64,000 bases of DNA from Oscillospiraceae bacterium (GTDB lineage: Bacteria; Bacillota; Clostridia; Oscillospirales; Oscillospiraceae), in the NCBI GenBank assembly GCA_902765595.1, contig CACXAQ010000022.1, positions 52,255-116,254 on the forward strand. The letters run 5' to 3'. The notes under the pieces were generated by a model, which saw only the letters and a list, made by a program, of their open reading frames with translations, was not told the DNA's origin and did no database searches. The position numbers were made by a program, and so were the translations under genes. Of this stretch, positions 1-64,000 are shown piece by piece (the first letter of the stretch is position 1; the number at the start of each line of letters is the position of its first letter).

Positions 1-213
1 GTCCTGGGCGTGGTGAGCATCTTCACCTACGGCATGCAGAAGGGCCTGACCCGTCTGGCCGAGGCCCGGGTAGAAAACCACAGCCTGACGAATTTTGACG
101 TGATCGCCCGGGTGGCCGCCGAGGAGGGCTACATCCGCCCCGAGGACGTGGCCCGGCTGATCGCGTTTCGCAATAACCCATCGGACGAAAGCTGGAAAGG
201 AGCCAAAGCATGA
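1..213 (+). CDS. pyrE: Orotate phosphoribosyltransferase, C-terminal part (5' end outside window)
   Basis: The frame is open from base 1, so only about the last 70 residues are seen. They contain [15 protein letters not shown] and a tail reading [13 protein letters not shown], which I recognise as the end of clostridial PyrE, the enzyme that joins orotate to PRPP to give OMP. The active-site PRPP loop lies upstream of the window. The stop codon overlaps the pyrB start (ATGA), so the two genes are translationally coupled in a pyrimidine operon. The call rests on the tail and the context. Confidence 0.85.
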
Positions 214-1133
214 GACATCTTATCAACATCCTCGATTTCAGTACCGAGGAGCTGCAGGACCTGATCGACACCGCCAACGACATCATCGCAAACCCCGAAA
301 AGTACAGCCAGGTCTGCCGCGGCAGGAAGCTGGCCACCCTGTTCTTCGAGCCCTCCACCCGCACCCGTCTCAGCTTTGAGGCGGCCATGTACGAGCTGGG
401 CGGCAACGTGATCGGCTTCTCCGCCGCCCAGAACTCCTCCGCCGCCAAGGGCGAGAGCGTGGCGGACACGGCCAAGACCATCAGCTGCTACGCGGACATC
501 ATCGCCATGCGCCACCCCAAGGAGGGCGCGCCTCTGGTGGCGGCCAACGCCGCCTCCATCCCGGTGATCAACGCCGGCGACGGCGGCCACAACCACCCCA
601 CCCAGACCCTGGCGGACCTGCTGACCATCTACCGGGAAAAGGGCCGCTTCGACCATCTGACCGTGGGCCTCTGCGGCGATTTGAAGTTCGGCCGCACGGT
701 CCACTCCCTCATCAGCGCTCTGAGCCGCTATGAGGGGCTCAAGTTCGTGCTCATCTCCCCGGAGGAGCTGAAGCTCCCCAGCTATGTGAAGAAGGACGCC
801 CTCAAGTCCAAGGGCATCCCCTATGAGCAGACCACCGACCTGGAGGCCGCCATGCCGGAGCTTGACATCCTCTACATGACCCGCGTCCAGCGGGAGCGCT
901 TCTTCAACGAGGAGGATTACCTGCGCCTGAAGGACAGCTACATCCTCACCCCGGAGAAGCTCCGCAATGCCAAGGCCGACCTCTCCATTCTCCATCCCCT
1001 GCCCCGGGTCAACGAGATCAGCGTGGCCATCGACGACGATCCCCGGGCCTGCTACTTCAAGCAGGTGCTCAACGGCAAGTACATGCGCATGGCGCTCATC
1101 ATGAAACTCTTGAAGGAGGCTGGAAGACTGTGA
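210..1133 (+). CDS. pyrB: Aspartate carbamoyltransferase, catalytic subunit
   Basis: This enzyme condenses carbamoyl phosphate with aspartate, the committed step of pyrimidine synthesis, in the cytoplasm. The 307-residue length is normal. The carbamoyl-phosphate loop FFEPSTRTR lies at residues 45-53, followed by [12 protein letters not shown] and, near the C-terminus, HPLPRVNEI, all hallmarks of ATCase rather than ornithine transcarbamylase. The start ATG overlaps the pyrE stop. The stop in turn overlaps the GTG of pyrI, so catalytic and regulatory subunits are made from one coupled message, consistent with an allosteric holoenzyme. Confidence 0.97.
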
Positions 1134-1546
1134 ATATCGACTCCATCCAAAACGGCATCGTCATCGACCACATCACCGCCGGCAGGGGCATGAAGCTCTA
1201 CGAGCTGCTGGAGCTGGAAAAGCTGGACTGCTCGGTGGCCATCATCAAGAACGTCCACAGCCAGAAGCAGGGCCGGAAGGACATCATCAAGATCGACGCG
1301 GACATCCCCGTGAACCTGGACGTGATCGGCTATGTGGACCCGGGCGTCACGGTGAACGTGATCCGGGACGGGGTGCTGGTGGAGAAAAAACGCATCGACA
1401 TGCCCGAGACCCTCGTAAACGTCATCTTCTGCAAGAACCCCCGCTGCATCACCTCCTGCGAGCAGGAGCTGAAGCACATCTTCAAGCTCACCGACCGGAA
1501 GAACAAGGTCTACCGCTGTCTCTACTGCGAGACGAAAGCAAACTGA
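1130..1546 (+). CDS. pyrI: Aspartate carbamoyltransferase, regulatory subunit
   Basis: The regulatory chain binds nucleotide effectors and contacts the catalytic trimer through a C-terminal zinc domain. The 138 residues are somewhat shorter than the enterobacterial chain. The zinc ligands are complete: C101-x4-C106-x23-C130-x2-C133, the same spacing as in E. coli PyrI. The start is GTG at 1130, chosen because it overlaps the pyrB stop (GTGA) and opens directly into the conserved N-terminus [14 protein letters not shown]. About 370 bp of repeats follow before guaB. Confidence 0.96.
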
Positions 1547-1555
1547 AGCCGACCG

Positions 1556-1905
1556 CAGGCAAGCCCCCAAGCTTGTCATTGCGAACCCGCCAATGGTGTA
1601 AGTTCGCCTTAGCCAAATCACAGATTTGGAGGCTCACTTAAGTGACCGATGTCACTGGTGTGGCCCCCTTGCCTAAAGGGGGCTGTCACAGCGAAGCTGT
1701 GACTGGGGGATATTTCCCTCTGTCATTGCGAGCCAGTGCGCACACTGGCGCGGCAATCCGTCCTCTTCTCGCAGACGCCGGGAGAAAACGGATCCCTTCG
1801 CCCACGGCCAGTTTGAGAACTTGCCTCGGAATGACAAACTATGAGGTTTTTCTATCCATTGGCCTCATTCCATTGCGTTTCCAACCTCGAACACAATAAT
1901 TTACA
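1556..1905. repeat. Intergenic hairpin repeats between pyrI and guaB
   Basis: This gap holds no credible gene. At 1660-1712 there is a hairpin element built from CCCCCTTGCCTAAAGGGGG followed by an inner stem GTCACAG/CTGTGAC and a G-run. It is flanked by copies of a second repeat that begins with TGTCATTGCGAGCCAGTG and ends in GGCAATCCGT (about 1718-1790). Both families recur many times in the window. No purine riboswitch pattern was found here. Confidence 0.75.
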
Positions 1906-1918
1906 GGAGATAAATGCC

Positions 1919-3427
1919 ATGGCCAAGATCATCAACGAACCCAGCCATACTTTTAACGAGTATCTGCTCATTCCCGGCTACACCCCCATCACCTGCCGCT
2001 CCGAAAAGGTCTCCCTCCGCACCCCCCTGGTGAAGTTCCGCAAGGGGCAGGAGGAGCCCGCCATCTCCATGAACATCCCCATGGTCTCCGCCATCATGCA
2101 GTCCGTCTCCGGCGACCGGCTGGCCGTGGCTCTCGCCACCGAGGGCGGCGTCAGCTTCATCTACGGCTCCCAGTCCATCGAGGACGAGGCCGCCATGGTC
2201 CGCCGGGCCAAGAGCTACAAGGCGGGCTTTGTCCGCAGCGACTCCAACCTGAGCCCGGACGCCACCCTGCAGGACGTGCTGGCCCTGAAGGCCCGCACCG
2301 GCCACAGCACCATCGCCGTCACCGCCGACGGCACCGCCGAGGGGCGGCTGGTGGGCGTGGTCACCAGCCGGGACTACCGGGTCACCCGCATGGAGCCGGA
2401 CACCAAAGTCTCCAGCTTCATGACCCCCTTTGAAAAGCTCATCTGGGCCCCGGAGGGCACCACCCTCAAGGAGGCCAACGACATCATCTGGGACCACAAG
2501 CTCAACTCCCTCCCCATCCTCTCCGAGGACGGGCGCCTGTGCTACTTCGTCTTCCGCAAGGACTACGAGAGCCACAAGCAGAACCCCAACGAGCTGCTGG
2601 ACGCCCACAAGCGCTACGTGGTGGGCGCCGGCATCAACACCCGGGACTATGAAAAGCGCATCCCCGCCCTGCTGGAGGCGGGGGCCGACGTGCTGTGCAT
2701 CGACTCCTCCGAGGGCTTTACCGACTGGCAGCGCTTCGTCCTCACCTGGGTCCGGGAGCACTACGGCGACCGGGTCAAGATCGGCGCGGGCAACGTGGTG
2801 GACGCGGCGGGCTTCCGCTTCCTCGCCGAGTGCGGGGCCGACTTTGTGAAGGTGGGCATCGGCGGCGGCTCCATCTGCATCACCCGGGAGACCAAGGGCA
2901 TCGGCCGGGGCCAGGCCACGGCCCTCATCGACGTCTGCGCTGAGCGGGACCGCTATTTTGAGGAGACCGGCATCTACGTGCCCGTCTGCTCCGACGGCGG
3001 CATCGTCTACGACCACCACATCACCCTGGCCCTGGCCATGGGCGCGGACTTCGTGATGCTGGGCCGCTACTTCGCCCGCTTCGACGAGAGCCCCACCAAC
3101 AAGGTCAACATCGGCGGCACCTACTACAAAGAGTATTGGGGCGAGGGCTCCGCCCGGGCCCGCAACTGGCAGCGCTACGACATGGGCGGCGACAAGAAGC
3201 TGAGCTTCGAGGAGGGCGTGGATTCCTACGTGCCCTACGCCGGCTCTCTCAAGGACAACGTGGCCCTGACCCTGAGCAAGGTGCGCCACGCCATGTGCAA
3301 CTGCGGCTGCCTCACCATCCCGGAGTTCCAGGAGAAGGCGGTGCTGACCCTGGTCTCCGCCACCACCATCGTGGAGGGCGGCGCCCACGACGTGATCCAG
3401 AAGGACACCTCCCCCGTCATCAAGTAA
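1919..3427 (+). CDS. guaB: IMP dehydrogenase
   Basis: The enzyme oxidises IMP to XMP with NAD+, the first step toward GMP. From ATG 1919 (AGGAGA about 8 bp upstream) the protein is 502 residues, starting [15 protein letters not shown]. An upstream in-frame start at 1841 lies in repeat sequence and was rejected. It has an N-terminal barrel portion, a two-CBS insert around residues 95-230 (including [16 protein letters not shown]) and the catalytic loop [12 protein letters not shown], with the nucleophile Cys at about residue 320. The mobile-flap region contains [15 protein letters not shown]. This is the clostridial long form. It sits 22 bp before purE. Confidence 0.95.
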
Positions 3428-3449
3428 TCATGATCGGAGGGCAGCGAAG

Positions 3450-3938
3450 ATGAAAAAAGTCGGCATCGTCATGGGCAGCGACAGCGACCTGCCCGTGATC
3501 CAGAAGGCCACGGCGCTCCTGCGGGAGCTGGAGATCCCCTTTGAGGTCCACGTCTATTCCGCCCACCGCACGCCTCTCCAGGCCCACGATTTCGCCGCCT
3601 CCGCCCGGGAAAAGGGCTTCGGCGTGCTGATCGCGGCGGCGGGCATGGCGGCCCACCTGGCGGGGGCCGTCGCCGCCAATACCACATTGCCGGTCATCGG
3701 CATCCCCTGCAAGGGTCCCGCTCTCGAGGGGCTGGACGCGCTTTTAAGCACCGTGCAGATGCCCTCGGGCATCCCGGTGGCCACGGTCGGGATAGGCGGC
3801 GGGGCCAACGCAGCCCTGCTCGCCGCCCAGATCCTGGCGGTGGAGGACGCGGCTCTGGCCGAGCGTCTCGCCGCCAAGCGCGCCGCCGATACCGCCGCCG
3901 TCCTCCAGAAGGACGCCGGCATCGCCGAGAGACTGTAA
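3450..3938 (+). CDS. purE: N5-carboxyaminoimidazole ribonucleotide mutase
   Basis: PurE moves the carboxyl group of N5-CAIR to give CAIR in de novo purine synthesis. The 162-residue length is typical. Recognisable motifs are [14 protein letters not shown] at the N-terminus, the SAHRTP loop, GMAAHLAG, and a [17 protein letters not shown] segment, which together fit the class I (PurK-partnered) type. No purK lies in the window, so the N5-CAIR synthetase must be elsewhere, or CAIR forms directly from AIR at high CO2. The start is ATG 3450 with GGAGGGC upstream. Confidence 0.95.
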
Positions 3939-3984
3939 AAATGAAGCGCGGCTTCGCCGCATGAAGAAATGAAGCTTGCTTTGC

Positions 3985-4152
3985 TCCGGAAGGCCCCCTT
4001 GCCTAAAGGGGGCTGGCATCCGAGCGAAGTGAGGATGACTGGGGGATTCCAAAACGAACATCTGCGCAGATCATATCCCCCCGGCGCTTCGCGCCACCCC
4101 CCTTTAGGCAAGGGGGGGCAATTCCCCATTCCGAATTCCGAATTCCGAATTC
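3985..4152. repeat. Head-to-head hairpin repeats plus TTCCGAA microrepeat
   Basis: Between purE and purC two copies of the CCCCTTGCCTAAAGGGGG element face each other (3990-4055 and 4070-4118), each with its own inner stem. They are followed by about four tandem copies of ATTCCGA (4128-4152), ending just before the purC ribosome-binding site. No gene is seen. Confidence 0.75.
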
Positions 4153-4174
4153 TATATTGAAGGAGCCAAATATC

Positions 4175-4861
4175 ATGGAAAACAAACTCGTCTACACCGG
4201 CAAGACCAAAAACGTCTACGCGCTTCCCAACGGCAACTACCTGCTCAAATTCAAGGACGACTGCACCGGCAAGGACGGCGTGTTCGACCCGGGCGAGAAC
4301 TCGGTGGGCCTGACCATCGAGGGCGTGGGCGACGTGAACCTGCGCATGTCCATCTACTTCTTTGAGAAGATCAACGCCGCCGGCATCCGCACCCACTTCG
4401 TCAGCGCGGACCTGGAGAACACCACCATGGAGGTCCTGCCCGCCAAGGTCTTCGGCAAGGGCCTGGAGGTCATCTGCCGCCACAAGGCCGTGGGCTCCTT
4501 CATCCGCCGCTACGGCGACTACATCGAGTCCGGCGCGGACCTGCCCGCCTACGTGGAGATGACCTTCAAAAACGACGAGAAGGGCGACCCCCTGGTGACC
4601 AAGGACGGCCTGATCGTTCTCGGCGTCATGAGCGGCCAGCAGTATGACGAGATCAAGGACATGACCCAGAAGATCACCCAGATCGTGGCCGACGAGATGG
4701 CCGCCCGGGGCATGGTCCTCTACGACATCAAGTTCGAGTACGGCTACGACGCCGAGGGCAAGGTCATGCTCATCGACGAGATCGCCTCCGGCAACATGCG
4801 CGTGTACAAGGACGGACAGTACGTGGATCCCATGACCCTGTCCAAGCTGTTCTTCGCCTGA
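4175..4861 (+). CDS. purC: Phosphoribosylaminoimidazole-succinocarboxamide (SAICAR) synthase
   Basis: The enzyme joins CAIR and aspartate with ATP to make SAICAR. The protein starts [17 protein letters not shown] at ATG 4175 with AGGAG 9 bp upstream. A TTG six codons earlier lacks a ribosome site. The 228 residues include the ATP-binding N-terminal strand, [14 protein letters not shown], and the signature [12 protein letters not shown] followed by [13 protein letters not shown]. The TGA overlaps the ATG of the next gene (purF-like), indicating translational coupling. Confidence 0.95.
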
Positions 4862-6285
4862 TGGGCGGTTTCTTCGGCGCGGTGTCTCACCGCGATATCG
4901 TGATGGACCTGTTTTTCGGCACGGACTATCACAGCCACCTGGGCACCCGCAGCGCCGGCATGGCGGTGTGGAGCGCGGAGAAGGGCTGTGTCCGGGAGAT
5001 CCACTCCATCGCCAACACCCCCTTCCGCACCCGCTTTGAAAAGGACCTGCCGGACTTTGCCGGGAAGATCGGCATTGGCTGCATCAGCGATTCCGATCCC
5101 CAGCCCCTGCTGGTCCGCTCCCACCTGGGGCTCTACGCCATCACCACCGTGGGCCAGATCAACAACGCCGAGCAGCTGGTGGCGGACTACTTTGCCGACC
5201 ACGGCCACCAGTTCATGGCCATGGGCTCCGGCAAGGTGAACGCCACGGAGCTGGTGGCGGCCCTCATCAACGAGAAGGAGGACCTGGCCTCCGGCATCCG
5301 CCACGCCCAGGAGCGCATCGACGGCTCCATGACGGTGCTGCTCATGACCGAGGACGGGGCCATCATCGCCGCCCGGGACCGCTTCGGCCGTCTCCCGGTC
5401 CATGTGGGGAAGGACAAGGACGGCTACTGCGTGTCCTTTGAATCCTTCGCCTACCAGAAGCTGGGCTACCGCAACGAATACGAGCTGGGCCCCGGGGAGA
5501 TCCTGCGCATCACGGCGGAGGGCCGGGAGACCCTGCAGCCCGCCGGGAAGGACATGAAGATCTGCGCCTTCCTCTGGACCTACTACGGCTACCCCAATTC
5601 CAACTACGAGGGGGTCAACGTGGAGGTCATGCGCTGCCGCAACGGGGAGATCATGGCCCGGGAGGAAGCTGCCCGGGGCACGGTGCCCGACGTGGACTGC
5701 GTGGCCGGCGTGCCGGACTCCGGCGTGCCCCACGCCATCGGCTACGCCAACCAAAGCGGTATGCCCTTTGCCCGGCCCTTTGTGAAATACACCCCCACCT
5801 GGCCCCGCTCCTTCATGCCCTCCAACCAGGCCATGCGGGATCAGGTGGCCAAGATGAAGCAGATCCCGGTGCCGGAGCTGATCGAGGGGCGCAAGCTCCT
5901 CTTCGTGGACGACTCCATCGTCCGCGGCACCCAGCTCCAGAGCACGGTGGACTTCCTCTATGAGTCCGGCGCGGCCGAAGTGCACATGCGCTCGGCCTGC
6001 CCGCCCATCATGTACGCCTGCAAGTATCTGAACTTCTCCCGCAACAATTCCGACATGGACCTGCTTGCCCGCCGGGTGGTGAACGAGCTGGAGGGGGAGG
6101 AGGGCCTCCGGCACCTGGACGAGTACGCCGACGCCGGGACGGAGCGGGGCAAGTGCCTGCTCCAGGCCATCTGCAAGAAGCTGGGCTTCGACTCCCTGGG
6201 CTATCAGTCCCTGGAGGGGCTGCTGGAGGCCATCGGCATCGACCGGGACAAGGTCTGCACCTACTGCTGGACCGGCAAAGAATAG
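4861..6285 (+). CDS. purF: Amidophosphoribosyltransferase-like protein lacking the N-terminal cysteine
   Basis: The 474-residue protein has the PurF layout: an N-terminal Ntn-type glutaminase fold and a C-terminal type I phosphoribosyltransferase domain with the PRPP motif VDDSIVRGT at residues 349-357. It begins [12 protein letters not shown], so the position where PurF exposes its catalytic cysteine (MCGI...) is glycine. The HLGTRSAGMAVW region is retained. The start is fixed by the purC stop overlap, and no alternative start giving Met-Cys exists. Similar MGG-type homologues are known to me from Bacteroides and clostridia. It may use free ammonia, need another glutaminase, or act with a second PurF elsewhere. 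Confidence 0.82.
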   Translation: MGGFFGAVSHRDIVMDLFFGTDYHSHLGTRSAGMAVWSAEKGCVREIHSIANTPFRTRFEKDLPDFAGKIGIGCISDSDPQPLLVRSHLGLYAITTVGQINNAEQLVADYFADHGHQFMAMGSGKVNATELVAALINEKEDLASGIRHAQERIDGSMTVLLMTEDGAIIAARDRFGRLPVHVGKDKDGYCVSFESFAYQKLGYRNEYELGPGEILRITAEGRETLQPAGKDMKICAFLWTYYGYPNSNYEGVNVEVMRCRNGEIMAREEAARGTVPDVDCVAGVPDSGVPHAIGYANQSGMPFARPFVKYTPTWPRSFMPSNQAMRDQVAKMKQIPVPELIEGRKLLFVDDSIVRGTQLQSTVDFLYESGAAEVHMRSACPPIMYACKYLNFSRNNSDMDLLARRVVNELEGEEGLRHLDEYADAGTERGKCLLQAICKKLGFDSLGYQSLEGLLEAIGIDRDKVCTYCWTGKE

Positions 6286-6287
6286 CA

Positions 6288-6625
6288 AATGCGAAACCCG
6301 TTTCGCAGCCTGTCATTCCGAGGGACAATCCGTTCTCCCAAAGGCCCCCTTGCCTAAAGGGCCTTGGGTCTGTCAGCCGCAAGGCTGACTGGGGGATATG
6401 ATCTTCCGATTCCTCTTTGGCCCCCTTGCCTAAAGGGGGCTGGCAGCCGCAAGGCTGACTGGGGAATATGATCTTCCGATTCCTCTTTGGCCCCCTTGCC
6501 TAAAGGGGGCTGTCAGCCGCAAGGCTGACCGGGGGATTCAAAAGCCACTGTCCGCGCTGATCATATCCCCCCGCCCCAGTTTGCGAACTGGGGCACCCCC
6601 CTCTAGGCGAGGGGGGCTAAGAAGG
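6288..6625. repeat. Cluster of four hairpin repeats before purM
   Basis: Three direct copies of the CCCCCTTGCCTAAAGGGGG-type element (starting near 6343, 6420 and 6490, mostly with inner stem GTCAGCC/GGCTGAC) are followed by one inverted copy (6565-6622). A short palindrome TGCGAAACCCGTTTCGCA lies at the purF 3' side (about 6290). The remaining sequence to 6748 shows no gene. Confidence 0.75.
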
Positions 6626-6748
6626 ACCGAGCGATCCCGACCTCGCGAACCGTAGGGGCGGCCCTGAAGGACCAGCTTTGCGTCTCTATCAGCCGCCCGC
6701 CCTTCCCCCCAATCCGTACAGAACAATCATTCAGAGGATGGTATCACT

Positions 6749-7786
6749 ATGGAAAACTCCCATTCCGCCTCCTACGCCGCGGCCGGCGTGAACATCGAGG
6801 CCGGCTACGAGGGCGTGCGGCTCATGAAAAAGCATGTGGAGCGCACCTTCATCCCCGGGGTCGTGTCCGACCTGGGGGGCTTCGGCGGCCTCTTCGCCCC
6901 CGATCTCGCGGGCATGCGGGAACCCATCCTGGTCTCCGGCACCGACGGCGTGGGCACCAAGCAGCGCATCGCCCAGCTGATGGACCGGCACGACACCGTG
7001 GGCATCGACTGCGTGGCCATGTGCGTCAACGACATCATCTGCTGCGGGGCAAAGCCCCTGTTTTTCCTGGACTACATCGCCATCGGCCGGAACGACCCCC
7101 AGAAGGTGGCGAGCCTGGTCGCCGGCGTGGCCGAGGGCTGCGTCCGCGCCGGCTGCGCCCTCATCGGCGGCGAGACCGCCGAGCACCCCGGCACCATGCA
7201 GCCGGAGGACTACGACCTGGCGGGCTTTTCCGTGGGGATCGTGGACAAGGCGAAGATCCTGGACCCCAGGGCCGTGCGCCCCGGGGACGTGCTCCTGGCC
7301 CTGCCCTCCAGCGGCGTCCACTCCAACGGCTACTCCCTGGTGCGCAAGGTCTTCGACGTGGAGCACGCGAACCTGGGCCGCACAGTCCCCGAGCTGGGGC
7401 AGACCCTGGGGGACGCCCTGCTGACGCCCACCTGCATCTACGTCAAGCCCGTGCTGGCGGCTCTGGAGGCCGCCGAAGTCCACGGCCTCAGCCACATCAC
7501 CGGCGGCGGCTTTTATGAAAACATCCCCCGCTCCCTGCCCCAGGGCCTCTGCGCGAAGATCGAAAAGGCCGCCGTCCGCGTGCCGCCCATCTTCCGCCTG
7601 ATCGAAAGCCTTGGCAAGATCCCCCAGCGGGACATGTTCAACACCTTCAACATGGGCGTGGGCATGAGCATGTGCGTCTCCCCCGACAGCGCCGACAAGG
7701 CCCTGGCCGCCCTCCGCGCCGCGGGGGTGGAGGCCTACGTCATGGGTGAGATCGTCCCGGGCGACGAGAGGATCTGCCTGTGCTGA
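6749..7786 (+). CDS. purM: Phosphoribosylformylglycinamidine cyclo-ligase (AIR synthase)
   Basis: PurM closes the imidazole ring of FGAM with ATP to yield AIR. The 345 residues contain the family's SGTDGVGTK, DCVAMCVNDIICCGAKPLFFLDYIA, IGGETAEHPGTM and SGVHSNGYSLVRK motifs, and the HITGGGFYENIPR segment of the C-terminal domain. The start is ATG 6749 with AGAGG about 10 bp upstream. The final codons overlap the GTG of the channel gene, so purM and the next three genes form a tight run. Confidence 0.96.
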   Translation: MENSHSASYAAAGVNIEAGYEGVRLMKKHVERTFIPGVVSDLGGFGGLFAPDLAGMREPILVSGTDGVGTKQRIAQLMDRHDTVGIDCVAMCVNDIICCGAKPLFFLDYIAIGRNDPQKVASLVAGVAEGCVRAGCALIGGETAEHPGTMQPEDYDLAGFSVGIVDKAKILDPRAVRPGDVLLALPSSGVHSNGYSLVRKVFDVEHANLGRTVPELGQTLGDALLTPTCIYVKPVLAALEAAEVHGLSHITGGGFYENIPRSLPQGLCAKIEKAAVRVPPIFRLIESLGKIPQRDMFNTFNMGVGMSMCVSPDSADKALAALRAAGVEAYVMGEIVPGDERICLC

Positions 7787-8394
7787 GGCGGGATCTGATC
7801 GACGGGGTGCTGGCGGGCTGCCTGGTCTCCTTCGGGGGCACGGTGCTGCTCTCCTGCGACAACCGCTATCTGGGGGCGCTGCTGTTTTGCATCGCGCTGC
7901 TGGCCATCTGCTGGTTCGGCTTCAACCTCTATACCGGCAAGGTGGGCTTCCTGGCGGCGGACCACAGCGGCAGGAGCCTGGCCACCGCCTTTGTGGGCCT
8001 CGCGGGGAACTTCCTGGGGACGCTGTTGATGGGCTTTCTCGTGGCCCTGGCCCTGCCCGCTCTGCGGGAGGCGGCCCTGGCCGCCTGCGACAGGCGCCTG
8101 ACCCAGCTGCCCCTGCAGACCCTGCTGCGGGGCTTCGGCTGCGGGGTGCTGATGTACATCGCCGTGTGGACCTTCCGGGAGAAGAAGACCATCGTTGGCA
8201 TCCTCTTCTGCATCCCGGTGTTCGTGCTCTCCGGCTTTGAGCACTCCATCGCGGACATGTTCTATTTCTCCCTGGCCGGAACGGTCTTCCGCCCCGCCGC
8301 CCTGCTGTTTCTGCTGCTGGTGGTGCTGGGCAACAGCCTGGGCGGCCTGTTCATCCCGCTGCTGCAGCTTCTGCGCGGAAAGGAGCAAGCATGA
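7780..8394 (+). CDS. Formate/nitrite transporter (FNT) family channel
   Basis: A 204-residue integral membrane protein with about six hydrophobic segments. It carries two FNT signatures: LYTGKVGFLA after the second helix (the Omega-loop region, compare FTGN in FocA) and SGFEHSIADMFYF near residues 148-160, including the conserved channel histidine. It is shorter than FocA/NirC (about 260-285 residues) because the termini are compact. GTG 7780 is chosen as the start since GAGAGG lies about 8 bp upstream and it overlaps the purM stop. Its stop overlaps the purN ATG. Formate uptake would feed 10-formyl-THF for PurN and AICAR transformylase. The substrate is inferred from context. Confidence 0.85.
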   Translation: MLRRDLIDGVLAGCLVSFGGTVLLSCDNRYLGALLFCIALLAICWFGFNLYTGKVGFLAADHSGRSLATAFVGLAGNFLGTLLMGFLVALALPALREAALAACDRRLTQLPLQTLLRGFGCGVLMYIAVWTFREKKTIVGILFCIPVFVLSGFEHSIADMFYFSLAGTVFRPAALLFLLLVVLGNSLGGLFIPLLQLLRGKEQA

Positions 8395-9011
8395 ACAAAA
8401 CCCGCATCGCCGTGCTGGTCTCCGGCGGCGGCACCAATCTCCAGGCCCTGCTGGACGCGGAGGCACGGGGCGAGCTCAATAGCGGCGAGATCGTCCTGGT
8501 CGTCTCCAACAAGCCGGGGGCCTACGCCCTCACCCGGGCCGAAAGCGCCGGGGTGGAGGCCCTGACCCTGACCCGCACCGCCTGCGGCGGGCAGGCGGGC
8601 TTTGAAGCGGCCCTCCAGACCGCCCTGGAGGCGCGCGGGATCGAGCTCATTATCCTGGCGGGCTTCCTCAGCATTCTCAGCGAGGACTTCACCCGCCGCT
8701 GGCCCGAGCGGATCCTGAACGTCCACCCCTCCCTGATCCCCTCCTTCTGCGGGCAGGGCTATTACGGGCTCCGGGTCCATGAGGCCGCCCTGCAGCGGGG
8801 CGTGCAATACACCGGGGCCACCGTCCATTTTGTCAACGAGATCCCCGACGGCGGCAGGATCCTGCTGCAAAAGCCCGTGGCCGTGGAGCCGGGCGACACC
8901 CCCGAAACCCTGCAGCGCCGGGTCATGGAGCAGGCCGAGTGGATCCTTCTCCCCCGGGCCGCCCAGCTGGTCTCCCGCCGGATCCAACAAGAAAAGGAGC
9001 GAGAAACATGA
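8391..9011 (+). CDS. purN: Phosphoribosylglycinamide formyltransferase
   Basis: PurN transfers a formyl group from 10-formyl-THF to GAR. The 206-residue protein begins MNKTRIAVLVSGGGTNLQALL. It has the folate/catalytic segment ILNVHPSLIPSFCG (Asn and His of the active site) and TVHFVNEIPDGGRILLQ, containing the conserved Asp. Its ATG overlaps the channel stop and its stop overlaps the start of the IMP cyclohydrolase, so four genes from purM on are translationally chained. Confidence 0.96.
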   Translation: MNKTRIAVLVSGGGTNLQALLDAEARGELNSGEIVLVVSNKPGAYALTRAESAGVEALTLTRTACGGQAGFEAALQTALEARGIELIILAGFLSILSEDFTRRWPERILNVHPSLIPSFCGQGYYGLRVHEAALQRGVQYTGATVHFVNEIPDGGRILLQKPVAVEPGDTPETLQRRVMEQAEWILLPRAAQLVSRRIQQEKERET

Positions 9012-9640
9012 CGGATTTTCTGGAATTTCTGAGAAACAACGCCTATCCCGGCCGCGGCATCGCCGTGGGCAAAAACCGGGTCTACTACTTCATCATGGGC
9101 CGCAGCGAAAACAGCCGCAACCGGATCTTCTCCCTGACGGAGGACGGCATCCGCACCGAGGCCTTCGACCCCTCCAAGCTCACCGACCCCAGCCTCATCA
9201 TCTACCATCCCGTGCGCCGGATGGGCGGGGATCTGATCGTCACCAACGGCGACCAGACCGACACCATCCGGGACCTGGGGGACTTCCGCGCCGCTCTCGC
9301 CACCCGGGAGTATGAGCCGGACGGCCCCAACTGGACCCCCCGCATCTCCGCCATCTGCCATCCCGACGGCAGCTTTGAGCTCTCGATCCTCAAGCACCAG
9401 GACGGCCGCTGCCTCCGCTGCTTCTACAGCTACGAGGGCTGCGACGAGGGCATGGGCTACTTCATCAGCACCTATCAGGGGGACGGCAGCCCCCTGCCCA
9501 GCTTCACCGGCGAGCCCATCCCCATCACCATGCCGGAACCGGAGGAGGTCTGGGAAGCGCTCAATCAGGACAACAAGGTCTCTCTCTACACCAACGTCAG
9601 CGGCGAAGTCAGACTTTTCAATAAACATCTGGGGGACTGA
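9008..9640 (+). CDS. purO: IMP cyclohydrolase, stand-alone PurO type
   Basis: A 210-residue protein starting MTDFLEFLRNNAYPGRGIAVGKN. It resembles the PurO family of IMP cyclohydrolases first described in archaea and present in many clostridia, including the GRGIAVG, YFIMGRSENSRNRIF and YHPVRRMGG stretches. It would close FAICAR to IMP, the last de novo step, which in most bacteria is the N-terminal domain of bifunctional PurH. The next gene supplies the other PurH activity. ATG 9008 overlaps the purN stop, and a longer start at 8939 lies inside purN. Confidence 0.85.
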   Translation: MTDFLEFLRNNAYPGRGIAVGKNRVYYFIMGRSENSRNRIFSLTEDGIRTEAFDPSKLTDPSLIIYHPVRRMGGDLIVTNGDQTDTIRDLGDFRAALATREYEPDGPNWTPRISAICHPDGSFELSILKHQDGRCLRCFYSYEGCDEGMGYFISTYQGDGSPLPSFTGEPIPITMPEPEEVWEALNQDNKVSLYTNVSGEVRLFNKHLGD

Positions 9641-9656
9641 CGGATTGACCCCCGGA

Positions 9657-9712
9657 TGTCATTGCGAGCCAGTGACCGATGTCACTGGCGTGGCGATCCG
9701 TTATTCCCACAA
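9657..9712. repeat. TGTCATTGCGAG-type repeat
   Basis: One copy of the short repeat beginning TGTCATTGCGAGCCAGTG, with an internal palindrome GTGACCGATGTCAC and ending GGCGATCCGTT. It occupies most of the 98-bp gap between purO and the AICAR transformylase. Confidence 0.65.
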
Positions 9713-9738
9713 CAAACGAGAAACGGAGATGAATTCCC

Positions 9739-10917
9739 ATGACTGAACTGGAACTGAAATACGGCTGCAATCCCAATCAAAAGCCCGCCCGCATCCTGAT
9801 GAAGGACGGCCGGGGCCTGCCCGTGACGGTGCTCAACGGCCGCCCGGGCTACATCAACTTTCTGGACGCGCTGAACTCCTGGCAGCTGGTCAAGGAGCTG
9901 CAGGCGGCCACGGGTCTGCCCGCCGCCGCCTCCTTCAAGCACGTCTCCCCCGCCGGGGCCGCCGTGGGCCTGCCCCTGACCGAGACGGACCGGAAGATCT
10001 ACTTCGTGAAGGAGGGCGCGCCCCTCTCCCCCATCGCCTGCGCCTACATCCGGGCCCGCGGGGCCGACCGGCTCTGCTCCTACGGGGACTGGGCCGCGCT
10101 GAGCGAGATCTGCGACGCGGCCACCGCCGAATATCTGAAGGACGAGGTGTCCGACGGCATCATCGCCCCGGGCTACACCGAGGAGGCTCTGGCCATCCTC
10201 AGGACCAAAAAGAAGGGCAGCTACAACGTGGTCCAGATCGACCCGGACTACGTCCCCGATCCCCGGGAGCAGAAGGACGTCTTCGGCGTCACCTTCGAGC
10301 AGGGCCGAAACGAGTTCAAGATCGACGAGAGTTTGCTCCAGAACATCGTGACGAAGAACAAGCACCTGCCCCACCAGGCCAAGATCGACATGATCGTGGC
10401 CCTCATCACCCTCAAGTACACCCAGTCCAACTCCGTCTGCTACGTGAAGGACGGCCAGGCCATCGGCGTGGGCGCCGGCCAGCAGAGCCGCATCCACTGC
10501 ACCCGTCTGGCCGGTCAGAAGGCGGACAACTGGTATCTCCGCCAGCACCCCAAGGTGCTGGGGCTGCAGTTCGTGGAGGGCATCCGCCGTCCGGACCGGG
10601 ACAACGCCATCGACGTCTACACCTCCGACGAGTATGAGGACCTGCTGCGGGACGGCGAATGGCAGCGGGTGTTCGCCGTGAAGCCGGAGCCCCTCACCGC
10701 CGCGGAAAAGAAGGCCTGGATCGCCACCCAGTCCGGCGTCACCTGCGGGTCCGACGCCTTCTTCCCCTTCGGGGACAATGTGGAGCGGGCCAGGAAATCG
10801 GGCGTGCAGTACATCGCGGAGCCCGGCGGCTCCATCCGGGACGACCACGTGATCGCCACCGCCGACCGCTATGACATGGTCATGGCCTTCACCGGCATGC
10901 GCCTGTTCCACCACTGA
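9739..10917 (+). CDS. purH: AICAR transformylase, stand-alone (PurH C-terminal domain only)
   Basis: This 392-residue protein covers only the formyltransferase half of PurH and lacks the roughly 200-residue IMP cyclohydrolase domain. It starts MTELELKYGCNPNQKPARI and has the catalytic Lys-His pair in AASFKHVSPAGAA, as well as KYTQSNSVCYVKDGQ and GAGQQSRIHCTRLA. The enzyme uses 10-formyl-THF to formylate AICAR. Together with the preceding PurO-type protein it completes IMP synthesis as two separate polypeptides. The start is ATG 9739 with a purine-rich GAAACGGAG upstream. An 800-bp repeat-filled gap follows. Confidence 0.93.
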   Translation: MTELELKYGCNPNQKPARILMKDGRGLPVTVLNGRPGYINFLDALNSWQLVKELQAATGLPAAASFKHVSPAGAAVGLPLTETDRKIYFVKEGAPLSPIACAYIRARGADRLCSYGDWAALSEICDAATAEYLKDEVSDGIIAPGYTEEALAILRTKKKGSYNVVQIDPDYVPDPREQKDVFGVTFEQGRNEFKIDESLLQNIVTKNKHLPHQAKIDMIVALITLKYTQSNSVCYVKDGQAIGVGAGQQSRIHCTRLAGQKADNWYLRQHPKVLGLQFVEGIRRPDRDNAIDVYTSDEYEDLLRDGEWQRVFAVKPEPLTAAEKKAWIATQSGVTCGSDAFFPFGDNVERARKSGVQYIAEPGGSIRDDHVIATADRYDMVMAFTGMRLFHH

Positions 10918-10931
10918 GTCTTCCCCACCCC

Positions 10932-11690
10932 CTGTCATTGCGAGCCAGTGACCGACGTCACTGGCGTGGCGACGGCGCATTGCCGAAGGCGAAGCCTGAG
11001 TCCTCTTTGCGCCTAGTCCCTTTAGGGGCAATCCGTCCCTCCTGTCATTGCGAGGCCCCGCGGGGACGGTAGAGAAATGGCCCCCTTGCCTAAAGGGCCT
11101 TGGGTCTGTCAGCCGCAAGGCTGACTGGGGGATATGATCTTCCGTTCCTCTTTGGCCCCCTTGCCGAAAGGGCCTTGGGTCTGTCAGCCGCAAGGCTGAC
11201 TGGGGGATTCAAAAGCCACCGTCTGCGCAGAGCTTATCCCCCCGCCCCAGTTTGCGAACTGGGGCACCCCCCTCTAGGCGAGGGGGGCTTTCCCCGCGTC
11301 CCCCTGTCATTGCGAGGCACCGCAGGCGACGGTAGAGGATTGCCCCCCTGCCTCCCCCTCCGGGGGAGGTGGCACGGCGAAGCCGTGACGGTGGGGGGGA
11401 TCTCCCGTCATCCAGCCCCCCCTATCGGCCTCGTGCCTCGGCCACTTCCCCCCACGGGGGAAGCAACTGCCTCCCCCTCCGGGGGAGGTGGCACGGCGAA
11501 GCCGTGACGGAAGGGGGAGTCTCCCGTCATCCATCCCCCCTATCGGCCTCGTGCCTCGGCCACTTCCCCCCACGGGGGAAGCAACTGCCTCCCCCTCCGG
11601 GGGAGGTGTCGCCGAAGGCGACGGTAGGGGACCGGCCCCCTTGCCTAAAGGGGGCTGTCACCTGAGCGCAGCGAAGGTGACTGGGGGATA
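10932..11690. repeat. Dense repeat block between the AICAR transformylase gene and purD
   Basis: About 760 bp without a gene. It contains two TGTCATTGCGAG repeats (10933, 11041), two direct and one inverted CCCCCTTGCC-type hairpins (11079-11290), another TGTCATTGCGAGG copy (11305), three copies of a CTCCCCCTCCGGGGGAGGTG hairpin (11347, 11470, 11589) alternating with a repeated CCCCTATCGGCCTCGTGCC segment, and a final CCCCCTTGCC hairpin (11637-11688). This is the largest repeat cluster in the purine block. Confidence 0.8.
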
Positions 11691-11725
11691 CATCCCACCC
11701 AAACCACACACATGAGGAGTTCAAC

Positions 11726-13003
11726 ATGAACGTACTGGTCATCGGCGGCGGCGGCCGGGAGCACGCCGTCATCCGCAAGCTGAAGGAAAACCCTGAGATC
11801 TCCCGCATCTACGCTCTGCCCGGCAACGGCGGCATCGCCGCCGACGCGGTCTGCGTCCCCATCGGGGCCAAGGACATCCCCTCCATCGTCTCCTTTGCCG
11901 AGGCCAACGCCATCGACTACGCGGTGGTCACCCCCGACGATCCCCTGGTGCTGGGCTGCGTGGACGCCCTGGAGGAGATCGGCGTGCCCTGCTTCGGCCC
12001 CCGGGCCAATGCCGCCCAACTCGAAGGCAGCAAGGTCTTCGCCAAGGAGCTGATGAAAAAGTATCACATCCCCACCGCCCGCTATGAGGTCTTTGCGGAC
12101 ATGGAGGCGGCCCTCCGCTATCTGGATGATGCGCCCCTTCCCACCGTCATCAAGGCCGACGGCCTGGCTCTCGGCAAGGGCGTGATCATCGCCCGCACCC
12201 GGGAAGAGGCCCGGGACGCCGTCCGGGAGATGATGGAGCACAAAAAGTTTGGCAAGAGCGGCGAGCGGATCGTCATCGAGGAATTCCTGGAGGGTCCCGA
12301 GGTCTCCGTCCTGGCCTTTACCGACGGCAAGACCCTGGTCCCCATGGTCTCCTCCATGGACCACAAGCGCGCCGGCGACAACGACACGGGCCTCAATACC
12401 GGCGGCATGGGCACCGTGGCCCCCAACCCCTACTACACCGAGGCCGTGGCCAAGCGCTGCATGGAGGAGATCTTCCTGCCCACGGTTTCCGCCATGAACG
12501 CCGAGGGCCGCCCCTTCAAGGGCTGCCTCTACTTCGGCCTGATGCTCACCAAGGACGGCCCCAAGGTCATCGAGTACAACTGCCGCTTCGGCGACCCGGA
12601 GACCCAGGTGGTGCTGCCCCTGCTGGAAAGCGACCTGTTCACGATCATGCGCGCCGTCACCGAGGGGCGGCTGGACGAGGTGGAAGTCAAATTCAGCGAC
12701 AAGTCCGCCTGCTGCGTGATCCTGGCGTCCGAGGGCTACCCCGGCTCCTATGACAAGGGCTATCCCCTCACCATCCCGGAGGAGATCCGGGACAAGGTCT
12801 TTGTGGCCGGGGCCGCCCTCCGGGACGGGGCGCTGGTCACCGCCGGCGGCCGGGTGGTGGGCTGCACCGCCGTGGCCGACACCCTCCCCCGGGCCATTGA
12901 GGACGCCTATGCCCTGGCCCGTCAGGTCAAATTCGAAAACGCCTATTGCCGCAGCGACATCGGCCGCCGGGCCCTGGAGGCCCTGGCCGAAGGAGAGAAA
13001 TAA
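11726..13003 (+). CDS. purD: Phosphoribosylamine-glycine ligase (GAR synthetase)
   Basis: PurD ligates glycine to phosphoribosylamine using ATP. The 425-residue protein has the N-terminal [19 protein letters not shown], the ATP-grasp region with [15 protein letters not shown], and the family signature [15 protein letters not shown]. The start is ATG 11726, with GAGGAG about 9 bp upstream. The stop codon is immediately followed by the purL ATG, so both are expected on one message. Confidence 0.97.
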
Positions 13004-16000
13004 ATGGTTTATCGAGTATTTGTGGAAAAGAAGCCCGGTCTGGACCTGGAGGCCCAGGCCCTGCTGAACGACGCCCGGACCCTGCTGGGGATCCAGGGGC
13101 TGCGGCAGGTGCGGCTTTTGAACCGCTATGACGCGGAGGGCCTCTCCCAGGAGCTTTTTGAGGAGGCCATCCGCACCGTGTTCTCCGAGCCCCAGGTGGA
13201 CCGGGTCTATGCCGCCCCGGAGCTGGGGGACGCGACCGTCTTCGCCGTGGAGTACCTGCCCGGTCAGTTCGACCAGCGGGCGGACTCCGCCGCCCAGTGC
13301 ATCCAGATCCTCTCCCAGGGGGAACGGCCCACGGTCCGCTCGGCCCGGGTCTACGCCCTGTACGGCGCGCTGACGGAGAAAGAGCTCTCGGAGATCAAGA
13401 AATATGTGGTGAACCCCGTGGAGGCCCGGGAGGCCTCCCTGGAAAAGCCGGAGACCCTGGCGGCGGACTATGAGATCCCCACCCGGGTCCGGACCCTGGA
13501 GGGCTTTCGGGACCTGGGGCCGGAGGGGCTTGCCGCCTTTGTGAAGGACTACGGCCTTGCCATGGACGTGGACGACCTGGCCTTCTGCCGGGACTATTTC
13601 CGCAGCGAGGGCCGGGACCCCAGCATCACGGAGATCCGGGTGCTGGACACCTACTGGTCCGACCACTGCCGCCACACCACCTTCCACACCGTGATCGACG
13701 CCGTCCGCTTTGAAGACCCCCTGCTCCAGCGGGCCTACGACGAGTATCTCGCCGCCCGGGAGGCCCTGGGCCGGACAAAGCCCGTCTGCCTCATGGACCT
13801 GGGCACCCTCGCGGCCAAGGCCCTGCGGAAGGCCGGGAAGCTTCAAAAGCTGGACGAGAGCGAGGAGATCAACGCCTGCACCGTGAAGATCGACGTGACG
13901 GTGGACGGCGAAACACAGCCCTGGCTGCTGCTCTTCAAAAACGAGACCCACAACCACCCCACGGAGATCGAGCCCTTCGGCGGGGCCGCCACCTGCATCG
14001 GCGGCGCCATCCGGGACCCCCTCTCCGGCCGGGCCTACGTCTACGGCGCCATGCGCCTGACCGGGGCGGCGGACCCCCTCACCCCCGTGAGCGAGACCAT
14101 CCCCGGCAAGCTCCCCCAGCGGAAGCTGGTCACCACCGCCGCGGCGGGCTATTCCTCCTACGGCAACCAGATCGGCCTTGCCACCGGCATCGTGGATGAG
14201 CTCTATCACCCGGGCTACGCCGCCAAGCACATGGAGGTGGGCGCGGTGATCGCCGCGGCCCCGGCGGCCAACGTCCGGCGGGAGACCCCCGCCCCCGGGG
14301 ACGTTGTCATCCTCCTGGGCGGCAGCACCGGGCGGGACGGCATCGGCGGCGCCACCGGCTCCTCCAAGGCCCACAACGCCCACTCCGTGGAGACCTGCGG
14401 GGCCGAGGTGCAGAAGGGCAACGCCCCCGAGGAGCGCAAGCTCCAGCGCCTGTTCCGCATGATCAAGCGCTGCAACGACTTCGGCGCCGGCGGCGTGTCG
14501 GTGGCCATCGGGGAGCTGGCCGAGGGCCTTGTCATCGATCTCAACGCCGTGCCCAAGAAGTACGAGGGGCTGGACGGCACCGAGCTTGCCATCAGCGAGA
14601 GCCAGGAGCGCATGGCCGTGGTGGTGGAGGCTCAGGACGCGGAGGCCTTTCTCTCTCTCGCCGCGGCGGAGAACCTGCAGGCCGTGGTGGTGGCCAAGGT
14701 CCAGGCGGAGCAGCGCCTGGTCATGCGCTGGAACGGCCGGACCATCGTGGATCTGAGCCGCGCCTTCCTGGACACCAACGGTGCCGCCAAGCACATCACC
14801 GCGGAGGCCGCCGCCCCCCTGCCCTATGAAAAAGAGCTGCAGGGCGATTTCGCGGAGAACCTGCAGGCCGTGGCCGCCGATCTCAACTGCTGCTCCCGCC
14901 GGGGTCTCAGCGAGCGCTTTGACTCCACCATCGGCGCGGGGAGCGTGCTCATGCCCTTCGGCGGCAAGTACCAGCTCAGCCCCGTCCAGGCCATGGTGCA
15001 GAAGATCTCCCTGGAGCAGGGCCACACGGAGGACTGCTCTCTGATGGCCTGGGGCTACAACCCCTTTATTACGGAAAAAAGCCCCTATCACGGGGCGTAT
15101 CTGGCGGTGGTGGAGTCGGTTTGCAAGCTCGTGGCCTCCGGCGCGGCCTTCCGGGACGTGTACCTGAGCTTCCAGGAGTATTTTGAGCGCCTGGGCCGGG
15201 ACCCCAGACGCTGGGGCAAGCCGCTCTCCGCTCTGCTTGGCGCCTTCCGGGCCCAGATGGGCCTGGGCGTGGCGGCCATCGGCGGCAAGGACTCCATGAG
15301 CGGCTCCTTTGAGGATTTGGACGTGCCGCCCACCCTCATCTCCTTTGCCGTCACCACCGGCAAGACATCCGAGATCCTCTCCCCCGAGGCGAAGGAAGCC
15401 GGCCACCGGCTGATCCGCATCGCCCCGGAGAAGGGCGGGGACGGCCTGCCCACCGCCGAGTCCCTGCTCCGGGTCTTCGAGCAGGTCACCGCCCTGCAGC
15501 GCAGCGGCAAGGTCTTCGCCTGCTACACCCCCGGCATGGGCGGCGTGGCCGAGGCCGTGATGAAGATGGCCTTCGGAAACGGCCTGGGCTTCCGCTTTGA
15601 AGAATCCCTCAGCCTTGCGCAGCTCTTCGGCTATGACTACGGCGCCTTCCTGCTGGAGGTCGCGGACGATGTGCCCGGCGAGACCCTCGGCGTCTTCACC
15701 GACGACGGCCGCTTCTCCCTTGGCGAAGCCTCCGTCCCCGCATCCGAGCTGCTCTCCCTCTACGAAAACAAGCTGGAGAGCGTCTATCCCTGCAACATCC
15801 CCACGCCGGCGCTGCCCATGGAGACCTTCTCCTATACCGCCTCCGCCCGCCCGGCCCCGGCGGTCAAGGCCGCCCGGCCCCGGGTGCTGATCCCGGTCTT
15901 CCCCGGCACCAACTGCGAATACGACAGCGCCCGGGCCGTCCGGGACGCGGGGGCCGAGCCGGAGATCCTGGTGCTGCAAAACCTCTCCGCCGAGGGCATC

Positions 16001-16672
16001 GCCCGCAGCGTGGACCGCTTTGCTGAGCGGCTCCGGGACTCCCAGATGATCTTCCTGCCCGGCGGCTTCTCCGGCGGCGACGAGCCGGACGGCTCCGGCA
16101 AGTTCATCACCGCCTTCTTCCGCTCCGGCCCGGTGCGGGAGGGGGTCACGGAGCTGCTGGAGCGGCGGGACGGCCTGATCTGCGGCATCTGCAACGGCTT
16201 CCAGGCCCTCATCAAGCTGGGTCTGGTGCCCTACGGCCGGATCATCGAGCCGGACGAGCACTGCCCCACCCTGACCTTCAACACCATCGCCCGCCACCAG
16301 AGCAAGATCGTGCGGGTGCGCGTGGCCTCCAACAAGTCCCCCTGGCTCTCGCTGACCCAGGTGGGCGACATTTACAGCGTGCCCATCTCCCACGGGGAGG
16401 GCCGGTTCCTGGCCGAGGAGGAGACCATCCGTTCTCTCGCCGCAAATGGCCAGATCGCCACCCAGTACGTGGACCTGGAGGGGAAGGCCAGCGCCGACGT
16501 GCGCTATAACCCCAACGGCTCCCTCTTCGCCATCGAGGGCATCACCTCCCCCGACGGCCGCGTCTTCGGCAAGATGGGCCACGCCGAGCGCATCGGCCCC
16601 GATCTCTACCGCAATGTCCCCGGCAACTACGACCTCCGCATGTTTGAGGCGGCGGTCCGCTACTTCCGTTGA
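13004..16672 (+). CDS. purL: Phosphoribosylformylglycinamidine synthase, single large chain
   Basis: The 1222-residue protein converts FGAR to FGAM with ATP and glutamine. It fuses the PurS-like N-terminus, two PurM-like halves (motifs SDHCRHTTFHT and NETHNHPTEIEPFGGAATCIGG) and a C-terminal glutaminase beginning about residue 965 (VLIPVFPGTNCEYDSARA). The glutaminase nucleophile is Cys1063 in ICGICNGFQAL, and the His-Glu pair appears in SHGEGRF. It matches the clostridial long PurL rather than the Bacillus PurL/PurQ/PurS set. It starts directly after the purD stop. Confidence 0.97.
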   Translation: MVYRVFVEKKPGLDLEAQALLNDARTLLGIQGLRQVRLLNRYDAEGLSQELFEEAIRTVFSEPQVDRVYAAPELGDATVFAVEYLPGQFDQRADSAAQCIQILSQGERPTVRSARVYALYGALTEKELSEIKKYVVNPVEAREASLEKPETLAADYEIPTRVRTLEGFRDLGPEGLAAFVKDYGLAMDVDDLAFCRDYFRSEGRDPSITEIRVLDTYWSDHCRHTTFHTVIDAVRFEDPLLQRAYDEYLAAREALGRTKPVCLMDLGTLAAKALRKAGKLQKLDESEEINACTVKIDVTVDGETQPWLLLFKNETHNHPTEIEPFGGAATCIGGAIRDPLSGRAYVYGAMRLTGAADPLTPVSETIPGKLPQRKLVTTAAAGYSSYGNQIGLATGIVDELYHPGYAAKHMEVGAVIAAAPAANVRRETPAPGDVVILLGGSTGRDGIGGATGSSKAHNAHSVETCGAEVQKGNAPEERKLQRLFRMIKRCNDFGAGGVSVAIGELAEGLVIDLNAVPKKYEGLDGTELAISESQERMAVVVEAQDAEAFLSLAAAENLQAVVVAKVQAEQRLVMRWNGRTIVDLSRAFLDTNGAAKHITAEAAAPLPYEKELQGDFAENLQAVAADLNCCSRRGLSERFDSTIGAGSVLMPFGGKYQLSPVQAMVQKISLEQGHTEDCSLMAWGYNPFITEKSPYHGAYLAVVESVCKLVASGAAFRDVYLSFQEYFERLGRDPRRWGKPLSALLGAFRAQMGLGVAAIGGKDSMSGSFEDLDVPPTLISFAVTTGKTSEILSPEAKEAGHRLIRIAPEKGGDGLPTAESLLRVFEQVTALQRSGKVFACYTPGMGGVAEAVMKMAFGNGLGFRFEESLSLAQLFGYDYGAFLLEVADDVPGETLGVFTDDGRFSLGEASVPASELLSLYENKLESVYPCNIPTPALPMETFSYTASARPAPAVKAARPRVLIPVFPGTNCEYDSARAVRDAGAEPEILVLQNLSAEGIARSVDRFAERLRDSQMIFLPGGFSGGDEPDGSGKFITAFFRSGPVREGVTELLERRDGLICGICNGFQALIKLGLVPYGRIIEPDEHCPTLTFNTIARHQSKIVRVRVASNKSPWLSLTQVGDIYSVPISHGEGRFLAEEETIRSLAANGQIATQYVDLEGKASADVRYNPNGSLFAIEGITSPDGRVFGKMGHAERIGPDLYRNVPGNYDLRMFEAAVRYFR

Positions 16673-16701
16673 TTCAAAATTTCGATACAGAGGTGTTATC
16701 C

Positions 16702-17895
16702 ATGAGTCGTATGGTAGGAACCGTATCCAGGGGCGTGCGCGCCCCCATCATCCGCGAGGGCGACGATCTCAAACAGATCGTGGTGGACTCCGTGCTGGAA
16801 GCCGCCCGGCAGGAGGGCTTTGCCTTCCACGACCGGGACATCGTGGCCATGACCGAGGCCATCGTGGCCCGGGCCCAGGGCAACTACGCCACCGTGGAGC
16901 AGATCGCCCGGGACGTGCGGCAGAAGCTGGGCGGCGGCACCGTGGGCGTCATCTTCCCTATCCTCAGCCGCAACCGCTTTGCCATCTGCCTGCGGGGCAT
17001 CGCCAAGGGGGCCAAAAAGGTGGTCCTGATGCTCTCCTACCCCGCCGACGAGGTGGGCAACCACCTGGTGGACTGGGACGCGCTGGACAAGGCCGGCGTG
17101 GACCCCTACAAGGACGTGCTGAGCCTGATGGAGTACCGCCGGCTCTTCGGCGTCCGGCCCCACCGCTTCACGGGCGTGGACTATGTGGACTACTACTCCC
17201 GCCTGATCCGGGAATCCGGGGCCGAGGTGGAGGTGGTCTTCGCCAACGACGCCCGGGAGATCCTGAAGTACACCAAGGACGTGATCCACTGTGACATCCA
17301 CACCCGGGCCCGCACCGGGCGGATCCTGCGCTCCGCCGGCGGCCAGCGGATCTTCGGTCTGGACGAGATCATGACCTCTCCCGTGGACGGCAGCGGCTGG
17401 AACGAGCGCTACGGTCTGCTGGGCTCCAACAAGGCCACCGAGGACAAGGTCAAGCTCTTCCCCCGGGACTGCCAGGCTCTGGTGGAGGCCATCCAGGCGG
17501 ATCTCATCCAGCGCACCGGCAAGCGCATCGAGGTGATGGTCTACGGCGACGGCGCCTTCAAGGACCCCATCGGCAAGATCTGGGAGCTGGCGGACCCGGT
17601 GGTCTCCCCGGCCTACACCAAGGGTCTGGAGGGCACCCCCAACGAGCTGAAGCTCAAGTACCTGGCGGACAACGACTTTGCCGCCCTCTCCGGCGACGAG
17701 CTGCGCCAGGCCATCGAGGCGGAGATCCGCCGGAAGGACGGGGACCTGGTGGGCCAGATGGTGTCCGAGGGCACCACGCCCCGCCGCCTCACCGACCTGA
17801 TCGGCTCTCTCTGCGACCTGACCTCCGGCTCCGGCGACAAGGGCACCCCCATCGTCTTCATCCAGGGCTACTTCGACAACTACACCGCCGAGTAA
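16702..17895 (+). CDS. COG1478 family glutamate ligase (CofE/FolC2-like)
   Basis: A 397-residue protein starting MSRMVGTVSRGVRAPII at ATG 16702 (CAGAGG about 8 bp upstream). It resembles proteins annotated as coenzyme F420-0:gamma-glutamyl ligase: RDIVAMTEAIVARAQGNYA, GVIFPILSRNRFAICLRGIA, HTRARTGR, and VYGDGAFKDPIGKIWELADP. No F420 genes lie nearby and F420 is not expected in such organisms. In Chlamydia a COG1478 member acts as a folate glutamate ligase (FolC2). Placed 29 bp after purL in a folate-dependent pathway, folate glutamylation is a reasonable but unproven role. Confidence 0.75.
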   Translation: MSRMVGTVSRGVRAPIIREGDDLKQIVVDSVLEAARQEGFAFHDRDIVAMTEAIVARAQGNYATVEQIARDVRQKLGGGTVGVIFPILSRNRFAICLRGIAKGAKKVVLMLSYPADEVGNHLVDWDALDKAGVDPYKDVLSLMEYRRLFGVRPHRFTGVDYVDYYSRLIRESGAEVEVVFANDAREILKYTKDVIHCDIHTRARTGRILRSAGGQRIFGLDEIMTSPVDGSGWNERYGLLGSNKATEDKVKLFPRDCQALVEAIQADLIQRTGKRIEVMVYGDGAFKDPIGKIWELADPVVSPAYTKGLEGTPNELKLKYLADNDFAALSGDELRQAIEAEIRRKDGDLVGQMVSEGTTPRRLTDLIGSLCDLTSGSGDKGTPIVFIQGYFDNYTAE

Positions 17896-17924
17896 AGCGC
17901 CACGCACCGCGCCGCTTTTTCCCC

Positions 17925-18150
17925 TGTCATTGCGAGGCTCCGCAAGGAGCCGCGGCAATCCGTTCCCTTCCCCTGTCATTGCGAGGCCCAGCAAGGAGCC
18001 GCGGCAATCCGTTCCCTTCCCCTCTCATTGCGAAGCCCCGTAAGGGGCTGTGGCAATCCGCATTTTCAAGCCCCCCTTGCCTACGACGGGCCGAAGGCCC
18101 TGGTCCTTTAGGGAAGGGGGGTGGCTGAGCGAAGTGAAGCCGGGGGGATA
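17925..18150. repeat. Triple TGTCATTGCGAG-type repeat and one hairpin element
   Basis: Three tandem copies of about 47 bp starting near 17927, 17975 and 18023 share CATTGCGAGGC, a short inner stem and GGCAATCCG. They are followed by an interrupted CCCCCTTGCC...GGGAAGGGGGG hairpin (18070-18150). No gene is present. Confidence 0.75.
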
Positions 18151-18163
18151 CGGATTCCCACAC

Positions 18164-18190
18164 AAAAAGACCGCTTCAGGCGGTCTTTTT
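18164..18190 (+). terminator. Intrinsic terminator of the purine block
   Basis: A perfect stem AAAAAGACCGC/GCGGTCTTTTT with a 5-base loop ends in a run of T. It lies after the last gene of the block (17895) and before the DUF362 promoter. Confidence 0.85.
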
Positions 18191-18237
18191 GCTCGGAATG
18201 ACAGGCGTGTTTTTTTCTGCGGCGGCTTTTTCCGTCC

Positions 18238-18266
18238 TTGAAGCAAGCGGGCGGACGCGCTATAAT
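18238..18266 (+). promoter_or_regulatory. Vegetative promoter of the DUF362 gene
   Basis: TTGAAG (18238-18243), a 17-bp spacer and TATAAT (18261-18266) form a near-consensus sigma-A promoter about 37 bp before the start codon. Confidence 0.75.
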
Positions 18267-18302
18267 CACGTTATATTTCCGAACACCAAAGGAGGGATCC
18301 CC

Positions 18303-19454
18303 ATGCCCTGTGACGTATCCGTCGTCCCCTGCGGGAGCTATGATGAACAAGAGGTGGAGTCCGCCCTCCGGGCCGTCCTGGAGTCCATTGACGGGCTCGC
18401 TTTCGTACAGCCGGGCATGCATGTGGCCGTGAAGCTGAATCTGGTGGCGCCCATGAAGCCGGATACCGCCGCCACGGTGCACCCCGCCCTGGTCTGCGCC
18501 CTGGTGAAGCTCCTGCGGGAGCGTGGGGCGGAGGTGGTGCTGGGCGACAGCCCCGGCGGCGTGTATTCCGCCGCCTATCTCCACCTGGTGTATGAGACCT
18601 GCGGCATCCGCAGGGCGGAGGACTGGGGCGCCCAGCTGAACGAGGACTTTTCCCAGGAGGAGGTGGACTTTCCCGAGGCCGTCCAGGCCAGGCACTTTCC
18701 CTATACCGCGTATCTGGGCAAGGCCGATGCCATCATCGATCTGTGCAAGCTGAAGACCCACGGCATGATGGGCCTGACGGGCGCGGTGAAAAACTTCTTT
18801 GGCTCCATCCCCGGCACCAAGAAGCCGGAATTCCACTACCGCTACCCCCGGGCGGAGGATTTCGCAAACGTGCTGGTGGATCTGTACGAATACTCCAAGC
18901 CCCGTCTCTGCATTTGCGACGGTGTGATCGGCATGGAAGGAAACGGCCCCACCCAGGGCACGCCCCGGAAGATCGGGTGTCTCCTGGCAAGTCAAAACGG
19001 CCACGCCCTGGACCTGGCGGCGGCTTCCCTCATCGGCCTTGGCGTGCAGGACGTGCCCACTCTCCGGGCGGCCGTGGAGCGGGGTCTGGTGCCCTCCCAG
19101 GTGTCGGCCCTGTCGGTCTCCGGGGATCTGGCTTCCTTCCGGGTGCCGGATTTCAAGACCGTTCCCTCTCAGTCCAACGTGGCGTTTATGATCTTCGGCA
19201 GCGGCCCTCTGGGAAAGCTGGCCAACGCGGTAGGCGCCCGCATCCTGACCCCCTTCCCCAAGCTCTCGCCGGAGCTGTGCGTCGGCTGCGGCAAGTGCGC
19301 CGCCACCTGCCCGGCCAAGGCCATCACCATGGTAAAGAAAAAGCCCCGGATCCACCGGGGAAAATGCATCCACTGCTTCTGCTGCCAGGAGTTCTGTCCC
19401 AAGGGCGCCATGCAGGTGGGCCGCCACCTGATCCCCCGCCTGCTGGGGAAATGA
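18303..19454 (+). CDS. DUF362 domain protein with two 4Fe-4S clusters
   Basis: The 383-residue cytoplasmic protein has an N-terminal DUF362 domain (about residues 5-310; motifs VAVKLNLVAPMKPD, LGDSPGGVYS, LCKLKTHGMMGLTGAVKNFFG). A bacterial-type ferredoxin tail follows with two cysteine sets, CVGCGKCAATCPAKA and CIHCFCCQEFCPKGA. The family is common in anaerobes, but its reaction is not established. A redox or electron-transfer role is inferred from the clusters. ATG 18303 has GGAGGGATC upstream and a strong promoter. A longer in-frame start at 18189 overlaps the terminator and was rejected. It is monocistronic. Confidence 0.88.
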   Translation: MPCDVSVVPCGSYDEQEVESALRAVLESIDGLAFVQPGMHVAVKLNLVAPMKPDTAATVHPALVCALVKLLRERGAEVVLGDSPGGVYSAAYLHLVYETCGIRRAEDWGAQLNEDFSQEEVDFPEAVQARHFPYTAYLGKADAIIDLCKLKTHGMMGLTGAVKNFFGSIPGTKKPEFHYRYPRAEDFANVLVDLYEYSKPRLCICDGVIGMEGNGPTQGTPRKIGCLLASQNGHALDLAAASLIGLGVQDVPTLRAAVERGLVPSQVSALSVSGDLASFRVPDFKTVPSQSNVAFMIFGSGPLGKLANAVGARILTPFPKLSPELCVGCGKCAATCPAKAITMVKKKPRIHRGKCIHCFCCQEFCPKGAMQVGRHLIPRLLGK

Positions 19455-19464
19455 GAAAAAGCGC

Positions 19465-19490
19465 GGGCGCCGTCCCTTCGGACGGCGCCC
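19465..19490. terminator. GC-rich hairpin between convergent genes
   Basis: An 11-bp perfect stem GGGCGCCGTCC/GGACGGCGCCC with loop CTTC lies 11 bp after the DUF362 stop. The T-tract is short (TTT), so termination efficiency is uncertain. It also faces the converging acyltransferase gene. Confidence 0.65.
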
Positions 19491-19541
19491 TTTGCAGCTG
19501 TCGCATCCCGAAGCTGCGCGCCCCTTATGTCCCGCAGGTTT

Positions 19542-20618
19542 TCACAGCTTCTCTGCGACCAGGCGCAGGCCGGCCTCGACCCGTTTCTCCGCAGCCTCGG
19601 CCAGTTCCCTGAGACGCAGCAGTCGGAACAGCTGCTGCCGCACCCAATCGCACAGCACCGCCCCCGCCACGAACAGAAACGCGAACAGCAGCGTGCTCAG
19701 CAGCATCACCGCCGCCGGCTTCTCGGCCAGGAAGGCGAAACGGTTGTGCATGACCAGGTTCCATACCTGCCGCTGGCAATTGAGGATATACACGGAAAAC
19801 GCGCCCGGGGCGGCAAAGGCGATGAGCTTCTCCATCCGGCGGCCCACCGGGATCCGGGAAAAGACGGCCACGGCCAGGATCGCCGCGCACAGGACGGTGG
19901 GCGAGGTATAGGCCACGAGCTTTTCCGTCCAGTACAGTCTGCTCAGCCAGGTGAGCGCGGTGACGGCAAGGATCGTGAGCAGCCCCCCGGGTATGGACAG
20001 CCTCCGCCCCAGGCCGCATTTTTTCATGATCGCCCCCAGCAGATACAGCAGAGAGATCCACACGAAGCTGTAGCCTCCGTTCAGGTTGAAGCTGAGGGAG
20101 TCCTGGTCAAAGGAAAGCAGGGTATTGAAGCAGGAAAACACCAGGAAGATGGTCAGGAAGACTTTCCGGGCGGTAGTCTCCGAACAGGCGGCGACAGCCC
20201 GATCCAGCAGAGGTTTTACGAAAAACAGCCCGGTATAGGCGGTGAAATACCAGTACAGTCTCTTTGAGACCGGCCGCAGCATCAGCGCCAGATCGCCGCG
20301 GGAGACCAGGTCCGGCCGCAGCAGCCGAAAGAACAGGGCCGCCGCCAGCCCCACGGACACCACCTGCAGCCACAGCAGGATATACGAAGACAGGCGGGTC
20401 TTCCGGACAGGGTCCCGGTAGCCCACGTAGCCGCTGATGACGGCAAAGATGTCCACCGCCCCGTAGGCGAGGATCTCCAGAAACCAGGCGGCGGCGTAGG
20501 TTCCGCTGCCGACAGCCGTGTTTTTCAGGATCCCGCCCTGGCCCAGCACATGCAGGACGATGACCAGGAACATGGCGAACAGCCGAAGCAGGTCGATCCC
20601 ATAGTTGCGTTTCCCCAT
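19542..20618 (-). CDS. Membrane acyltransferase, acyltransferase-3 family
   Basis: A 358-residue polytopic membrane protein with about ten hydrophobic segments. The N-terminus YGIDLLRLFAMFLVIVLHVLGQGG has the R-L-x-A...H pattern of acyltransferase-3 (OafA/WecH-like) enzymes, which acylate sugars or lipids at the membrane. GAVDIFAVISGYVGY is the usual second motif. The acceptor cannot be read from the sequence. The start is ATG at 20618 with GGGAG upstream. It lies just downstream of, and on the same strand as, the LysR gene (81-bp gap). Co-transcription is possible. Confidence 0.85.
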   Translation of the reverse strand: MGKRNYGIDLLRLFAMFLVIVLHVLGQGGILKNTAVGSGTYAAAWFLEILAYGAVDIFAVISGYVGYRDPVRKTRLSSYILLWLQVVSVGLAAALFFRLLRPDLVSRGDLALMLRPVSKRLYWYFTAYTGLFFVKPLLDRAVAACSETTARKVFLTIFLVFSCFNTLLSFDQDSLSFNLNGGYSFVWISLLYLLGAIMKKCGLGRRLSIPGGLLTILAVTALTWLSRLYWTEKLVAYTSPTVLCAAILAVAVFSRIPVGRRMEKLIAFAAPGAFSVYILNCQRQVWNLVMHNRFAFLAEKPAAVMLLSTLLFAFLFVAGAVLCDWVRQQLFRLLRLRELAEAAEKRVEAGLRLVAEKL

Positions 20619-20699
20619 AGCATATTCTCCCGTATCGAAAAATGGCCTTGTCCCCCGCGGCGCGCCGCCCGCGGTCTCTCGGCGGTCCCGGCCGCCGCC

Positions 20700-21608
20700 T
20701 TACTCTCCCGCCAGCAAGCCGTGGTCCCGGCAGACGCCGATCAGGTAGTCCCGGAACTGGCGGATCTCCCGGCGCTGCAGCAGGCTCTTGAGGCAGACGA
20801 ACTGGAGGCTGGCCTCGGTCTCCGGGCTCAGGGGCACGGCGGCCACGTTGAAGTACCGGGCGAAGGACTCCGGCCCCAGCACCACCCCCAGGCCGCTGCG
20901 GACCAGGTTCATGTTGGTCTCGATGCCGTCGGAGCGGTAGATCCGCTTCAGGCTGATCTGATAGCGGCGGCAGATCTCCTTGAGCTGCCGGTCCTCGGAG
21001 GAATTTTCCAGGCCGGAGATGACCGTGGAGCCCTGCAGGTCCCCGATGGAGAGGCTCTCCAGCCCCGCCCGCTCGTCCCGATAGCTCATGAGCACGCACT
21101 GCTTCTCCCGCACCAGGGGGAGGCTGTAGTACTCGCTCTGCCTTGCCAGATAGTCCTCCGTGGGCAGCCGGTCCAGCACCAGGTCCATCTGCTGCTGCCT
21201 GAGGGAGCGGAGGAAGTCCGTCCCCGCCTCGGTGAGGAAGGAGACCTCGATCTCCGGATGGTCGTCGAAGAAGCGGACCAGGTCCTCGAACAGGCAGTTG
21301 GAGTAGACCCGGGAGCCCACGCCGATGCGCAGCTGCTTCTTGGCCTCGGGGTTGCTGGCCTGCATGTCCTGGCAGAGCTTCTGCCAGGCGTCCATGACGG
21401 GCCTGGCCTCCCGGCAGAAGCGCTCCCCCGCCGGGGTCAGATCCAGGCCGTAGATCGTCCGGGTGAAGAGGGCGCAGCCCAGCTCCTGCTCCAGTTTCAA
21501 AATCTGCTGGGAGATGGCGGACTGGGACACGTAGAGCCGCTGGGCGGCCAGGGACATGCTGCGGCAGCTTGCCACCTCCAGCACATACAGGGCCTGGGTC
21601 GTGGTCAT
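20700..21608 (-). CDS. LysR-family transcriptional regulator, divergent from iorAB
   Basis: A 302-residue regulator with an N-terminal winged helix-turn-helix (residues 1-60: FLEVA-like start ALYVLEVASCRSMSLAAQRLYVSQ... then SAISQQILKLEQELG) and a C-terminal periplasmic-binding-like effector domain starting around residue 90 (LRIGVGSRV). Divergent placement from iorA, the shared palindrome at 21622-21656 and the overlap of that palindrome with its own -10 box indicate that it represses itself and controls iorAB. An aromatic keto acid or similar inducer is a guess. Confidence 0.92.
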   Translation of the reverse strand: MTTTQALYVLEVASCRSMSLAAQRLYVSQSAISQQILKLEQELGCALFTRTIYGLDLTPAGERFCREARPVMDAWQKLCQDMQASNPEAKKQLRIGVGSRVYSNCLFEDLVRFFDDHPEIEVSFLTEAGTDFLRSLRQQQMDLVLDRLPTEDYLARQSEYYSLPLVREKQCVLMSYRDERAGLESLSIGDLQGSTVISGLENSSEDRQLKEICRRYQISLKRIYRSDGIETNMNLVRSGLGVVLGPESFARYFNVAAVPLSPETEASLQFVCLKSLLQRREIRQFRDYLIGVCRDHGLLAGE

Positions 21609-21621
21609 GGGATCATCTCCT

Positions 21622-21656
21622 CTTATAATAAGGCTTGCTTATAGCCCTATTATAAG
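21622..21656. promoter_or_regulatory. Inverted-repeat operator in the lysR-iorA intergenic region
   Basis: Two 14-bp arms, CTTATAATAAGGCT and AGCCCTATTATAAG, are complementary at 13 of 14 positions around a 7-bp centre. The right arm covers the lysR -10 box, and the left arm abuts the lysR ribosome-binding site. The arrangement fits a LysR-type binding site. Confidence 0.75.
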
Positions 21657-21677
21657 ATCATGTTTTACACTTGACAA
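21649..21677 (-). promoter_or_regulatory. Promoter of the lysR gene
   Basis: On the minus strand TTGTCA, a 17-bp spacer and TATAAT (complement of 21649-21654) match the sigma-A consensus. The -35 box overlaps the opposing iorA -35 box. Confidence 0.7.
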
Positions 21678-21697
21678 GTCCTTTGGTAAGATATTAG
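21671..21697 (+). promoter_or_regulatory. Promoter of iorAB
   Basis: TTGACA at 21671-21676 is a perfect -35 box. The best -10 candidate, TATTAG at 21692-21697, is at a short 15-bp spacing, which would suit an activated promoter. Confidence 0.5.
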
Positions 21698-21743
21698 CAG
21701 GATCATTTTGCATAAGCCCCGAACAATCAACAGAAAGGAAGAC

Positions 21744-23501
21744 ATGGATATGGACAAGGTTCTGTATTCCGGGAACGAGGCCATCGCCCGCGGCGCGTAT
21801 GAGGCCGGCGTGAAGATCTGTTCCGCCTATCCCGGTACCCCCAGCACCGAGATTTTTGAGAATCTCCCCCAGTACAAGGATTCCCTCTACTGTGAATGGG
21901 CCCCCAACGAGAAGGTGGCCGTGGAGGTGGCCTACGGCGCCAGCATCGCCGGCGCGCGCAGCCTCTGCGCCATGAAGCACGTGGGGCTGAACGTGGCGGC
22001 TGACCCCATGTTCACCGCCGCCTATAACGGCGTCAACGGCGGCATGGTCATCGTCACCGCCGACGACCCCAGCATGCATTCCTCCCAGAACGAGCAGGAC
22101 AACCGGCACTACGCCCGGGCGGCCAAGCTCCCCATGGTGGAGCCCTCCGACTCCCAGGAGTGCAAGGACTTCATGAAGGAAGCCTATAAGATCTCCGAGA
22201 TGTTTGACGCGCCGGTGCTCTTCCGCACCACCACCCGCATCTCCCACTCCAAGAGCCTGGTGGATCTGGGCGAGCGGGAGGAGCCGGAGATCAAGCCCTA
22301 CACCCGCAACCCCCAGAAGTACATGTGCACCCCGGCCATCGCTTACCGGAACCACCCCAAGGTGGAGAAGCACATGGCGGAGCTGGAGGAGTACGGCAAC
22401 ACCTGCTGCCTGAACAAGATGGAGATCAAGGGCCACAAGGTGGGCGTCATCACCGCCTCCATCGCCTATCTCTACGCCAAGGACGTGTTCCCCGAGGACA
22501 CCTCCTTCCTGAAGCTGGGCCTGACCAATCCCCTGCCCATGAAGCTCATCAAGGAATTCGCCTCCCAGGTGGAGAAGCTCTACGTCATCGAAGAGCTGGA
22601 CGATTTCATGGAGCAGCAGATCAAGGCCGCCGGCATCGCGTGCATCGGCAAGGAGCTGACGGGCAAGCTCTACGAGTATAACCCCCAGCTGCTGAAGGAG
22701 CGGCTCTTCGGCGTCAAGCCCCAGGCTCCCGATCTGGGCGTGGCCGCCGTGTCCCGTCCCCCCGCTCTCTGCCCCGGCTGCCCTCACCGCGGCTTCTTCT
22801 ACACCATGTCCAAGCATAAGAACTTCATCGTCACCGGCGACATCGGCTGCTACACTCTGGGCGGCTCCGCCCCCCTGAACGCGGTGGACAGCGTGGTGTG
22901 TATGGGCGGCGGCTTCACCGTGGGCATGGGCATTGCCAAGACTCTGGAGGTCACCGGCCAGACCGGCAAGAAGGTCTTCGGCGTGGTGGGCGACTCCACC
23001 TTCTTCCACAGCGGCATGACCGGCGCCGCCGAGATCATCTACAACAAGGGCAACGTCATCCCCGTGGTGCTGGACAACTCCATCACCGGCATGACCGGCC
23101 ATCAGGACAACCCCGGCTCCGGCAAGACCCTCCAGGGCGAGATCGCCGAGAAGCTGCGCATCGAGAAGATCCTCAGTTCCATGGGCTATGAGTACATCCA
23201 GATCGTGGATCCCCAGGACCTGAAGGCCATGGACGAGGCCGTCGTGAACGCCGCCAAGTCCCAGGTCCCCGCCGCCATCGTGGTGCGCCGTCCCTGCCTG
23301 CTCATCAAGGGCATCAAGCACGACATCGGCAAGTGCGTGGTGGACAGCGACAAGTGCATCGGCTGCAAGAGCTGCCTGCGGGTGGGCTGCCCCGCCATCC
23401 TGGTGGAGAACAAGAAGGCCCGCATCGACCAGAACCAGTGCGTGGGCTGCACGGTCTGCGCGCAGGTCTGCCCCAAGGGCGCCATTTCCAGAAAGGAGTG
23501 A
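21744..23501 (+). CDS. iorA: Indolepyruvate:ferredoxin oxidoreductase, alpha subunit
   Basis: The enzyme oxidatively decarboxylates aryl pyruvates (or runs in reverse) with thiamine diphosphate, CoA and ferredoxin. The protein (585 residues from ATG 21744, or 583 from 21750) has the N-terminal pyrimidine-binding domain (SGNEAIARGAYEAGV, SAYPGTPSTEI), the TPP domain with ALCPGCPHRGFFY, GDIGCYTLGG and GDSTFFHSGMTG, and a C-terminal two-cluster ferredoxin domain (CIGCKSCLRVGCP, CVGCTVCAQVCPKG). AAAGGAA lies at 21734-21740. It is followed 5 bp later by iorB. Confidence 0.95.
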   Translation: MDMDKVLYSGNEAIARGAYEAGVKICSAYPGTPSTEIFENLPQYKDSLYCEWAPNEKVAVEVAYGASIAGARSLCAMKHVGLNVAADPMFTAAYNGVNGGMVIVTADDPSMHSSQNEQDNRHYARAAKLPMVEPSDSQECKDFMKEAYKISEMFDAPVLFRTTTRISHSKSLVDLGEREEPEIKPYTRNPQKYMCTPAIAYRNHPKVEKHMAELEEYGNTCCLNKMEIKGHKVGVITASIAYLYAKDVFPEDTSFLKLGLTNPLPMKLIKEFASQVEKLYVIEELDDFMEQQIKAAGIACIGKELTGKLYEYNPQLLKERLFGVKPQAPDLGVAAVSRPPALCPGCPHRGFFYTMSKHKNFIVTGDIGCYTLGGSAPLNAVDSVVCMGGGFTVGMGIAKTLEVTGQTGKKVFGVVGDSTFFHSGMTGAAEIIYNKGNVIPVVLDNSITGMTGHQDNPGSGKTLQGEIAEKLRIEKILSSMGYEYIQIVDPQDLKAMDEAVVNAAKSQVPAAIVVRRPCLLIKGIKHDIGKCVVDSDKCIGCKSCLRVGCPAILVENKKARIDQNQCVGCTVCAQVCPKGAISRKE

Positions 23502-23506
23502 AGGGC

Positions 23507-24082
23507 ATGAAAGAAAGCAAGAGCGCGCTGCTGGTGGGCGTAGGCGGCCAGGGCGCTATCCTCACCGCGAAGGTCCTGGTGAACGGCCTGATGAAGGCCG
23601 GCTATGACGTCAAGATGTCCGAGGTCCACGGCATGAGCCAGCGGGGCGGCAGCGTCTCCACCCAGGTCCACTGGGGCGAGAAGGTCTGGTCCCCCGTCAT
23701 CGGCAAGGGCGCGGCGGACATCGTGGTGGCCTTTGAGAAGATGGAAGCCGTCCGCTATGCCGACTTTTTGAAGCCGGACGGCGTGGCCGTCATCAACGAC
23801 TATGAGATGGCCTCCTCCAGCATCGCCGCCGGGCTCTGCGAGTACCCGGAAGGCTGCCTGGAAGCCATGCAGAAGAACTACCGCTGCTTCGTCATGAACG
23901 CGGAGAAGATCGCCGAGGAGCTGGGCAACGCCAAGTGCATGAACATCGTCCTCTTCGGCGGCATGGTCAAGGCCCTGCACATGGACCACATCGACTGGGA
24001 AGCCGTCATCGCCGAGACCGTTCCTCCCAAATTCAAGGAGCTGAACCTGCGGGCCTACAAGGCCGGCTACGACGCGGTCTGA
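23507..24082 (+). CDS. iorB: Indolepyruvate:ferredoxin oxidoreductase, beta subunit
   Basis: The 191-residue protein is the gamma-type domain of the 2-oxoacid:ferredoxin oxidoreductase family, which contributes to the CoA and interface sites. Motifs are LLVGVGGQGAILTAKVL, SEVHGMSQRGGSVSTQVHWG and NIVLFGGMVKAL. The start is ATG 23507 with AAGG upstream. An upstream start at 23333 lies inside iorA. The two subunits form the complete enzyme, used in amino-acid fermentation. Confidence 0.95.
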   Translation: MKESKSALLVGVGGQGAILTAKVLVNGLMKAGYDVKMSEVHGMSQRGGSVSTQVHWGEKVWSPVIGKGAADIVVAFEKMEAVRYADFLKPDGVAVINDYEMASSSIAAGLCEYPEGCLEAMQKNYRCFVMNAEKIAEELGNAKCMNIVLFGGMVKALHMDHIDWEAVIAETVPPKFKELNLRAYKAGYDAV

Positions 24083-24103
24083 GCACGAAACAAGCGAACG
24101 AAA

Positions 24104-24122
24104 GGGACGCCTCCGGCGTCCC
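24104..24122 (+). terminator. Hairpin after iorB
   Basis: Stem GGGACGCC/GGCGTCCC with loop TCC, 21 bp after the iorB stop. It lacks a T-tract here, but the same hairpin is repeated at 24290 with one. Confidence 0.55.
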
Positions 24123-24149
24123 CTCAGACTGTAGACAAACCCCGATCTT

Positions 24150-24247
24150 GTCATTCTGAGCGGAGCGAAGCGAAGTCGAAGAATCTTAAAATGTTCGACA
24201 TTCTGCTGATCTACAGGATTCTTCGTCACTTCGTTCCTCAGAATGAC
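24150..24247. repeat. Inverted-repeat (REP-like) element
   Basis: A 98-bp element bounded by GTCATTCTGAG and its exact complement CTCAGAATGAC, with an inner GAAGAATC/GATTCTTC pairing. It separates the two copies of the GGGACGCC hairpin. Confidence 0.7.
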
Positions 24248-24289
24248 AGCGTGTTTTTTTTCGTGAATGGACTTTGTCTTCACATTGAA

Positions 24290-24313
24290 GGGACGCCTCC
24301 GGCGTCCCTTTTT
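24290..24313 (+). terminator. Second copy of the GGGACGCC hairpin with T-tract
   Basis: Stem GGGACGCC/GGCGTCCC followed by TTTTT. It is a typical intrinsic terminator and nearly identical to the hairpin at 24104. Confidence 0.7.
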
Positions 24314-25130
24314 CTTTGCCGTTCCCCCTATCGGCGCTCCGCGTCACTTCCCCCACAGGGGGGAAGCGACCGGCCTCCCCCTCCGGGACATTTGCCGCAG
24401 CAAAAGAGGCGCGAAGCGACCAGTGGCACAGCGAAGCTGAAGGTGGAGGCAGGCCCCCTCCTCCCCTGCCTAAGGGGAGGGGGACCGCGTCAGCGGTGGA
24501 GGGGTATTCCTTCTCCCTCAAAAAAGAGCACGAAATAAGACGGTTTCAAGACCCATTTCTCTTTCCGCTTGTGGAAAGAGAAACGGTTCTTGTACTCCAC
24601 CTTGCGGTGCCCGAAAAACGCTGCGGGCTTACGCTGATCCTTGCGTTTTTCGACCGCTGCGGATATTCCTGGCTTGCTTTATCTGCCACAGGCAGCGCAA
24701 GCCCGCAATTCCAAAGAGAAAGACGCCCGCCATATCTTTACCTCTTTGCGCCACGCCGACCGCGCTAAGGACGCCTTGCCGCAATTGCCGTTCCCGGGCC
24801 TGCTTCGCAACGGCCCGCCAACGGCGCGGCTGCGGAAAAACCGTGCTCGCTTCTTCCGCCACCGGCGGCGCGAGCCCGCTTTTCACTCGCTCGCGCTCGC
24901 TTTATCGCTCCCTTGGTCGATAAACCGACAGTATAGACCTGCGCATCCGTTCTCCTGTCGTCCCCTATCGGCGCTCCGCGCCGCCCCACCCCGTAGGGGC
25001 GACCTGTGGTCGCCCGCGTGCCCCATCCCACCCGGCCCGAAATTAAGAAATCTTCATACTTCTCTCCATCGACAAAGGGAGAGATTGGTGATACAGTAAA
25101 GGCAAGCAACAAACCATAATGATCATCGGA
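24314..25130. other. Gene-poor region with no supported coding sequence
   Basis: The first part (24330-24510) holds CTCCCC...GGGGAG hairpin repeats. From about 24545 to 24960 the sequence is open in several frames on both strands (for example 24641-25099 plus and 24629-24886 minus), but none of the translations looks like a protein family and none has a convincing start. It may be a decayed element or a long member of a dispersed non-coding repeat family. I cannot assign it. Confidence 0.4.
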
Positions 25131-25132
25131 TG

Positions 25133-25259
25133 GCGAAATCAATCGAGAATTCGATTGATTTCGCTGCCAAACGACAGGTTTGGCAGCGAATGATTCTCAA
25201 AATCATTCGCCCGGCTGAGCCGCAAAGCGGCTCGGCGAAACGCATTGCGGCGTTTCGCC
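25133..25259. repeat. Chain of five overlapping hairpins upstream of the beta-helix lipoprotein
   Basis: Five consecutive stems occur: 25133-25164 (14-bp perfect stem, loop GAAT), 25160-25190 (13-bp, loop GACAG), 25186-25210 (10-bp, loop CTCAA), 25214-25236 (7-10 bp around AAA) and 25234-25259 (10-bp perfect, GGCGAAACGC/GCGTTTCGCC). Neighbouring stems share arm bases (25160-25164, 25186-25190, 25234-25236), so adjacent hairpins compete. The chain ends about 50 bp before the start codon. Confidence 0.8.
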
Positions 25260-25310
25260 ATCAAATTTTCATTATCGCGGATACCCATGGGAAAGGTTGA
25301 TGAGAACGAG

Positions 25311-27443
25311 ATGAAATCCAATCGCAAGATCCTTCGCGTCCTGGCGGCCCTGCTGACCCTGCTGCTGCTCTGCGGCTGCGGCGCCCCGGCTCCCGCCCCG
25401 GCGGCCACGGAAGCCGCCCCCGCTGCGAAAGAAGACGCAGGGATGACGGAGGGCACCCAGATCACCGTGGAGACGCCGGAGGACGACAGCTCCCCGGAGG
25501 AGCCGGGCCTAATCCGGGTCAGCACCGTGGACGAGTTCCTGGCCGCCATCCGCCCCAACGCCACCATCGAGCTTGCCGCCGGCGAGTACGACCTCTCCAC
25601 CGCCTCCGACTACGGTCTCCCCACAGAGAACCCCAATTACCGCTGGAACCTGGACCCCAGCTATGACGGCGAGGGCTACGAGCTGGAGATCCTGAACGTG
25701 GAGGGCCTGAGCATCCGGGGTGCCGGACGGGAGGACACCACCATCGCCGCCGTCCCCCGCTATGTGAACGTGATCCGCTTCACCGGCTGCCCGGATCTGG
25801 AGATCCGGGACCTGACCGCGGGCCACACCCGGGAAGCCGGCATCTGCTCCGGGGGCGTGCTGTACTTTGAACGCTGCAGCGGCGTCACGGTGGACGGCTG
25901 CGGCCTCTACGGCTGCGGCACCGTGGGCGTCTGGGCCGTCAACTGCGACGAGCTTTCCGTCACCGGCTCCCACATCTACGAGTGCAGCTCCAGCGCCGTG
26001 GAGGTCACCAACTGCCGGGACGTGCGGGTGGACGGCTGCGAGATCTACCGGATGGGCCGCATCCAGGACTGGCCGGCCTACGCCCTCTTCGCCGCCCACG
26101 AGACCGACGGCTTTGCGGCGGCAAACTGCCGCATCTACGATAACGATGCCTCCATTCTCCTGCTGAGCGACCGGACGAGGAACTGCCTCTTCCTCTCGAA
26201 CCTGCTGGAGAGCAACGAGCTGGACCACGCCATTGAGGCCTATCGCTACTGTCCGGTGGTGGACGGCTGCCTTTTCGCGGACCAGGCGCAGATCAGCTCC
26301 TGGTACGCGGGCACCGGGACCCTGGCCGTGGACCGCAGCGGCAACATGCTGGACGACGCGGCCTTCTCCGCCATGCGCTATGAGAAGCTGGGTCCGGACG
26401 ACGTTCGTCTCCCCGAGGGTCTGACCGAGGAGGCCGAGCCCACGGCGGTACCCGCCGGCGGCACCGTCACCGTGACCACCGCCGACGAGCTGCTGGCCGC
26501 CATCGGCCCGGACCGCACCATCGTTCTGGACGGGGCGGACTTTGCTCTGACCAAGGCCGAGAACTACGGCGGCATCGGCACCCGCTACTGCTACTGGTCC
26601 GAGGTCTACGACGGCCAGGAGCTGGTCATCGACAGCGTGGACGGGCTCACCATCCGCGCCGCCTCCGACTCCCCGGAGAGCACCCAGGTCACTGTGGAGC
26701 CCCGCTACGCCAACGTCTTCCGCTTTGTGAACTGCCGCAACCTGCATCTGCAGGGCTTCACCGCGGGCCACAGCCGGGGCATGGGCGAGTGCGCCGGGGG
26801 CGTGCTGTACTTTGAAGACTGCCGGGACGTGTGGGTGGACTCCTGCCGGCTCTACGGCTGCGGGATCCTGGGCATCTGGTCCAACGGCGGCAGCGATCTC
26901 ATCGTGGACAGCTGCGAGATCTATGAGTGCAGCCAGGGCGGCGTGTGGCTGGACGGCACCGTCAGCGTCAGCTTCACCAACTGCAATATCCACGACGTGC
27001 CCAGCCCCGCCCTGTCCTTCCGCGGCTGCGGCGGCGTGGTCTGGAACTGGGACAGCTACTGCGACGGCTCCTGGGATCCGGACGGGAGAGGCGCGCTGGT
27101 CTCCCCCGCTCCCGTCTACTACGACGAGGGCCCCGTGGAGCCGGAGGAGCCCATCGCCGAGGAGATCTGGGTGATCTACCAGAACCGGACCGTGGACGAG
27201 CTGATCCTGAAGACCGGCGACAGCGTGATCCTCCAGGTCGACGGCTCCTTCCTATCCGGCGACGGCAGCAGGGCCAAGTATTCCTGGCTCTCGGAGGACC
27301 CGGGCGTCCTCTCCGCCAAGGCGGGCCGTGACAGCCATCAGTGCGTGGTGAAGGTCCTGGGCGAGGCCCCCGACGGCGTTCTGCTGACGGTGGACTGCGG
27401 CGGCGTGCAGCACCAGGTGCGCGTCTACTGCGTGGGCAACTGA
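25311..27443 (+). CDS. Secreted lipoprotein with two right-handed beta-helix halves
   Basis: From ATG 25311 the protein is 710 residues. It begins with a lipoprotein signal (MKSNRKILRV then a leucine-rich core and LCGC; lipidated Cys23) and an Ala/Pro/Glu linker. Two homologous units of roughly 300 residues follow, each opening with a VTT/STVDEFLAAI-like segment, then NYRW/YCYW...YDG, PRYVNV or PRYANV and AGHTREAG/AGHSRGMG...GGVLYFE, then short parallel beta-helix coils. The C-terminal about 95 residues look Ig-like. It resembles carbohydrate-binding or lyase-like beta-helix proteins, but no catalytic site is evident. The alternative ATG 25287 would put eight polar residues before the signal. 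Confidence 0.8.
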   Translation: MKSNRKILRVLAALLTLLLLCGCGAPAPAPAATEAAPAAKEDAGMTEGTQITVETPEDDSSPEEPGLIRVSTVDEFLAAIRPNATIELAAGEYDLSTASDYGLPTENPNYRWNLDPSYDGEGYELEILNVEGLSIRGAGREDTTIAAVPRYVNVIRFTGCPDLEIRDLTAGHTREAGICSGGVLYFERCSGVTVDGCGLYGCGTVGVWAVNCDELSVTGSHIYECSSSAVEVTNCRDVRVDGCEIYRMGRIQDWPAYALFAAHETDGFAAANCRIYDNDASILLLSDRTRNCLFLSNLLESNELDHAIEAYRYCPVVDGCLFADQAQISSWYAGTGTLAVDRSGNMLDDAAFSAMRYEKLGPDDVRLPEGLTEEAEPTAVPAGGTVTVTTADELLAAIGPDRTIVLDGADFALTKAENYGGIGTRYCYWSEVYDGQELVIDSVDGLTIRAASDSPESTQVTVEPRYANVFRFVNCRNLHLQGFTAGHSRGMGECAGGVLYFEDCRDVWVDSCRLYGCGILGIWSNGGSDLIVDSCEIYECSQGGVWLDGTVSVSFTNCNIHDVPSPALSFRGCGGVVWNWDSYCDGSWDPDGRGALVSPAPVYYDEGPVEPEEPIAEEIWVIYQNRTVDELILKTGDSVILQVDGSFLSGDGSRAKYSWLSEDPGVLSAKAGRDSHQCVVKVLGEAPDGVLLTVDCGGVQHQVRVYCVGN

Positions 27444-27453
27444 ACAATGCGAC

Positions 27454-27486
27454 AAAAGCCCGTGGCTCACAGCCACGGGCTTTTTT
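27454..27486 (+). terminator. Intrinsic terminator after the beta-helix gene
   Basis: A 14-bp stem AAAAGCCCGTGGCT/AGCCACGGGCTTTT with loop CAC and a T6 run, 10 bp after the stop codon. Confidence 0.9.
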
Positions 27487-27492
27487 GCGCGC

Positions 27493-27521
27493 TTGTGTTT
27501 CCCGCCCCGCTCTGGTATAAT
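27493..27521 (+). promoter_or_regulatory. mutY: Promoter of mutY
   Basis: TTGTGT (27493-27498), a 17-bp spacer and TATAAT (27516-27521), directly after the terminator and 55 bp before the mutY start. Confidence 0.7.
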
Positions 27522-27564
27522 TTCACCCAGATCAAACCAAATAATTTCACCCAGATCAAACCAA
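27517..27564. repeat. Perfect 24-bp tandem duplication in the mutY leader
   Basis: A 24-bp unit beginning ATAATTTCACCCAG occurs twice head to tail without a mismatch (27517-27540, 27541-27564). The first copy includes most of the -10 box. The second ends next to the mutY ribosome-binding site. Confidence 0.9.
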
Positions 27565-27575
27565 CGAGGTGTCCC

Positions 27576-28610
27576 ATGACAGACGCGCAAGTGATCCGGC
27601 AGGCCCTGCCCCGGATCGTGGACTGGTACGCCCGCAGCCGCCGGGTGCTGCCCTGGCGGGAGGCGCCCACGCCCTACCGGGTCTGGATCTCGGAGATCAT
27701 GCTCCAGCAGACCCGGATCGAGACCGTGATCCCCTATTACCGGCGCTTTCTTCAAGAATTGCCGGACACGGCGGCCCTGGCCGCCGTGGAGGAGGACCGG
27801 CTTTTGAAGCTCTGGGAGGGTCTGGGCTATTACAGCCGGGCCCGGAACCTGAAAAAGGCCGCCATGCTGGTGATGGAGCGGTACGGCGGCCAGCTGCCCC
27901 GGACTGCCGCGGAGCTGAAAAAGCTCCCCGGCATCGGGGACTATACCGCCGGGGCCATCGCCTCCATCGCCTGCGGCCAGCCCGAGCCCGCCGTGGACGG
28001 AAACGTCCTGCGGGTGCTCTCCCGGCTGCTTGCAAGCGAGGCGGACGTGCTCGCCCCCGCCGCCAAAAAAGCCATGACCGCCCTGCTCCGAGAGCACTAT
28101 CCCTCGGGGGAGGGCGCGGCCCTGTGCACCGAGGGGCTCATGGAGCTGGGCGAGACCGTCTGCGTCCCCAACGGCGAGGCCAAATGCCCCCTCTGCCCCC
28201 TGCGGAGCCTCTGCCGGGCTTATCGGGCCGGGACCGTGGACCGCTACCCGGTGAAGGCCCCGCCCCGCCCCCGGCGGATCGAAGAGCGGACGGTGCTGCT
28301 GCTCTGCTCCGGCGGGCGCTATGCCATCCGGCAGCGGCCGGAGAAGGGCCTGCTGGCGGGGCTCTGGGAATTCCCCGGCCTGGAGCGCCGGGAGAGCGAG
28401 GAGGGCCTCCGCGTCCTGTTCCCCGCGGCCCTCTCCGTCACGCCTCTCGGCCCCGCCCGCCACGTCTTCACCCATGTGGAGTGGCACATGGAGGGCTATC
28501 GCATCGAGCTGCCCCGGGAGCTCGAGGGCTACACCTGGGAAACGCCCCAGGCCATCCGGGCGCGCTACTCCTTCCCCACCGCCCTGAAGGCCTACCTGGA
28601 CATAATATGA
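27576..28610 (+). CDS. mutY: A/G-specific adenine DNA glycosylase
   Basis: MutY removes adenine mispaired with 8-oxoguanine. The 344-residue protein has the helix-hairpin-helix LPGIGDYTAGAIASIA with the catalytic Asp in AVDGNVLRVLSR, QQTRIETVIPYYRRF, and a C-terminal 4Fe-4S loop C-x7-C-x2-C-x5-C ending CPLCPLRSLC (one residue longer in the first gap than the usual C-x6-C). A NUDIX-like MutT domain follows (RPEKGLLAGLWEFPG, HVFTHVEWHMEGY). ATG 27576 has GAGGTG 5 bp upstream. It is monocistronic between two terminators. Confidence 0.96.
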   Translation: MTDAQVIRQALPRIVDWYARSRRVLPWREAPTPYRVWISEIMLQQTRIETVIPYYRRFLQELPDTAALAAVEEDRLLKLWEGLGYYSRARNLKKAAMLVMERYGGQLPRTAAELKKLPGIGDYTAGAIASIACGQPEPAVDGNVLRVLSRLLASEADVLAPAAKKAMTALLREHYPSGEGAALCTEGLMELGETVCVPNGEAKCPLCPLRSLCRAYRAGTVDRYPVKAPPRPRRIEERTVLLLCSGGRYAIRQRPEKGLLAGLWEFPGLERRESEEGLRVLFPAALSVTPLGPARHVFTHVEWHMEGYRIELPRELEGYTWETPQAIRARYSFPTALKAYLDII

Positions 28611-28641
28611 AAAACCGGCTGTTAAAAACAGCCGGTTTTTT
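28611..28641 (+). terminator. Intrinsic terminator of mutY
   Basis: Stem AAAACCGGCTGTT/AACAGCCGGTTTT with a 3-base loop and T-run, overlapping the end of the gene. Confidence 0.9.
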
Positions 28642-28770
28642 GCCCCAACGCAACCATTATATGATGAAAGCTTCCGCTCTGTCAAGGACGTATCCCGTCA
28701 TTTTAACGAATAATCTGAAATATCAGCCCTTTATACAAGTTTGATTTAGCAATTTTGTATAGTTTTCCTC

Positions 28771-28799
28771 TTGCATTTCTCGATCTGCTCTGCTATAGT
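28771..28799 (+). promoter_or_regulatory. Promoter of the structured RNA gene
   Basis: TTGCAT (28771-28776), exactly 17 bp, then TATAGT (28794-28799). Transcription is expected to begin near 28806. Confidence 0.75.
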
Positions 28800-29008
28800 A
28801 TAGCCACAAGGATGAAAGTCCGTTATCCATATAGGCAAGTCCCGTGGAATGGGAGTCTGTGGACGCTGCTGGGGATGCGCCAGCGGGAACGACGGGTAAG
28901 AGCATACCTCACTTATGAGGATGGGGGAAGGACCCCAACAAGAACACCGATAGCGAGTCCCGTGAACGACACAGCGGCAAAAAATCTGAAGAAAGAGAGG
29001 TAACCAGG

Positions 29009-29038
29009 ATGTTAGATACCAAGAACGCGAAGAAGTAG
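29009..29038 (+). CDS. Possible nine-residue peptide at the 3' end of the structured RNA
   Basis: ATG 29009 starts MLDTKNAKK and ends at TAG 29036-29038, where the terminator stem begins. A good ribosome-binding site (AGAGAGG, 28993-28999) lies 9 bp upstream. It could be a real leader or small peptide, or an accidental frame in conserved RNA. Nothing recognisable in sequence. Confidence 0.3.
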   Translation: MLDTKNAKK

Positions 29039-29098
29039 CCCCTGACTGTGTGAAAAATCTGATGTGTCACGGTCAGGGGCTGCTTCTTTTTTTGTCTT
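29037..29098 (+). terminator. Intrinsic terminator of the structured RNA
   Basis: A 14-bp stem AGCCCCTGACTGTG/CACGGTCAGGGGCT (one G-U pair), a 17-base loop and a T-rich tail. A weaker CATGC/GCATG hairpin with T7 follows at about 29108-29137. Confidence 0.85.
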
Positions 29099-29141
29099 TT
29101 TCCGCTCATGCTCTCGGGCATGGCGTTCTTTTTTTGCCTTT

Positions 29142-29534
29142 TCATGGCAGTTTGGCCAGGGCCTTTTCCAGGAAGCGCTGGTTCTGGATGATGAAGCGCT
29201 CGTGCCGTCCCTCGCCGATCAGCTCCTCCCCCGCCCAGGCGCGGACGGTGAAGACCAGCCTCCGGCGGTCCGCCTGCTCAAGCTCGCTCTCGGCCCGGAC
29301 CGTGAGGCCCACGGGCGTGGCCGCCAGATGGGACACTTCCAGCCGGGTGCCCACGGTGCCCTCCCCTTCCCGGAGGAAGGGCTGCACGGAGGAGGCGGCC
29401 GCCTGCTCCATCAGGGCCAGCATGGCCGGCGTTGCAAAGACCGGCAGCAGGCCGCTGCCCATGGCGGCGGCGGTATTTTTTTCGGTGACCTCGGTTTCCG
29501 CATGGCCCAAAAGGCCGGGGCGCAGTTCGTCCAT
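29142..29534 (-). CDS. Thioesterase family protein (FlK-like hot-dog fold)
   Basis: A 130-residue protein with the pattern of FlK-type thioesterases: VTEKNTAAAMGSGLLPVFATPAMLALMEQAA, then GTRLEVSHLAATPVGLTV and a final GRHERFIIQ strand. The conserved Thr-Glu-His set of the family can be placed at the T of ATPAM, the E of LMEQAA and the H of VSHLAATP. It would hydrolyse a small acyl-CoA, substrate unknown. It directly follows the MBL hydrolase gene (2-bp gap), suggesting one transcript. Confidence 0.85.
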   Translation of the reverse strand: MDELRPGLLGHAETEVTEKNTAAAMGSGLLPVFATPAMLALMEQAAASSVQPFLREGEGTVGTRLEVSHLAATPVGLTVRAESELEQADRRRLVFTVRAWAGEELIGEGRHERFIIQNQRFLEKALAKLP

Positions 29535-29535
29535 A

Positions 29536-30249
29536 TCATTTCCTCCTGATTAGTCTGCTGAGCAGGCTCTTTTTTTCTGCCTTTTTCTCTTCCGCCGGGA
29601 TCAGATCGCGCCATCCCGCGGGGCCCAGGTATTTCAGCACCGCCACCTGGGGCTCCAGATCCGCCGTGACGGTGAGGGTGTCGGTGTCGTAGCGGTGGAT
29701 GAAGGCGTCGGCGTCGAAGTACTTGATAAACTCCTCCACGCTCTCCAGCCTGTGGGCGCCCCGGTTTTCGTCCCGGTAATGCATGGGGATGATGACCTTG
29801 GCCATGATCTCGTCGGTGGCCCGCTTGGCCTCCTGGGAGGGCAGGGCCGTGGCGGAGCCGGCGCAGATCATGCACACGTCCGCCCCGAAGAGCCGGGAGA
29901 TCTGGCCCCCGTCCAGCTGGGTGCCCAGATCGCCCATGTGCACCAGCTTGAGCCCGTCGGCCTCCAGGATGTGGATCTTGGTGAAGCCCCGCCAGTTGCC
30001 CATCTTGAACTCATGGGGCGCGGTGAGGGCGGTGATGTGGAAGGGGCAGTCGCTCTCCGGCCGGCCGGAGAGGATGACGCCCTCCCGGTAGTTGTGGCCG
30101 AAGTGCTCGTGGCTCACCAGGAGCTTATCCGCCTTGACGCGCAGCTTGGGGTAGCCGGCGGTATAATCGCTGTTATAGGGGTCGATGAGGACCGTATAGC
30201 CCTTGTGGGTGATGGCAAAACAGGCATGTCCCAGCCATTGAATGGTCAT
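29536..30249 (-). CDS. MBL-fold metal-dependent hydrolase (UlaG/UPF0173-like)
   Basis: The 237-residue protein starts MTIQWLGHACFAITHKGYTVLIDPYN, the usual beginning of the UlaG-like beta-lactamase-fold hydrolases, and continues LLVSHEHFGHN, HMGDLGTQLDG and IPMHYRDENRGAHRLES. The metal motif reads H-x-H-x-G-H: the aspartate of the usual H-x-H-x-D-H is glycine (codon GGC). The remaining ligands (the later His and Asp) are present. The start is placed at 30249 with GGAG upstream. The upstream 26 codons lie in a repeat. The reaction is unknown. Confidence 0.85.
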   Translation of the reverse strand: MTIQWLGHACFAITHKGYTVLIDPYNSDYTAGYPKLRVKADKLLVSHEHFGHNYREGVILSGRPESDCPFHITALTAPHEFKMGNWRGFTKIHILEADGLKLVHMGDLGTQLDGGQISRLFGADVCMICAGSATALPSQEAKRATDEIMAKVIIPMHYRDENRGAHRLESVEEFIKYFDADAFIHRYDTDTLTVTADLEPQVAVLKYLGPAGWRDLIPAEEKKAEKKSLLSRLIRRK

Positions 30250-30267
30250 TTCCGATCTCCTTCCTTG

Positions 30268-30415
30268 TTGGCCCCCTTGCCTAAAGGGGGCTCCCGCCGC
30301 AGGCGGGTGGGGGATTTTGCCGGTCAACTGGCCCGCTCACGGCGGGGCGCGGTATGAGAACGCATATCCCCCCGGCTTCGCTCCGCTCAGCCACCCCCCT
30401 TTAGGCAAGGGGGGC
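30268..30415. repeat. Two hairpin repeats in opposite orientation
   Basis: A CCCCCTTGCCTAAAGGGGG element with inner stem CCCGCC/GGCGGG (30270-30315) and an inverted copy ending CCCCCCTTTAGGCAAGGGGG (about 30365-30412), filling the gap between the DUF4037 and MBL genes. Confidence 0.75.
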
Positions 30416-30430
30416 GCATCCCGCATTCGT

Positions 30431-31345
30431 TTATCCTTCCATCACGTGCAGCGCCCGGAGCTGGGGATTCTCGATCCGGCGCTGGACGGCGAAGGCGTGG
30501 GGCTCCAGATAGTCCCAGGTCCCCTCGCTGAGTCCCTGGGCCCGCAGCTCTCCGGCCAGGGTGGCGCAGAGGTCCTCGATCACCCCGCTGCGCAGGGCCG
30601 GGTCCCGCTCGCCGGTGAGCAGGAATTCCAGCGCGGTCCGGAGCTTTCCCAGCTTCGGCAGCCCGTCCATGCCCCGCAGCATCCACTTGGTGTAGGGCAT
30701 GTGCCGCCGCTCCAGCAGGTAGATGGCGCCGCAGGCCGCCCGGACAAAGTCCTGCAGCTCCAGCTCCGCGGCCCCCTCCTCCCCGTGGCGGAGGCAGCGT
30801 TCGTAATTGTACTGGCCGCTCTGGGCCATCTCGATGAGCCGGGCCGCCAGCTTCTTTTTCCGCACGTCCTCGGGCATGCCGTGAAGCAGCTTCTCCCGGA
30901 CGGCTGTAAACTCACCCAGATCGTCCCGAAAGACGGCCCCGTTTGTGGCCTCGGCCAGGGCGTGGGCGGGCAGGGACAGCCATTGCTGCCAGCTTTCCGG
31001 CGCGCCCGGGCTGCCGGTATAGCGCCGGTAGAAGAAGGCCGTGCGGTGCACGCCGCAGTTGTCCTCCCCCAGGGCGCTGTGCCCGGACCCGGCCCCCAGG
31101 GGCAGACTGCGGTAGGCCCGGGACAGGGCCACGCCGTAGCGCAGGTCGTCCTCGTCCGTGAGCCAGAGGCAGAAGCCCCGGGCAAAATCGTGGTCCCGGG
31201 AGATCTCGTCGTCAAAGCCGTAGCATTCCGAGCCCCGGCCCGCCAGGCCTACGGCGATCCGGCCCTCCAGCTCCGGGAACTGCTGGCGGAGCATGGGCCG
31301 GCCGAACTCCTCATAGAGGGCCCGGGCCTCCTCAAGTCCCCGCAT
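30431..31345 (-). CDS. DUF4037 domain protein (nucleotidyltransferase-like)
   Basis: A 304-residue protein with the signature GSECYGFDDEISRDHDFARGFCLWL at about residues 38-62, typical of DUF4037 proteins, whose N-terminal part looks like a minimal nucleotidyltransferase core. The C-terminal half is helical (QYNYERCLRHGE, KWMLRGMDGLPKLG). No biochemical function is established. Its ATG overlaps the end of the upstream TPR gene by 14 bp, so the two are translated together and probably interact. It is the last gene of that minus-strand pair. Confidence 0.85.
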   Translation of the reverse strand: MRGLEEARALYEEFGRPMLRQQFPELEGRIAVGLAGRGSECYGFDDEISRDHDFARGFCLWLTDEDDLRYGVALSRAYRSLPLGAGSGHSALGEDNCGVHRTAFFYRRYTGSPGAPESWQQWLSLPAHALAEATNGAVFRDDLGEFTAVREKLLHGMPEDVRKKKLAARLIEMAQSGQYNYERCLRHGEEGAAELELQDFVRAACGAIYLLERRHMPYTKWMLRGMDGLPKLGKLRTALEFLLTGERDPALRSGVIEDLCATLAGELRAQGLSEGTWDYLEPHAFAVQRRIENPQLRALHVMEG

Positions 31346-32147
31346 AGATCTTTTCCGCCCTTTCTTTCAACTCTTTGGCATAGAGAAAATACCCGAAGTA
31401 ATCAAAGCTGGGGGCGCACTTGGAGATGGTGAAGGCGTGGTAGCCGTTTCGCGGCAGCCCGGGGGCGTTCAGGTGCTCCCAGGCCTTCTCCATGCACTCC
31501 CCGATCCTGGGGTCCTCCGGGTCCTGCCGGTCGTAGAGCTCCGCCAGGTTGCACCAGGTGACCGCCAGCTCGTTGTCCGGATCCTTGCAGCGGGCGATGA
31601 CCCCCAGGGCCAGCCGGAAGGTCTGCTCGGCGCTGCGGTAGTCCTCCACGTCCTCGTAGCTCAGGGCCATGTTGTTGTAGAGCCCGCCGAAGCGGTAGTC
31701 CGTGGGGTCCAGGTTGTTCCCGTAGACCCTTGCCACGTGCCGGAACACCGGCAGGGACTCCGCCGCGAGGCCGAAGCATTTCATGGTGGTGGCCGCGTTG
31801 AGGAGAACGGTGGCGCCGGAGACGGTGGTCCCCATCCGGTGGACGCGGATCAGCTCCATGGCCTCATTCACCGCGGCGATGCCCTTCTCCCGGTTCCCGT
31901 CCCGCCGGTGGTAGCCCAGCAGCTCGCTGAGCATGCTCAGCTCTCCCCGCCAGTCGCCGATGGTCCGGGCCCGGTCCCGCCAGCCCTCCAGCAGGGCCAG
32001 GGCGTCCTGTTCCCGGCCGGCGTTGTAGAGTCCGTCCAGCTCCCGGATCACCCCGGGCACGTCGATGCTCTCCCGGCAGGGCTCCGCGTCCGGGGTCCCG
32101 GTATAGAGGCTGCTGTCAAAGCAGCAGCAGGGTTCCAGATAGTCCAT
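31332..32147 (-). CDS. Tetratricopeptide repeat protein
   Basis: From ATG 32147 (GAGG 6 bp upstream) the protein is 271 residues, starting MDYLEPCCCFDSS with three adjacent cysteines. Helical TPR-type units follow: LDGLYNAGREQDALALLEGW, LLNAATTMKCFGLAAESLPVF, NNMALSYEDVEDYRSAEQTF and WCNLAELYDRQDPEDPRIGE. It is likely a protein-interaction scaffold for the DUF4037 protein translated from the overlapping frame. A longer start at 32195 would run into the promoter of the divergent gene. Confidence 0.8.
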   Translation of the reverse strand: MDYLEPCCCFDSSLYTGTPDAEPCRESIDVPGVIRELDGLYNAGREQDALALLEGWRDRARTIGDWRGELSMLSELLGYHRRDGNREKGIAAVNEAMELIRVHRMGTTVSGATVLLNAATTMKCFGLAAESLPVFRHVARVYGNNLDPTDYRFGGLYNNMALSYEDVEDYRSAEQTFRLALGVIARCKDPDNELAVTWCNLAELYDRQDPEDPRIGECMEKAWEHLNAPGLPRNGYHAFTISKCAPSFDYFGYFLYAKELKERAEKIYAGT

Positions 32148-32159
32148 AAAAAACCTCAC

Positions 32160-32188
32160 TTGATAGTTCTTCGGGCTTTGGATATAAT
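32160..32188 (+). promoter_or_regulatory. Promoter of the YyaL-type gene
   Basis: TTGATA (32160-32165), a 17-bp spacer and TATAAT (32183-32188). The 80-nt leader contains a GGAACGCC/GGCGTTTC hairpin (about 32201-32222) sharing TTGCGGCGTTTCGCCAT with the hairpin at 25246. Confidence 0.7.
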
Positions 32189-32276
32189 AATGCATGAGCG
32201 GAACGCCTTGCGGCGTTTCGCCATTAGATAATTATTATAATGCAAAAGCCCAGCCCTGTAAATAAGGAGAATCACC

Positions 32277-34262
32277 ATGTCCAATCATCTTGCAAACGAG
32301 CGCTCGCCCTATCTGCTGCAGCACGCGGAAAACCCCGTGGATTGGTATCCCTGGGGGGAGGCGGCCTTTGAAAAGGCCCGGCGGGAGCAGAAGCCCGTCT
32401 TCCTCTCCATCGGCTACGCCACCTGCCACTGGTGCCATGTGATGGCCCGGGAGTCCTTTGAAAGCGAGGCCGTGGCCCGGATCCTGAATCAGAGCTTTGT
32501 TTCCGTGAAGGTGGACCGGGAGGAGCGGCCGGACGTGGACGCGGTGTATATGGAGGCCTGCACCGCCCTGAACGGCAGCGGCGGCTGGCCCCTCACCATT
32601 ATCATGACCCCGGAGAAGCAGCCCTTCTTCGCCGGCACCTACCTGCCCCGGGAGAACCGGGGGCGGCAGCTGGGGCTGATCCCCCTGCTGCAGGCGGTGG
32701 CCGCCAAGTGGGAGCGGGACCGGGCGGGCCTTACGAAGACCGCCGGGGAGCTGACCGCCTATCTGAACCGGGAAGGCGGCGCCGTCTCCGGCACGCTGGA
32801 CCCCAGCCTCCCCGGCAAGGCCTATGAGCAGCTCCGCGCCTCTTTCGACAAGGAATACGGCGGCTTCGGCACGGCCCCCAAGTTCCCCACGCCCCAGAAC
32901 CTGCTCTTCCTGCTGCGCTACGCCGCTCTCTCCGGCGAAAAGGCTGCCCGGCAGATGGCCGAGCAGACCCTGCAGCAGATGGCCCGGGGCGGCATCTACG
33001 ACCAGTTCGGCGGGGGCTTCGCCCGCTACTCCACGGACCGGGAGTGGCTGGCCCCCCACTTTGAAAAGACCCTCTATGACAACGCCCTGCTGGCCCTCTG
33101 CTATACCGAGGCCTGGCAGGAGGGGCACTTCGCCCTGTACCGAAGGGTTTCCGAGGAGACCCTGGACTACTGTCTGCGGGAGCTGCGCTCCCCCCTGGGC
33201 GGCTTTACCAGCGGCCAGGACGCGGACAGCGAGGGGGAAGAGGGCAAGTTCTATCTCTTCACCCCGGAGGAGGTCAAATCCGTCCTGGGCGAGGACGAGG
33301 GGCGCCACTTCTGCGAGTGCTACGACATCACCGCCGAGGGCAACTTCCACGGGAAGAGCATCCCGAACCTGCTGCTGAACCAGCGCTGGAACCTGCTGCC
33401 CGAGGGCTACGCCGACTATCGGCTGCGGCTGCGGGAGTACCGGGCCGGGCGGATGGCCCTGCGCACCGACCGGAAGCTGCTGACCGCCTGGAACGGCATG
33501 CTGCTCATGGCCCTGAGCCGGGCGGCCCGGGCCTTTGACCGGGCGGACTACGCCGACGCGGCCCGAGCCCTCGCCGCCTTCCTGCTGGACACCGCCGGGG
33601 CCGGGACCCCGGAGGCGCTGCGGGCGGTCTGCTATGAGGGCGGGGACGGCCCCGCGCTGCCCGCTCAGCTGGACGACTACGCCTTTGCCGCCCTGGGTCT
33701 TCTGGAGCTCTACCCCCTGGACTATGACGCCTCTCTGCTGCTCCATGCCCTGGCCCTGGCCGAGCAGATCCCGGCCCACTTCGCCGCCCCCGAGGGGGGC
33801 TTCTATCGGACCTCCGACCGGGCGGAGACCCTCATCAAGCGGCCCCGGGAGCTCTACGACGGGGCCCTCCCCTCCGGCAACAGCGCCGCGGCGGTGCTCT
33901 TCGACCTGCTGCGCCGCCTCAGCGGTGAGGAGCGCTGGCGGGAGGCGGCGGAAAAGCAGGCGGCCTTCCTCTGCGGCGCGGCGGGGGCCTACCCGGTGGG
34001 CAGCGCCTTCGGGCTGCTGGGCCTGCTGGGTCTGCTCTACCCCACAAAGGAGCTGGTCTGCGCGGCGGAGTCCGTCCCGCCCCTGCTGGGGAAGATCACC
34101 GGCCGCTGGGACCCCAGCCTCACGGCCCTGCTGAAGCGGCCCGGAGACGAAGCGCTCTCTTCCTTCGCCCCCTTCACCGCGGGCTACGGCATGCAGGCCG
34201 GCAAGCCCACCTACTATCTCTGTGAAAACGGCGCCTGCAGCCTACCCTTTACGGAAGACTGA
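32277..34262 (+). CDS. Thioredoxin-domain protein of the YyaL/DUF255 family
   Basis: The 661-residue cytoplasmic protein has an N-terminal thioredoxin-like domain (about 1-160) with the redox-type pair C50-H-W-C53 in [11 protein letters not shown] long alpha/alpha-toroid domain follows ([60 protein letters not shown]) similar to N-acylglucosamine epimerase folds. The family (bacterial YyaL, animal SPATA20) is widely conserved without a proven reaction. ATG 32277 has AAGGAG about 6 bp upstream. It is monocistronic behind its own promoter. Confidence 0.93.
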
Positions 34263-34271
34263 CCCTTCAAC

Positions 34272-34309
34272 GGAAATACCCCCTCGCCTCCCGGCGAGGG
34301 GGTATTTCC
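34272..34309. terminator. Long perfect hairpin between convergent genes
   Basis: A 17-bp perfect stem (GGAAATACCCCCTCGCC and its complement) with loop TCCC lies between the YyaL-type gene and the converging DUF6320 gene. It has no clear T-run. It probably serves both directions. Confidence 0.65.
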
Positions 34310-34319
34310 ATAGCATCTT

Positions 34320-35021
34320 TCAGATGAAGAACCGCTTGTGCAGGCTTTCCCGCAGGGGCGGGCAGAGTCCGATGACCACCAGCATCAGCCCCACCAGGAA
34401 CAGCACCGACAGCGGGTACAGGGACCACCAGAGCATGGGCAGCCCAAAGGCCACGTGATCCAGAAATTCGATCAGCACGCACAGGCCTCCGCAGGCCATG
34501 AAGCCCCCGCCCAGGATATACAGCACCCGATGGCGCCGCCCGCGCACCGCGTAGCGCAGCAGCACGATCTGCGCCTCCAGGATCAGCAGCAGCGCGCCCC
34601 CCACCGGGAAGGCGAAGGGCAGGAACCAGCTGCCTCCGGTCTTCTGGGAGATGTAGAGGCTAAGCCCCAGCAGCGCGGCCATGTCCAGGGGGAAGAAGAT
34701 CACGGGGTTGGGCTTTGAAAACCACAGGGGCAGGCACACCAGCACATAGGCCGTGAGCACCCCGAAGCAGACGTAGCCGCTCCAGTCCACGGCGCCGTTC
34801 ATATTCAGGTCGATCAGCAGGCACACCAGCAGGGGGATGGCAAAGAGGAAGCTGATGATGAAGAGCAGTCCCCCGTGGCGCACCCGCTCCCCCTCGGTAT
34901 AGCGGGGATAGGGCGCCGCCTCCGGCGACTCCTTCAGCTCCGGGTGCCAGACCCGCAGCCCGCAGAGGGGGCAGCGTTCCACGCCCTTTTGCAGCTCCAC
35001 GCCGCATTGTACACAATACAT
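34320..35021 (-). CDS. DUF6320-like zinc-ribbon membrane protein
   Basis: The 233-residue protein begins with a zinc ribbon MYCVQCGVELQKGVERCPLCGL (C-x2-C...C-x2-C), followed after residue 50 by about six hydrophobic segments. The last residues are basic (LHKRFFI). It fits the DUF6320 group often found beside alcohol-acetyltransferase-like genes, as here: the acetyltransferase gene lies 13 bp upstream on the same strand. The function is unknown. The pair suggests membrane-linked lipid or ester modification. Confidence 0.75.
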   Translation of the reverse strand: MYCVQCGVELQKGVERCPLCGLRVWHPELKESPEAAPYPRYTEGERVRHGGLLFIISFLFAIPLLVCLLIDLNMNGAVDWSGYVCFGVLTAYVLVCLPLWFSKPNPVIFFPLDMAALLGLSLYISQKTGGSWFLPFAFPVGGALLLILEAQIVLLRYAVRGRRHRVLYILGGGFMACGGLCVLIEFLDHVAFGLPMLWWSLYPLSVLFLVGLMLVVIGLCPPLRESLHKRFFI

Positions 35022-35034
35022 AGGCTTTTCCTCC

Positions 35035-36324
35035 TCAGCCCCGGTCGTTGGTCTCCAGCTTCACGTGAAAGCCCAGCTTCACAAGCTTGGTGAAAAAGAT
35101 CCGCTCCAGCTCCGGCTCCACGGTGTTGCGCACGATGTTCACAAAGGTCTCCCCCTGCCAGCTGGCCACGCCGCAGTTATAGGGGGAGCTGGCCTGGGGC
35201 CCCAGCACGAACTCCACCCGGGAGACGTAGGGGCTCATGCTCTCCGGCAGCTCCACCTGCCCCAGATTGGACAGGCTCAGGCAGGCCACCCGCTCGCCGA
35301 TGCTGTCGAAGACCATGCGCATGATGATGTTTTTCAGAAACAGGGGCACCGGCTTGAGCAGCAGGTTTGCCTCGTCGTTCACGTTGGGGGTGAAGATGGC
35401 CCGCATGTTCTTTTCCGTGATGGTCAGCTTCATCTGGTAGTGGACGATTTGGATCAGCTCCTCCAGGCTGTAGTCCCCCAGCCGGGGGTCCACGCCGATG
35501 TTGGCCACGGCCACGAAGTTGCGCATGGTCTCGCCCCCGTAGAGCTTGCGCAGATTCACCGGGATCTGCACCTTCACCGGCCGCCGCTTCCGCCGCCGGG
35601 GCTGCTCCCGCTCCTGCAGCTCCAGCAGGGACTGGAGCATCAGCGCGGTGAGATAGGCCGTCACGGTCACGCCGTACTCCCTGGCCCGGGCCTTCAGCTG
35701 GGCGCTGTCCAGGATACCCAGACTCACATGCCGGAAGCGGTCCGGCTCCAGGCTGCCCTTGGGGCGGTACACGTCGTGGTCGTCCCGGGGGGCGGCCACC
35801 GGCCCGGCGTTCTGCTGGAAGCTGTCCTGCAGCTCCCCCTCCGTGGGTGCGTCCTCCAGGTCCTTGATGCCGCAGGCCGCCGGGATCTGCGCGCCGTAGC
35901 GCTCTCGCACATACTCCGCCGCCAGGGTCTTGACAAAGACCATGCCGCCGGTGCCGTCGGTGACGGCGTGGAAGAACTCCACCGCCATCCGGTTCCGGTA
36001 ATACAGCACCCGGATGGCGCAGCGCTGCACGTCGGCCCTGGTCATGGGCACCAGGGGCTCCGCGCTGTCCTCCCGCACCCGGGGCGGCCGGTCCAGCTCC
36101 TCCAGGTAGTACCAGAAGGTGCTGCGCCGCAGCCGCACGATCACCGAGGGGAAGCGGGGGGCCACCCGGTCCAGGGCCCGCTGGAGCAGGGCCGGGTCCA
36201 CCGGGTCTGGGAAGCTGAGGGAGAGACGGAAGGCGTTGCTCCAGTGCCGGCGCAGGGAGGCGGGGAAAATGAGCGCGGCGTTATCCAGCCGCATCCAGCG
36301 CAGCTGACGCGGTTTCTCGTCCAT
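35035..36324 (-). CDS. Condensation-domain-like (alcohol acetyltransferase-type) acyltransferase
   Basis: From ATG 36324 (AGGAGGGG about 8 bp upstream) the protein is 429 residues, starting MDEKPRQLRWMRLDNAALIFP. The catalytic HxxxDG-type motif appears as FFHAVTDGTGG around residue 135. VKVQIPVNLRKLYGG and the later GQVELPESMSPYV segments are those of the chloramphenicol acetyltransferase/NRPS-condensation fold. It probably transfers an acyl group to a hydroxyl. Substrates are unknown. It is paired with the DUF6320-like membrane protein. Confidence 0.8.
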   Translation of the reverse strand: MDEKPRQLRWMRLDNAALIFPASLRRHWSNAFRLSLSFPDPVDPALLQRALDRVAPRFPSVIVRLRRSTFWYYLEELDRPPRVREDSAEPLVPMTRADVQRCAIRVLYYRNRMAVEFFHAVTDGTGGMVFVKTLAAEYVRERYGAQIPAACGIKDLEDAPTEGELQDSFQQNAGPVAAPRDDHDVYRPKGSLEPDRFRHVSLGILDSAQLKARAREYGVTVTAYLTALMLQSLLELQEREQPRRRKRRPVKVQIPVNLRKLYGGETMRNFVAVANIGVDPRLGDYSLEELIQIVHYQMKLTITEKNMRAIFTPNVNDEANLLLKPVPLFLKNIIMRMVFDSIGERVACLSLSNLGQVELPESMSPYVSRVEFVLGPQASSPYNCGVASWQGETFVNIVRNTVEPELERIFFTKLVKLGFHVKLETNDRG

Positions 36325-36524
36325 GCTTTTGCCCCTCCTTTCTCCGCTCACACGGAAAACCATGCTTTCGCATTTCTTTTCTCTTCCCGCACAGTATACC
36401 CCTTTTTTTCGATCCCGTCCACCCTCTGTTGACAGGAGGAGAGCCTTGGGGTATCCTGAATGGAGAGCCGCCCGGGGAGTAGAGCGGGTGGAGAGAAGAG
36501 TAGAGACGGGAGAGAGATGCCGCC

Positions 36525-36746
36525 ATGGAAGAGATCCGGCCGGGAAAATACCGCCATTTCAAGGGAAAAGAGTATGAGGTGCTGGGCCTTGCCACCCATT
36601 CGGAGACGCTGGAGCCGATGGTGGTCTACCGCCCGCTGTATGGCGAGGGCGGGCTCTGGGTGCGCCCCGCCGCCATGTGGAATGAGCTCGTGGAGCGGGA
36701 CGGCAAGCGCTTCCGGCGCTTCACCTTCCTGGGGGAGGACGCGTGA
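36525..36746 (+). CDS. DUF1653 domain protein
   Basis: A small 73-residue protein: PGKYRHFKGKEYEVLGLATHSETLEPMVVY, then LWVRPAAMWNE and RFRRF, which is the DUF1653 pattern. No function is known. It overlaps the following Smr gene (GTGA), so they are co-translated. A possible TTGACA-like -35 (36429) precedes it, but no good -10 was found. Confidence 0.85.
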   Translation: MEEIRPGKYRHFKGKEYEVLGLATHSETLEPMVVYRPLYGEGGLWVRPAAMWNELVERDGKRFRRFTFLGEDA

Positions 36747-36985
36747 ACGCCATCCGGGAGCTGGACGTGCACGGCATGACCCGGGCCCAGGCCCTCACCG
36801 CCGTGGACGCGGCCCTGCGCCGGGCGGACGCGGGGGTCTACCGCCTGCGGGTGATCCACGGCTTTCACGGGGGCACGGCCCTGCGGGACGCGATCCGCGC
36901 CCGCTATGCCGCCCACCCCAGGGTCCTGCGGCTGGAGCTGGGATTGAACCCGGGCGAGACGGACCTGGTCCTGCGGGAGTTCTGA
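36743..36985 (+). CDS. Small Smr-domain protein
   Basis: An 80-residue stand-alone Smr domain: LDVHGMTRAQALTAVDAAL, then LRVIHGFHGGTALRDAIR, matching the LDLHG and HGxG elements of Smr (MutS2 C-terminal-like) nucleases. In full-length MutS2 this domain nicks DNA or RNA. Here it is free and of minimal size. GTG start at 36743, overlapping the DUF1653 stop. Confidence 0.85.
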   Translation: MNAIRELDVHGMTRAQALTAVDAALRRADAGVYRLRVIHGFHGGTALRDAIRARYAAHPRVLRLELGLNPGETDLVLREF

Positions 36986-37051
36986 TTTGTCCGCTTTTTA
37001 TCGGCTATTCGTATGGGCGGACAAGATCCCGCTTTTTTCCCGCCTTTGCTC

Positions 37052-37080
37052 TTGGCAAACGGGTCGAATGGTGATAGAAT
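37052..37080 (+). promoter_or_regulatory. Promoter upstream of the hairpin leader of the serine hydrolase gene
   Basis: TTGGCA (37052-37057), 17 bp, TAGAAT (37075-37080). Transcription from about 37087 would give a leader of some 236 nt containing the hairpins at 37110-37301. Confidence 0.6.
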
Positions 37081-37109
37081 AGATAAGCTATGCAAAAACA
37101 ATTCGTCGA

Positions 37110-37301
37110 TTGCGAAAGTCGCAAACCAGCTCGGATGATTGACCCGAAGGGTGTTTCAATCCGTTTTTGACGGGGCTCTGCCTCGCCAAAAACACGCTGA
37201 GCCGAGCTAAGCGAGGCCTCGCGCCGACCAAGCACGGCTTGTCCCCCGTAAGCCGTGCGCGATTTGCGCGAGTTCTCAATTGCGAAACGGGTTTCGCAAT
37301 T
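37110..37301. repeat. Hairpin-rich leader before the serine hydrolase gene
   Basis: Stems include TTGCGA/TCGCAA (37110-37124), an imperfect TTTTTG/CAAAAA stem (about 37164-37192), the palindrome GCGAGGCCTCGC (37211-37222), GCACGGCTT/AAGCCGTGC (37232-37258), and an 11-bp perfect AATTGCGAAAC/GTTTCGCAATT (37278-37301). The last stem ends about 20 bp before the start codon, as in the chain at 25.2 kb. Confidence 0.7.
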
Positions 37302-37322
37302 GCAAATTATTAGGAGAAAGCA

Positions 37323-39077
37323 ATGAAACGGATCCGATTCCTGTTGTGTGTCATCCTGGCCCTGGTCCTGCTGCTGCCCTGCCTGCCCGCGGCGCTGGCG
37401 GAGGAGCCGGAGAGCTCCGAGGAGGACGCGCGCTTTGCCGACAAGACCTGGGACGAGCTGGTGGAGGAGCTGCTGGAAAAGTGGAACACCGACAGCGAGC
37501 ACGTCACCCTGGCCTACTACAACACCGTCACCGGGGAAGAGCACTATGTGAACCCGGACAAGTACATGATCACCGGCAGCATGTACAAGGTGCCGCTGAA
37601 CATGCTGTTTTTGGAGAAGATCTCCGACGGCGAGCTGCAGTGGGACTCTCTCATCGCCGGCATCAGGTATGAGGACCTGCTGGAGAAGACCATCGTCCAG
37701 TCCAGCAACGACTGCGCCCGCATCCTGTGGAAGCAGTATCCCAGCTACCACAGCTACCGGGAGGCCATCGCCCCCTACATGGGCGAGGATCCGGAGACGG
37801 TGGACCCCAAGTACTACGAGAACAACTTCTTCACCGCCCGGCAGATGCTCCACTGTCTGAAGGTGCTCTACGAGAATCAGGACCGCTACCCCCGGCTCAT
37901 CGAGAGCATGCAGCGGGCCCAGCCGGACAACTATTTCAAGCGGGACGAGCGGCGCTTCGACATCGCCCATAAATACGGCTACCTGATCGAGGGCTACCGC
38001 CTGTACATGAACGACTGCGCCATCTGCTTTACGGACGATCCCATCCTGATCGTCATGTTCACCGACGGCTGCGCCAAGGCCTATGAGATCATGGCCGAGT
38101 ACCCCACCCTGATGTGCGACTACACCCAGTACCACACCGCCATCCGGGTGGCCGAGGAGAAGGCCGAGGCCGATCGGCAGGCGGCCCTGTCCCGGGAGGC
38201 GGCGGAAAAGGCCGCCCAGGAGGCCGAGCGCATCCGGGAGGAGGCCCCCGAGGGCGACGACATCCCCGGCGAGATCCTCTCCCGCCCCGAGGTGCCGGAG
38301 GCCCCCACGGCCCGGTTCCTGTACCGGGCGGCCCAGCACGGGCTGACGAAGACCGCGCTGATCGCCGGCGCCCTGGCCCTGGCCCTCACCCTGATCCTCC
38401 TGGCGGTGATCGCCGTTCTGGGGCAGAAGTACCGGGTCCGCACCCGCTTTGCCCTGCTGGCGGCGCTGCTGCTGTGCCTGGTCGCCCTGCTGCGCATCAA
38501 CTGGCCCGCCATCCGGCAGCTGGGGACCCGGCCAACCAAGGACCCTCAGGCCACGGTGACGGAGTTTCTGGACGCGCTGGAGCAGCGGGACTATCCCCGG
38601 CTCTACCGCTGTCTGGACGGGGTGGAGACCCTGGGCCTGGAGCAGGTGCCCGCGGAGGAGAGCAGCCGCGCCATCTATGAGGCCATGACGGGGCAGCTGG
38701 CCGGCACGCCCTCCGGCGAATGCCTGCGGGACGGCGCTCTGGCCATCCAGCCGGTGGACTTTCAGTACTTTGACATCAACTCCCTGGCCTGGGCCGCCCG
38801 CAGCGAGGCCATGATCTACGTAAGCCACTTCGCCGTGAGTCACCCGGTCAGCGAGCTGTACGGCGAGGACGGCAGCTACCGGCCGGAGCTGCTCCGGGAA
38901 TCCTGGGACCAGGCGGTGGACGTGATGCTGCTGCACCCGGAGGATTATACCCGCACCGCCGGCGTCCAGCTGGAGCTGCGCTGGCATGACGGCGCCTGGC
39001 ACATCGTCCCCAGCGAGCGGCTGCTGGCGCTGCTCACCGGCGGCGTGGAGCTGAACGGAGAGGAGGCACGGGCATGA
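37323..39077 (+). CDS. Serine hydrolase (beta-lactamase/PBP-like) with membrane and C-terminal extension
   Basis: The 584-residue protein starts with a signal peptide (to about residue 25, ALA). An extracellular penicillin-recognition-type domain follows: SxxK as SMYK (near residue 80), SSN in IVQSSNDCA, and K-x-G as HKYGY. After residue 260 comes a charged, Ala/Glu-rich coiled coil, then two transmembrane segments (about 340-395), and a C-terminal roughly 170-residue domain of NTF2/lumazine-binding look. The lack of a classical KTG and the extra domains make peptidoglycan carboxypeptidase or regulatory functions more likely than antibiotic hydrolysis. Its stop overlaps the next gene. Confidence 0.8.
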   Translation: MKRIRFLLCVILALVLLLPCLPAALAEEPESSEEDARFADKTWDELVEELLEKWNTDSEHVTLAYYNTVTGEEHYVNPDKYMITGSMYKVPLNMLFLEKISDGELQWDSLIAGIRYEDLLEKTIVQSSNDCARILWKQYPSYHSYREAIAPYMGEDPETVDPKYYENNFFTARQMLHCLKVLYENQDRYPRLIESMQRAQPDNYFKRDERRFDIAHKYGYLIEGYRLYMNDCAICFTDDPILIVMFTDGCAKAYEIMAEYPTLMCDYTQYHTAIRVAEEKAEADRQAALSREAAEKAAQEAERIREEAPEGDDIPGEILSRPEVPEAPTARFLYRAAQHGLTKTALIAGALALALTLILLAVIAVLGQKYRVRTRFALLAALLLCLVALLRINWPAIRQLGTRPTKDPQATVTEFLDALEQRDYPRLYRCLDGVETLGLEQVPAEESSRAIYEAMTGQLAGTPSGECLRDGALAIQPVDFQYFDINSLAWAARSEAMIYVSHFAVSHPVSELYGEDGSYRPELLRESWDQAVDVMLLHPEDYTRTAGVQLELRWHDGAWHIVPSERLLALLTGGVELNGEEARA

Positions 39078-39724
39078 GCGGAAGAAACGAACTGGATCTG
39101 GACGCCATCCTGGCGGAGTTCCACGCGGAGGAACGGCAGGCGCAGGCGAAGCCCGCCCCCGCCCCGGTGGAACGGCCCCGGCGCCGCGCGGAGATCCACG
39201 CGGCGGAGAACGTCCTGCCCCCCGAGCCCGCCCCCATCCCCCGGCAGGAGCCGGCCGCGGCCCCCACGGCGGTGGCCGTGGCGGAGAGGCCCCCGGTGCG
39301 GCAGGAAGCCCGCCCGGTGATCCGGGAGGCCCGCCCGGTGCAGCGGGAAACCCGCCCCGAAGTCCGGGAGACCCGCCCGGTGATCCGGGAGACCCGCCCT
39401 GTCCGGCAGGAGGCCCGCCCCGAGGTCCGGGAGACCCGCCCGGTGGTCCGGGAGGCCCGCCCTGCGATCGAGGAAGCCCGTCCCGTGATCCGGGAAACCC
39501 GCCCCGAAGCCCGGGACGGCAGAGCGGCCAGACGGCGGCAGACCGGCATCAAGCGGATGCTGCTGGCGCTGGCGGCGCTGGCCGTGCTGCTGACGGGGCT
39601 GCTGATCTGGACCATCCATGACGAGAAGCAGGCCGTGGCGGAGGATCCGGAGATCATCAGCCTGGACCTGGGCGAGGCCCTGGAGGAGTATCTGGACGAG
39701 GCGCCCACCCGCATGCGGGGATAA
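39074..39724 (+). CDS. Heptad-repeat, single-span membrane protein
   Basis: A 216-residue protein with a charged N-terminus (NELDLDAILAEFHAEE), a Pro/Ala-rich stretch, then about ten imperfect 7-residue repeats of the form RP-V-I-R-E-A/T (residues about 75-150), a basic patch, one transmembrane helix (MLLALAALAVLLTGLLIW) and a short acidic outer tail. No homologous family is recognised. It overlaps the serine hydrolase stop (ATGA), so the two products probably work together at the membrane, with the repeat arm in the cytoplasm. Confidence 0.75.
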   Translation: MSGRNELDLDAILAEFHAEERQAQAKPAPAPVERPRRRAEIHAAENVLPPEPAPIPRQEPAAAPTAVAVAERPPVRQEARPVIREARPVQRETRPEVRETRPVIRETRPVRQEARPEVRETRPVVREARPAIEEARPVIRETRPEARDGRAARRRQTGIKRMLLALAALAVLLTGLLIWTIHDEKQAVAEDPEIISLDLGEALEEYLDEAPTRMRG

Positions 39725-39735
39725 AGAACATAAGG

Positions 39736-39763
39736 AAACCCCGAGGCTTCTGCCTCGGGGTTT
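39736..39763. terminator. Bidirectional terminator between convergent genes
   Basis: A perfect 12-bp stem AAACCCCGAGGC/GCCTCGGGGTTT with loop TTCT, flanked by short A and T runs, between the heptad-repeat gene and the converging CoA-transferase. Confidence 0.8.
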
Positions 39764-39782
39764 CAATTTCTATTTCCGATCC

Positions 39783-41090
39783 TCAGATCAGGATGCCGCG
39801 CTTTTTCGCTTCGAAGGTCAGCTCGTCCCGGAAGTTGGGATGGGCAATGGCGATGAGCTGGCGGGCACGGCTGCCCAGGCTCTCGCCCCGCAGGTGGGCC
39901 ACGCCGTACTCGGTGACGATGTAGTCCACGTCGTTCTTGCTGGTGGTGACCACTGCGCCGGGGGTGAGGATGGACTTGATCTTGCTGATGGTGTCGTCCT
40001 TGGCGGTGGAGGAGAAGGCGATGAAGCTCTTGCCGCCCCTGGACTGGCAGGCGCCGCGGACGTAGTCCACCTGGCCGCCGGTGCCGGACATGTGGCGGGT
40101 GCCCACGCTCTCCGCGCAGACCTGGCCCCACAGGTCCACCTCCAGCGCGGCATTGATGGAGATCATGTTGTCGTTGCGGCAGATGACGTTGGGGTCGTTC
40201 ACGTAGTCCACCGGCAGGATTGCGATGCCGGGGTTGTCGTCGATATAGTCATAGATCCGCTGGGAACCGAAGGCAAAGGTGGTGACGCTCTGGCCCCGGT
40301 GGATCTGCTTTTTGCTGTTGTTGACCGCGCCGCACTGGATCAGCTCCACCATGGAGTCGGTAAACATCTCCGTGTGGATGCCCAGGTCGTGCTTATCCTT
40401 CAGGGCCGCGCCCACCGCGTCGGGGATGGCGCCGATGCCCAGCTGGATGCAGGAGCCGTCCTCGATCCGCTCGGCGATCAGGCCGCCGATGGTCTGGCTG
40501 ATCTTGTCCTGCTTGGTGGGGGGCAGCACCGGCAGCTCATAGCTCACTTCCACCAGGCCGTCCACCTGGCTGATGTGGATCTGCGCGCCGCAGACCGCCC
40601 GGGGCTGATGGTCGTTGACTTCCAGGAAGATGTGCTTCGCCTTCTCGATCATGGCCAGAGAATAGGAGCTGGTGGCGCCCAGGCTGAACCAGCCGTGCTT
40701 GTCCATGGGCGAGACCGAGGCCACGAACAGGTCGTAGTCCTCCCCGGCCCGGATGTGACGGGGCGCGTCCCGGTAGTAGTTGGGGATGGTGTCAGCCCAG
40801 CCTCCGTTGACGGCCTTGCGGGCGCCGCCGCCGGAGAACCAGGCCTCGCCGGTCAGTTTTCCGTACAGGCTGTTGTCCGCGTAGAAGGCATAGGGGTACA
40901 CGTCCAGCAGGGTCTGGACCCGCACGCCCTTGACCTCATCCCGTTTGGCCCGCTCCGCCAGGGCGGCGAGAATGGTGGGGGTGCCGGCCACGGCCGCATC
41001 CATCCCGATGAGCCAGCCGCTCTCCACGCGGCCTGCCAGTTCCTCCGCCGTGCTGCGGCGAGCCTCGAACAAAGTCCTGAAGTCTGTCAT
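39783..41090 (-). CDS. Acetyl-CoA hydrolase/CoA-transferase family protein
   Basis: From ATG 41090 (GGAG upstream) the protein is 435 residues, starting MTDFRTLFEARRSTAEEL. It has the two-domain family I CoA-transferase layout, with the catalytic glutamate in LGIHTEMFTDSM (about residue 235), GIGAIPDAVGAAL, SGTGGQVDYVRGA and YGVAHLRG. It resembles 4-hydroxybutyrate or butyryl-CoA:acetate CoA-transferases. Which acids it uses cannot be decided here. A start at 41120 would add ten residues without a better ribosome site. It follows the S1-domain gene by 32 bp. Confidence 0.9.
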   Translation of the reverse strand: MTDFRTLFEARRSTAEELAGRVESGWLIGMDAAVAGTPTILAALAERAKRDEVKGVRVQTLLDVYPYAFYADNSLYGKLTGEAWFSGGGARKAVNGGWADTIPNYYRDAPRHIRAGEDYDLFVASVSPMDKHGWFSLGATSSYSLAMIEKAKHIFLEVNDHQPRAVCGAQIHISQVDGLVEVSYELPVLPPTKQDKISQTIGGLIAERIEDGSCIQLGIGAIPDAVGAALKDKHDLGIHTEMFTDSMVELIQCGAVNNSKKQIHRGQSVTTFAFGSQRIYDYIDDNPGIAILPVDYVNDPNVICRNDNMISINAALEVDLWGQVCAESVGTRHMSGTGGQVDYVRGACQSRGGKSFIAFSSTAKDDTISKIKSILTPGAVVTTSKNDVDYIVTEYGVAHLRGESLGSRARQLIAIAHPNFRDELTFEAKKRGILI

Positions 41091-41122
41091 TTCTTTCTCC
41101 TTCCGGGTGCTTTTTGACACCC

Positions 41123-41578
41123 TTACCGGCGTCGGCTCCGGCTCCGATGATCGGCGTAGATCCGATTGTCCGCGATCCGGCTGTCCGACTCCTGCATAAA
41201 TTTTTTGAGTCGATCCTCGAACTCAGTATTACTGCTGGGGCCGTCGGCCGCTGTGCGCTCTGCCGCGGGTCTGATCTGCTGATTCTGGCGGGGCGCCGCC
41301 GGGCGCCGGAAGGCCTCCCGGGGCTGGGCCGCCGCGGGGGCGGTCTCCTGGGCGCGCTTGATGGAGAGGTTGATCTTCCCATCCTCCGACACACTCAGCA
41401 CCCGCACCTTCACGCTCTGCCCCATCTGCACGTGCTCATGCACGTCGCTGACGAAGCTGTTGGCGATCTCGGAGATGTGGACCAGGCCGCTCTTCCCCTC
41501 GGGGAGGGCGACAAAGGCCCCGAACTTGGTGATCCCGGTCACTTTTCCTTCTACAATGTTTCCTACTTCCAGCGCCAT
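41123..41578 (-). CDS. S1 RNA-binding domain protein (YabR-like)
   Basis: The 151-residue protein starts MALEVGNIVEGKVTGITKFGAFVAL, a complete S1 domain (to about residue 75, including GLVHISEIANSFV and VKVRVLSV). A low-complexity Ala/Pro/Gln linker and a charged tail ending in Arg-rich residues follow. It corresponds to YabR, which follows divIC in Bacillus. GGGAG is present before ATG 41578, and the start overlaps the divIC stop by 16 bp. RNA binding is expected, targets unknown. Confidence 0.9.
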   Translation of the reverse strand: MALEVGNIVEGKVTGITKFGAFVALPEGKSGLVHISEIANSFVSDVHEHVQMGQSVKVRVLSVSEDGKINLSIKRAQETAPAAAQPREAFRRPAAPRQNQQIRPAAERTAADGPSSNTEFEDRLKKFMQESDSRIADNRIYADHRSRSRRR

Positions 41579-41886
41579 ATGGGCTCCCTCTCTGTCTCTT
41601 CCGTGGCTGATTCCTCTGCTTCTGAAAAAAGGAACACGATCTCTCCCGGCATCACCATGCCCAGCTCCCGCCGGGCCAGCGCCTCCATCTGTGCCGGGCT
41701 CTGCCGCTCCAGCAGCCGCCGCTCCAGCGCGGCGTGCTCCTGCTCCAGCGTGACAAGCTCCCGTCCCAAGTCGGCGGCAGTCCGCTCCATCTCCGCCGCC
41801 GCCTGCCCGGCCCGGGCAAAGCGCAGCAGGGAATAGACCAGCAACAGGGTAATGACGATCCGAACGATCCCCCTGCGATCGAGCAT
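41563..41886 (-). CDS. divIC: Septum formation initiator (DivIC/FtsB-like)
   Basis: A 107-residue bitopic protein: short cytoplasmic basic start (MLDRRGIVRI), one transmembrane helix (VITLLLVYSLLRFA), then an extracytoplasmic coiled coil (RTAADLGRELVTLEQEHAALERRLLE) and the MEALARRELGMVMPGEIVF motif of DivIC/FtsL-type proteins. It takes part in septal divisome assembly. The start at 41886 has GGGGGAGGAAGC upstream. A longer frame runs back through the inverted-repeat element and was rejected. Order yabP-yabQ-divIC-S1 is as in Bacillus. Confidence 0.9.
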   Translation of the reverse strand: MLDRRGIVRIVITLLLVYSLLRFARAGQAAAEMERTAADLGRELVTLEQEHAALERRLLERQSPAQMEALARRELGMVMPGEIVFLFSEAEESATEETEREPIWRWK

Positions 41887-41918
41887 GCTTCCTCCCCCTA
41901 TTCCCGGTGGGCGGATTA

Positions 41919-42083
41919 TACACGAATACCTAACAGGGAGAAGACATAGATTTGCGAGATGGATTTGTGTCAGGCGAGGCGCTTTCCGCAGCGAATAATG
42001 GATATATATTTGCAAGGGAAGCAACGAAGCATGGCGCAAATCCAGCCGCAAAGAATGCCTGAGCTATTCCGGGTATTCGTGTA
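41919..42083. repeat. 165-bp inverted-repeat element inside the yabQ-divIC gap
   Basis: It begins TACACGAATACC and ends with the exact complement GGTATTCGTGTA, enclosing an AT-richer interior with GCGCAAATCC-type stretches. It separates yabQ (end 42112) from divIC (start 41886). This looks like a small non-autonomous element. No reading frame inside looks genuine. Confidence 0.7.
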
Positions 42084-42111
42084 AAGCTCACCGTTTCATA
42101 ATAATCCATTC

Positions 42112-42495
42112 TTACACGTTTGGAAAGAATTTTTTTGCAGAAACGGCGAGTTTTTTTCCAATTTTTTTGCACCATCCCATGGTGTTTTCCATCACTCGAT
42201 AGGGCAGCTCCAGCAGCGGCAGCAGAGCGGGGCTCAGGACGTGGAGATAGAACAGAAAGCCCAGCAGCGCCGCCGTCAGCTCCCAGAGGCCCAGGCGGCC
42301 GCTGCCGGCGCTCATGGCGTAGAGAAAGACCGCCGCCCCGGCGGCAAGGCCGAAGAGCAGGTCCAGCGCCGCCGCCAGCACCCGTCCGCCCCGCCAGCGG
42401 GGCGGACGCAGCAGATCGTACAGCAGGCCCAGGCCCGCCCCCAGCCCCAGGGCCAGCAGCAGCGCCAGGGCCTGGTCGGAAAGGCTCGTCTCCAT
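42112..42495 (-). CDS. yabQ: Spore cortex biosynthesis protein YabQ
   Basis: The 127-residue protein has about three to four membrane helices (LALLLALGLGAGLGLLYDLLR; LDLLFGLAAGAAVFLYAM; WELTAALLGFLFYLHVL) and the LLYDLLR element seen near the N-terminus of YabQ. YabQ localises to the forespore outer membrane and is needed for cortex formation in Bacillus. It starts 1 bp after the yabP stop. Its identity leans on order (yabP-yabQ-divIC) as well as on the membrane pattern. Confidence 0.87.
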   Translation of the reverse strand: METSLSDQALALLLALGLGAGLGLLYDLLRPPRWRGGRVLAAALDLLFGLAAGAAVFLYAMSAGSGRLGLWELTAALLGFLFYLHVLSPALLPLLELPYRVMENTMGWCKKIGKKLAVSAKKFFPNV

Positions 42496-42496
42496 C

Positions 42497-42775
42497 TCAG
42501 CCGAAGAGCCGGGACAGGAACCCCCCCTGGGCGGGCTCGTCGTAGCTCAACTCCTGGACCTTTCCCCGCAGCTCCAGCTGCCCCGCGTCCAGGTCGATCC
42601 GGTCGATGTGCAGCTCCTGTCCCCGGATGCACAGCTCCCCCGCCGTGGTGCGCAGCAGCACCGTGTTCTCATCGAAGCCGGCCACGTCCTCCACGCCCTT
42701 GATGCTGAGCCGCTCCCGGCCCTCCATGTGCAGGCCGTGGGGCCCCGCCGCCTTTTTCAGATCCTCAACAGGCAT
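42497..42775 (-). CDS. yabP: Sporulation protein YabP
   Basis: A 92-residue protein: HMEGRERLSIKGVEDVAGFDENTVLLRTT, then ELCIRGQELHIDRIDLDAGQLELRGKV and a C-terminal GGFLSRLFG, matching YabP along its length. It belongs to the YabP/YqfC family required for spore cortex formation. It leads the sporulation/division cluster and is preceded by a possible sigma-E promoter. Its presence indicates an endospore former. Confidence 0.92.
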   Translation of the reverse strand: MPVEDLKKAAGPHGLHMEGRERLSIKGVEDVAGFDENTVLLRTTAGELCIRGQELHIDRIDLDAGQLELRGKVQELSYDEPAQGGFLSRLFG

Positions 42776-42793
42776 GTTCTCACCCCCGTGGAC

Positions 42794-42823
42794 AGGATAT
42801 GCCCGTCCGCCGGGGGATATGAA
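42794..42823 (-). promoter_or_regulatory. Possible sigma-E promoter of yabP
   Basis: On the minus strand TTCATATC, 14 bp, CATATCCT resemble the sigma-E -35 (ATA core) and -10 (CATA core) boxes at correct spacing. It is about 20 bp upstream of yabP. No sigma-A promoter is seen in the gap. Confidence 0.45.
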
Positions 42824-42824
42824 A

Positions 42825-42852
42825 GCCCGCCCGTGTTCTTACACGGGCGGGC
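42825..42852 (-). terminator. Terminator of the MFS transporter gene
   Basis: A perfect 12-bp stem GCCCGCCCGTGT/ACACGGGCGGGC with a 4-base loop, 20 bp downstream of the transporter stop, followed on the minus strand by TTTCAT. Confidence 0.7.
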
Positions 42853-42872
42853 ATGTTTCGTTGCTCCGGGAT

Positions 42873-44264
42873 TTACTCGGCCTTCTGGGCCTTCAGCGCC
42901 TCGATCTTGGAGAGGATCATCTTCTCGTTATAGAGCAGGAACAGGCAGGCGCCGATGAGGCAGGTGACGGTGGCCACCACGGCGGTGGCGCGGTACTGGC
43001 CGGGCAGCACGGTCTCCACGCCGTCGATGACCTTGGCGGCGGTGATGGAGGTGAACACCACCATGGCGATGGCCTGGCCCATCTTGAAGGCGAAGGTGCG
43101 GGCGGCGAAGAACATGCCGCTGCGGTCCTCGCCGGTCTCCAGACGGTTCAGCTCGGCCACGTCGGCCACGCAGGCCTGGGGCAGGATGCCCAGGATGGCC
43201 TGGGGCACCGCGGCGCAGATGGCCACGATGAAGCCCCAGTACAGGCCCTTGCCGCAGATGGAGGTGATGAGGAAGACGAAGGCGTAGGTGAAGAAGCCGG
43301 TGACGATCAGCTTTTTCTTGCCCAGCTTGGGGGCCAGCTTGTTGACCACCGGGTAGAGCAGCACGCTGACAAAGGTCATGGTGGCGGTCAGGGGGAAGGT
43401 CCAGGTGTCCTCGATGCCCATGAGCTTGGTCTCATAGAAGGCCAGGCCCGTCTGGAACAGGGTCAGGGCGAAGAAGTAGATCACGTCGCTGTACACGAAG
43501 CGGCGGAACTGCCTGTTCTTGAAGGTCTTGAGCAGGGAGGAGAAGGCCGGGGTCTCGCTGGGCTTGGAGTCGATGTAGTCCCGCTCCTTGATGTAGAAGG
43601 AGGGGATCAGCATGGCGATGCAGGCGACGGTCGCCATGATGGCCACCGCCAGGCGGATGGAGCCGGCCTGGCCCGCGAAGCCCTCCAGCATGCCGGCAAC
43701 GTTGGGCAGCATGAAGGAGATGCTGGTACCGGCGATGAAGGTGAAGGAGATGTAGGTGGACACGTTGATGCGGTGCTCCTGGGTGTCGCCCAGCTCCGCG
43801 ATCAGGGCGTTATAGGGGGTGCAGAAAATGGTCATGAACAGGTAGAAGAGCATCAGGATCACGAAGAGCAGCACGTCGTTCACCACCACGTTTGCGGTCT
43901 GGGGCACGGTGAACAGGGCGATGGTGATCAGGGCGAAGGGGATGGCGATGGCCCGCATGAAGGGGATGCGGCGGCCGCCCTTGAAGGCGCTGCGGTCAGA
44001 CCAGCCGGCGATCAGGGGGTCGGTGACGGCGTCGAAGATGCGGCCCACGGCCATGACCAGGCCGAAGAGGGTCAGCTTCAGGACGATGGGGTTCTGGGTG
44101 ACCATGGAGGCGAAAATGCCGGTGTTGGGGTTCTGGGCGTCGGGAGTGCCGGTGTAGTAGTACACCATCCAGTTGGTGATGATGCCCGAGAGCAAGCTCC
44201 AGCCGAACTGCCCGATGGCAAAGATCCACAGCAGCTTGTTGGTGATGGGCTTTAACTGCTTCAT
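42873..44264 (-). CDS. MFS transporter, GPH (glycoside-pentoside-hexuronide) type
   Basis: The 463-residue protein has 12 hydrophobic segments and the GPH/MFS_2 features GRIFDAVTDPLIAGWSDRS in loop 2-3, KGGRRIPFMRAIAIPFAL, and YNALIAELGDTQEHR. These carriers are cation-linked symporters for sugars or glycosides. No catabolic genes adjoin to indicate the substrate. It is monocistronic with a strong promoter. Confidence 0.9.
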   Translation of the reverse strand: MKQLKPITNKLLWIFAIGQFGWSLLSGIITNWMVYYYTGTPDAQNPNTGIFASMVTQNPIVLKLTLFGLVMAVGRIFDAVTDPLIAGWSDRSAFKGGRRIPFMRAIAIPFALITIALFTVPQTANVVVNDVLLFVILMLFYLFMTIFCTPYNALIAELGDTQEHRINVSTYISFTFIAGTSISFMLPNVAGMLEGFAGQAGSIRLAVAIMATVACIAMLIPSFYIKERDYIDSKPSETPAFSSLLKTFKNRQFRRFVYSDVIYFFALTLFQTGLAFYETKLMGIEDTWTFPLTATMTFVSVLLYPVVNKLAPKLGKKKLIVTGFFTYAFVFLITSICGKGLYWGFIVAICAAVPQAILGILPQACVADVAELNRLETGEDRSGMFFAARTFAFKMGQAIAMVVFTSITAAKVIDGVETVLPGQYRATAVVATVTCLIGACLFLLYNEKMILSKIEALKAQKAE

Positions 44265-44317
44265 GTTCTCTTTCCTTCCCTTGTCGATTCCGTTTTTTGT
44301 TGGTTCACGCTTTTTTC

Positions 44318-44346
44318 ATTGTAAAAAACGCTCCGGAAAAAGTCAA
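44318..44346 (-). promoter_or_regulatory. Promoter of the MFS transporter gene
   Basis: On the minus strand TTGACT (complement of 44341-44346), 17 bp, TACAAT (complement of 44318-44323), about 55 bp before the start. Confidence 0.75.
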
Positions 44347-44428
44347 TGGATTCTTTCTTGCCCCCGGGTTTTTGTCTGCTTTGTCCAATTTTCGGTGCGG
44401 ATTTTTGGCAAGTTTCCCGATAAGCCCC

Positions 44429-45121
44429 TCAAAACCGCGCGGCGGCCACCGCTTCCCGGATCCGGGCGGTCAGGGTCGGGTCCAGGTCGACCTCTTCCGC
44501 AGTCCTGTCCTCCAGGGCCTGGGGCGCCCTGCCGCTGCCCTTTTCATAGTCCGGCCGGAAGTCGAAGCCCCGGTCCGAGAGTCGGGACAGGTCCCGCGTC
44601 CCGCACAGCAGCGCAGCGAAGCTGGCCGCTGCGAGATAGGCCCCGTAGGGGGAGGCGTGCTCCCCGTCCCGCCAGAAGAGAGGCACCTCGTCCCGCAGCC
44701 GGTCAAAGAGCTCCCCCACCGGGGAGAGCAACGCGCCATATTCCGCCGCGAGGCGCCGGTAGCAGCGGCTCATGACCGTGGCGTTCTCCGGCTTTGCCTC
44801 CTCTGCCCAGGTCATGTACAGTACCGGCCTGGTCCCCGCCTTTTGACAGAGGGCGGCGATCTCCTCCACGCCCGCCCGGGTGAGCTCCTCCCCCGGGAAG
44901 GGGTGGGCCTGCTGCTGGATCACGCAATAGTCATAGCCCCCCTGCAGCAGGGCAAAGCGCAGGGCGAAGTACTCCTCCCGGTGCCAGGCGAGGGACCGGC
45001 CCGAGTAGGCCAGCATGGAGACCTCCGGCCGCTCCCCGGTGAGCTCCCGGCACATCCGGGCGAAGAGCGCCGGCATATCGTGAAAATAGGTGTGGCTGTT
45101 TCCCACGAACAAAACGCGCAT
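44429..45121 (-). CDS. SGNH/GDSL-type hydrolase-like protein
   Basis: The 230-residue protein starts MRVLFVGNSHTYFHDMPALF. GNSHT is the block I serine motif of SGNH esterases (Ser9 here in place of the GDSL serine), and the C-terminal DGEHASPYGAYLAA provides the Asp-x-x-His block V. VIQQQAHPF supplies a block-III-like segment. There is no signal peptide, so it acts in the cytoplasm. Substrate unknown. ATG 45121 has AAGGAAG about 7 bp upstream. Confidence 0.83.
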   Translation of the reverse strand: MRVLFVGNSHTYFHDMPALFARMCRELTGERPEVSMLAYSGRSLAWHREEYFALRFALLQGGYDYCVIQQQAHPFPGEELTRAGVEEIAALCQKAGTRPVLYMTWAEEAKPENATVMSRCYRRLAAEYGALLSPVGELFDRLRDEVPLFWRDGEHASPYGAYLAAASFAALLCGTRDLSRLSDRGFDFRPDYEKGSGRAPQALEDRTAEEVDLDPTLTARIREAVAAARF

Positions 45122-45145
45122 GATCTCGCTTCCTTTCATTTAACA

Positions 45146-45296
45146 GGACGCGCTGCAAAATGCCAAGCCCTGTCATTCCGAACCGGTGACCGACGTCACC
45201 GGTGTGGGAATCCGCACTCCCTCCTGCAGGGAAAACGGATTGCCGCGCCAGTCTGCGGACTGGCTCGCAATGACAGATGCGTTTTGCAGCGCGTCC
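45146..45296. repeat. Inverted-repeat element with 15-bp perfect arms
   Basis: GGACGCGCTGCAAAA at 45146-45160 is exactly complementary to 45282-45296. Inside is a TGTCATTCCGA/CGCAATGACA-type repeat pair with two small palindromes. It fills the gap between the thioesterase and SGNH genes. Confidence 0.75.
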
Positions 45297-45302
45297 GTCA
45301 AT

Positions 45303-46016
45303 TTATTCCTGATACAGCAGCTCCATCCTAAAGCAGGGCCGCTCGCCGCCGCCCTCCAGATAGCACCGCTCCCCTTCCCGGGTCCAGCGCAGCGTCAGCT
45401 CCTCGCCGAGTCTTGCCTCGGCGGTGTACTCCACGCAGATCCGGGAGAGCCTCTTCCCCTCCTCCGCCGCGGGGATGGTGTCCTCCGCCAGGTCGAAGTA
45501 GCGGGTGTTGTTCATGTGGCCGTTCAGGTCCACGTAGCTGTAGGGCACCCGGAAGCGCCGCTCCTCCCGGCAGTCCTGCCGCCGCACGGCCCCGGGCAGG
45601 GCGATCTCCTCCCCGGTCCGGACGCCTTGGATCTCCACGCCGTATTTCTCGGGAAATACCATCTTCCGGCTCTGCTGGTCCACCAGGCACCAGAGGGCGC
45701 TGGCCTTCAGCAGCGGCTCGCCCTCGGCGGTCTCCATGCTGTAGTAGCGGGGGAAGAACAGGTGCATGGTCTGGCCAGGCCAGCTTTTCAGCACCACGTG
45801 CTCGTCATACTCCGGCATGCGGGCGATCTCGCAGCGCTGCAGGGTCAGCACCCAGAGGATGCCCTTGTCCAGGGTCTTGTCCCGGCCCATGCCCAGCTCC
45901 TCCGTGTGGCGGATGGAGGCCTCCTGCAGCAGCCGGAACAGCTCCGAGGTCCGGAGCCTGCGATACAGATCCACGTCCTTGGACCGGAGGTGGATCTCCT
46001 CCCGGTAGACGCTCAT
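45303..46016 (-). CDS. Acyl-ACP thioesterase
   Basis: From ATG 46016 the protein is 237 residues. It has the double hot-dog FatA-like pattern: REEIHLRSKDVDLYRRLRTSELFRLLQEAS, then ILWVLTLQRCEIARMP, and in the second half YSYVDLNGHMNNTRYFDLAED, containing the Asn-His active-site pair of plant and bacterial acyl-ACP thioesterases. It would release an acyl chain from the carrier protein encoded just upstream. The start overlaps the ACP stop (ATGA). Confidence 0.88.
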   Translation of the reverse strand: MSVYREEIHLRSKDVDLYRRLRTSELFRLLQEASIRHTEELGMGRDKTLDKGILWVLTLQRCEIARMPEYDEHVVLKSWPGQTMHLFFPRYYSMETAEGEPLLKASALWCLVDQQSRKMVFPEKYGVEIQGVRTGEEIALPGAVRRQDCREERRFRVPYSYVDLNGHMNNTRYFDLAEDTIPAAEEGKRLSRICVEYTAEARLGEELTLRWTREGERCYLEGGGERPCFRMELLYQE

Positions 46017-46264
46017 GCCTTGGGCAGCCGCTTCATGATGGCGTCGGCCACGTCGCCCATGGTCAGGAGCTTGCTCCACTGACGCTCGGGGATGCGCACG
46101 TCAAAGAGGGCCTCCAGCTTGCAGATGATGAGCACAAAGCCCATGGAGTCGATGGCGGTCTCGGTGTTGATCACCGTGTCCTCCTGGATGTCCTGTCCCG
46201 CCATATCGGGGAAGCAGTCAAAAACTACGGTCCGGATCTTCTCGATCACTTCTGCTCTTGTCAT
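46013..46264 (-). CDS. Acyl carrier protein (dedicated)
   Basis: An 83-residue carrier with the phosphopantetheine serine at residue 40 in TAIDSMGFVLIICKLE. The rest is acidic and helical as usual for ACPs, although the D-S-M/L motif is followed by GFV rather than DLV, which sets it apart from housekeeping AcpP. It lies between an adenylate-forming enzyme and a thioesterase, so it is likely a dedicated carrier. ATG 46264 lies 6 bp after the ligase stop. Confidence 0.9.
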   Translation of the reverse strand: MTRAEVIEKIRTVVFDCFPDMAGQDIQEDTVINTETAIDSMGFVLIICKLEALFDVRIPERQWSKLLTMGDVADAIMKRLPKA

Positions 46265-46270
46265 GTTCCT

Positions 46271-47602
46271 TTATCCTTTCTGCTGGAGCTCCCAGCGTTT
46301 GATTTTACCCGTTGCCGTGCGCGGCAGCGGCTCCTGTACGATCTCGACCCCGCAGAGTCTCTGGCCCCGGGGCAGCTCCGTCATCAGCGGCAGGAGCTTT
46401 GCCAGGATCTCCTTTTCGCTGCCCTCGCCGCTGTAGATGAGCAGCGGCCGCTGGTCCCGCAAGGTCACGGCCAGCTCCGTGTGGCCCAGCGCCTGCATCA
46501 GCGCCGCCTCATACTCCGGCAGGAAGATCTTGGTGCCGTCGGGCAGCACCAGCATGTCCTTCTTGCGCCCGGTGATGTGCAGGCGGCCCTCCTCGTCGAA
46601 GCGGCCCAGGTCGCCGGTGTGGAACACCCCGTCCCGGAGCACCTCCGCGGTCGCGTCGGGGCGCTTGTAGTAGCCCTGCATCATGCAGGTGGGGGCCTGG
46701 ATCAGGATCTCCCCGTCCTCCGCCAGGGTGATGGTGTCGTCCGGGCAGATCTCCATGGCAAAGGGGTCGCCCCGGACGCTGATGGCGACGCCGGAGCTGG
46801 TCTCGGTGAGGCCGTAGCCGAAGCTCACCCGGATGCCCAGGGCCCCCGCCGCCTCCAGCAGCGTCTTGGGGCAGTCTCCCGCGCCCACCAGAATGAGCTT
46901 CAGTTCCGGGTTCACGGCCCGCTGCTTCAGCAAAAAGCCCAGCAGCAGCGGCACCAGGGACACCGCCGTGGGCCGGTAATAGGTACAGTCGTCGATGTAG
47001 TGCCGGGCGCCGCGGCCCAGGGCCACGCAGGCCCCGCAGCTCAGGCCCCACAGCAGCCCGCACACGAAGCCGAACACATGCCCCAGGGGCAGCATGCACA
47101 GCAGCGTGTCCGTGGGGGACAGGGGCAGCTTCTGGGCGCCGTTCCAGGCGCTCTGGCACAGGGAATGGTCCGTCAGCACCACGGCCTTGGCCCGCTCGGT
47201 GGTGCCGGAGGTGAAGAAGAGGATCTTTCCTTCCCCGTCGTCCACGCCCCCGGTCAGGGCGGGCGTGAGCTCCTCCACCAGGTCCTCGTCGCCCCAGAGG
47301 GCGTCGATATCCGTATAGGCTACCAGCTGCCGCAGCAGGGCGGCCGGGGCGTTCTCATCCAGCATCACCAGCTGCATCCCGGCCAGATTTGCGGCAAAAA
47401 GCTCGATCACGCAGTCCAGGCTCCCATCGGCAAGCACGCCGAGACAGGTCTTGCCCTCGGCCCGCAGGGCCTCCGCCCTGGTCCGGACAGCCTCCCAGGT
47501 CTCCGCAAAGCTCAGGCTCCTTCCGCCGCAGCGCAGGGCCGGCGCCTGGGGCGCGGCCTCCGCCCAATGGGCCAGGAGCTGGGAAAATCGGTCAAAACGC
47601 AT
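46271..47602 (-). CDS. Acyl-activating (AMP-forming) ligase
   Basis: The 443-residue protein of the ANL superfamily shows the phosphate loop FFTSGTTERAKAV, the YGLTET motif, HTGDLGRFDEEGRLHITGRKKDMLVLPDG and the C-terminal catalytic Lys in RTATGKIKRW. It is shorter than typical acyl-CoA synthetases (500-550) and lies directly beside an ACP. It therefore probably acts as an acyl-ACP (acyl-AMP) ligase loading a free fatty or aryl acid on the carrier. It is divergent from the flavoprotein genes. Confidence 0.87.
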   Translation of the reverse strand: MRFDRFSQLLAHWAEAAPQAPALRCGGRSLSFAETWEAVRTRAEALRAEGKTCLGVLADGSLDCVIELFAANLAGMQLVMLDENAPAALLRQLVAYTDIDALWGDEDLVEELTPALTGGVDDGEGKILFFTSGTTERAKAVVLTDHSLCQSAWNGAQKLPLSPTDTLLCMLPLGHVFGFVCGLLWGLSCGACVALGRGARHYIDDCTYYRPTAVSLVPLLLGFLLKQRAVNPELKLILVGAGDCPKTLLEAAGALGIRVSFGYGLTETSSGVAISVRGDPFAMEICPDDTITLAEDGEILIQAPTCMMQGYYKRPDATAEVLRDGVFHTGDLGRFDEEGRLHITGRKKDMLVLPDGTKIFLPEYEAALMQALGHTELAVTLRDQRPLLIYSGEGSEKEILAKLLPLMTELPRGQRLCGVEIVQEPLPRTATGKIKRWELQQKG

Positions 47603-47635
47603 GGGCCCGCCTCCTTATGGTTTCATACTGAAATC

Positions 47636-47664
47636 AATATACCATGACGCGCCCCGCTTGAAAA
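47636..47664 (-). promoter_or_regulatory. Promoter of the acyl ligase-ACP-thioesterase operon
   Basis: Minus-strand TTTTCA, 17 bp, TATATT (complement of 47636-47641), about 35 bp before the ligase start. Confidence 0.5.
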
Positions 47665-47726
47665 GATTTTTTGAAAAAATGACAAAAAAAGAACGATTGT
47701 TTAGTGCAATTTCCGTGAGCCTGTTG

Positions 47727-47732
47727 TATAAT
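47727..47732 (+). promoter_or_regulatory. -10 box of the first flavoprotein gene
   Basis: A perfect TATAAT about 50 bp upstream of ATG 47784. No good -35 is found at 16-18 bp (the best, GTGCAA, is poor), so an activator may be needed. Confidence 0.5.
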
Positions 47733-47783
47733 GTCCCCAGCAAGTCTTGTGATTCGCTAAATATACAATACGGAGGAGAAGAC

Positions 47784-49142
47784 ATGGACAAGAACACGCG
47801 CATCTGCATCATCGGCGGCGGCCCCGCAGGCCTTTCCGCCGGTATGTACCTGGAGCAGAAGGGCTACAAGAACTACACCATTCTGGAGCGTCAGGATCGG
47901 GTCGGCGGCAAGTGCTGGTCCCCCTACTACAACGGCAGACGCTACGAGATGGGCGCCATCATGGGCGTGCCCTCTTACTACGCCGTTGAGGACGTGGAGA
48001 AGTTCTGCGGCATCACCCACGACGGCCCCAAGCTCAACCGCAACTACAAGGACGGCAACGGCAACGTGATCGAGCCCTTTGCCCGCACCCTTGGCAACAT
48101 CATCAAGAACCCCTGGCTGCTGAAGATGAAAAAGCAGCTCAAGACCTTCGGCGAACTGCTGGAGACCAAGTACAAGGGCTATGACGTGAACGGCCACCGC
48201 GGCGTTGCCGAGGGCCGTTACGACGGCTACGCCGTCACCCCCGGCCGTGAGAAGATCCAGGGCGAGAACCCCAACCTGAAGGATCTGTCCATGCCCTTCA
48301 AGGATTTCTGCGAGATGAACGGCGTTCCTCTGGTGCAGAAGATCTGGATCGGACCCTTCACCTCCTTTGGCTACGGCTACTTTGACGAGATCCCCGCGGC
48401 CTACGTGCTGAAGTATCTGGACTTCCAGACCTGCATGAACTTTGTCAAGGTCAACCTCTGGACCTGGAAGAACGGCACCCAGTACATCTGGGAGCAGCTG
48501 AACGAGCATCTGGCCAACCCCGCCCGCCTGAACAGCACCATCGAGAAGGTGGAGCGCAAGGACGGCAAGGTCTACGTCACCGTGAACGGCCAGGTGGAGG
48601 AGTACGACAAGATCATCGTCACCGCTCCTCTCTACATCCCCAACAAGCGCGCCGACGGCCAGAAGGGTATGGTCGAGTACTTTGACGCCCGCGAGGACGA
48701 GAAGGAGCTCTTCTCCAAGATCGACTACGAGCGCTACGACGTACAGGCCTTCCTCACCAAGCCCGAGGATCACCCCGAGATCTCCTACTACGTGTTCGAC
48801 AACATGGTGCCCGAGAAGCTGGGCCGCCTGATGGTCTACTACCGCCGCTGGAGAGACGAGATCGACCAGGTCATCACCACCTACGCCCTGCGCAAGCACA
48901 AGAACATGGACGAGATCCCCTACGAGACCTGCCGCCAGATGGTGCAGGACGACCTGAAGATCATGCACAACCCCGCCGAGAAGGTCATCAACGAGTGGTC
49001 CGTGTACTACTTCCCCCATGTCTTCTCCGAGGACTACGCCGCCGGCTGGTACGACAAGGTCGAGGCCATGCAGGGCAAGTACGACACCTTCTATGCCGGC
49101 GAGGTCATGAGCTTCGGCGACATGGACGAGACCGCCGAGTAG
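47784..49142 (+). CDS. FAD-dependent amine-oxidase-type oxidoreductase
   Basis: A 452-residue flavoprotein starting MDKNTRICIIGGGPAGLSAGMYLEQ with a canonical GxGxxG dinucleotide fold, ERQDRVGGKC (the VGG of the amine oxidase/protoporphyrinogen oxidase superfamily) and a late FYAGEVMSFGD segment in place of the usual FAGE motif. There is no signal peptide. The substrate is unknown. GGAGGAG lies 6 bp before ATG 47784. It heads a plus-strand set with another FAD enzyme and an electron-donor reductase. Confidence 0.85.
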   Translation: MDKNTRICIIGGGPAGLSAGMYLEQKGYKNYTILERQDRVGGKCWSPYYNGRRYEMGAIMGVPSYYAVEDVEKFCGITHDGPKLNRNYKDGNGNVIEPFARTLGNIIKNPWLLKMKKQLKTFGELLETKYKGYDVNGHRGVAEGRYDGYAVTPGREKIQGENPNLKDLSMPFKDFCEMNGVPLVQKIWIGPFTSFGYGYFDEIPAAYVLKYLDFQTCMNFVKVNLWTWKNGTQYIWEQLNEHLANPARLNSTIEKVERKDGKVYVTVNGQVEEYDKIIVTAPLYIPNKRADGQKGMVEYFDAREDEKELFSKIDYERYDVQAFLTKPEDHPEISYYVFDNMVPEKLGRLMVYYRRWRDEIDQVITTYALRKHKNMDEIPYETCRQMVQDDLKIMHNPAEKVINEWSVYYFPHVFSEDYAAGWYDKVEAMQGKYDTFYAGEVMSFGDMDETAE

Positions 49143-49359
49143 AAAACGCTGACCCAACCGTTCTCGGCATCTTCCGGGTATTTTGCGCCCTGACTTTGCC
49201 AAACCTTTTTGAAATACACAAAGTATGTCTGCAAAGCTTTGTCTTCGCCAGGACGCAAAATTCCTCGGAATCTGCTCTCGACGGTCGGATCATCGTTTCC
49301 TCTTTGAGGGCGGAGTTCATCTCTGCCCTCTATCTTTCTAATTGAGAAAGGATGCTTCT
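49143..49359. other. 217-bp gap without a gene
   Basis: The segment between the two flavoprotein genes is less GC-rich than its surroundings and holds no credible frame. No clear terminator hairpin was found, so read-through to the second gene is possible. GAGAAAGG at 49344-49351 is the ribosome-binding site of the next gene. Confidence 0.4.
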
Positions 49360-50907
49360 ATGAGCTTCTATAAAGACCATTACGACGTCGTCATCATCGG
49401 CGGCGCCCTGGCCGGCATGTCCGCGTGCCTGCAGCTGCAGGCCTGGGGCATCAAGGACATCCTGATCCTGGAGAAGCACAACATGCCCGGCGGCCTTGCC
49501 ACCGACTTTGTGCGCAACGGCTTTGAGATCGAGGCCACCCTCCACGAGATGATGTCCATCGGCCAGCCCGGCAAGCGCCTGAAGGTGGGCAAGTTCTTCG
49601 ACGATATGGGCGTCAACATTGACTGGCTGCCCGTGCCCGAGTGCTATCGCGTGGCCCTGCCCAACTCCGGCATCGACAAGGTGCTGCACCCGGACTATGA
49701 CGACAGCTACACCACCGTCGCCAAGGAGATCGACGAGGTCGTCCCCGGCACCTACGACAAGGTCCATGAGCTGATGCTCCTGTGCCGCCGGGTCTACGAC
49801 AGCATGAATATCCTCTCCGTCACCCCCATGAGCAAGGTCCAGATGCTGCTCAAGCACCCCGACTTTGTCAAGACCGTGGGCTACACCGCCACCGAGGTCA
49901 TCGACACCTTCAAGCTGCCCAAGAAGGCCGTGGAGATGCTGACCCCCTACTGGATCTATGTGGGCAACCGCATGGATGACCTGCCCTTCACCATCTACGC
50001 CTTCCTGATGGCCGACTACTTCACCGGCTCCTACGTGTGCCGCGGCTTCAGCCATGAGATGAGCATGAAGATGCAGGCCAAGTGCGAGGAGAACGGCGCC
50101 CAGTACGAGTTCAACCAGGAAGTGGACAAGATCCTGGTGAAGGACGGCAAGGTCTACGGCGTGCGCACCCGCCGGGGCGACGAGATCCACTGCGACTACG
50201 TCATCTCCGGCCCCTACCCCAACAAGGTCTACAGCCAGATGATCGAGCCGCTGAGCGAGGTGCCCGAGGGCGCCATCCGCATGATCAACAACCGCAAGCT
50301 CTCCGTGGTCCCCGTGTCCGTCATCATGCTCCTCGAGGGTACCCCCGAGGAGAACGGCATCACCGATTACTCCACCTTCTCCGGCTCCACCATGGACACC
50401 AACAAGATCTGGGAGAACTACTCCAACATCACCGAGCCCTATAACTACATCACCACCATCTGCCTCAACTACGCCAATCCCACCCTGCCCGAGGGCTACA
50501 CGCAGCTCTCCATCACGGCCCTGGTGCCCTCCAAGCCCTTCCACGACGTGAAGGAGGAGGACTACCACGATCTGAAGCGCCGCCTGGCCAATGAGATGAT
50601 CGAGGAGTGCATCAAGATCACCAAGGTGGACTTCCGTCCCCGCATCACCGAGTTCGAGGTCACCACGCCCGTCACGGTCTCCCACTATGTGGGCGCCTGG
50701 AAGGGCAACATCTACGGCTACCTCCACTCCATGGAGGACCACGCGGTGGCCCGTCTCCAGATGAAGGAGAAGGATCACTTCATCGAGGGTCTGGAGTTCG
50801 CCGGCGCCCACGGCATGTCCGGCGACGGCATGGGCCCCCAGATCACCAACGGCCGCGCCGCTGCCAAGGGCGTGAAGGAAGACATGGAAAAGAAAGGGAG
50901 GCTGTGA
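49360..50907 (+). CDS. Phytoene desaturase-like (CrtI family) FAD oxidoreductase
   Basis: The 515-residue protein starts MSFYKDHYDVVIIGGALAGMSACLQLQAWG. The Rossmann motif is G-G-A-L-A-G, with alanine at the second glycine. EKHNMPGGLATDFVRNGFEIEATLHEM and the C-terminal LEFAGAHGMSGDGMGPQITNGRAAA are CrtI-like (FAD-contact regions). Such enzymes desaturate, saturate or isomerise lipid-like molecules. No carotenoid genes adjoin. It ends 3 bp before the reductase gene, so the two are co-translated. ATG 49360 was chosen over TTG 49342 for ribosome-site spacing. Confidence 0.87.
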   Translation: MSFYKDHYDVVIIGGALAGMSACLQLQAWGIKDILILEKHNMPGGLATDFVRNGFEIEATLHEMMSIGQPGKRLKVGKFFDDMGVNIDWLPVPECYRVALPNSGIDKVLHPDYDDSYTTVAKEIDEVVPGTYDKVHELMLLCRRVYDSMNILSVTPMSKVQMLLKHPDFVKTVGYTATEVIDTFKLPKKAVEMLTPYWIYVGNRMDDLPFTIYAFLMADYFTGSYVCRGFSHEMSMKMQAKCEENGAQYEFNQEVDKILVKDGKVYGVRTRRGDEIHCDYVISGPYPNKVYSQMIEPLSEVPEGAIRMINNRKLSVVPVSVIMLLEGTPEENGITDYSTFSGSTMDTNKIWENYSNITEPYNYITTICLNYANPTLPEGYTQLSITALVPSKPFHDVKEEDYHDLKRRLANEMIEECIKITKVDFRPRITEFEVTTPVTVSHYVGAWKGNIYGYLHSMEDHAVARLQMKEKDHFIEGLEFAGAHGMSGDGMGPQITNGRAAAKGVKEDMEKKGRL

Positions 50908-50910
50908 GAA

Positions 50911-52101
50911 ATGAGCATTAAAGTCAAAGGCTTTCTGAAGGACATCGGCGGAGCCTCCCGCGTCACCAAGCTGAGAGAAGAGAACTTCGCCAAGGGCTCT
51001 CCCATCCCCGATCCCCACGACCCCATCCGGGAGCTGGCGGACAAGCTCCATCCGGACTCCATGCAGGTCAAGGTGGTGGACATCCGTCAGGCCTCTCCCA
51101 GCTCCCGCACCTACCGCTTTGAGTCCCTGGACGGGCACATCCCCGTGTTCCAGAGCGGCCAGTACGTGAACTTCCGCCTGGAGATCGGCCAGAGCAAGCT
51201 CTCCCGCCCCTACACCATCTCCTCCGCCCCCTTTGAAGCCCGGGGTGAGCACCCCTTCTTTGAGGTGACCATCCGCCGCAACGTGCCCTACCTGGTGCCC
51301 GATTACTTCTTCGAGCAGGTCCATGTGGGCGACGTGCTGGAGGCCAATCTCCCCTTCGGCTTCTTCTACTGGGAGCCCATGCGGGACAGCAGAACCATCG
51401 TGGCCCTGGCCGGCGGCTCCGGCATCACCCCCTTCCACAGCATGGCCAAGGAGATCGCCTACGGCAAGATGAAGGGCGTCAAGCTCACCATCCTCTACGG
51501 CTCCGTGAAGGCAAACGACATCGTCCTCAAGGAGGAGCTTGCCGCCATCGAGGCCGCCTGCCCCGACGTGAAGGTGGTCCACGTCCTCTCTGACGAGCCT
51601 GACTGGCCCGGCGAGAAGGGCTTCATCACCAAGGAGATCATCGAGAAGTACTCCGAGGGCGACGTGACCTATATGTTCTGCGGTCCCCTGCCCATGTTCC
51701 GCTTTGTGAAGAAGGCGCTGGACGAGATGGGCGTGCCCCTGCGCCGCTTCCGTCACGACGTGGTCAATAACCCCGCCGACATCTCCACCCTGCCCGGCTA
51801 CCCCAAGGGCACCGAGAAGAAGACCTTCAAGATCACCGTGGTCCGCGGCATCCAGGAGGATGTGATCGACGCCAACGCCGCCGAGCCCGTAGCCGTGGCT
51901 CTCGAGCGGGCCGGCATCAAGATCGACACCCATTGCCGCAACGGCGAGTGCGGCTTCTGCCGCAGCCACCTGCTCTCCGGCGAGATCTTCGTCTCCCCCA
52001 TCGGAGATGGCCGCCGCCGCATGGACAAGGAGATGGGCTGGTTCCACGCCTGCTCCTCCTGGCCCCTCAGCGATCTGAAGATCAAGATCCCCATCATGTA
52101 A
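50911..52101 (+). CDS. Ferredoxin reductase-like flavoprotein fused to a 2Fe-2S ferredoxin domain
   Basis: A 396-residue electron-transfer protein. After about 45 N-terminal residues comes an FAD domain (RPYTISSAP binds flavin), an NAD(P) domain (VALAGGSGITPFHSMAKE; MFCGPLPMF), and a plant-type 2Fe-2S domain at the end with HCRNGECGFC...HACSSWP (C-x4/5-C-x2-C-xn-C). This is the layout of phenol hydroxylase/benzoate dioxygenase reductases, with the ferredoxin domain at the C-terminus. In an anaerobe it probably passes electrons between NAD(P)H and the adjacent CrtI-like enzyme. Confidence 0.9.
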   Translation: MSIKVKGFLKDIGGASRVTKLREENFAKGSPIPDPHDPIRELADKLHPDSMQVKVVDIRQASPSSRTYRFESLDGHIPVFQSGQYVNFRLEIGQSKLSRPYTISSAPFEARGEHPFFEVTIRRNVPYLVPDYFFEQVHVGDVLEANLPFGFFYWEPMRDSRTIVALAGGSGITPFHSMAKEIAYGKMKGVKLTILYGSVKANDIVLKEELAAIEAACPDVKVVHVLSDEPDWPGEKGFITKEIIEKYSEGDVTYMFCGPLPMFRFVKKALDEMGVPLRRFRHDVVNNPADISTLPGYPKGTEKKTFKITVVRGIQEDVIDANAAEPVAVALERAGIKIDTHCRNGECGFCRSHLLSGEIFVSPIGDGRRRMDKEMGWFHACSSWPLSDLKIKIPIM

Positions 52102-52115
52102 GCCCCGACAAACGG

Positions 52116-52155
52116 CAGCCGCCGCGGCCTTTTGACCGCGGCGGCTGTTTTTCTG
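52116..52155 (+). terminator. Terminator of the flavoprotein operon
   Basis: A 12-bp perfect stem CAGCCGCCGCGG/CCGCGGCGGCTG with an 8-base loop and TTTTTCTGTTTT, 14 bp after the stop. Confidence 0.9.
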
Positions 52156-52224
52156 TTTTCCGTAAAGAAAGGCTTCTCTTCCCCTGTCATAATTATTCGG
52201 CGGGAGGAGCGAACCCATATTCAA

Positions 52225-52256
52225 AATTCCGAATTCCGCATTCCGAATTCCGAATT
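52225..52256. repeat. TTCCGAA microrepeat
   Basis: Four to five tandem units of ATTCCGA/ATTCCGC just after the converging DegV gene, the same unit as at 4128-4152. Confidence 0.7.
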
Positions 52257-52272
52257 GCTCCTCCGTCCGCTC

Positions 52273-53157
52273 TCAGTCCACCCGCTCGCTGCCCCAGAAG
52301 AACAGGGCCACAGTGCCGGGCCCGGTGTGGGACCCGATGGTGGTGCCGATGTTGTTGATGAGCACCTTGCCGTTGAGCTTGGGGAAGCGCTCCTCCACCA
52401 GCGCCGCCACGGCCTGGGCGTCGGGCAGGCAGGCGGACATGGAGATGAAGCACTTGCCGTCGTAGTCCAGACCGTCCCGGGCGCACTCCTCCATCTTCTT
52501 CACGATCTCCCGGATGACCCGCTTCTTGGTGCGGATCTTGAAGCGGGGGATCAGGCGGCCCAGGTTGTCCATATTCAGCAGGGGGCAGATCTCCAGGACG
52601 CTGCCGAAGAAGGCGGCGGTCTTAGAAATGCGCCCGCCCTTGACGTAGAAGCTCAGGTCCGTGGAGAAGAACCAATGGTGGACCTTCAGCCGGTTTTCCT
52701 CGATCCAGGCGGCCATCTCGTCCACGCTCAGGCCCTCGTCCCGCTTGGCGGCGGCGGTGTCCATCAGCAGGCCGTAGCCGGAGGAGGCGCCCAGGGAGTC
52801 GATGATATAGATCTTCCGCTCCGGGTAGCGCTCGGAGAGGATGTTGGCGGCGTTGCGGGCGGAATTGATGGTGCCGGAGATGCCCGAGGACAGGCACACG
52901 TGCACGATGTCCTGCCCCTGCTCCAGGAAGGGGGTGAAAGCGTCCACGTACTCGGCCACGCTGACCTGGGAGGTCTTGGTGTCCGCGCCCTTGCTCATCC
53001 GGTCGTAGAACTCTTCAAAGGGGATGCTCTGTCCCAGGTCGTCGGGATACTCCACCCCGTCCAGGGAATAGTGGAAGCAGACGTAGTTGACATGAATGGC
53101 CTCGAAATGCTCCTTGCTCAGATCGGCGGTGGAGCAGCAGCTCAGAATATAGCTCAT
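52273..53157 (-). CDS. DegV family fatty-acid-binding protein
   Basis: From ATG 53157 (GGAG 7 bp upstream) the 294-residue protein shows the two-domain DegV/FakB fold: MSYILSCCSTADLS at the start, TKTSQVSVAEYVDAF, CLSSGISGTINSARNAA, IDSLGASSGYGLL and the C-terminal SHTGPGTVALFF. FakB-type members hold a fatty acid for phosphorylation by FakA. No fakA is present here. Its location next to an acyl-ligase/ACP/thioesterase locus suggests a shared acyl substrate, which is an inference. Confidence 0.93.
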   Translation of the reverse strand: MSYILSCCSTADLSKEHFEAIHVNYVCFHYSLDGVEYPDDLGQSIPFEEFYDRMSKGADTKTSQVSVAEYVDAFTPFLEQGQDIVHVCLSSGISGTINSARNAANILSERYPERKIYIIDSLGASSGYGLLMDTAAAKRDEGLSVDEMAAWIEENRLKVHHWFFSTDLSFYVKGGRISKTAAFFGSVLEICPLLNMDNLGRLIPRFKIRTKKRVIREIVKKMEECARDGLDYDGKCFISMSACLPDAQAVAALVEERFPKLNGKVLINNIGTTIGSHTGPGTVALFFWGSERVD

Positions 53158-53183
53158 GGGAAGTCTCCTTTCCGGTTTTATCA

Positions 53184-53212
53184 CGCATAAAGCATAATCC
53201 ATTCCCCGTCAA
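53184..53212 (-). promoter_or_regulatory. Promoter of the degV gene
   Basis: Minus-strand TTGACG (complement of 53207-53212), 17 bp, TATGCG (complement of 53184-53189), 26 bp before the start. Confidence 0.5.
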
Positions 53213-53250
53213 GAGGCAAGAAACGATCCTCTCCTCTCCCTCTACGCATC

Positions 53251-53288
53251 GGAGCGCCCCCGGCGGCAAACTCTACCGGGGGCGCTCC
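53251..53288 (-). terminator. Hairpin after the XRE regulator gene
   Basis: A 13-bp perfect stem GGAGCGCCCCCGG/CCGGGGGCGCTCC with a 12-base loop, between the XRE gene and degV. The T-tract is missing. Confidence 0.6.
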
Positions 53289-53321
53289 GACTTCTCTACG
53301 ATTTGTAGAATCTCAGTGTTT

Positions 53322-53951
53322 TCAAGGCTTTTCGGCCTTCTGCGTCTTCTCGCCCCTGCGGGGCCGCTTGCGGATGTGGAAGCTCAGGAACACGATGACC
53401 TCCGCCAGCACGGCGATCAGAAAGATCTGCCAGGGGTTGTGGTTGAGGAAGAGCAGATAGAAGGCCACGAAGAGGCTCAGCACGAACAGGGCCACCACGT
53501 ATTTCAGGTGCTTCGTCCGCTTGAACACGCACAGCAGCACCAGCAGCGTCAGCATGGACACGGGGAAGGCGGCCGCGAAGATCTTCCAGCGCACCAGGTC
53601 CGCCAGCCACAGGGCCACGTAGGCGGTCAGCGCCAGGGTCCAGACCCCCACCACCGCGATGGCGATGATGACGCTGGTGCTGTACACCACGTCCTGCCTG
53701 GGGTCGTCCGGGGCCTGGGGCGGCTCCCAGTCCGTGTGGGAGGAGAGGATGTAGTCCACCGTCACGCCGAAGAGCTCCGCCATCTGCTTGAGGACGAAGG
53801 CGTCGGGGATGGCCTCGCCCCGCTCCCATTTGGAGATGCTCTTGTCCGAGTAATTCAGTTTTGCGCCCAGCTCCGCCTGGGTCAGGCCCGCGGCGGTGCG
53901 GAGGTTGATGATGTTCCCCGCCGCCACCAGCTTCAGTTCATCCAGCTGCAT
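53322..53951 (-). CDS. XRE-family regulator with a membrane C-terminal domain
   Basis: The 209-residue protein has an N-terminal XRE helix-turn-helix (residues 8-65: NIINLRTAAGLTQAELGAKLNYSDKSISKWERG) and four hydrophobic segments from about residue 85 to 195. Such membrane-anchored XRE proteins are common in clostridia, and their signals are unknown. The start is ATG 53951 with GGGAG upstream, preceded by a good promoter. The longer frame to 54074 overlaps that promoter. Confidence 0.88.
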   Translation of the reverse strand: MQLDELKLVAAGNIINLRTAAGLTQAELGAKLNYSDKSISKWERGEAIPDAFVLKQMAELFGVTVDYILSSHTDWEPPQAPDDPRQDVVYSTSVIIAIAVVGVWTLALTAYVALWLADLVRWKIFAAAFPVSMLTLLVLLCVFKRTKHLKYVVALFVLSLFVAFYLLFLNHNPWQIFLIAVLAEVIVFLSFHIRKRPRRGEKTQKAEKP

Positions 53952-53979
53952 CGTGATACTCCCGGGAAGAATTGTGGCC

Positions 53980-54008
53980 ATTGTAGCACAAAACCGGGCT
54001 TTTTTCAA
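53980..54008 (-). promoter_or_regulatory. Promoter of the XRE gene
   Basis: Minus-strand TTGAAA (complement of 54003-54008), 17 bp, TACAAT (complement of 53980-53985). Confidence 0.75.
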
Positions 54009-54018
54009 TGCGCGGGTC

Positions 54019-54046
54019 TGGACATTTTTTGAATCTTGTGTAAAAT
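54019..54046 (+). promoter_or_regulatory. Promoter of the VTT-family gene
   Basis: TGGACA (54019-54024), 16 bp, TAAAAT (54041-54046), divergent from the XRE promoter with about 10 bp between their -35 boxes. Confidence 0.5.
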
Positions 54047-54101
54047 GTTCGTTGTCGCCCGGCTCGAAAAGCATTCGCCCGGGCAGAGGGAGGGATCAGC
54101 C

Positions 54102-54824
54102 TTGAGGGAAAACGAAAACGGGATCCGGCGCCTGGGGCGTCTGTTTTTGCGTGCGCTGCCGCTGCTGGGTCTGGCCGCCGCGGCCCTCTGGCTGTGGCGG
54201 AGCGGGGAGCGCTTTTCCCTGGACACGATCCTGCGCTATACCCCGGCCCGTCCGCTGCTGGCGGCGCTGTTTCTCCTGCTGCTCTACGCCCTCAAGAGTC
54301 TGTCCCTGATGCTGCCGGTGCTGCTGCTGGACACGGCCTGCGGCGTGCTCTTCCCGCTGCCGACCGCCATCCTGGTCGCCACCCTGGGCACCGCCGTCAC
54401 CCTGACCATCCCCTATTTCATCGGCCGGGGCGCCGGTCCCGACATGACCGAGCGGCTCCAGCAAAAGCATGAGCGCCTGCGGGAGCTGCGGGAGCTTCGC
54501 AGCCGCAACGAGCTCTTCATCGCCTTCCTGATCCGGATCGTGGGCATCCTGCCCTGCGACGTGGTGAGCCTGTATCTGGGCAACACCCGCCTGCCCTTTG
54601 GAAAGTATCTGCTGGGCGGCGTCCTGGGCTTTCTGCCGGACATCCTCACCGCCACGGTGGTGGGCATGAAGGCGGACGACCGAAGCTCGCCATGGTTCTG
54701 GGGCGCCATCGCCGTCAATCTCCTGGTGGCCGCCGGCTCCACGCTGTTTTACACCTGGTACCGCCGCCGCGCCGCGGCCGGGCCCGATGACGATGCGGGC
54801 GAACCAATCGAGCCGCAGCCCTAA
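54102..54824 (+). CDS. VTT/TVP38-TMEM64 family membrane protein
   Basis: About 240 residues with five to six membrane segments. The central part (LLDTACGVLFPLPTAILVATLGTAVTLTIPYFIGRGAG...) and the RIVGILPCDVVSLYLGNTRLPFGKYLLGGVLGFLPD region match the VTT (SNARE-associated, DedA-related) domain, thought to move or scramble lipids. TTG 54102 is preferred because GAGGGAGGG lies 9-14 bp upstream. An ATG at 54036 lies on the -10 box of the probable promoter. Confidence 0.85.
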   Translation: MRENENGIRRLGRLFLRALPLLGLAAAALWLWRSGERFSLDTILRYTPARPLLAALFLLLLYALKSLSLMLPVLLLDTACGVLFPLPTAILVATLGTAVTLTIPYFIGRGAGPDMTERLQQKHERLRELRELRSRNELFIAFLIRIVGILPCDVVSLYLGNTRLPFGKYLLGGVLGFLPDILTATVVGMKADDRSSPWFWGAIAVNLLVAAGSTLFYTWYRRRAAAGPDDDAGEPIEPQP

Positions 54825-54851
54825 AGGCCGCGTTTCCGGCCACAGCCTCCC

Positions 54852-55344
54852 CGCCTGTTCTCGCAGCATGTCCCCGCCTCCCCCCTCGGGGGAGGTGGCT
54901 GACCGTATGGTCAGCCGGCAGGGGCCTCTCCCTCGCCTGTTCTCGCAGCATGTCCCTGCCTCCCCCGTCGGGGGAGGTGGCTGACCGCATGGTCAGCCGG
55001 TAGGGGGTTCTCCCTCGCCTGTTCTCGCAGCATGTCCCCGCCTCCCCCGACCGGGGAGGTGGCTTACCGTATGGTCGGCCGGTAGGGGGTTCTCCCCCGC
55101 CTGTTCTCGCGGCGCATCCCCGCCTCCCCCCTCGGGGGAGGTGGCTGACCGTATGGTCAGCCGGTAGGGGGCTCTCCCGCCTGTTCTCGCAACATGTCCC
55201 CGCCTCCCCCTCGGGGGAGGTGGCTGACCGTATGGTCAGCCGGCAGGGGCCTCTCCCCCGCCTGTTCTCGCGGCGCATCCCCGCCTCCCCCCTCGGGGGA
55301 GGTGGCTGACCGTATGGTCAGCCGGCAGGGGCCTCTCCCCCGCC
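54852..55344. repeat. Six tandem repeats of about 82 bp
   Basis: Units begin with CGCCTGTTCTCGC at about 54852, 54934, 55016, 55098, 55178 and 55259. Each contains a CCTCCCCC/GGGGGAGG stem, a GGCTGACC/GGTCAGCC stem and a variable C-rich tail. Differences are mostly in the spacers and stem-flanking bases. The stem module resembles the dispersed hairpins elsewhere in the window, but here it is amplified head to tail. Confidence 0.9.
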
Positions 55345-55389
55345 GTTTTTCCTCTCATCCATTCATCTCGAAAAAAGCAAAAATAATGC

Positions 55390-55418
55390 TTGACATTTGC
55401 ATATGCTTCTGCTATTAT
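55390..55418 (+). promoter_or_regulatory. Strong promoter ahead of the tRNA fragment and tRNA-Ala
   Basis: TTGACA (55390-55395), 17 bp, TATTAT (55413-55418). It is 37 bp before the tRNA fragment and 210 bp before the intact tRNA. Confidence 0.8.
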
Positions 55419-55454
55419 ACTCCTTGCTCGCGGGGCTCCGGCCCCAAAGCATCT

Positions 55455-55479
55455 GGGGGTATAGCTCAGCTGGGAGCGC
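55455..55479 (+). pseudogene. 5' fragment of tRNA-Ala
   Basis: The first 22 bases of the intact tRNA-Ala (GGGGGTATAGCTCAGCTGGG plus AG) are repeated here exactly. The sequence then continues CGC (two bases deleted) and diverges. The acceptor 5' strand and D-arm are present, the rest is missing. Confidence 0.85.
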
Positions 55480-55628
55480 AAAGCGTTTTTAACCAGCCCC
55501 CTGTTGAGAGTTGACCCCAGATCGTGTACGCCCCCACTGTTTTGAACTTTTCAGAGTGATTTTTAGGGGTTTCAAGCGAGATCGTGACGATTTCGGCACA
55601 ATAATTTCATAAACAACATATCTCCTTC

Positions 55629-55704
<76 letters not shown>

Positions 55705-55712
55705 GATATGTT

Positions 55713-55746
55713 GAAAGGCTTGTATTCTACGGAATGCAAGCCTTTT
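55713..55746 (+). terminator. Terminator downstream of tRNA-Ala
   Basis: AAAGGCTTG/CAAGCCTTT stem with a roughly 14-base loop and T5, 9 bp after the tRNA. Confidence 0.8.
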
Positions 55747-55817
55747 TGTTTCCCCTATTATCTAAAAATGGGATTGTATTGGTACCTTCCACCGCCATTC
55801 AGGTGCTTTTCCACGGG

Positions 55818-55870
55818 AAAGGCCGCTTCTGCAATCGAACGATTGCATGCAAAAGCGGCCTTTCTTGTTT
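55818..55870. terminator. Compound hairpin
   Basis: Outer stem AAAGGCCGCTT/AAGCGGCCTTT (55818-55828, 55853-55863) enclosing an inner TGCAATCG/CGATTGCA hairpin, followed by CTTGTTTT. It may terminate transcription coming from either side. It lies at the edge of the AT-richer region. Confidence 0.6.
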
Positions 55871-55935
55871 TCTGGAAATGTGTTTCACGGTGAGACAAAT
55901 TTCCCCTTAATAGTAATAACTGCAATCATAATAAC

Positions 55936-57000
55936 TTAGAGCTGCGTTAAAACAATTCTATTTAATGCATCCAGCATTGGCTTGAAGGAACTAAAGTCAA
56001 TTGTCTCAAAATGAGAATATATATATTTCGAAAAGACTTCTTTTCCATAGTGGTTTTTATCACCTTTTTCAACTTTCCGGTCAAATCTTCTCCCATCTAT
56101 CACTTGATTCAGCACGCTTTCAGGAAACAAATCTTCAATCTCACACTCTGTTTTCCCCTCGGGAAGATTGAGCGTTAGAAGAAATAGATTAGTATTTCCT
56201 TGAATACGATGATAAAGGCTCGAAAAAAGATTAGCCTTTTCTTCCTGACTCAGGTTTGCCATTCTTATAAATTTTTTTAAAGGTCGATCACTACTTGTCT
56301 CATTATCAAGCAAGAGAATTACATGGCATTTAGGTGGCTCTTTCGCTTGGCTCTGGAAGAACCTATAGTAATTTGGAGGATTCCCTTTTAAACTATTATA
56401 GCACTCAAATAAGAATGCAAATGTATCAGCGCCATCTGGATTAATCTTGAAATAGTACTTAAATCTAGGCGTCCTTTTCAAAAAGGATATTTTAAAATCA
56501 TACTTGCCAGTCTCTTCGTCTTTTGCTATAAGGTTTGGGTAATCTAGATACATGCTTTTTAAGGCCGCTTTTATATATACAACATCTGTTTTTCCTTCTG
56601 TAATAATTAGCGGCTTTTCGTTCGCAAAAAAGTATTTATAAAACAAGAATTTCTGGTAATCTTTTTCCCTTCCGCATAGATGGAAGGCATCATGCTTGTT
56701 TGAGTCACGCCTGTTATTATATAAATCAATTTGATCAATAAAAGCTAATCTGCCTTCAAGCTGGGCCATTGTTGCAGAGGCTCCATTAATTGTAATATCT
56801 TGCCCCCTATATAGATGATTTGCCATTGCGCGGGTAGTTCGATAAAATCCCCGATCTATATTAATCTTTTTGTTAACTATCAACCCAGTGACGGTTTGTT
56901 TTGAATCCCTGTATGTTAGGCGAGTTTTGTTTTCATTAATCGAAAAGCCCATTCGAACTATTTCTGCCTTAACCTGTTCAATAAAAGCATCATATTGCAA
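55936..57000 (-). pseudogene. Truncated retron-type reverse transcriptase fused to a TOPRIM domain
   Basis: The 354-residue frame starts at a TTG one codon after an in-frame TAG (57004-57006). Residues 10-52 (EIVRMGFSINENKTRLTY, VTGLIVNKKINI) match the segment that follows the YxDD catalytic box in retron reverse transcriptases. Fingers, palm and YxDD are absent. From about residue 128 a TOPRIM-like domain appears (PLIITEGKTDVVYIKAAL with Glu135; HVILLLDNE with Asp232). RT-TOPRIM fusion is the layout of retron Ec67. As preserved it cannot be a working reverse transcriptase, though the TOPRIM part could still fold. Confidence 0.75.
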
Positions 57001-57208
57001 ACTCTATCTGAACTTTATATTCAGATTTGACAACTACGCTTTTCAAAAAGTATGATAATATACTTTTCTTCCGCCCCAATGCGGCCTCTGCGAACTCCGC
57101 CCAGCGTTCTTGTTGTTTTCTAATTAGCATCTCTATTTCCCAAGCCAAATGCGATAAACCAGCTTGCTCCGCAGCTAGCGATGCAAGCTGATTTGTTATC
57201 TCTATCAA
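56990..57208 (-). CDS. Small hypothetical frame next to the retron remnant
   Basis: A 72-residue frame from TTG 57208 with a helical middle (LAAEQAGLSHLAWEIEMLIRKQQERWAEFAEAALGRKK). It matches no family I know, has no clear ribosome-binding site and runs 11 bp into the retron remnant in another frame. It may be the end of a gene destroyed by the same deletion, or not a gene. Confidence 0.25.
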   Translation of the reverse strand: MIEITNQLASLAAEQAGLSHLAWEIEMLIRKQQERWAEFAEAALGRKKSILSYFLKSVVVKSEYKVQIEFAI

Positions 57209-57443
57209 TTGTTTAAGAAATAATGAAAAGTAATCTAAAGAAAACGTGATAATGGGGAGTACTAATGAAATAAAAAAGGGAGTTTCCCATAGTTAAAGAT
57301 ACCACACCAAATATGATGAACCCACGCTTATACACTACCAGCTATAATAAACCGCAAGGACAGCAATTTGATACTGCTGTCCTTTCTTTTATAAAATTGC
57401 AGTACACAGAAAAAAGCTGTAAAATGATAAATATATTTGTCCT
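57209..57443. other. Gap with a small hairpin, no supported gene
   Basis: AT-rich. AAGGACAGCA/TGCTGTCCTT (about 57356-57384) forms a perfect hairpin followed by TCTTTT, a likely terminator for something once transcribed toward the response regulator. No coding frame of quality. Confidence 0.5.
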
Positions 57444-58173
57444 TGTAACAATTCTCGGACATTTGCCTGTTATACTATTTGCAAAAAGAAAAGGAATTGT
57501 CGAGGACGACAGTTTTTTGAATAAGATGTTGGCCTATAACCTGACCGCAGACGGCTACGGCGTGACTTCTGCCCTAAACGCCAGAACCGCAGCCGAAGCT
57601 ATCCGCCAGCGGGAATTTGATTTAGTGCTGTTGGACATCAACCTGCCAGACGGGAACGGTTTTGAGCTGTGCAAGCGGATCAAGCCCCAGCACCCGGACA
57701 CCATCGTGATTTTCCTGACCGCCAACGATCAGGAGAGCGACCAGATACGGGGCTATGAGGTGGGCGCGGTGGACTACATCACAAAGCCCTTTGTGATCGG
57801 GGCCTTGCAGCGAAAAATCAAAGCCATGTTCGCCATGCTGGAACACCACAAACCGGCCAAGGACATTTACGACGACGGGCGGCTGTTTCTGGACTTCTCG
57901 GAGCAGACGGCTTCCTTAAATGGCAAGCCCCTGACCCTATCCCCGATGGAGTATAAAATGCTGAACCTGTTCCGTAAAAATCCCCGGCAAGTGCTGACCC
58001 GTGGGCAGCTTTTGGAAAAGCTGTGGGATATAGACGAGAGGTTTGTGGACGAACACACCCTGACAACCTCCATCAGCCGGATTCGCAGCAAGATCGAATC
58101 CGACGGCGGAGCGCCCTACATCAAGACCGTTTACGGCATGGGCTATCAATGGACGGGAGGCGAGGCGAAATGA
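57424..58173 (+). CDS. OmpR-family response regulator with a damaged 5' end
   Basis: Receiver domain: IVEDDSFLNKMLAYNLTADGY, phospho-acceptor Asp71 in LVLLDINLPDG, FLTAND and DYITKPF. A winged-helix output follows (LSPMEYKMLNLFRKNPRQVLTRGQLLEKLWD ... TTSISRIRSKIE). Family members begin M-x-x-I-x-L/I-V-E-D-D, but here IVEDD is preceded by AKRKG and no start codon follows the AAAAGGA ribosome site at 57489-57494. The first in-frame ATG (57424) lies upstream of the probable promoter -10 and would add a hydrophobic tail. Expression may therefore be reduced. It overlaps the kinase gene (ATGA). Confidence 0.8.
   Translation: MINIFVLVTILGHLPVILFAKRKGIVEDDSFLNKMLAYNLTADGYGVTSALNARTAAEAIRQREFDLVLLDINLPDGNGFELCKRIKPQHPDTIVIFLTANDQESDQIRGYEVGAVDYITKPFVIGALQRKIKAMFAMLEHHKPAKDIYDDGRLFLDFSEQTASLNGKPLTLSPMEYKMLNLFRKNPRQVLTRGQLLEKLWDIDERFVDEHTLTTSISRIRSKIESDGGAPYIKTVYGMGYQWTGGEAK
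57444..57476 (+). promoter_or_regulatory. Promoter/operator block of the two-component operon
   Basis: A 33-bp block beginning TGTAACA, continuing CGGACATTTG and ending in the -10 box TATACT. The same block, with identical spacing, lies at 59304-59336. It probably binds the response regulator. Confidence 0.7.
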
Positions 58174-59201
58174 AGTTTCAAAACCTATCGGTAAAGCGGC
58201 TATTTGGCCGGGTGGCAATGGGGCTTGTCCTCTCCATGTCCGGGATCACCATAGCCCTGTTTTTTGTGACAAAACAGATTGCGGTGCTGCTGACTGGCGG
58301 AGCGCTGCTGCTGTGCGCCCTTGTGGGGATTTTTATACTGACGCAAGTGTTTGGAAAACGGCTGTCACAGTTTACCGCTGATCTGTGCCAAACTTTAGAC
58401 CACATGATTGCCGGGAATGAAGCGCCCCAGCGCCTAGAGGACAGCGAAACCCAGCTTGCCAGAATCGGACACCGGCTGGCAAGGCTTTATCAGATCATGC
58501 AGGAGAACCGCCGCCGGGTGGACGAGGAACGGCAGGAGTTACAGACCCTTGTATCGGATATTTCCCATCAGGTGAAAACACCGGTAAGCAATCTGAAAAT
58601 GGCGACGGACACCCTGCTGGAAAAGCCCATGACCGAGACGGAGCGCACCGACTTTATCCGGGAAATCCGCAGCCAGACGGATAAGCTGGACTTTCTCTTT
58701 CAGGCCCTTGTGAAAACCTCCCGGCTGGAAACGGGCGTAATCCAGTTGGATAAGAAATCGGGTCGCCTTTTTGATACCGTGGCGCAGGCCATGAGTGGGA
58801 TCGTGTATGCAGCGGAGAAAAAGGAAATCGCCGTGTCCGTGGACTGCCCGGAGGATTTGACCGTTTCCCATGACAGCAAGTGGACATCCGAAGCCCTCTT
58901 TAACCTGCTGGACAATGCGGTGAAGTACACCCCGGCAGGCGGGAAAATCACGGTGTCGGTGGTGCTGTGGGAAATGTATGTGGAGATCAAAGTGACCGAC
59001 ACTGGCAAGGGCATTTCCGAGAGTAATCAAGCGGCCATATTCCGGCGCTTCTACCGGGAGGAAGAAGTACACGACCAGCAAGGCGTGGGAATTGGTTTAT
59101 ATCTTGCCCGCGAGATTGTGACCCGGCAAGGCGGTTATATTAAAGTGATTTCTGAGCCGGGACAAGGCTCTGCTTTTTCCATTATGCTCCCAGTGGAGTA
59201 A
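58170..59201 (+). CDS. Sensor histidine kinase
   Basis: The 343-residue kinase has two transmembrane helices with a very short outer loop (about residues 17-34 and 38-58), a linker coiled coil, the H-box LVSDISHQVKTPVSNLK with His133, an N-box NLLDNAVKYTP, and GTGKGIS-like DTGKGISESN plus GVGIGLYLARE ATP-lid motifs. The minimal sensor is of the intramembrane-sensing type linked to peptide-antibiotic ABC exporters, matching the following genes. It starts in overlap with the response regulator stop. Confidence 0.92.
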   Translation: MKFQNLSVKRLFGRVAMGLVLSMSGITIALFFVTKQIAVLLTGGALLLCALVGIFILTQVFGKRLSQFTADLCQTLDHMIAGNEAPQRLEDSETQLARIGHRLARLYQIMQENRRRVDEERQELQTLVSDISHQVKTPVSNLKMATDTLLEKPMTETERTDFIREIRSQTDKLDFLFQALVKTSRLETGVIQLDKKSGRLFDTVAQAMSGIVYAAEKKEIAVSVDCPEDLTVSHDSKWTSEALFNLLDNAVKYTPAGGKITVSVVLWEMYVEIKVTDTGKGISESNQAAIFRRFYREEEVHDQQGVGIGLYLAREIVTRQGGYIKVISEPGQGSAFSIMLPVE

Positions 59202-59303
59202 AAACAGCGGGCTGCCTTTTTTCGGCTGTCCGCTGTAAATCTTTTTGAAATGTCCGAGCATTGAAATAATATACCTTGGTTTTCTATAGAATTATTGGGT
59301 TGC

Positions 59304-59336
59304 TGTAACATTTCGCGGACATTTGGGTTTTACAAT
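59304..59336 (+). promoter_or_regulatory. Promoter/operator block of the ABC transporter operon
   Basis: TGTAACA, then CGGACATTTG, then the -10 box TACAAT, in the same 33-bp spacing as the block at 57444. An inverted half-site AAATGTCCGA lies upstream at about 59249-59258. Confidence 0.7.
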
Positions 59337-59378
59337 AGCCTTATCAACAGGCAGAAAGCCTTGAAAGGAGTTTTGAGT

Positions 59379-60044
59379 ATGAGCGTTTTACAGACGATTG
59401 ATCTGAAAAAGTATTACGGTACAGAGCCGAACATTACCCGTGCCCTTGACGGCGTGAACTTCTCCGTGGAGGACGGCGAATTTGTGGCCGTTGTGGGAAC
59501 CTCCGGCAGCGGCAAATCCACCCTGCTTCACATGATGGGCGGGCTGGACACCCCCACTTCCGGCAATGTGGTTGTCCGGGACAAAGAGCTGTCGAAAATG
59601 AACGACGAACAGCTCACCATCTTCCGCCGCCGCAACATCGGCTTTATCTTCCAGAACTATAACCTTGTTCCCATCCTGAATGTGTATGAGAACATCGTCC
59701 TGCCGGTGGAGCTGGACGGGGACACGGTGGATCAGAAGTTTTTGGACGAGATTGTTCACCTGCTGGGGCTGGAAGATAAACTGAAAAATATGCCCAACAA
59801 TCTTTCCGGCGGCCAGCAGCAGCGTGTGGCGATTGCCCGCGCCCTGATTACCAAACCGGCTATCGTGCTGGCCGACGAGCCGACCGGCAACCTTGACAGC
59901 AAGACCAGCGTCGAAGTGCTGGGGCTTATCAAGCGTACCAGTGCGGAGTTCCGGCAAACTGTTGTGATGATTACCCACAACAATGACATTGCCCGCCTTG
60001 CAGATCGAATTGTCCGCATTGAGGACGGAAAAATTGTAGAGTAA
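59379..60044 (+). CDS. ABC transporter ATP-binding protein (MacB/BceA type)
   Basis: The 221-residue ATPase begins MSVLQTIDLKKYYGTEPN, with Walker A VGTSGSGKSTLLH, signature LSGGQQQRVAIARAL, Walker B VLADEPTGNLD and switch His in VMITHNN. It is the size and type that pairs with FtsX-like permeases. ATG 59379 has AAAGGAG 8 bp upstream. The permease follows 14 bp later. Confidence 0.95.
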   Translation: MSVLQTIDLKKYYGTEPNITRALDGVNFSVEDGEFVAVVGTSGSGKSTLLHMMGGLDTPTSGNVVVRDKELSKMNDEQLTIFRRRNIGFIFQNYNLVPILNVYENIVLPVELDGDTVDQKFLDEIVHLLGLEDKLKNMPNNLSGGQQQRVAIARALITKPAIVLADEPTGNLDSKTSVEVLGLIKRTSAEFRQTVVMITHNNDIARLADRIVRIEDGKIVE

Positions 60045-60058
60045 GGGGGTAGCAAGCT

Positions 60059-62473
60059 ATGACATGGCCTTTTGAAAATGATACAAGCGCCATTGTAAAG
60101 AAATTGGCAGATAGGAGTATGAAAGCGGATAAGAGAAGCAAGGCTTTTTTACTTTTGACCATCGCTCTCTCTGTCTGCATGGTTTTTTCGATTATCCTAA
60201 TATCAACAGGTACACAAGAGGAATTTAAGAACACACAGAGGAATAAAGCGCAGATTGGGATTTTGGGAGTTACGGATGAACAGACAGCCCTGCTGCGTCA
60301 AAACAAAGATATTTCATGGATCGGAGAATACTCCGCTATTGGCTTTTTTTATGTGGATGATAAAACAATCACGGTTGCTTACGGAGATGAAGATTACTTT
60401 TTGCATCAGGAAGAAAAGATTTTACAGGGAAGTGTGCCGCAGAAAGAAAACGAGATTATGCTTCCGCAGAATTATATTGACTTTTTAGGAAAAGCGTATA
60501 AAGCTGGCGATGTTATTTCTCTTGACGTGACCGGCACAGGGCAGAAAGCGGAATATACGCTTTCTGGTATTCTGGACGACACAAAAGAAAGCAACGGATA
60601 TTTTATTTATGTCAGTAAGGAACTTGCCCGAGATTTGGCAAAAGATTCTTTTCAGGTTACAGCATATACAAGGCTGAATACAGACGCCATAAGCTCCACG
60701 GCTATTCTTGATTTTGCCGGCAAAGCAATACAAAATACAGGCATTGTCGAGGAACAGGTAATGCTTACAGAATATTCTGCTGTTATGTCGGGTGTGATAA
60801 CATCGGGTATTCCGATTCCAGTACCACTACTGGCGGCGTTGACGGCTATTTTGGCGGCAACGATTGTCTATGGTGTTTTTTACACAAAGATTGTAAAAAA
60901 TGTTCAGATGTTTGGGCAACTGCGGACACTTGGCATGACAAAAAGGCAGATTAAGCGGATGGCAGGAAAAGAGGGACGGTTATATGCCTTGACCGGTATT
61001 CCATTAGGACTTGTCACGGGCGTACTGATTGGATTTATTGGCTGTCCTGACGGATTCCGGCTGAAAACAACAGTTATTTATGCTGTACTGATTGCCGCAG
61101 TAGCCTTTATGACAGTGAATATTGCCATTTTTAAGCCTGTCCGGGTAGCAATGAATACTTCCCCGGTAGAGGGCGCGAAATACCTCGCGTATGCTGGAAA
61201 GGCAAAAAGCAGCTCGAAATTGCATCGGAAGCTTACGCCGTTTAATCTGGCAAAATTAAATATACAAAGAAACAAACAAAAAGCAGTTCTGACGCTTTTA
61301 ATGCTTGGAGTAAGCGGGGCTCTTTTACTGGTTACTTCTACGGTTGCTGGTTCTATTGATCCGGCAAAACAGGCAAGTTTCAAATATTATCCTGCCGGTA
61401 ACATTCTTATTCAAATAAGAAATACAGTTGGCAGCTCTTTCGATAACGAAGCGGAGCCATACGGAAGCGCAAAATTGCAACTGGAAGAAAATCCACTTGA
61501 AGATCAGGCATTGATGCAGGAATTAGAAAAGGTAGATGGGATAGAAAAAATTACCGCATTCGACAGCGTTTATATGACGGTTACTTTTTCGGGCGGAAGT
61601 GGTTCTTTCACAAGCATTTCAGACTTCTTTCCAACCTTAAACCGGGAACAGACGGAAGAAAAGCAGGCAGTGCTATCCTCTGGAACGGCAGATTACGATG
61701 ATATGGTTGAGAAAAATGGAATATTGGTTGAAGAAGATATAGCACAAGTTGGCGATACTTTGAAGATTGCGGGCAGAGCTTTCGATGGCAGAACCTTTGA
61801 TGTGGAAGCCGTTGTGGTAGGCACATACAATAGGTCTGATTTAATGGAGAATAGCCCGGTTGTTCCCGGAAGTCCTTACTTCATTATGACTTATGATACA
61901 GCAAAAAAACTGACAGGGATAACAGAGCAGACGGGTATTCTGGCAGTCAAAAATTCAGACGGACGTTTTGACGAAGTTTTGACCGCAGTTCAGGAGATTG
62001 CGGATAAAAACGGAAAAATAGAAGTAAATACGATTGAACAAACGATTAAAAATATTCAGCGTCGATACAGTGCATCTATAAATGCTCTATATATGACTTC
62101 TGCTATTCTGTTCGTCTTTGGAAGTATCAGTCTTATGAATATGCTTATGGTTGATTTTCAGAATAGAAAGCGTGAATTCGGTTTGCTTGAAGCTGTTGGA
62201 ACAACACGGCAACAGTTGAAAGCAATGCTGGATAGGGAGATAGGAATTTACCTCGGAGGTTCGTTGGTAATAGCTCTTGTATTTGGAAGCATTCTAAGTG
62301 TAATTGTTTGTAGACGATTGGATGCGGTGAACCATTGCATTACGTTGGTATTACCGTGGCTGTTTCTACTGGCTTTAGTCGTTGTTCTAGCAGTTATATA
62401 TTTGATTTTCACTGTATACGCAAAATCCGAGTTGAAGAAAACAAGCATCTTGTCTGCCATTAGGGAGGAATGA
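60059..62473 (+). CDS. FtsX-like ABC transporter permease
   Basis: An 804-residue permease with one N-terminal helix (residues 29-48), a roughly 200-residue extracytoplasmic domain, three helices (about 255-365), another long extracytoplasmic stretch (about 440-660) and three more helices at the C-terminus. LRTLGMTKRQIKRM and LEAVGTTRQQLKAML are the two coupling segments of the FtsX-like domains. The arrangement fits bacitracin/lantibiotic-type resistance or signalling transporters. It is visibly less GC-rich than the genes before 55.7 kb. AAGGGGGT precedes the start. Confidence 0.92.
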   Translation: MTWPFENDTSAIVKKLADRSMKADKRSKAFLLLTIALSVCMVFSIILISTGTQEEFKNTQRNKAQIGILGVTDEQTALLRQNKDISWIGEYSAIGFFYVDDKTITVAYGDEDYFLHQEEKILQGSVPQKENEIMLPQNYIDFLGKAYKAGDVISLDVTGTGQKAEYTLSGILDDTKESNGYFIYVSKELARDLAKDSFQVTAYTRLNTDAISSTAILDFAGKAIQNTGIVEEQVMLTEYSAVMSGVITSGIPIPVPLLAALTAILAATIVYGVFYTKIVKNVQMFGQLRTLGMTKRQIKRMAGKEGRLYALTGIPLGLVTGVLIGFIGCPDGFRLKTTVIYAVLIAAVAFMTVNIAIFKPVRVAMNTSPVEGAKYLAYAGKAKSSSKLHRKLTPFNLAKLNIQRNKQKAVLTLLMLGVSGALLLVTSTVAGSIDPAKQASFKYYPAGNILIQIRNTVGSSFDNEAEPYGSAKLQLEENPLEDQALMQELEKVDGIEKITAFDSVYMTVTFSGGSGSFTSISDFFPTLNREQTEEKQAVLSSGTADYDDMVEKNGILVEEDIAQVGDTLKIAGRAFDGRTFDVEAVVVGTYNRSDLMENSPVVPGSPYFIMTYDTAKKLTGITEQTGILAVKNSDGRFDEVLTAVQEIADKNGKIEVNTIEQTIKNIQRRYSASINALYMTSAILFVFGSISLMNMLMVDFQNRKREFGLLEAVGTTRQQLKAMLDREIGIYLGGSLVIALVFGSILSVIVCRRLDAVNHCITLVLPWLFLLALVVVLAVIYLIFTVYAKSELKKTSILSAIREE

Positions 62474-62492
62474 TCTTTTGTATAGACATCAC

Positions 62493-63533
62493 TTAAAAGG
62501 TAGTTAATTTCAAAATAATATCACTCTGCTGATACAGCCAGTCCGTAAATTCTTTCGGGCTGGCTGTTCCTGTTTTTACAGCCTTTTTTCTCTGCAACGC
62601 TTCTTTCTTAAAGTCTGCAAAGGCAGCCTGTGTTTTTTCCAGACGGTCAGCCGGAAAGCCTGCGGTATTTTTTACCCGGTTTATTTTATTGCGCCAGTTC
62701 TGGCATTCATTTTTATAAAGCAGGTCATAGTTATTTTCTCTTGCCCTTTCGTCAAATTCCCGCTTGTTTTGAAGCGCCTGTGCTTTGCGGCACTTGTCGC
62801 TGCACAGCTCATACCGCTGGCTCTTTGCCAGAAAATATTTCCCACAGACCTTGCACTGCCGGAAGCAAAGCCCCCAGTCATTCAGCCGGTTCAAATAATA
62901 GGTAATCAACGGGTAGAGGGACGCATAGGCAGACACACATTCTTCTGTGCGCCGGTTGTCCGGGAACCAGAGGTCAAGCCGGGTATTTTCTGACGGTGCG
63001 CCTTTGAAATAAAGGCTGCCCGCTTGAAAATGTTTCGGTTTTCCTGTCTCCCTGTCAAAGGTCATGGCTTCGTTATGGAATACCCCGGTCAGGCTGCTCA
63101 TTTTATCCATGAAGCGGTCACAGGCAGCGTTACGGTCACGGGGTTCTCTGGCAAGCAGATAGCTGTTCCAGATACGGAACGCCACATACATTTTCAGAGG
63201 GTCGTTGCTAAGATATTTTCCCCAGAGAAATTCGCTTGCCGCCTGCTCCAGCTCCGGCTGTTTCCATCGGTTGGAGTGGAGGGCTTGCCGCAGTGGAGAA
63301 AGCCCGTATAAGTTCCAATCTCTGTCCGTGTCACGCTCAAAGTTTATCAAAAAAGTTCCCAGCGGGCGTGTCATATCACAAAGCACCTCTGCGTTTTGGC
63401 TCCCGTTCAGCCGGAAGCGGATCTGCTGTTCTTCCCCAATCAAAATCCGCTCTTTCATTTTCTTCCTGTCCAGCGTCAGGACAAACAAAATCCTCTCAAA
63501 ACATGGCTCATGCCGTATAAACTGATTCTCCAT
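62493..63533 (-). CDS. DUF6076-like protein with a C-terminal zinc ribbon
   Basis: A 346-residue protein of unknown function. Its C-terminal third has a treble-clef-like set, FRQCKVCGKYFLAKSQRYELCSDKC (C-x2-C...C-x3-C), similar to CGNR-type fingers, followed by a charged helical tail. The N-terminus has no recognisable domain. I associate this pattern with DUF6076 proteins found on clostridial mobile elements. It converges with the ABC permease. No terminator was seen in the 19-bp gap. Confidence 0.65.
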   Translation of the reverse strand: MENQFIRHEPCFERILFVLTLDRKKMKERILIGEEQQIRFRLNGSQNAEVLCDMTRPLGTFLINFERDTDRDWNLYGLSPLRQALHSNRWKQPELEQAASEFLWGKYLSNDPLKMYVAFRIWNSYLLAREPRDRNAACDRFMDKMSSLTGVFHNEAMTFDRETGKPKHFQAGSLYFKGAPSENTRLDLWFPDNRRTEECVSAYASLYPLITYYLNRLNDWGLCFRQCKVCGKYFLAKSQRYELCSDKCRKAQALQNKREFDERARENNYDLLYKNECQNWRNKINRVKNTAGFPADRLEKTQAAFADFKKEALQRKKAVKTGTASPKEFTDWLYQQSDIILKLTTF

Positions 63534-63835
63534 CCCTATCCCCTGCCTTTATCTATGGTAATTATATAATTTAGTTATATCCGTTACACTCATGGTATCG
63601 CAGAAGTATTGTTTTGTCAAGGATAGTCCGCTATGATGATTGCAGTTGGTAATTTCGTACTAAACAGTACTTTGACAAGTGAATGACCGTCCAAAAAGGA
63701 TATGACCGGCAGGAGAAGTGACGCATCCGGCGCACCAATGCAGGGAAACACCGCAGGAATGGGGCAGGAAAACGGATTTTGGGGAGAACGGCAACAGGAA
63801 GCATTTTAACCTATTTGATTTATGGGAGGAACAGA
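63534..63835. other. Intergenic region of the mobile element
   Basis: About 300 bp between the divergent DUF6076-like and HTH genes. It is AT-rich at the left end (TAATTATATAATTTAGTTATAT, probably the minus-strand promoter region) and has GTACTAAACAGTAC, a 14-bp interrupted palindrome (about 63657-63670), followed by TTGACA. No gene is seen. Confidence 0.45.
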
Positions 63836-64000
63836 ATGAACGATAAAAAGAGATTGAACAGCTACGAGGATTTACCGCTGGTTCTGGATGTGGCGGACAT
63901 CCAGCGGATTATGGGAATTTCAAGAGTGAGCGCCTATGAGCTGGTACACACCCCCGGCTTTCCGGCGTTCCGCAGGGGCAGGCTTATCAAGGTCAGCAAG
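63836..64000 (+). CDS. Excisionase-like helix-turn-helix protein (3' end outside window)
   Basis: Fifty-five codons are visible, starting MNDKKRLNSYEDLPLVLDV. The segment LVLDVADIQRIMGISRVSAYELV, then PAFRRGRLIKV is the short HTH_17 fold of excisionases/MerR-like DNA-binding proteins typical of clostridial integrative and conjugative elements. GGGAGGA lies 5 bp before ATG 63836. It implies that the region from about 57 kb belongs to, or abuts, such an element. Confidence 0.8.
   Translation, partial: MNDKKRLNSYEDLPLVLDVADIQRIMGISRVSAYELVHTPGFPAFRRGRLIKVSK

Follow-up and report, generated by a model that had tools for sequence, protein, structure and literature searches.

What task would join three flavoprotein-type genes to a divergent operon for an acyl ligase, an acyl carrier protein (ACP) and a thioesterase (TE)? 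We addressed this question for a locus of an Oscillospiraceae bacterium, within a window (the whole stretch of DNA that was analysed) of 64,000 nucleotides. This six-gene set, found side by side in many uncultured ruminant-gut bacteria, looks like a kit for biohydrogenation, in which the double bonds of dietary plant fats are first rearranged and then saturated, and for which few genes have been named. We consider it probable that the set is a polyunsaturated fatty acid (PUFA) biohydrogenation cluster of ruminant-gut Clostridia, a prediction that the following sections build up gene by gene.

Layout, conservation and boundaries of the locus

The three flavoprotein-type genes (47784-52101) and the ligase-ACP-TE operon point away from each other, just as an earlier note on this DNA had placed them, and the gap that it put at about 180 bp measures 181 bp, from the ligase start at 47602 (-) to the gene 1 start at 47784 (+). 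The TE gene and the ACP stop overlap by 4 bp. The features of the locus are:

45303..46016, (-) strand: TE, a FatA-type acyl-ACP thioesterase (Pfam Acyl-ACP_TE and Acyl-ACP_TE_C)
46013..46264, (-) strand: acyl carrier protein, probably dedicated (D39-S40 of the phosphopantetheine site)
46271..47602, (-) strand: AMP-binding acyl ligase, 443 aa, probable acyl-ACP synthetase (AMP-binding, E 5.3e-37)
47603..47783, no strand: divergent intergenic region, 181 bp, between the ligase and gene 1 starts
47704..47732, (+) strand: probable gene 1 promoter (-35 GTGCAA, 17 nt, extended -10 TGTTGTATAAT)
47784..49142, (+) strand: gene 1, PAI-type, 452 aa (Pfam Amino_oxidase/NAD_binding_8; 2b9w match)
about 49142..49302, no strand: interspersed repeat that removes the gene 1 3' end (similar copies elsewhere in the genome)
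49360..50907, (+) strand: gene 2, CrtI-fold flavoprotein, 515 aa, proposed conjugated-acyl reductase (CrtI-like)
50911..52101, (+) strand: gene 3, NAD(P)H ferredoxin-reductase, proposed electron donor of gene 2 (FAD_binding_6, NAD_binding_1, C-terminal Fer2 (2Fe-2S))
52114..52149, (+) strand: terminator-like hairpin at the end of the three-gene operon (14-pair stem, T-run)
52273..53157, (-) strand: DegV/FakB-like gene, convergent neighbour outside the unit (DegV, 1.8e-58)

We measured synteny in the best 80 of 388 loci, all from named genomes, counting a gene only where the contig was long enough. Among these 80, gene 2 was directly 3' of gene 1 in 72/72 loci with room and gene 3 was downstream in 67/67, while the ligase was divergent in 72/73, the ACP present in 72/73 and the TE in 66/67. 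All six genes occurred together in 56 of the 57 loci with room, far above chance, and 67 of the 80 records carried ruminant names or RUG labels (33 ruminant titles and 34 RUG by hand count; we take RUG to stand for rumen uncultured genomes), the choice of the closest 80 of 388 being one that may have enriched both the synteny and the ruminant origin. The flavoprotein genes thus belong with the ACP operon in one conserved unit, as had been proposed earlier.

The exceptions were of several kinds. The ligase-ACP-TE set was not adjacent in G109, and genes 2-3 were not adjacent in G463, but in each case the missing part was present on another contig. In L155 the ACP and the acyl ligase remain with gene 1 while genes 2-3 sit elsewhere; in G900 the locus has lost gene 1 together with the ACP operon and retains genes 2-3; and G041 and G153 have a close gene 2-3 pair, no gene 1 and also no close thioesterase (best 26%). 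In L116 and L029 the cluster has no ACP operon nearby, indicating that adjacency of this operon is not required.

The commonest extra flank family that we took to be a real gene encodes a GltD-like Fe-S flavoprotein (27 of the best 80 of 388 loci); it immediately follows gene 3 in 23 of the 64 of these loci with room and is absent from the present window. Two further large flank families, in 67 and 27 loci, have no match among the six proteins; their position and strand suggest to us that they are antisense frames. The remaining flank families each occur in at most 10 of the best 80 of 388 loci, and we rejected a wider fixed gene set. Homologues on plasmids were distant ones only. A PAI-like gene and a CrtI-like gene adjoin in Photobacterium sp. 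DA100. Our literature searches, which covered open-licence papers, found no report of the cluster.

The earlier note had also assumed a shared control region. The divergent 181-bp gap is real; within it, only the promoter-like element of gene 1 recurs. In 59 of 73 intergenic sequences a -10-like hexamer stands about equally far from the start, and many of these hexamers have a [GT]TG element upstream, as judged by pattern and eye with no statistics; the candidate at 47704..47732 was not picked up by a sigma-70 consensus scan. We saw no conserved palindrome by eye in the 73 sequences and rejected a shared operator, and a search of 47500-52300 gave no Rfam match to a structured RNA or riboswitch at E 0.1. 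On the downstream side, the DegV gene, previously counted as a member of the unit, is convergent on the opposite strand behind the 14-pair terminator-like hairpin at 52114-52149 (the terminator scan gave 4 sites versus 3.6 in shuffles, so the site count itself is no evidence). A DegV gene was next to the cluster in 1 of the 53 loci with 8 kb downstream, at 32% identity, among the best 80 of 388. We therefore excluded DegV from the unit, and with it the DegV binding step of the scheme first suggested, whose acyl-chain modification (isomerise, reduce, release) we retain as most likely.

Gene 1 and the acyl carrier operon

Gene 1 had been described as an amine-oxidase-type FAD enzyme. The Amino_oxidase/NAD_binding_8 domains are present; the identity, by contrast, had to be corrected, since gene 1 matches the PAI structure 2b9w over residues 2-450, near its full length, with an E value of 2e-130, and the second-best solved protein reaches only E 2.5e-10. 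R86, F195 and F220 of gene 1 align with R88, F168 and F193 of PAI, which we take to be substrate-channel residues, and are invariant in 80/80 aligned sequences. By homology, gene 1 belongs to the known PAI family of polyunsaturated fatty-acid isomerases, and it is on this homology that the predicted isomerisation rests. A gut isomerase is reportedly the subject of Song et al., Nature 2023. Rumen MAGs have previously been reported to carry PAI homologues (PMC10019597). PAI produced in E. coli and Lactococcus lactis is described as converting free linoleic acid to t10,c12 CLA (PMC2885616). A pure culture of Cutibacterium acnes formed t10,c12 CLA and did not form trans-10 18:1, according to PMC7339423; an older study, as cited in PMC2885616, gives about 10% t10 octadecenoic acid for C. 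acnes.

The window copy of gene 1 stops 10 residues early, at the point of entry of the interspersed repeat, whose copies at four other places in the genome are 68-74% alike. All 79 of 79 complete relatives have 10 further C-terminal residues. Gene 1 of this strain may therefore be impaired; the missing residues bear on the activity of the window copy and not on its family membership.

The divergent operon has the parts expected of an acyl-ACP system in outline: the AMP-ligase domain, the phosphopantetheine serine and the thioesterase catalytic residues are all present. D163, N165, H167 and E200 of the TE, presumably the catalytic residues, are invariant in 69/69 aligned sequences, and D39-S40 of the ACP in 73/73. 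The ACP has no Pfam family, and NCBIfam ACP models match it below their cut-offs. We predict that the ligase is a probable acyl-ACP synthetase, and that the pathway would make use of the ACP.

These genes could also be read as serving the cell's own membrane. Genes 1-3 would then make a conjugated or trans membrane fatty acid, with gene 1 isomerising and genes 2-3 adjusting the chain, the ligase and ACP feeding phospholipid synthesis and the thioesterase acting as an overflow valve. The retention of ACP and ligase with gene 1 in L155, where genes 2-3 sit elsewhere, is consistent with this reading, as is a separate ACP, over the family cut-off, in the genome that the window comes from (G000:C7). 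However, a FatA-type thioesterase in the operon opposes incorporation, and Clostridia are not known to make PUFA of their own. Moreover, most listed carriers come from ruminant guts, where PUFA are dietary and toxic (for toxicity, PMC2836310). We regard the membrane-lipid reading as improbable, and favour biohydrogenation of dietary PUFA.

Genes 2 and 3

The altered G-x-A-x-x-G motif that the earlier note saw in gene 2 is real: the FAD motif is G-G-A-L-A-G, and its alanine is common to 11 of 12 close sequences (alignment A2, window included), L031 having G. Gene 2 has a CrtI fold, and its closest solved fold is a carotenoid desaturase; its scores are 91 bits for TIGR02734, below the cut-off of 238, and 76 bits for TIGR02730 (carot_isom), below the cut-off of 587. 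Gene 2 thus scores far below the curated cut-offs of CrtI carotenoid desaturases and isomerases, and its setting differs as well. The earlier note had named, as grounds for refutation, flavoproteins that stand consistently in carotenoid clusters without the ACP operon; the outcome favoured its idea, with all six genes kept in 56 of the 57 loci with room, among the best 80 of 388, and a phytoene/squalene synthase (SQS_PSY) in 0/11 carrier genomes, which are mostly drafts (a control search was positive in 7/14 known genomes). On these 11 genomes we rejected a carotenoid pathway. Retinol saturase, beside CrtI-type enzymes, is a related known system. Behind gene 1, gene 2 falls into two divergent groups, 50-70% and at least 75% identical to that of the window.

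Gene 3 carries C342, C347, C350 and C381, the four cysteine ligands of Fer2, invariant in 68/68 sequences, and its best NCBIfam model is BenC (134 bits, below the curated cut-off of 430). It adjoins gene 2 in every locus examined with room. Across 54 loci the pairwise distances of genes 2 and 3 gave a correlation of r 0.97, and the partial r after allowing for gene 1 was 0.96; in 99/99 pairs of loci with gene 1 less than 12% and gene 2 more than 35% apart, gene 3 was also more than 35% apart. These distances indicate that the two genes co-evolve and were exchanged together. A gene-3 homologue was beside gene 2 in 13/13 further class-wide loci (in L149 and L150 the gene-2 copy counted is a second one, which flanks that gene 3 on its opposite side). 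The same held for 6 of 7 distant family paralogues, taken from a list of 15; in the seventh a contig end interrupts the locus. Gene 1 was absent within 1.5 kb flanks in 11 of the 13 class-wide gene 2-3 loci, and genes 2-3 were likewise without gene 1 in L031, L032 and distant family paralogues, indicating that this type of enzyme is not tied exclusively to gene 1. The neighbours of the pair in L032 are a CoA-ligase, a CoA-transferase III and two short-chain dehydrogenases, which together are reminiscent of bai operons.

From the gene 3 partner and anaerobic life we infer that gene 2 works in the direction of reduction, and not of desaturation or isomerisation. If the direction were the opposite, genes 2-3 would be a desaturase or second isomerase, in which gene 2 oxidises the chain, with gene 3 either sending the electrons back to NAD or re-oxidising the flavin. 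The carotenoid desaturase as nearest solved fold is consistent with this, and CrtI-type isomerases exist, the carot_isom model being the one that gene 2 matches below cut-off; however, an NAD(P)H-2Fe-2S donor stands beside gene 2 even in distant homologues, as expected of a reductase, and moving electrons onto NAD from an alkane C-C bond is energetically unfavourable. We consider this direction about as improbable as the membrane-lipid reading. Similarly improbable is that genes 2-3 are a general ene-reductase with a main substrate other than a fatty acid (steroid, terpenoid or plant phenolic) and only a secondary place behind gene 1, a reading suggested by the bai-like L032 neighbourhood and by the many distant paralogue pairs without gene 1, and opposed by the position of the pair directly behind gene 1 in all 72 loci with room, among the best 80 of 388, in two divergent gene-2 groups. 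The reading that we prefer remains a reductase for the conjugated product of gene 1.

Proposed pathway and known systems

In the proposed pathway, step 1, for which the homology is strong, would have gene 1 take free linoleic or linolenic acid and shift one double bond by means of FAD, giving a conjugated diene, the trans-10,cis-12 isomer by analogy with PAI. In step 2, NAD(P)H would supply electrons to gene 3, whose 2Fe-2S domain would hand them on to the FAD of gene 2, and gene 2 would reduce one double bond of the conjugated diene to a trans mono-ene, trans-10 18:1 if gene 1 acts like PAI. In step 3, the weakest, the divergent ligase, ACP and thioesterase would load the acyl chain on the dedicated ACP and unload it, and part of its processing or disposal would accordingly take place on acyl-ACP. 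PAI itself acts on the free acid, an observation that counts against this scheme. The likely benefit would be detoxification of dietary PUFA together with a sink for reducing power. The earlier remark that no such pathway is known proved too broad: gene 1 is homologous to a crystallised PUFA isomerase, which makes its step an already known reaction, and PUFA biohydrogenation as a whole is known biochemically.

Ruminal biohydrogenation determines the saturation of milk and meat fat, and its trans-10 branch is linked to milk-fat depression. With a PAI-type isomerase and a candidate reductase side by side, the conserved cluster supplies named genes and named MAGs as well as a marker for counting in metagenomes. 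Should the reductase assignment hold, the cluster would also add a flavin/2Fe-2S type of ene-reductase for fatty acids in anaerobes. In PMC7339423, C. acnes was the sole producer among 28 cultured strains tested; that study considers it improbable that C. acnes is the only or principal one, and calls the bacteria behind the trans-10 intermediates unclear. A broader claim would be that uncultured ruminant-gut Oscillospiraceae and their relatives possess a self-contained trans-10 pathway, in which a PAI-type isomerase is joined by a dedicated acyl-ACP shuttle and by an ene-reductase of a new kind with two components, CrtI-like and ferredoxin-reductase. They would then be a main unrecognised rumen source of t10,c12 CLA and trans-10 18:1, the fatty acids linked to milk-fat depression; we put this forward tentatively, as an unlikely possibility.

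Among known systems, PAI of C. acnes (2b9w) aligns with gene 1 over nearly the whole length and has equal substrate-channel residues. It differs from gene 1 in that gene 1 has about 40 extra residues inside the aligned part and belongs to a six-gene cluster, and in that the window copy is 10 C-terminal residues shorter. BenC/PaaE-type NADH reductases share the FAD, NAD and 2Fe-2S domains of gene 3; they adjoin an oxygenase, whereas gene 3 adjoins a CrtI-like gene. The pathway of Lactobacillus plantarum runs through hydroxy and keto intermediates and also has an enone reductase, CLA-ER. Unlike that system, the seven proteins include no oleate-hydratase family among their Pfam/NCBIfam families. 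The CLA-HY/CLA-DH/CLA-DC set of L. plantarum likewise uses several genes to convert linoleic acid in a bacterium of the gut (PMC13365329). For Butyrivibrio fibrisolvens, no linoleate isomerase gene was found according to a genome paper (PMC6249431). Its CLA reductase (Hughes 1982; Fukuda 2007, where the gene sequence was reported; both as cited in PMC4478896 and PMC2836310) was absent from KEGG, COG and Pfam when sought in 2015, in the account of PMC4478896. The enzyme is described as membrane-associated, whereas genes 2 and 3 look soluble by impression; it carries out the same step as proposed here, from CLA to trans-18:1, with NADH as donor in a 1:1 ratio (as cited in PMC4478896).

Organisation and conservation of the six-gene cluster

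The window is part of contig C22 in a 2.14 Mb draft genome that is 84% complete. Genes 1–3 and the ligase-ACP-thioesterase (ACP) operon are divergent, with a spacing of 181 bp, and the genes of the ACP operon are tightly packed: neighbours either overlap or lie a few bases apart.

Genes of the cluster in the window
45303-46016, minus strand, FatA-type thioesterase
46013-46264, minus strand, ACP
46271-47602, minus strand, ligase
47784-49142, plus strand, gene 1, PAI-family isomerase homologue
49360-50907, plus strand, gene 2, CrtI-fold flavoprotein
50911-52101, plus strand, gene 3, ferredoxin reductase with a C-terminal 2Fe-2S domain

A terminator-like hairpin of 14 pairs lies 3' of gene 3, and beyond it is a DegV gene in the opposite orientation. 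Immediately downstream of the thioesterase is an open frame (44429-45139, minus strand, start MKGSEIMRVLFVGNSHTYF) that we take to resemble an SGNH-type hydrolase.

A search for the gene-2 family (E 1e-60) found matches in 18 of 200 genomes, with a close match (at least 56%) in 12 genomes other than that of the window. Gene 3 was adjacent in all 12 of these loci, gene 1 in 10, and a divergent ligase and ACP in 8, in one of which the thioesterase is off the contig. Among the four loci without an adjoining ACP operon, L029 has the operon on another contig, L038 lies on a contig that stops within gene 1, and L031 and L032 are missing gene 1 as well. An alignment of 13 sequences of gene 1 was also used to scan named genomes; it yielded 388 loci, of which we used the best 80, restricting each count to loci with enough contig. 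Among these best 80 of 388, gene 2 was present in 72/72 loci, gene 3 in 67/67, the ligase and the ACP each in 72/73, and the thioesterase in 66/67; the complete six-gene set was present in 56/57, locus L116 being the sole exception.

Exchange of genes 2 and 3 as a pair

Pearson correlation of pairwise distances across 54 loci with five complete genes gave r = 0.97 for gene 2 against gene 3 (0.96 with gene 1 removed) and 0.88 for ligase against thioesterase, and only 0.37–0.47 for gene 1 against every other gene. Genes 2 and 3 have been exchanged as one pair. Examples of such a swap are loci L054, L069 and L076, which compared with the window are 90–91% identical in gene 1, 72–76% in the ligase and 63–70% in the thioesterase, and only 50–56% in genes 2 and 3.

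All 13 class-wide loci of gene 2 likewise have a gene-3 homologue next to it; in two of them, an extra gene-2 copy flanks the same gene 3 on its other side. Fifteen more distant paralogues of the gene-2 family were listed and seven examined; gene 3 lies alongside in six, and a contig end cuts the seventh. Such steady adjacency is the pattern expected where a flavoenzyme is served by an electron donor of its own. No gene 1 occurs within the 1.5 kb flanks of 11 of the 13 class-wide loci, which counts against genes 2 and 3 being dedicated to gene 1. A small genome of the window's genus, G109, holds five gene-2 homologues (30–85%; contigs C1, C3 and C11), so this enzyme type has undergone expansion there.

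Two genomes hold the parts of the cluster on separate contigs. In G463, genes 2 and 3 are separated in this way from gene 1 and the ACP operon; in G109, it is the ACP operon that is separated from genes 1–3. In the one-contig genome G900 (L151 11437-12000), this locus has lost most of gene 1, the ligase, the ACP and the thioesterase start; the outer ends of gene 1 and of the ACP operon remain, next to each other, and genes 2 and 3 are intact. Its genus-mate G1096 has the full gene set. In genomes G041 and G153, a close gene 2-3 pair is present, and both gene 1 and a close thioesterase are missing. In these genomes, then, gene 1 and the ACP operon are gained or lost together, with genes 2 and 3 forming a freer module.

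Several related neighbourhoods were also observed. At L032 56-10350 (G153), homologues of genes 2 and 3 lie beside an AMP-ligase, an MFS-like frame, CoA-transferase III genes and two short-chain dehydrogenases, a setting that recalls bile-acid (bai) operons; possibly the same enzyme type reduces a different acid there. At L031 10569-11300, a FadR/GntR-type regulator lies immediately 5' of a gene 2-3 pair lacking gene 1. The marine gammaproteobacterium Photobacterium sp. DA100 (pDA100; L170 9699-12553) has a CrtI-like gene with 21% identity to gene 2 and, directly after it, a PAI-like gene with 28% identity to gene 1; no frame resembling gene 3 stood out around them. A Ligilactobacillus acidipiscis plasmid (L172 5338-8363) carries, one after another, a TetR regulator, a CrtI-like flavoprotein that is 26% identical to gene 2, and a gene of ferredoxin-reductase type in which FAD_binding_6 was the only Pfam domain found.

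Gene 1 and its hosts

By homology, gene 1 is a member of the PAI isomerase family: in a search of solved proteins it matched the Cutibacterium acnes enzyme (2b9w) over residues 2-450 with E 2e-130, and the second-best protein reached only E 2.5e-10. R86, F195 and F220 of gene 1 correspond to PAI R88, F168 and F193, which we take to be the substrate gate, and are invariant across 80 gene-1 sequences, that of the window among them. The window copy ends early, ten residues short of its relatives; the extra C-terminal residues are present in all 79 complete sequences among the best 80 of 388 named loci and in the 13 from the earlier search, which overlap partly with the same genomes.

An interspersed repeat of ~160 bp (49142-49302) sits at the truncation point, before gene 2. 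Diverged copies (68–74% identity) occur at four other sites in the genome (L002, L003, L004 and L006), and the repeat had no Rfam match. A fifth candidate copy, L005, was rejected, as it matches gene 1 FAD-motif DNA instead. In G174, of the same genus, a different insert with inverted ends of GGGGCCGACGC type occupies the gap separating gene 1 from gene 2 (L028 ~10360-10560), so this gap seems to serve as a landing site.

Record titles for the best 80 of 388 loci name a ruminant animal in 33 cases, RUG (rumen uncultured genomes) in 34, RUI in 3 and no host in 10, a ruminant share that may be exaggerated by taking the closest 80. A few of these records carry a Lachnospiraceae, Coriobacteriales or Sphaerochaetaceae label, suggesting transfer or mis-binning. 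Gene 1 is rare: it was found in 4 of 295 evenly drawn genomes of the order, the window's own counted, and in 5 of 398 of the phylum, where the sole close match was the window's own and the other four were 31–33% identical over part of the protein.

Proposed pathway and relation to known biohydrogenation

As homology shows, the cluster encodes a predicted PUFA isomerase, a predicted NAD(P)H-to-2Fe-2S donor and a predicted acyl-ACP handling operon. We infer the whole of a further step, in which gene 2 would reduce the conjugated product of gene 1 using electrons from gene 3. This agrees with the 1:1 use of NADH by rumen CLA reductase, as given in excerpts of PMC4478896. The use of ACP is the least certain element. 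PAI acts on the free acid, forming t10,c12 CLA from free linoleic acid when expressed in E. coli and Lactococcus lactis (PMC2885616, in excerpt), and the conserved R86 also points to a free-acid substrate for gene 1; for these reasons, ACP may instead carry the chain during reduction, or to or from the membrane.

Of the 64 loci with enough contig (best 80 of 388), 23 have a GltD-like 4Fe-4S flavoprotein of ~938 aa, which may supply a second electron source, within 1 kb 3' of gene 3 (for example L124 14395-17208), and 19 of these 23 carry the more distant gene-2 group. The flavoprotein gene is absent from the window; three paralogues (45–51%) are present at other sites in the genome.

A Butyrivibrio CLA reductase gene was reportedly sequenced in 2007. 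Excerpts of PMC10019597 describe a set of 228 rumen MAGs, of which 7, including one from Oscillospiraceae, have PAI homologues of at least 40% identity, and a correlation of milk t10,c12 CLA with three MAGs that carry isomerase genes; the word 'reductase' is absent from the main text of that paper. Searches of an open-licence library gave no reports on the cluster, genes 2 and 3 or the ACP link. The biohydrogenation process and its first enzyme are already known; within the scope of that library, the cluster and the candidate reductase are new.
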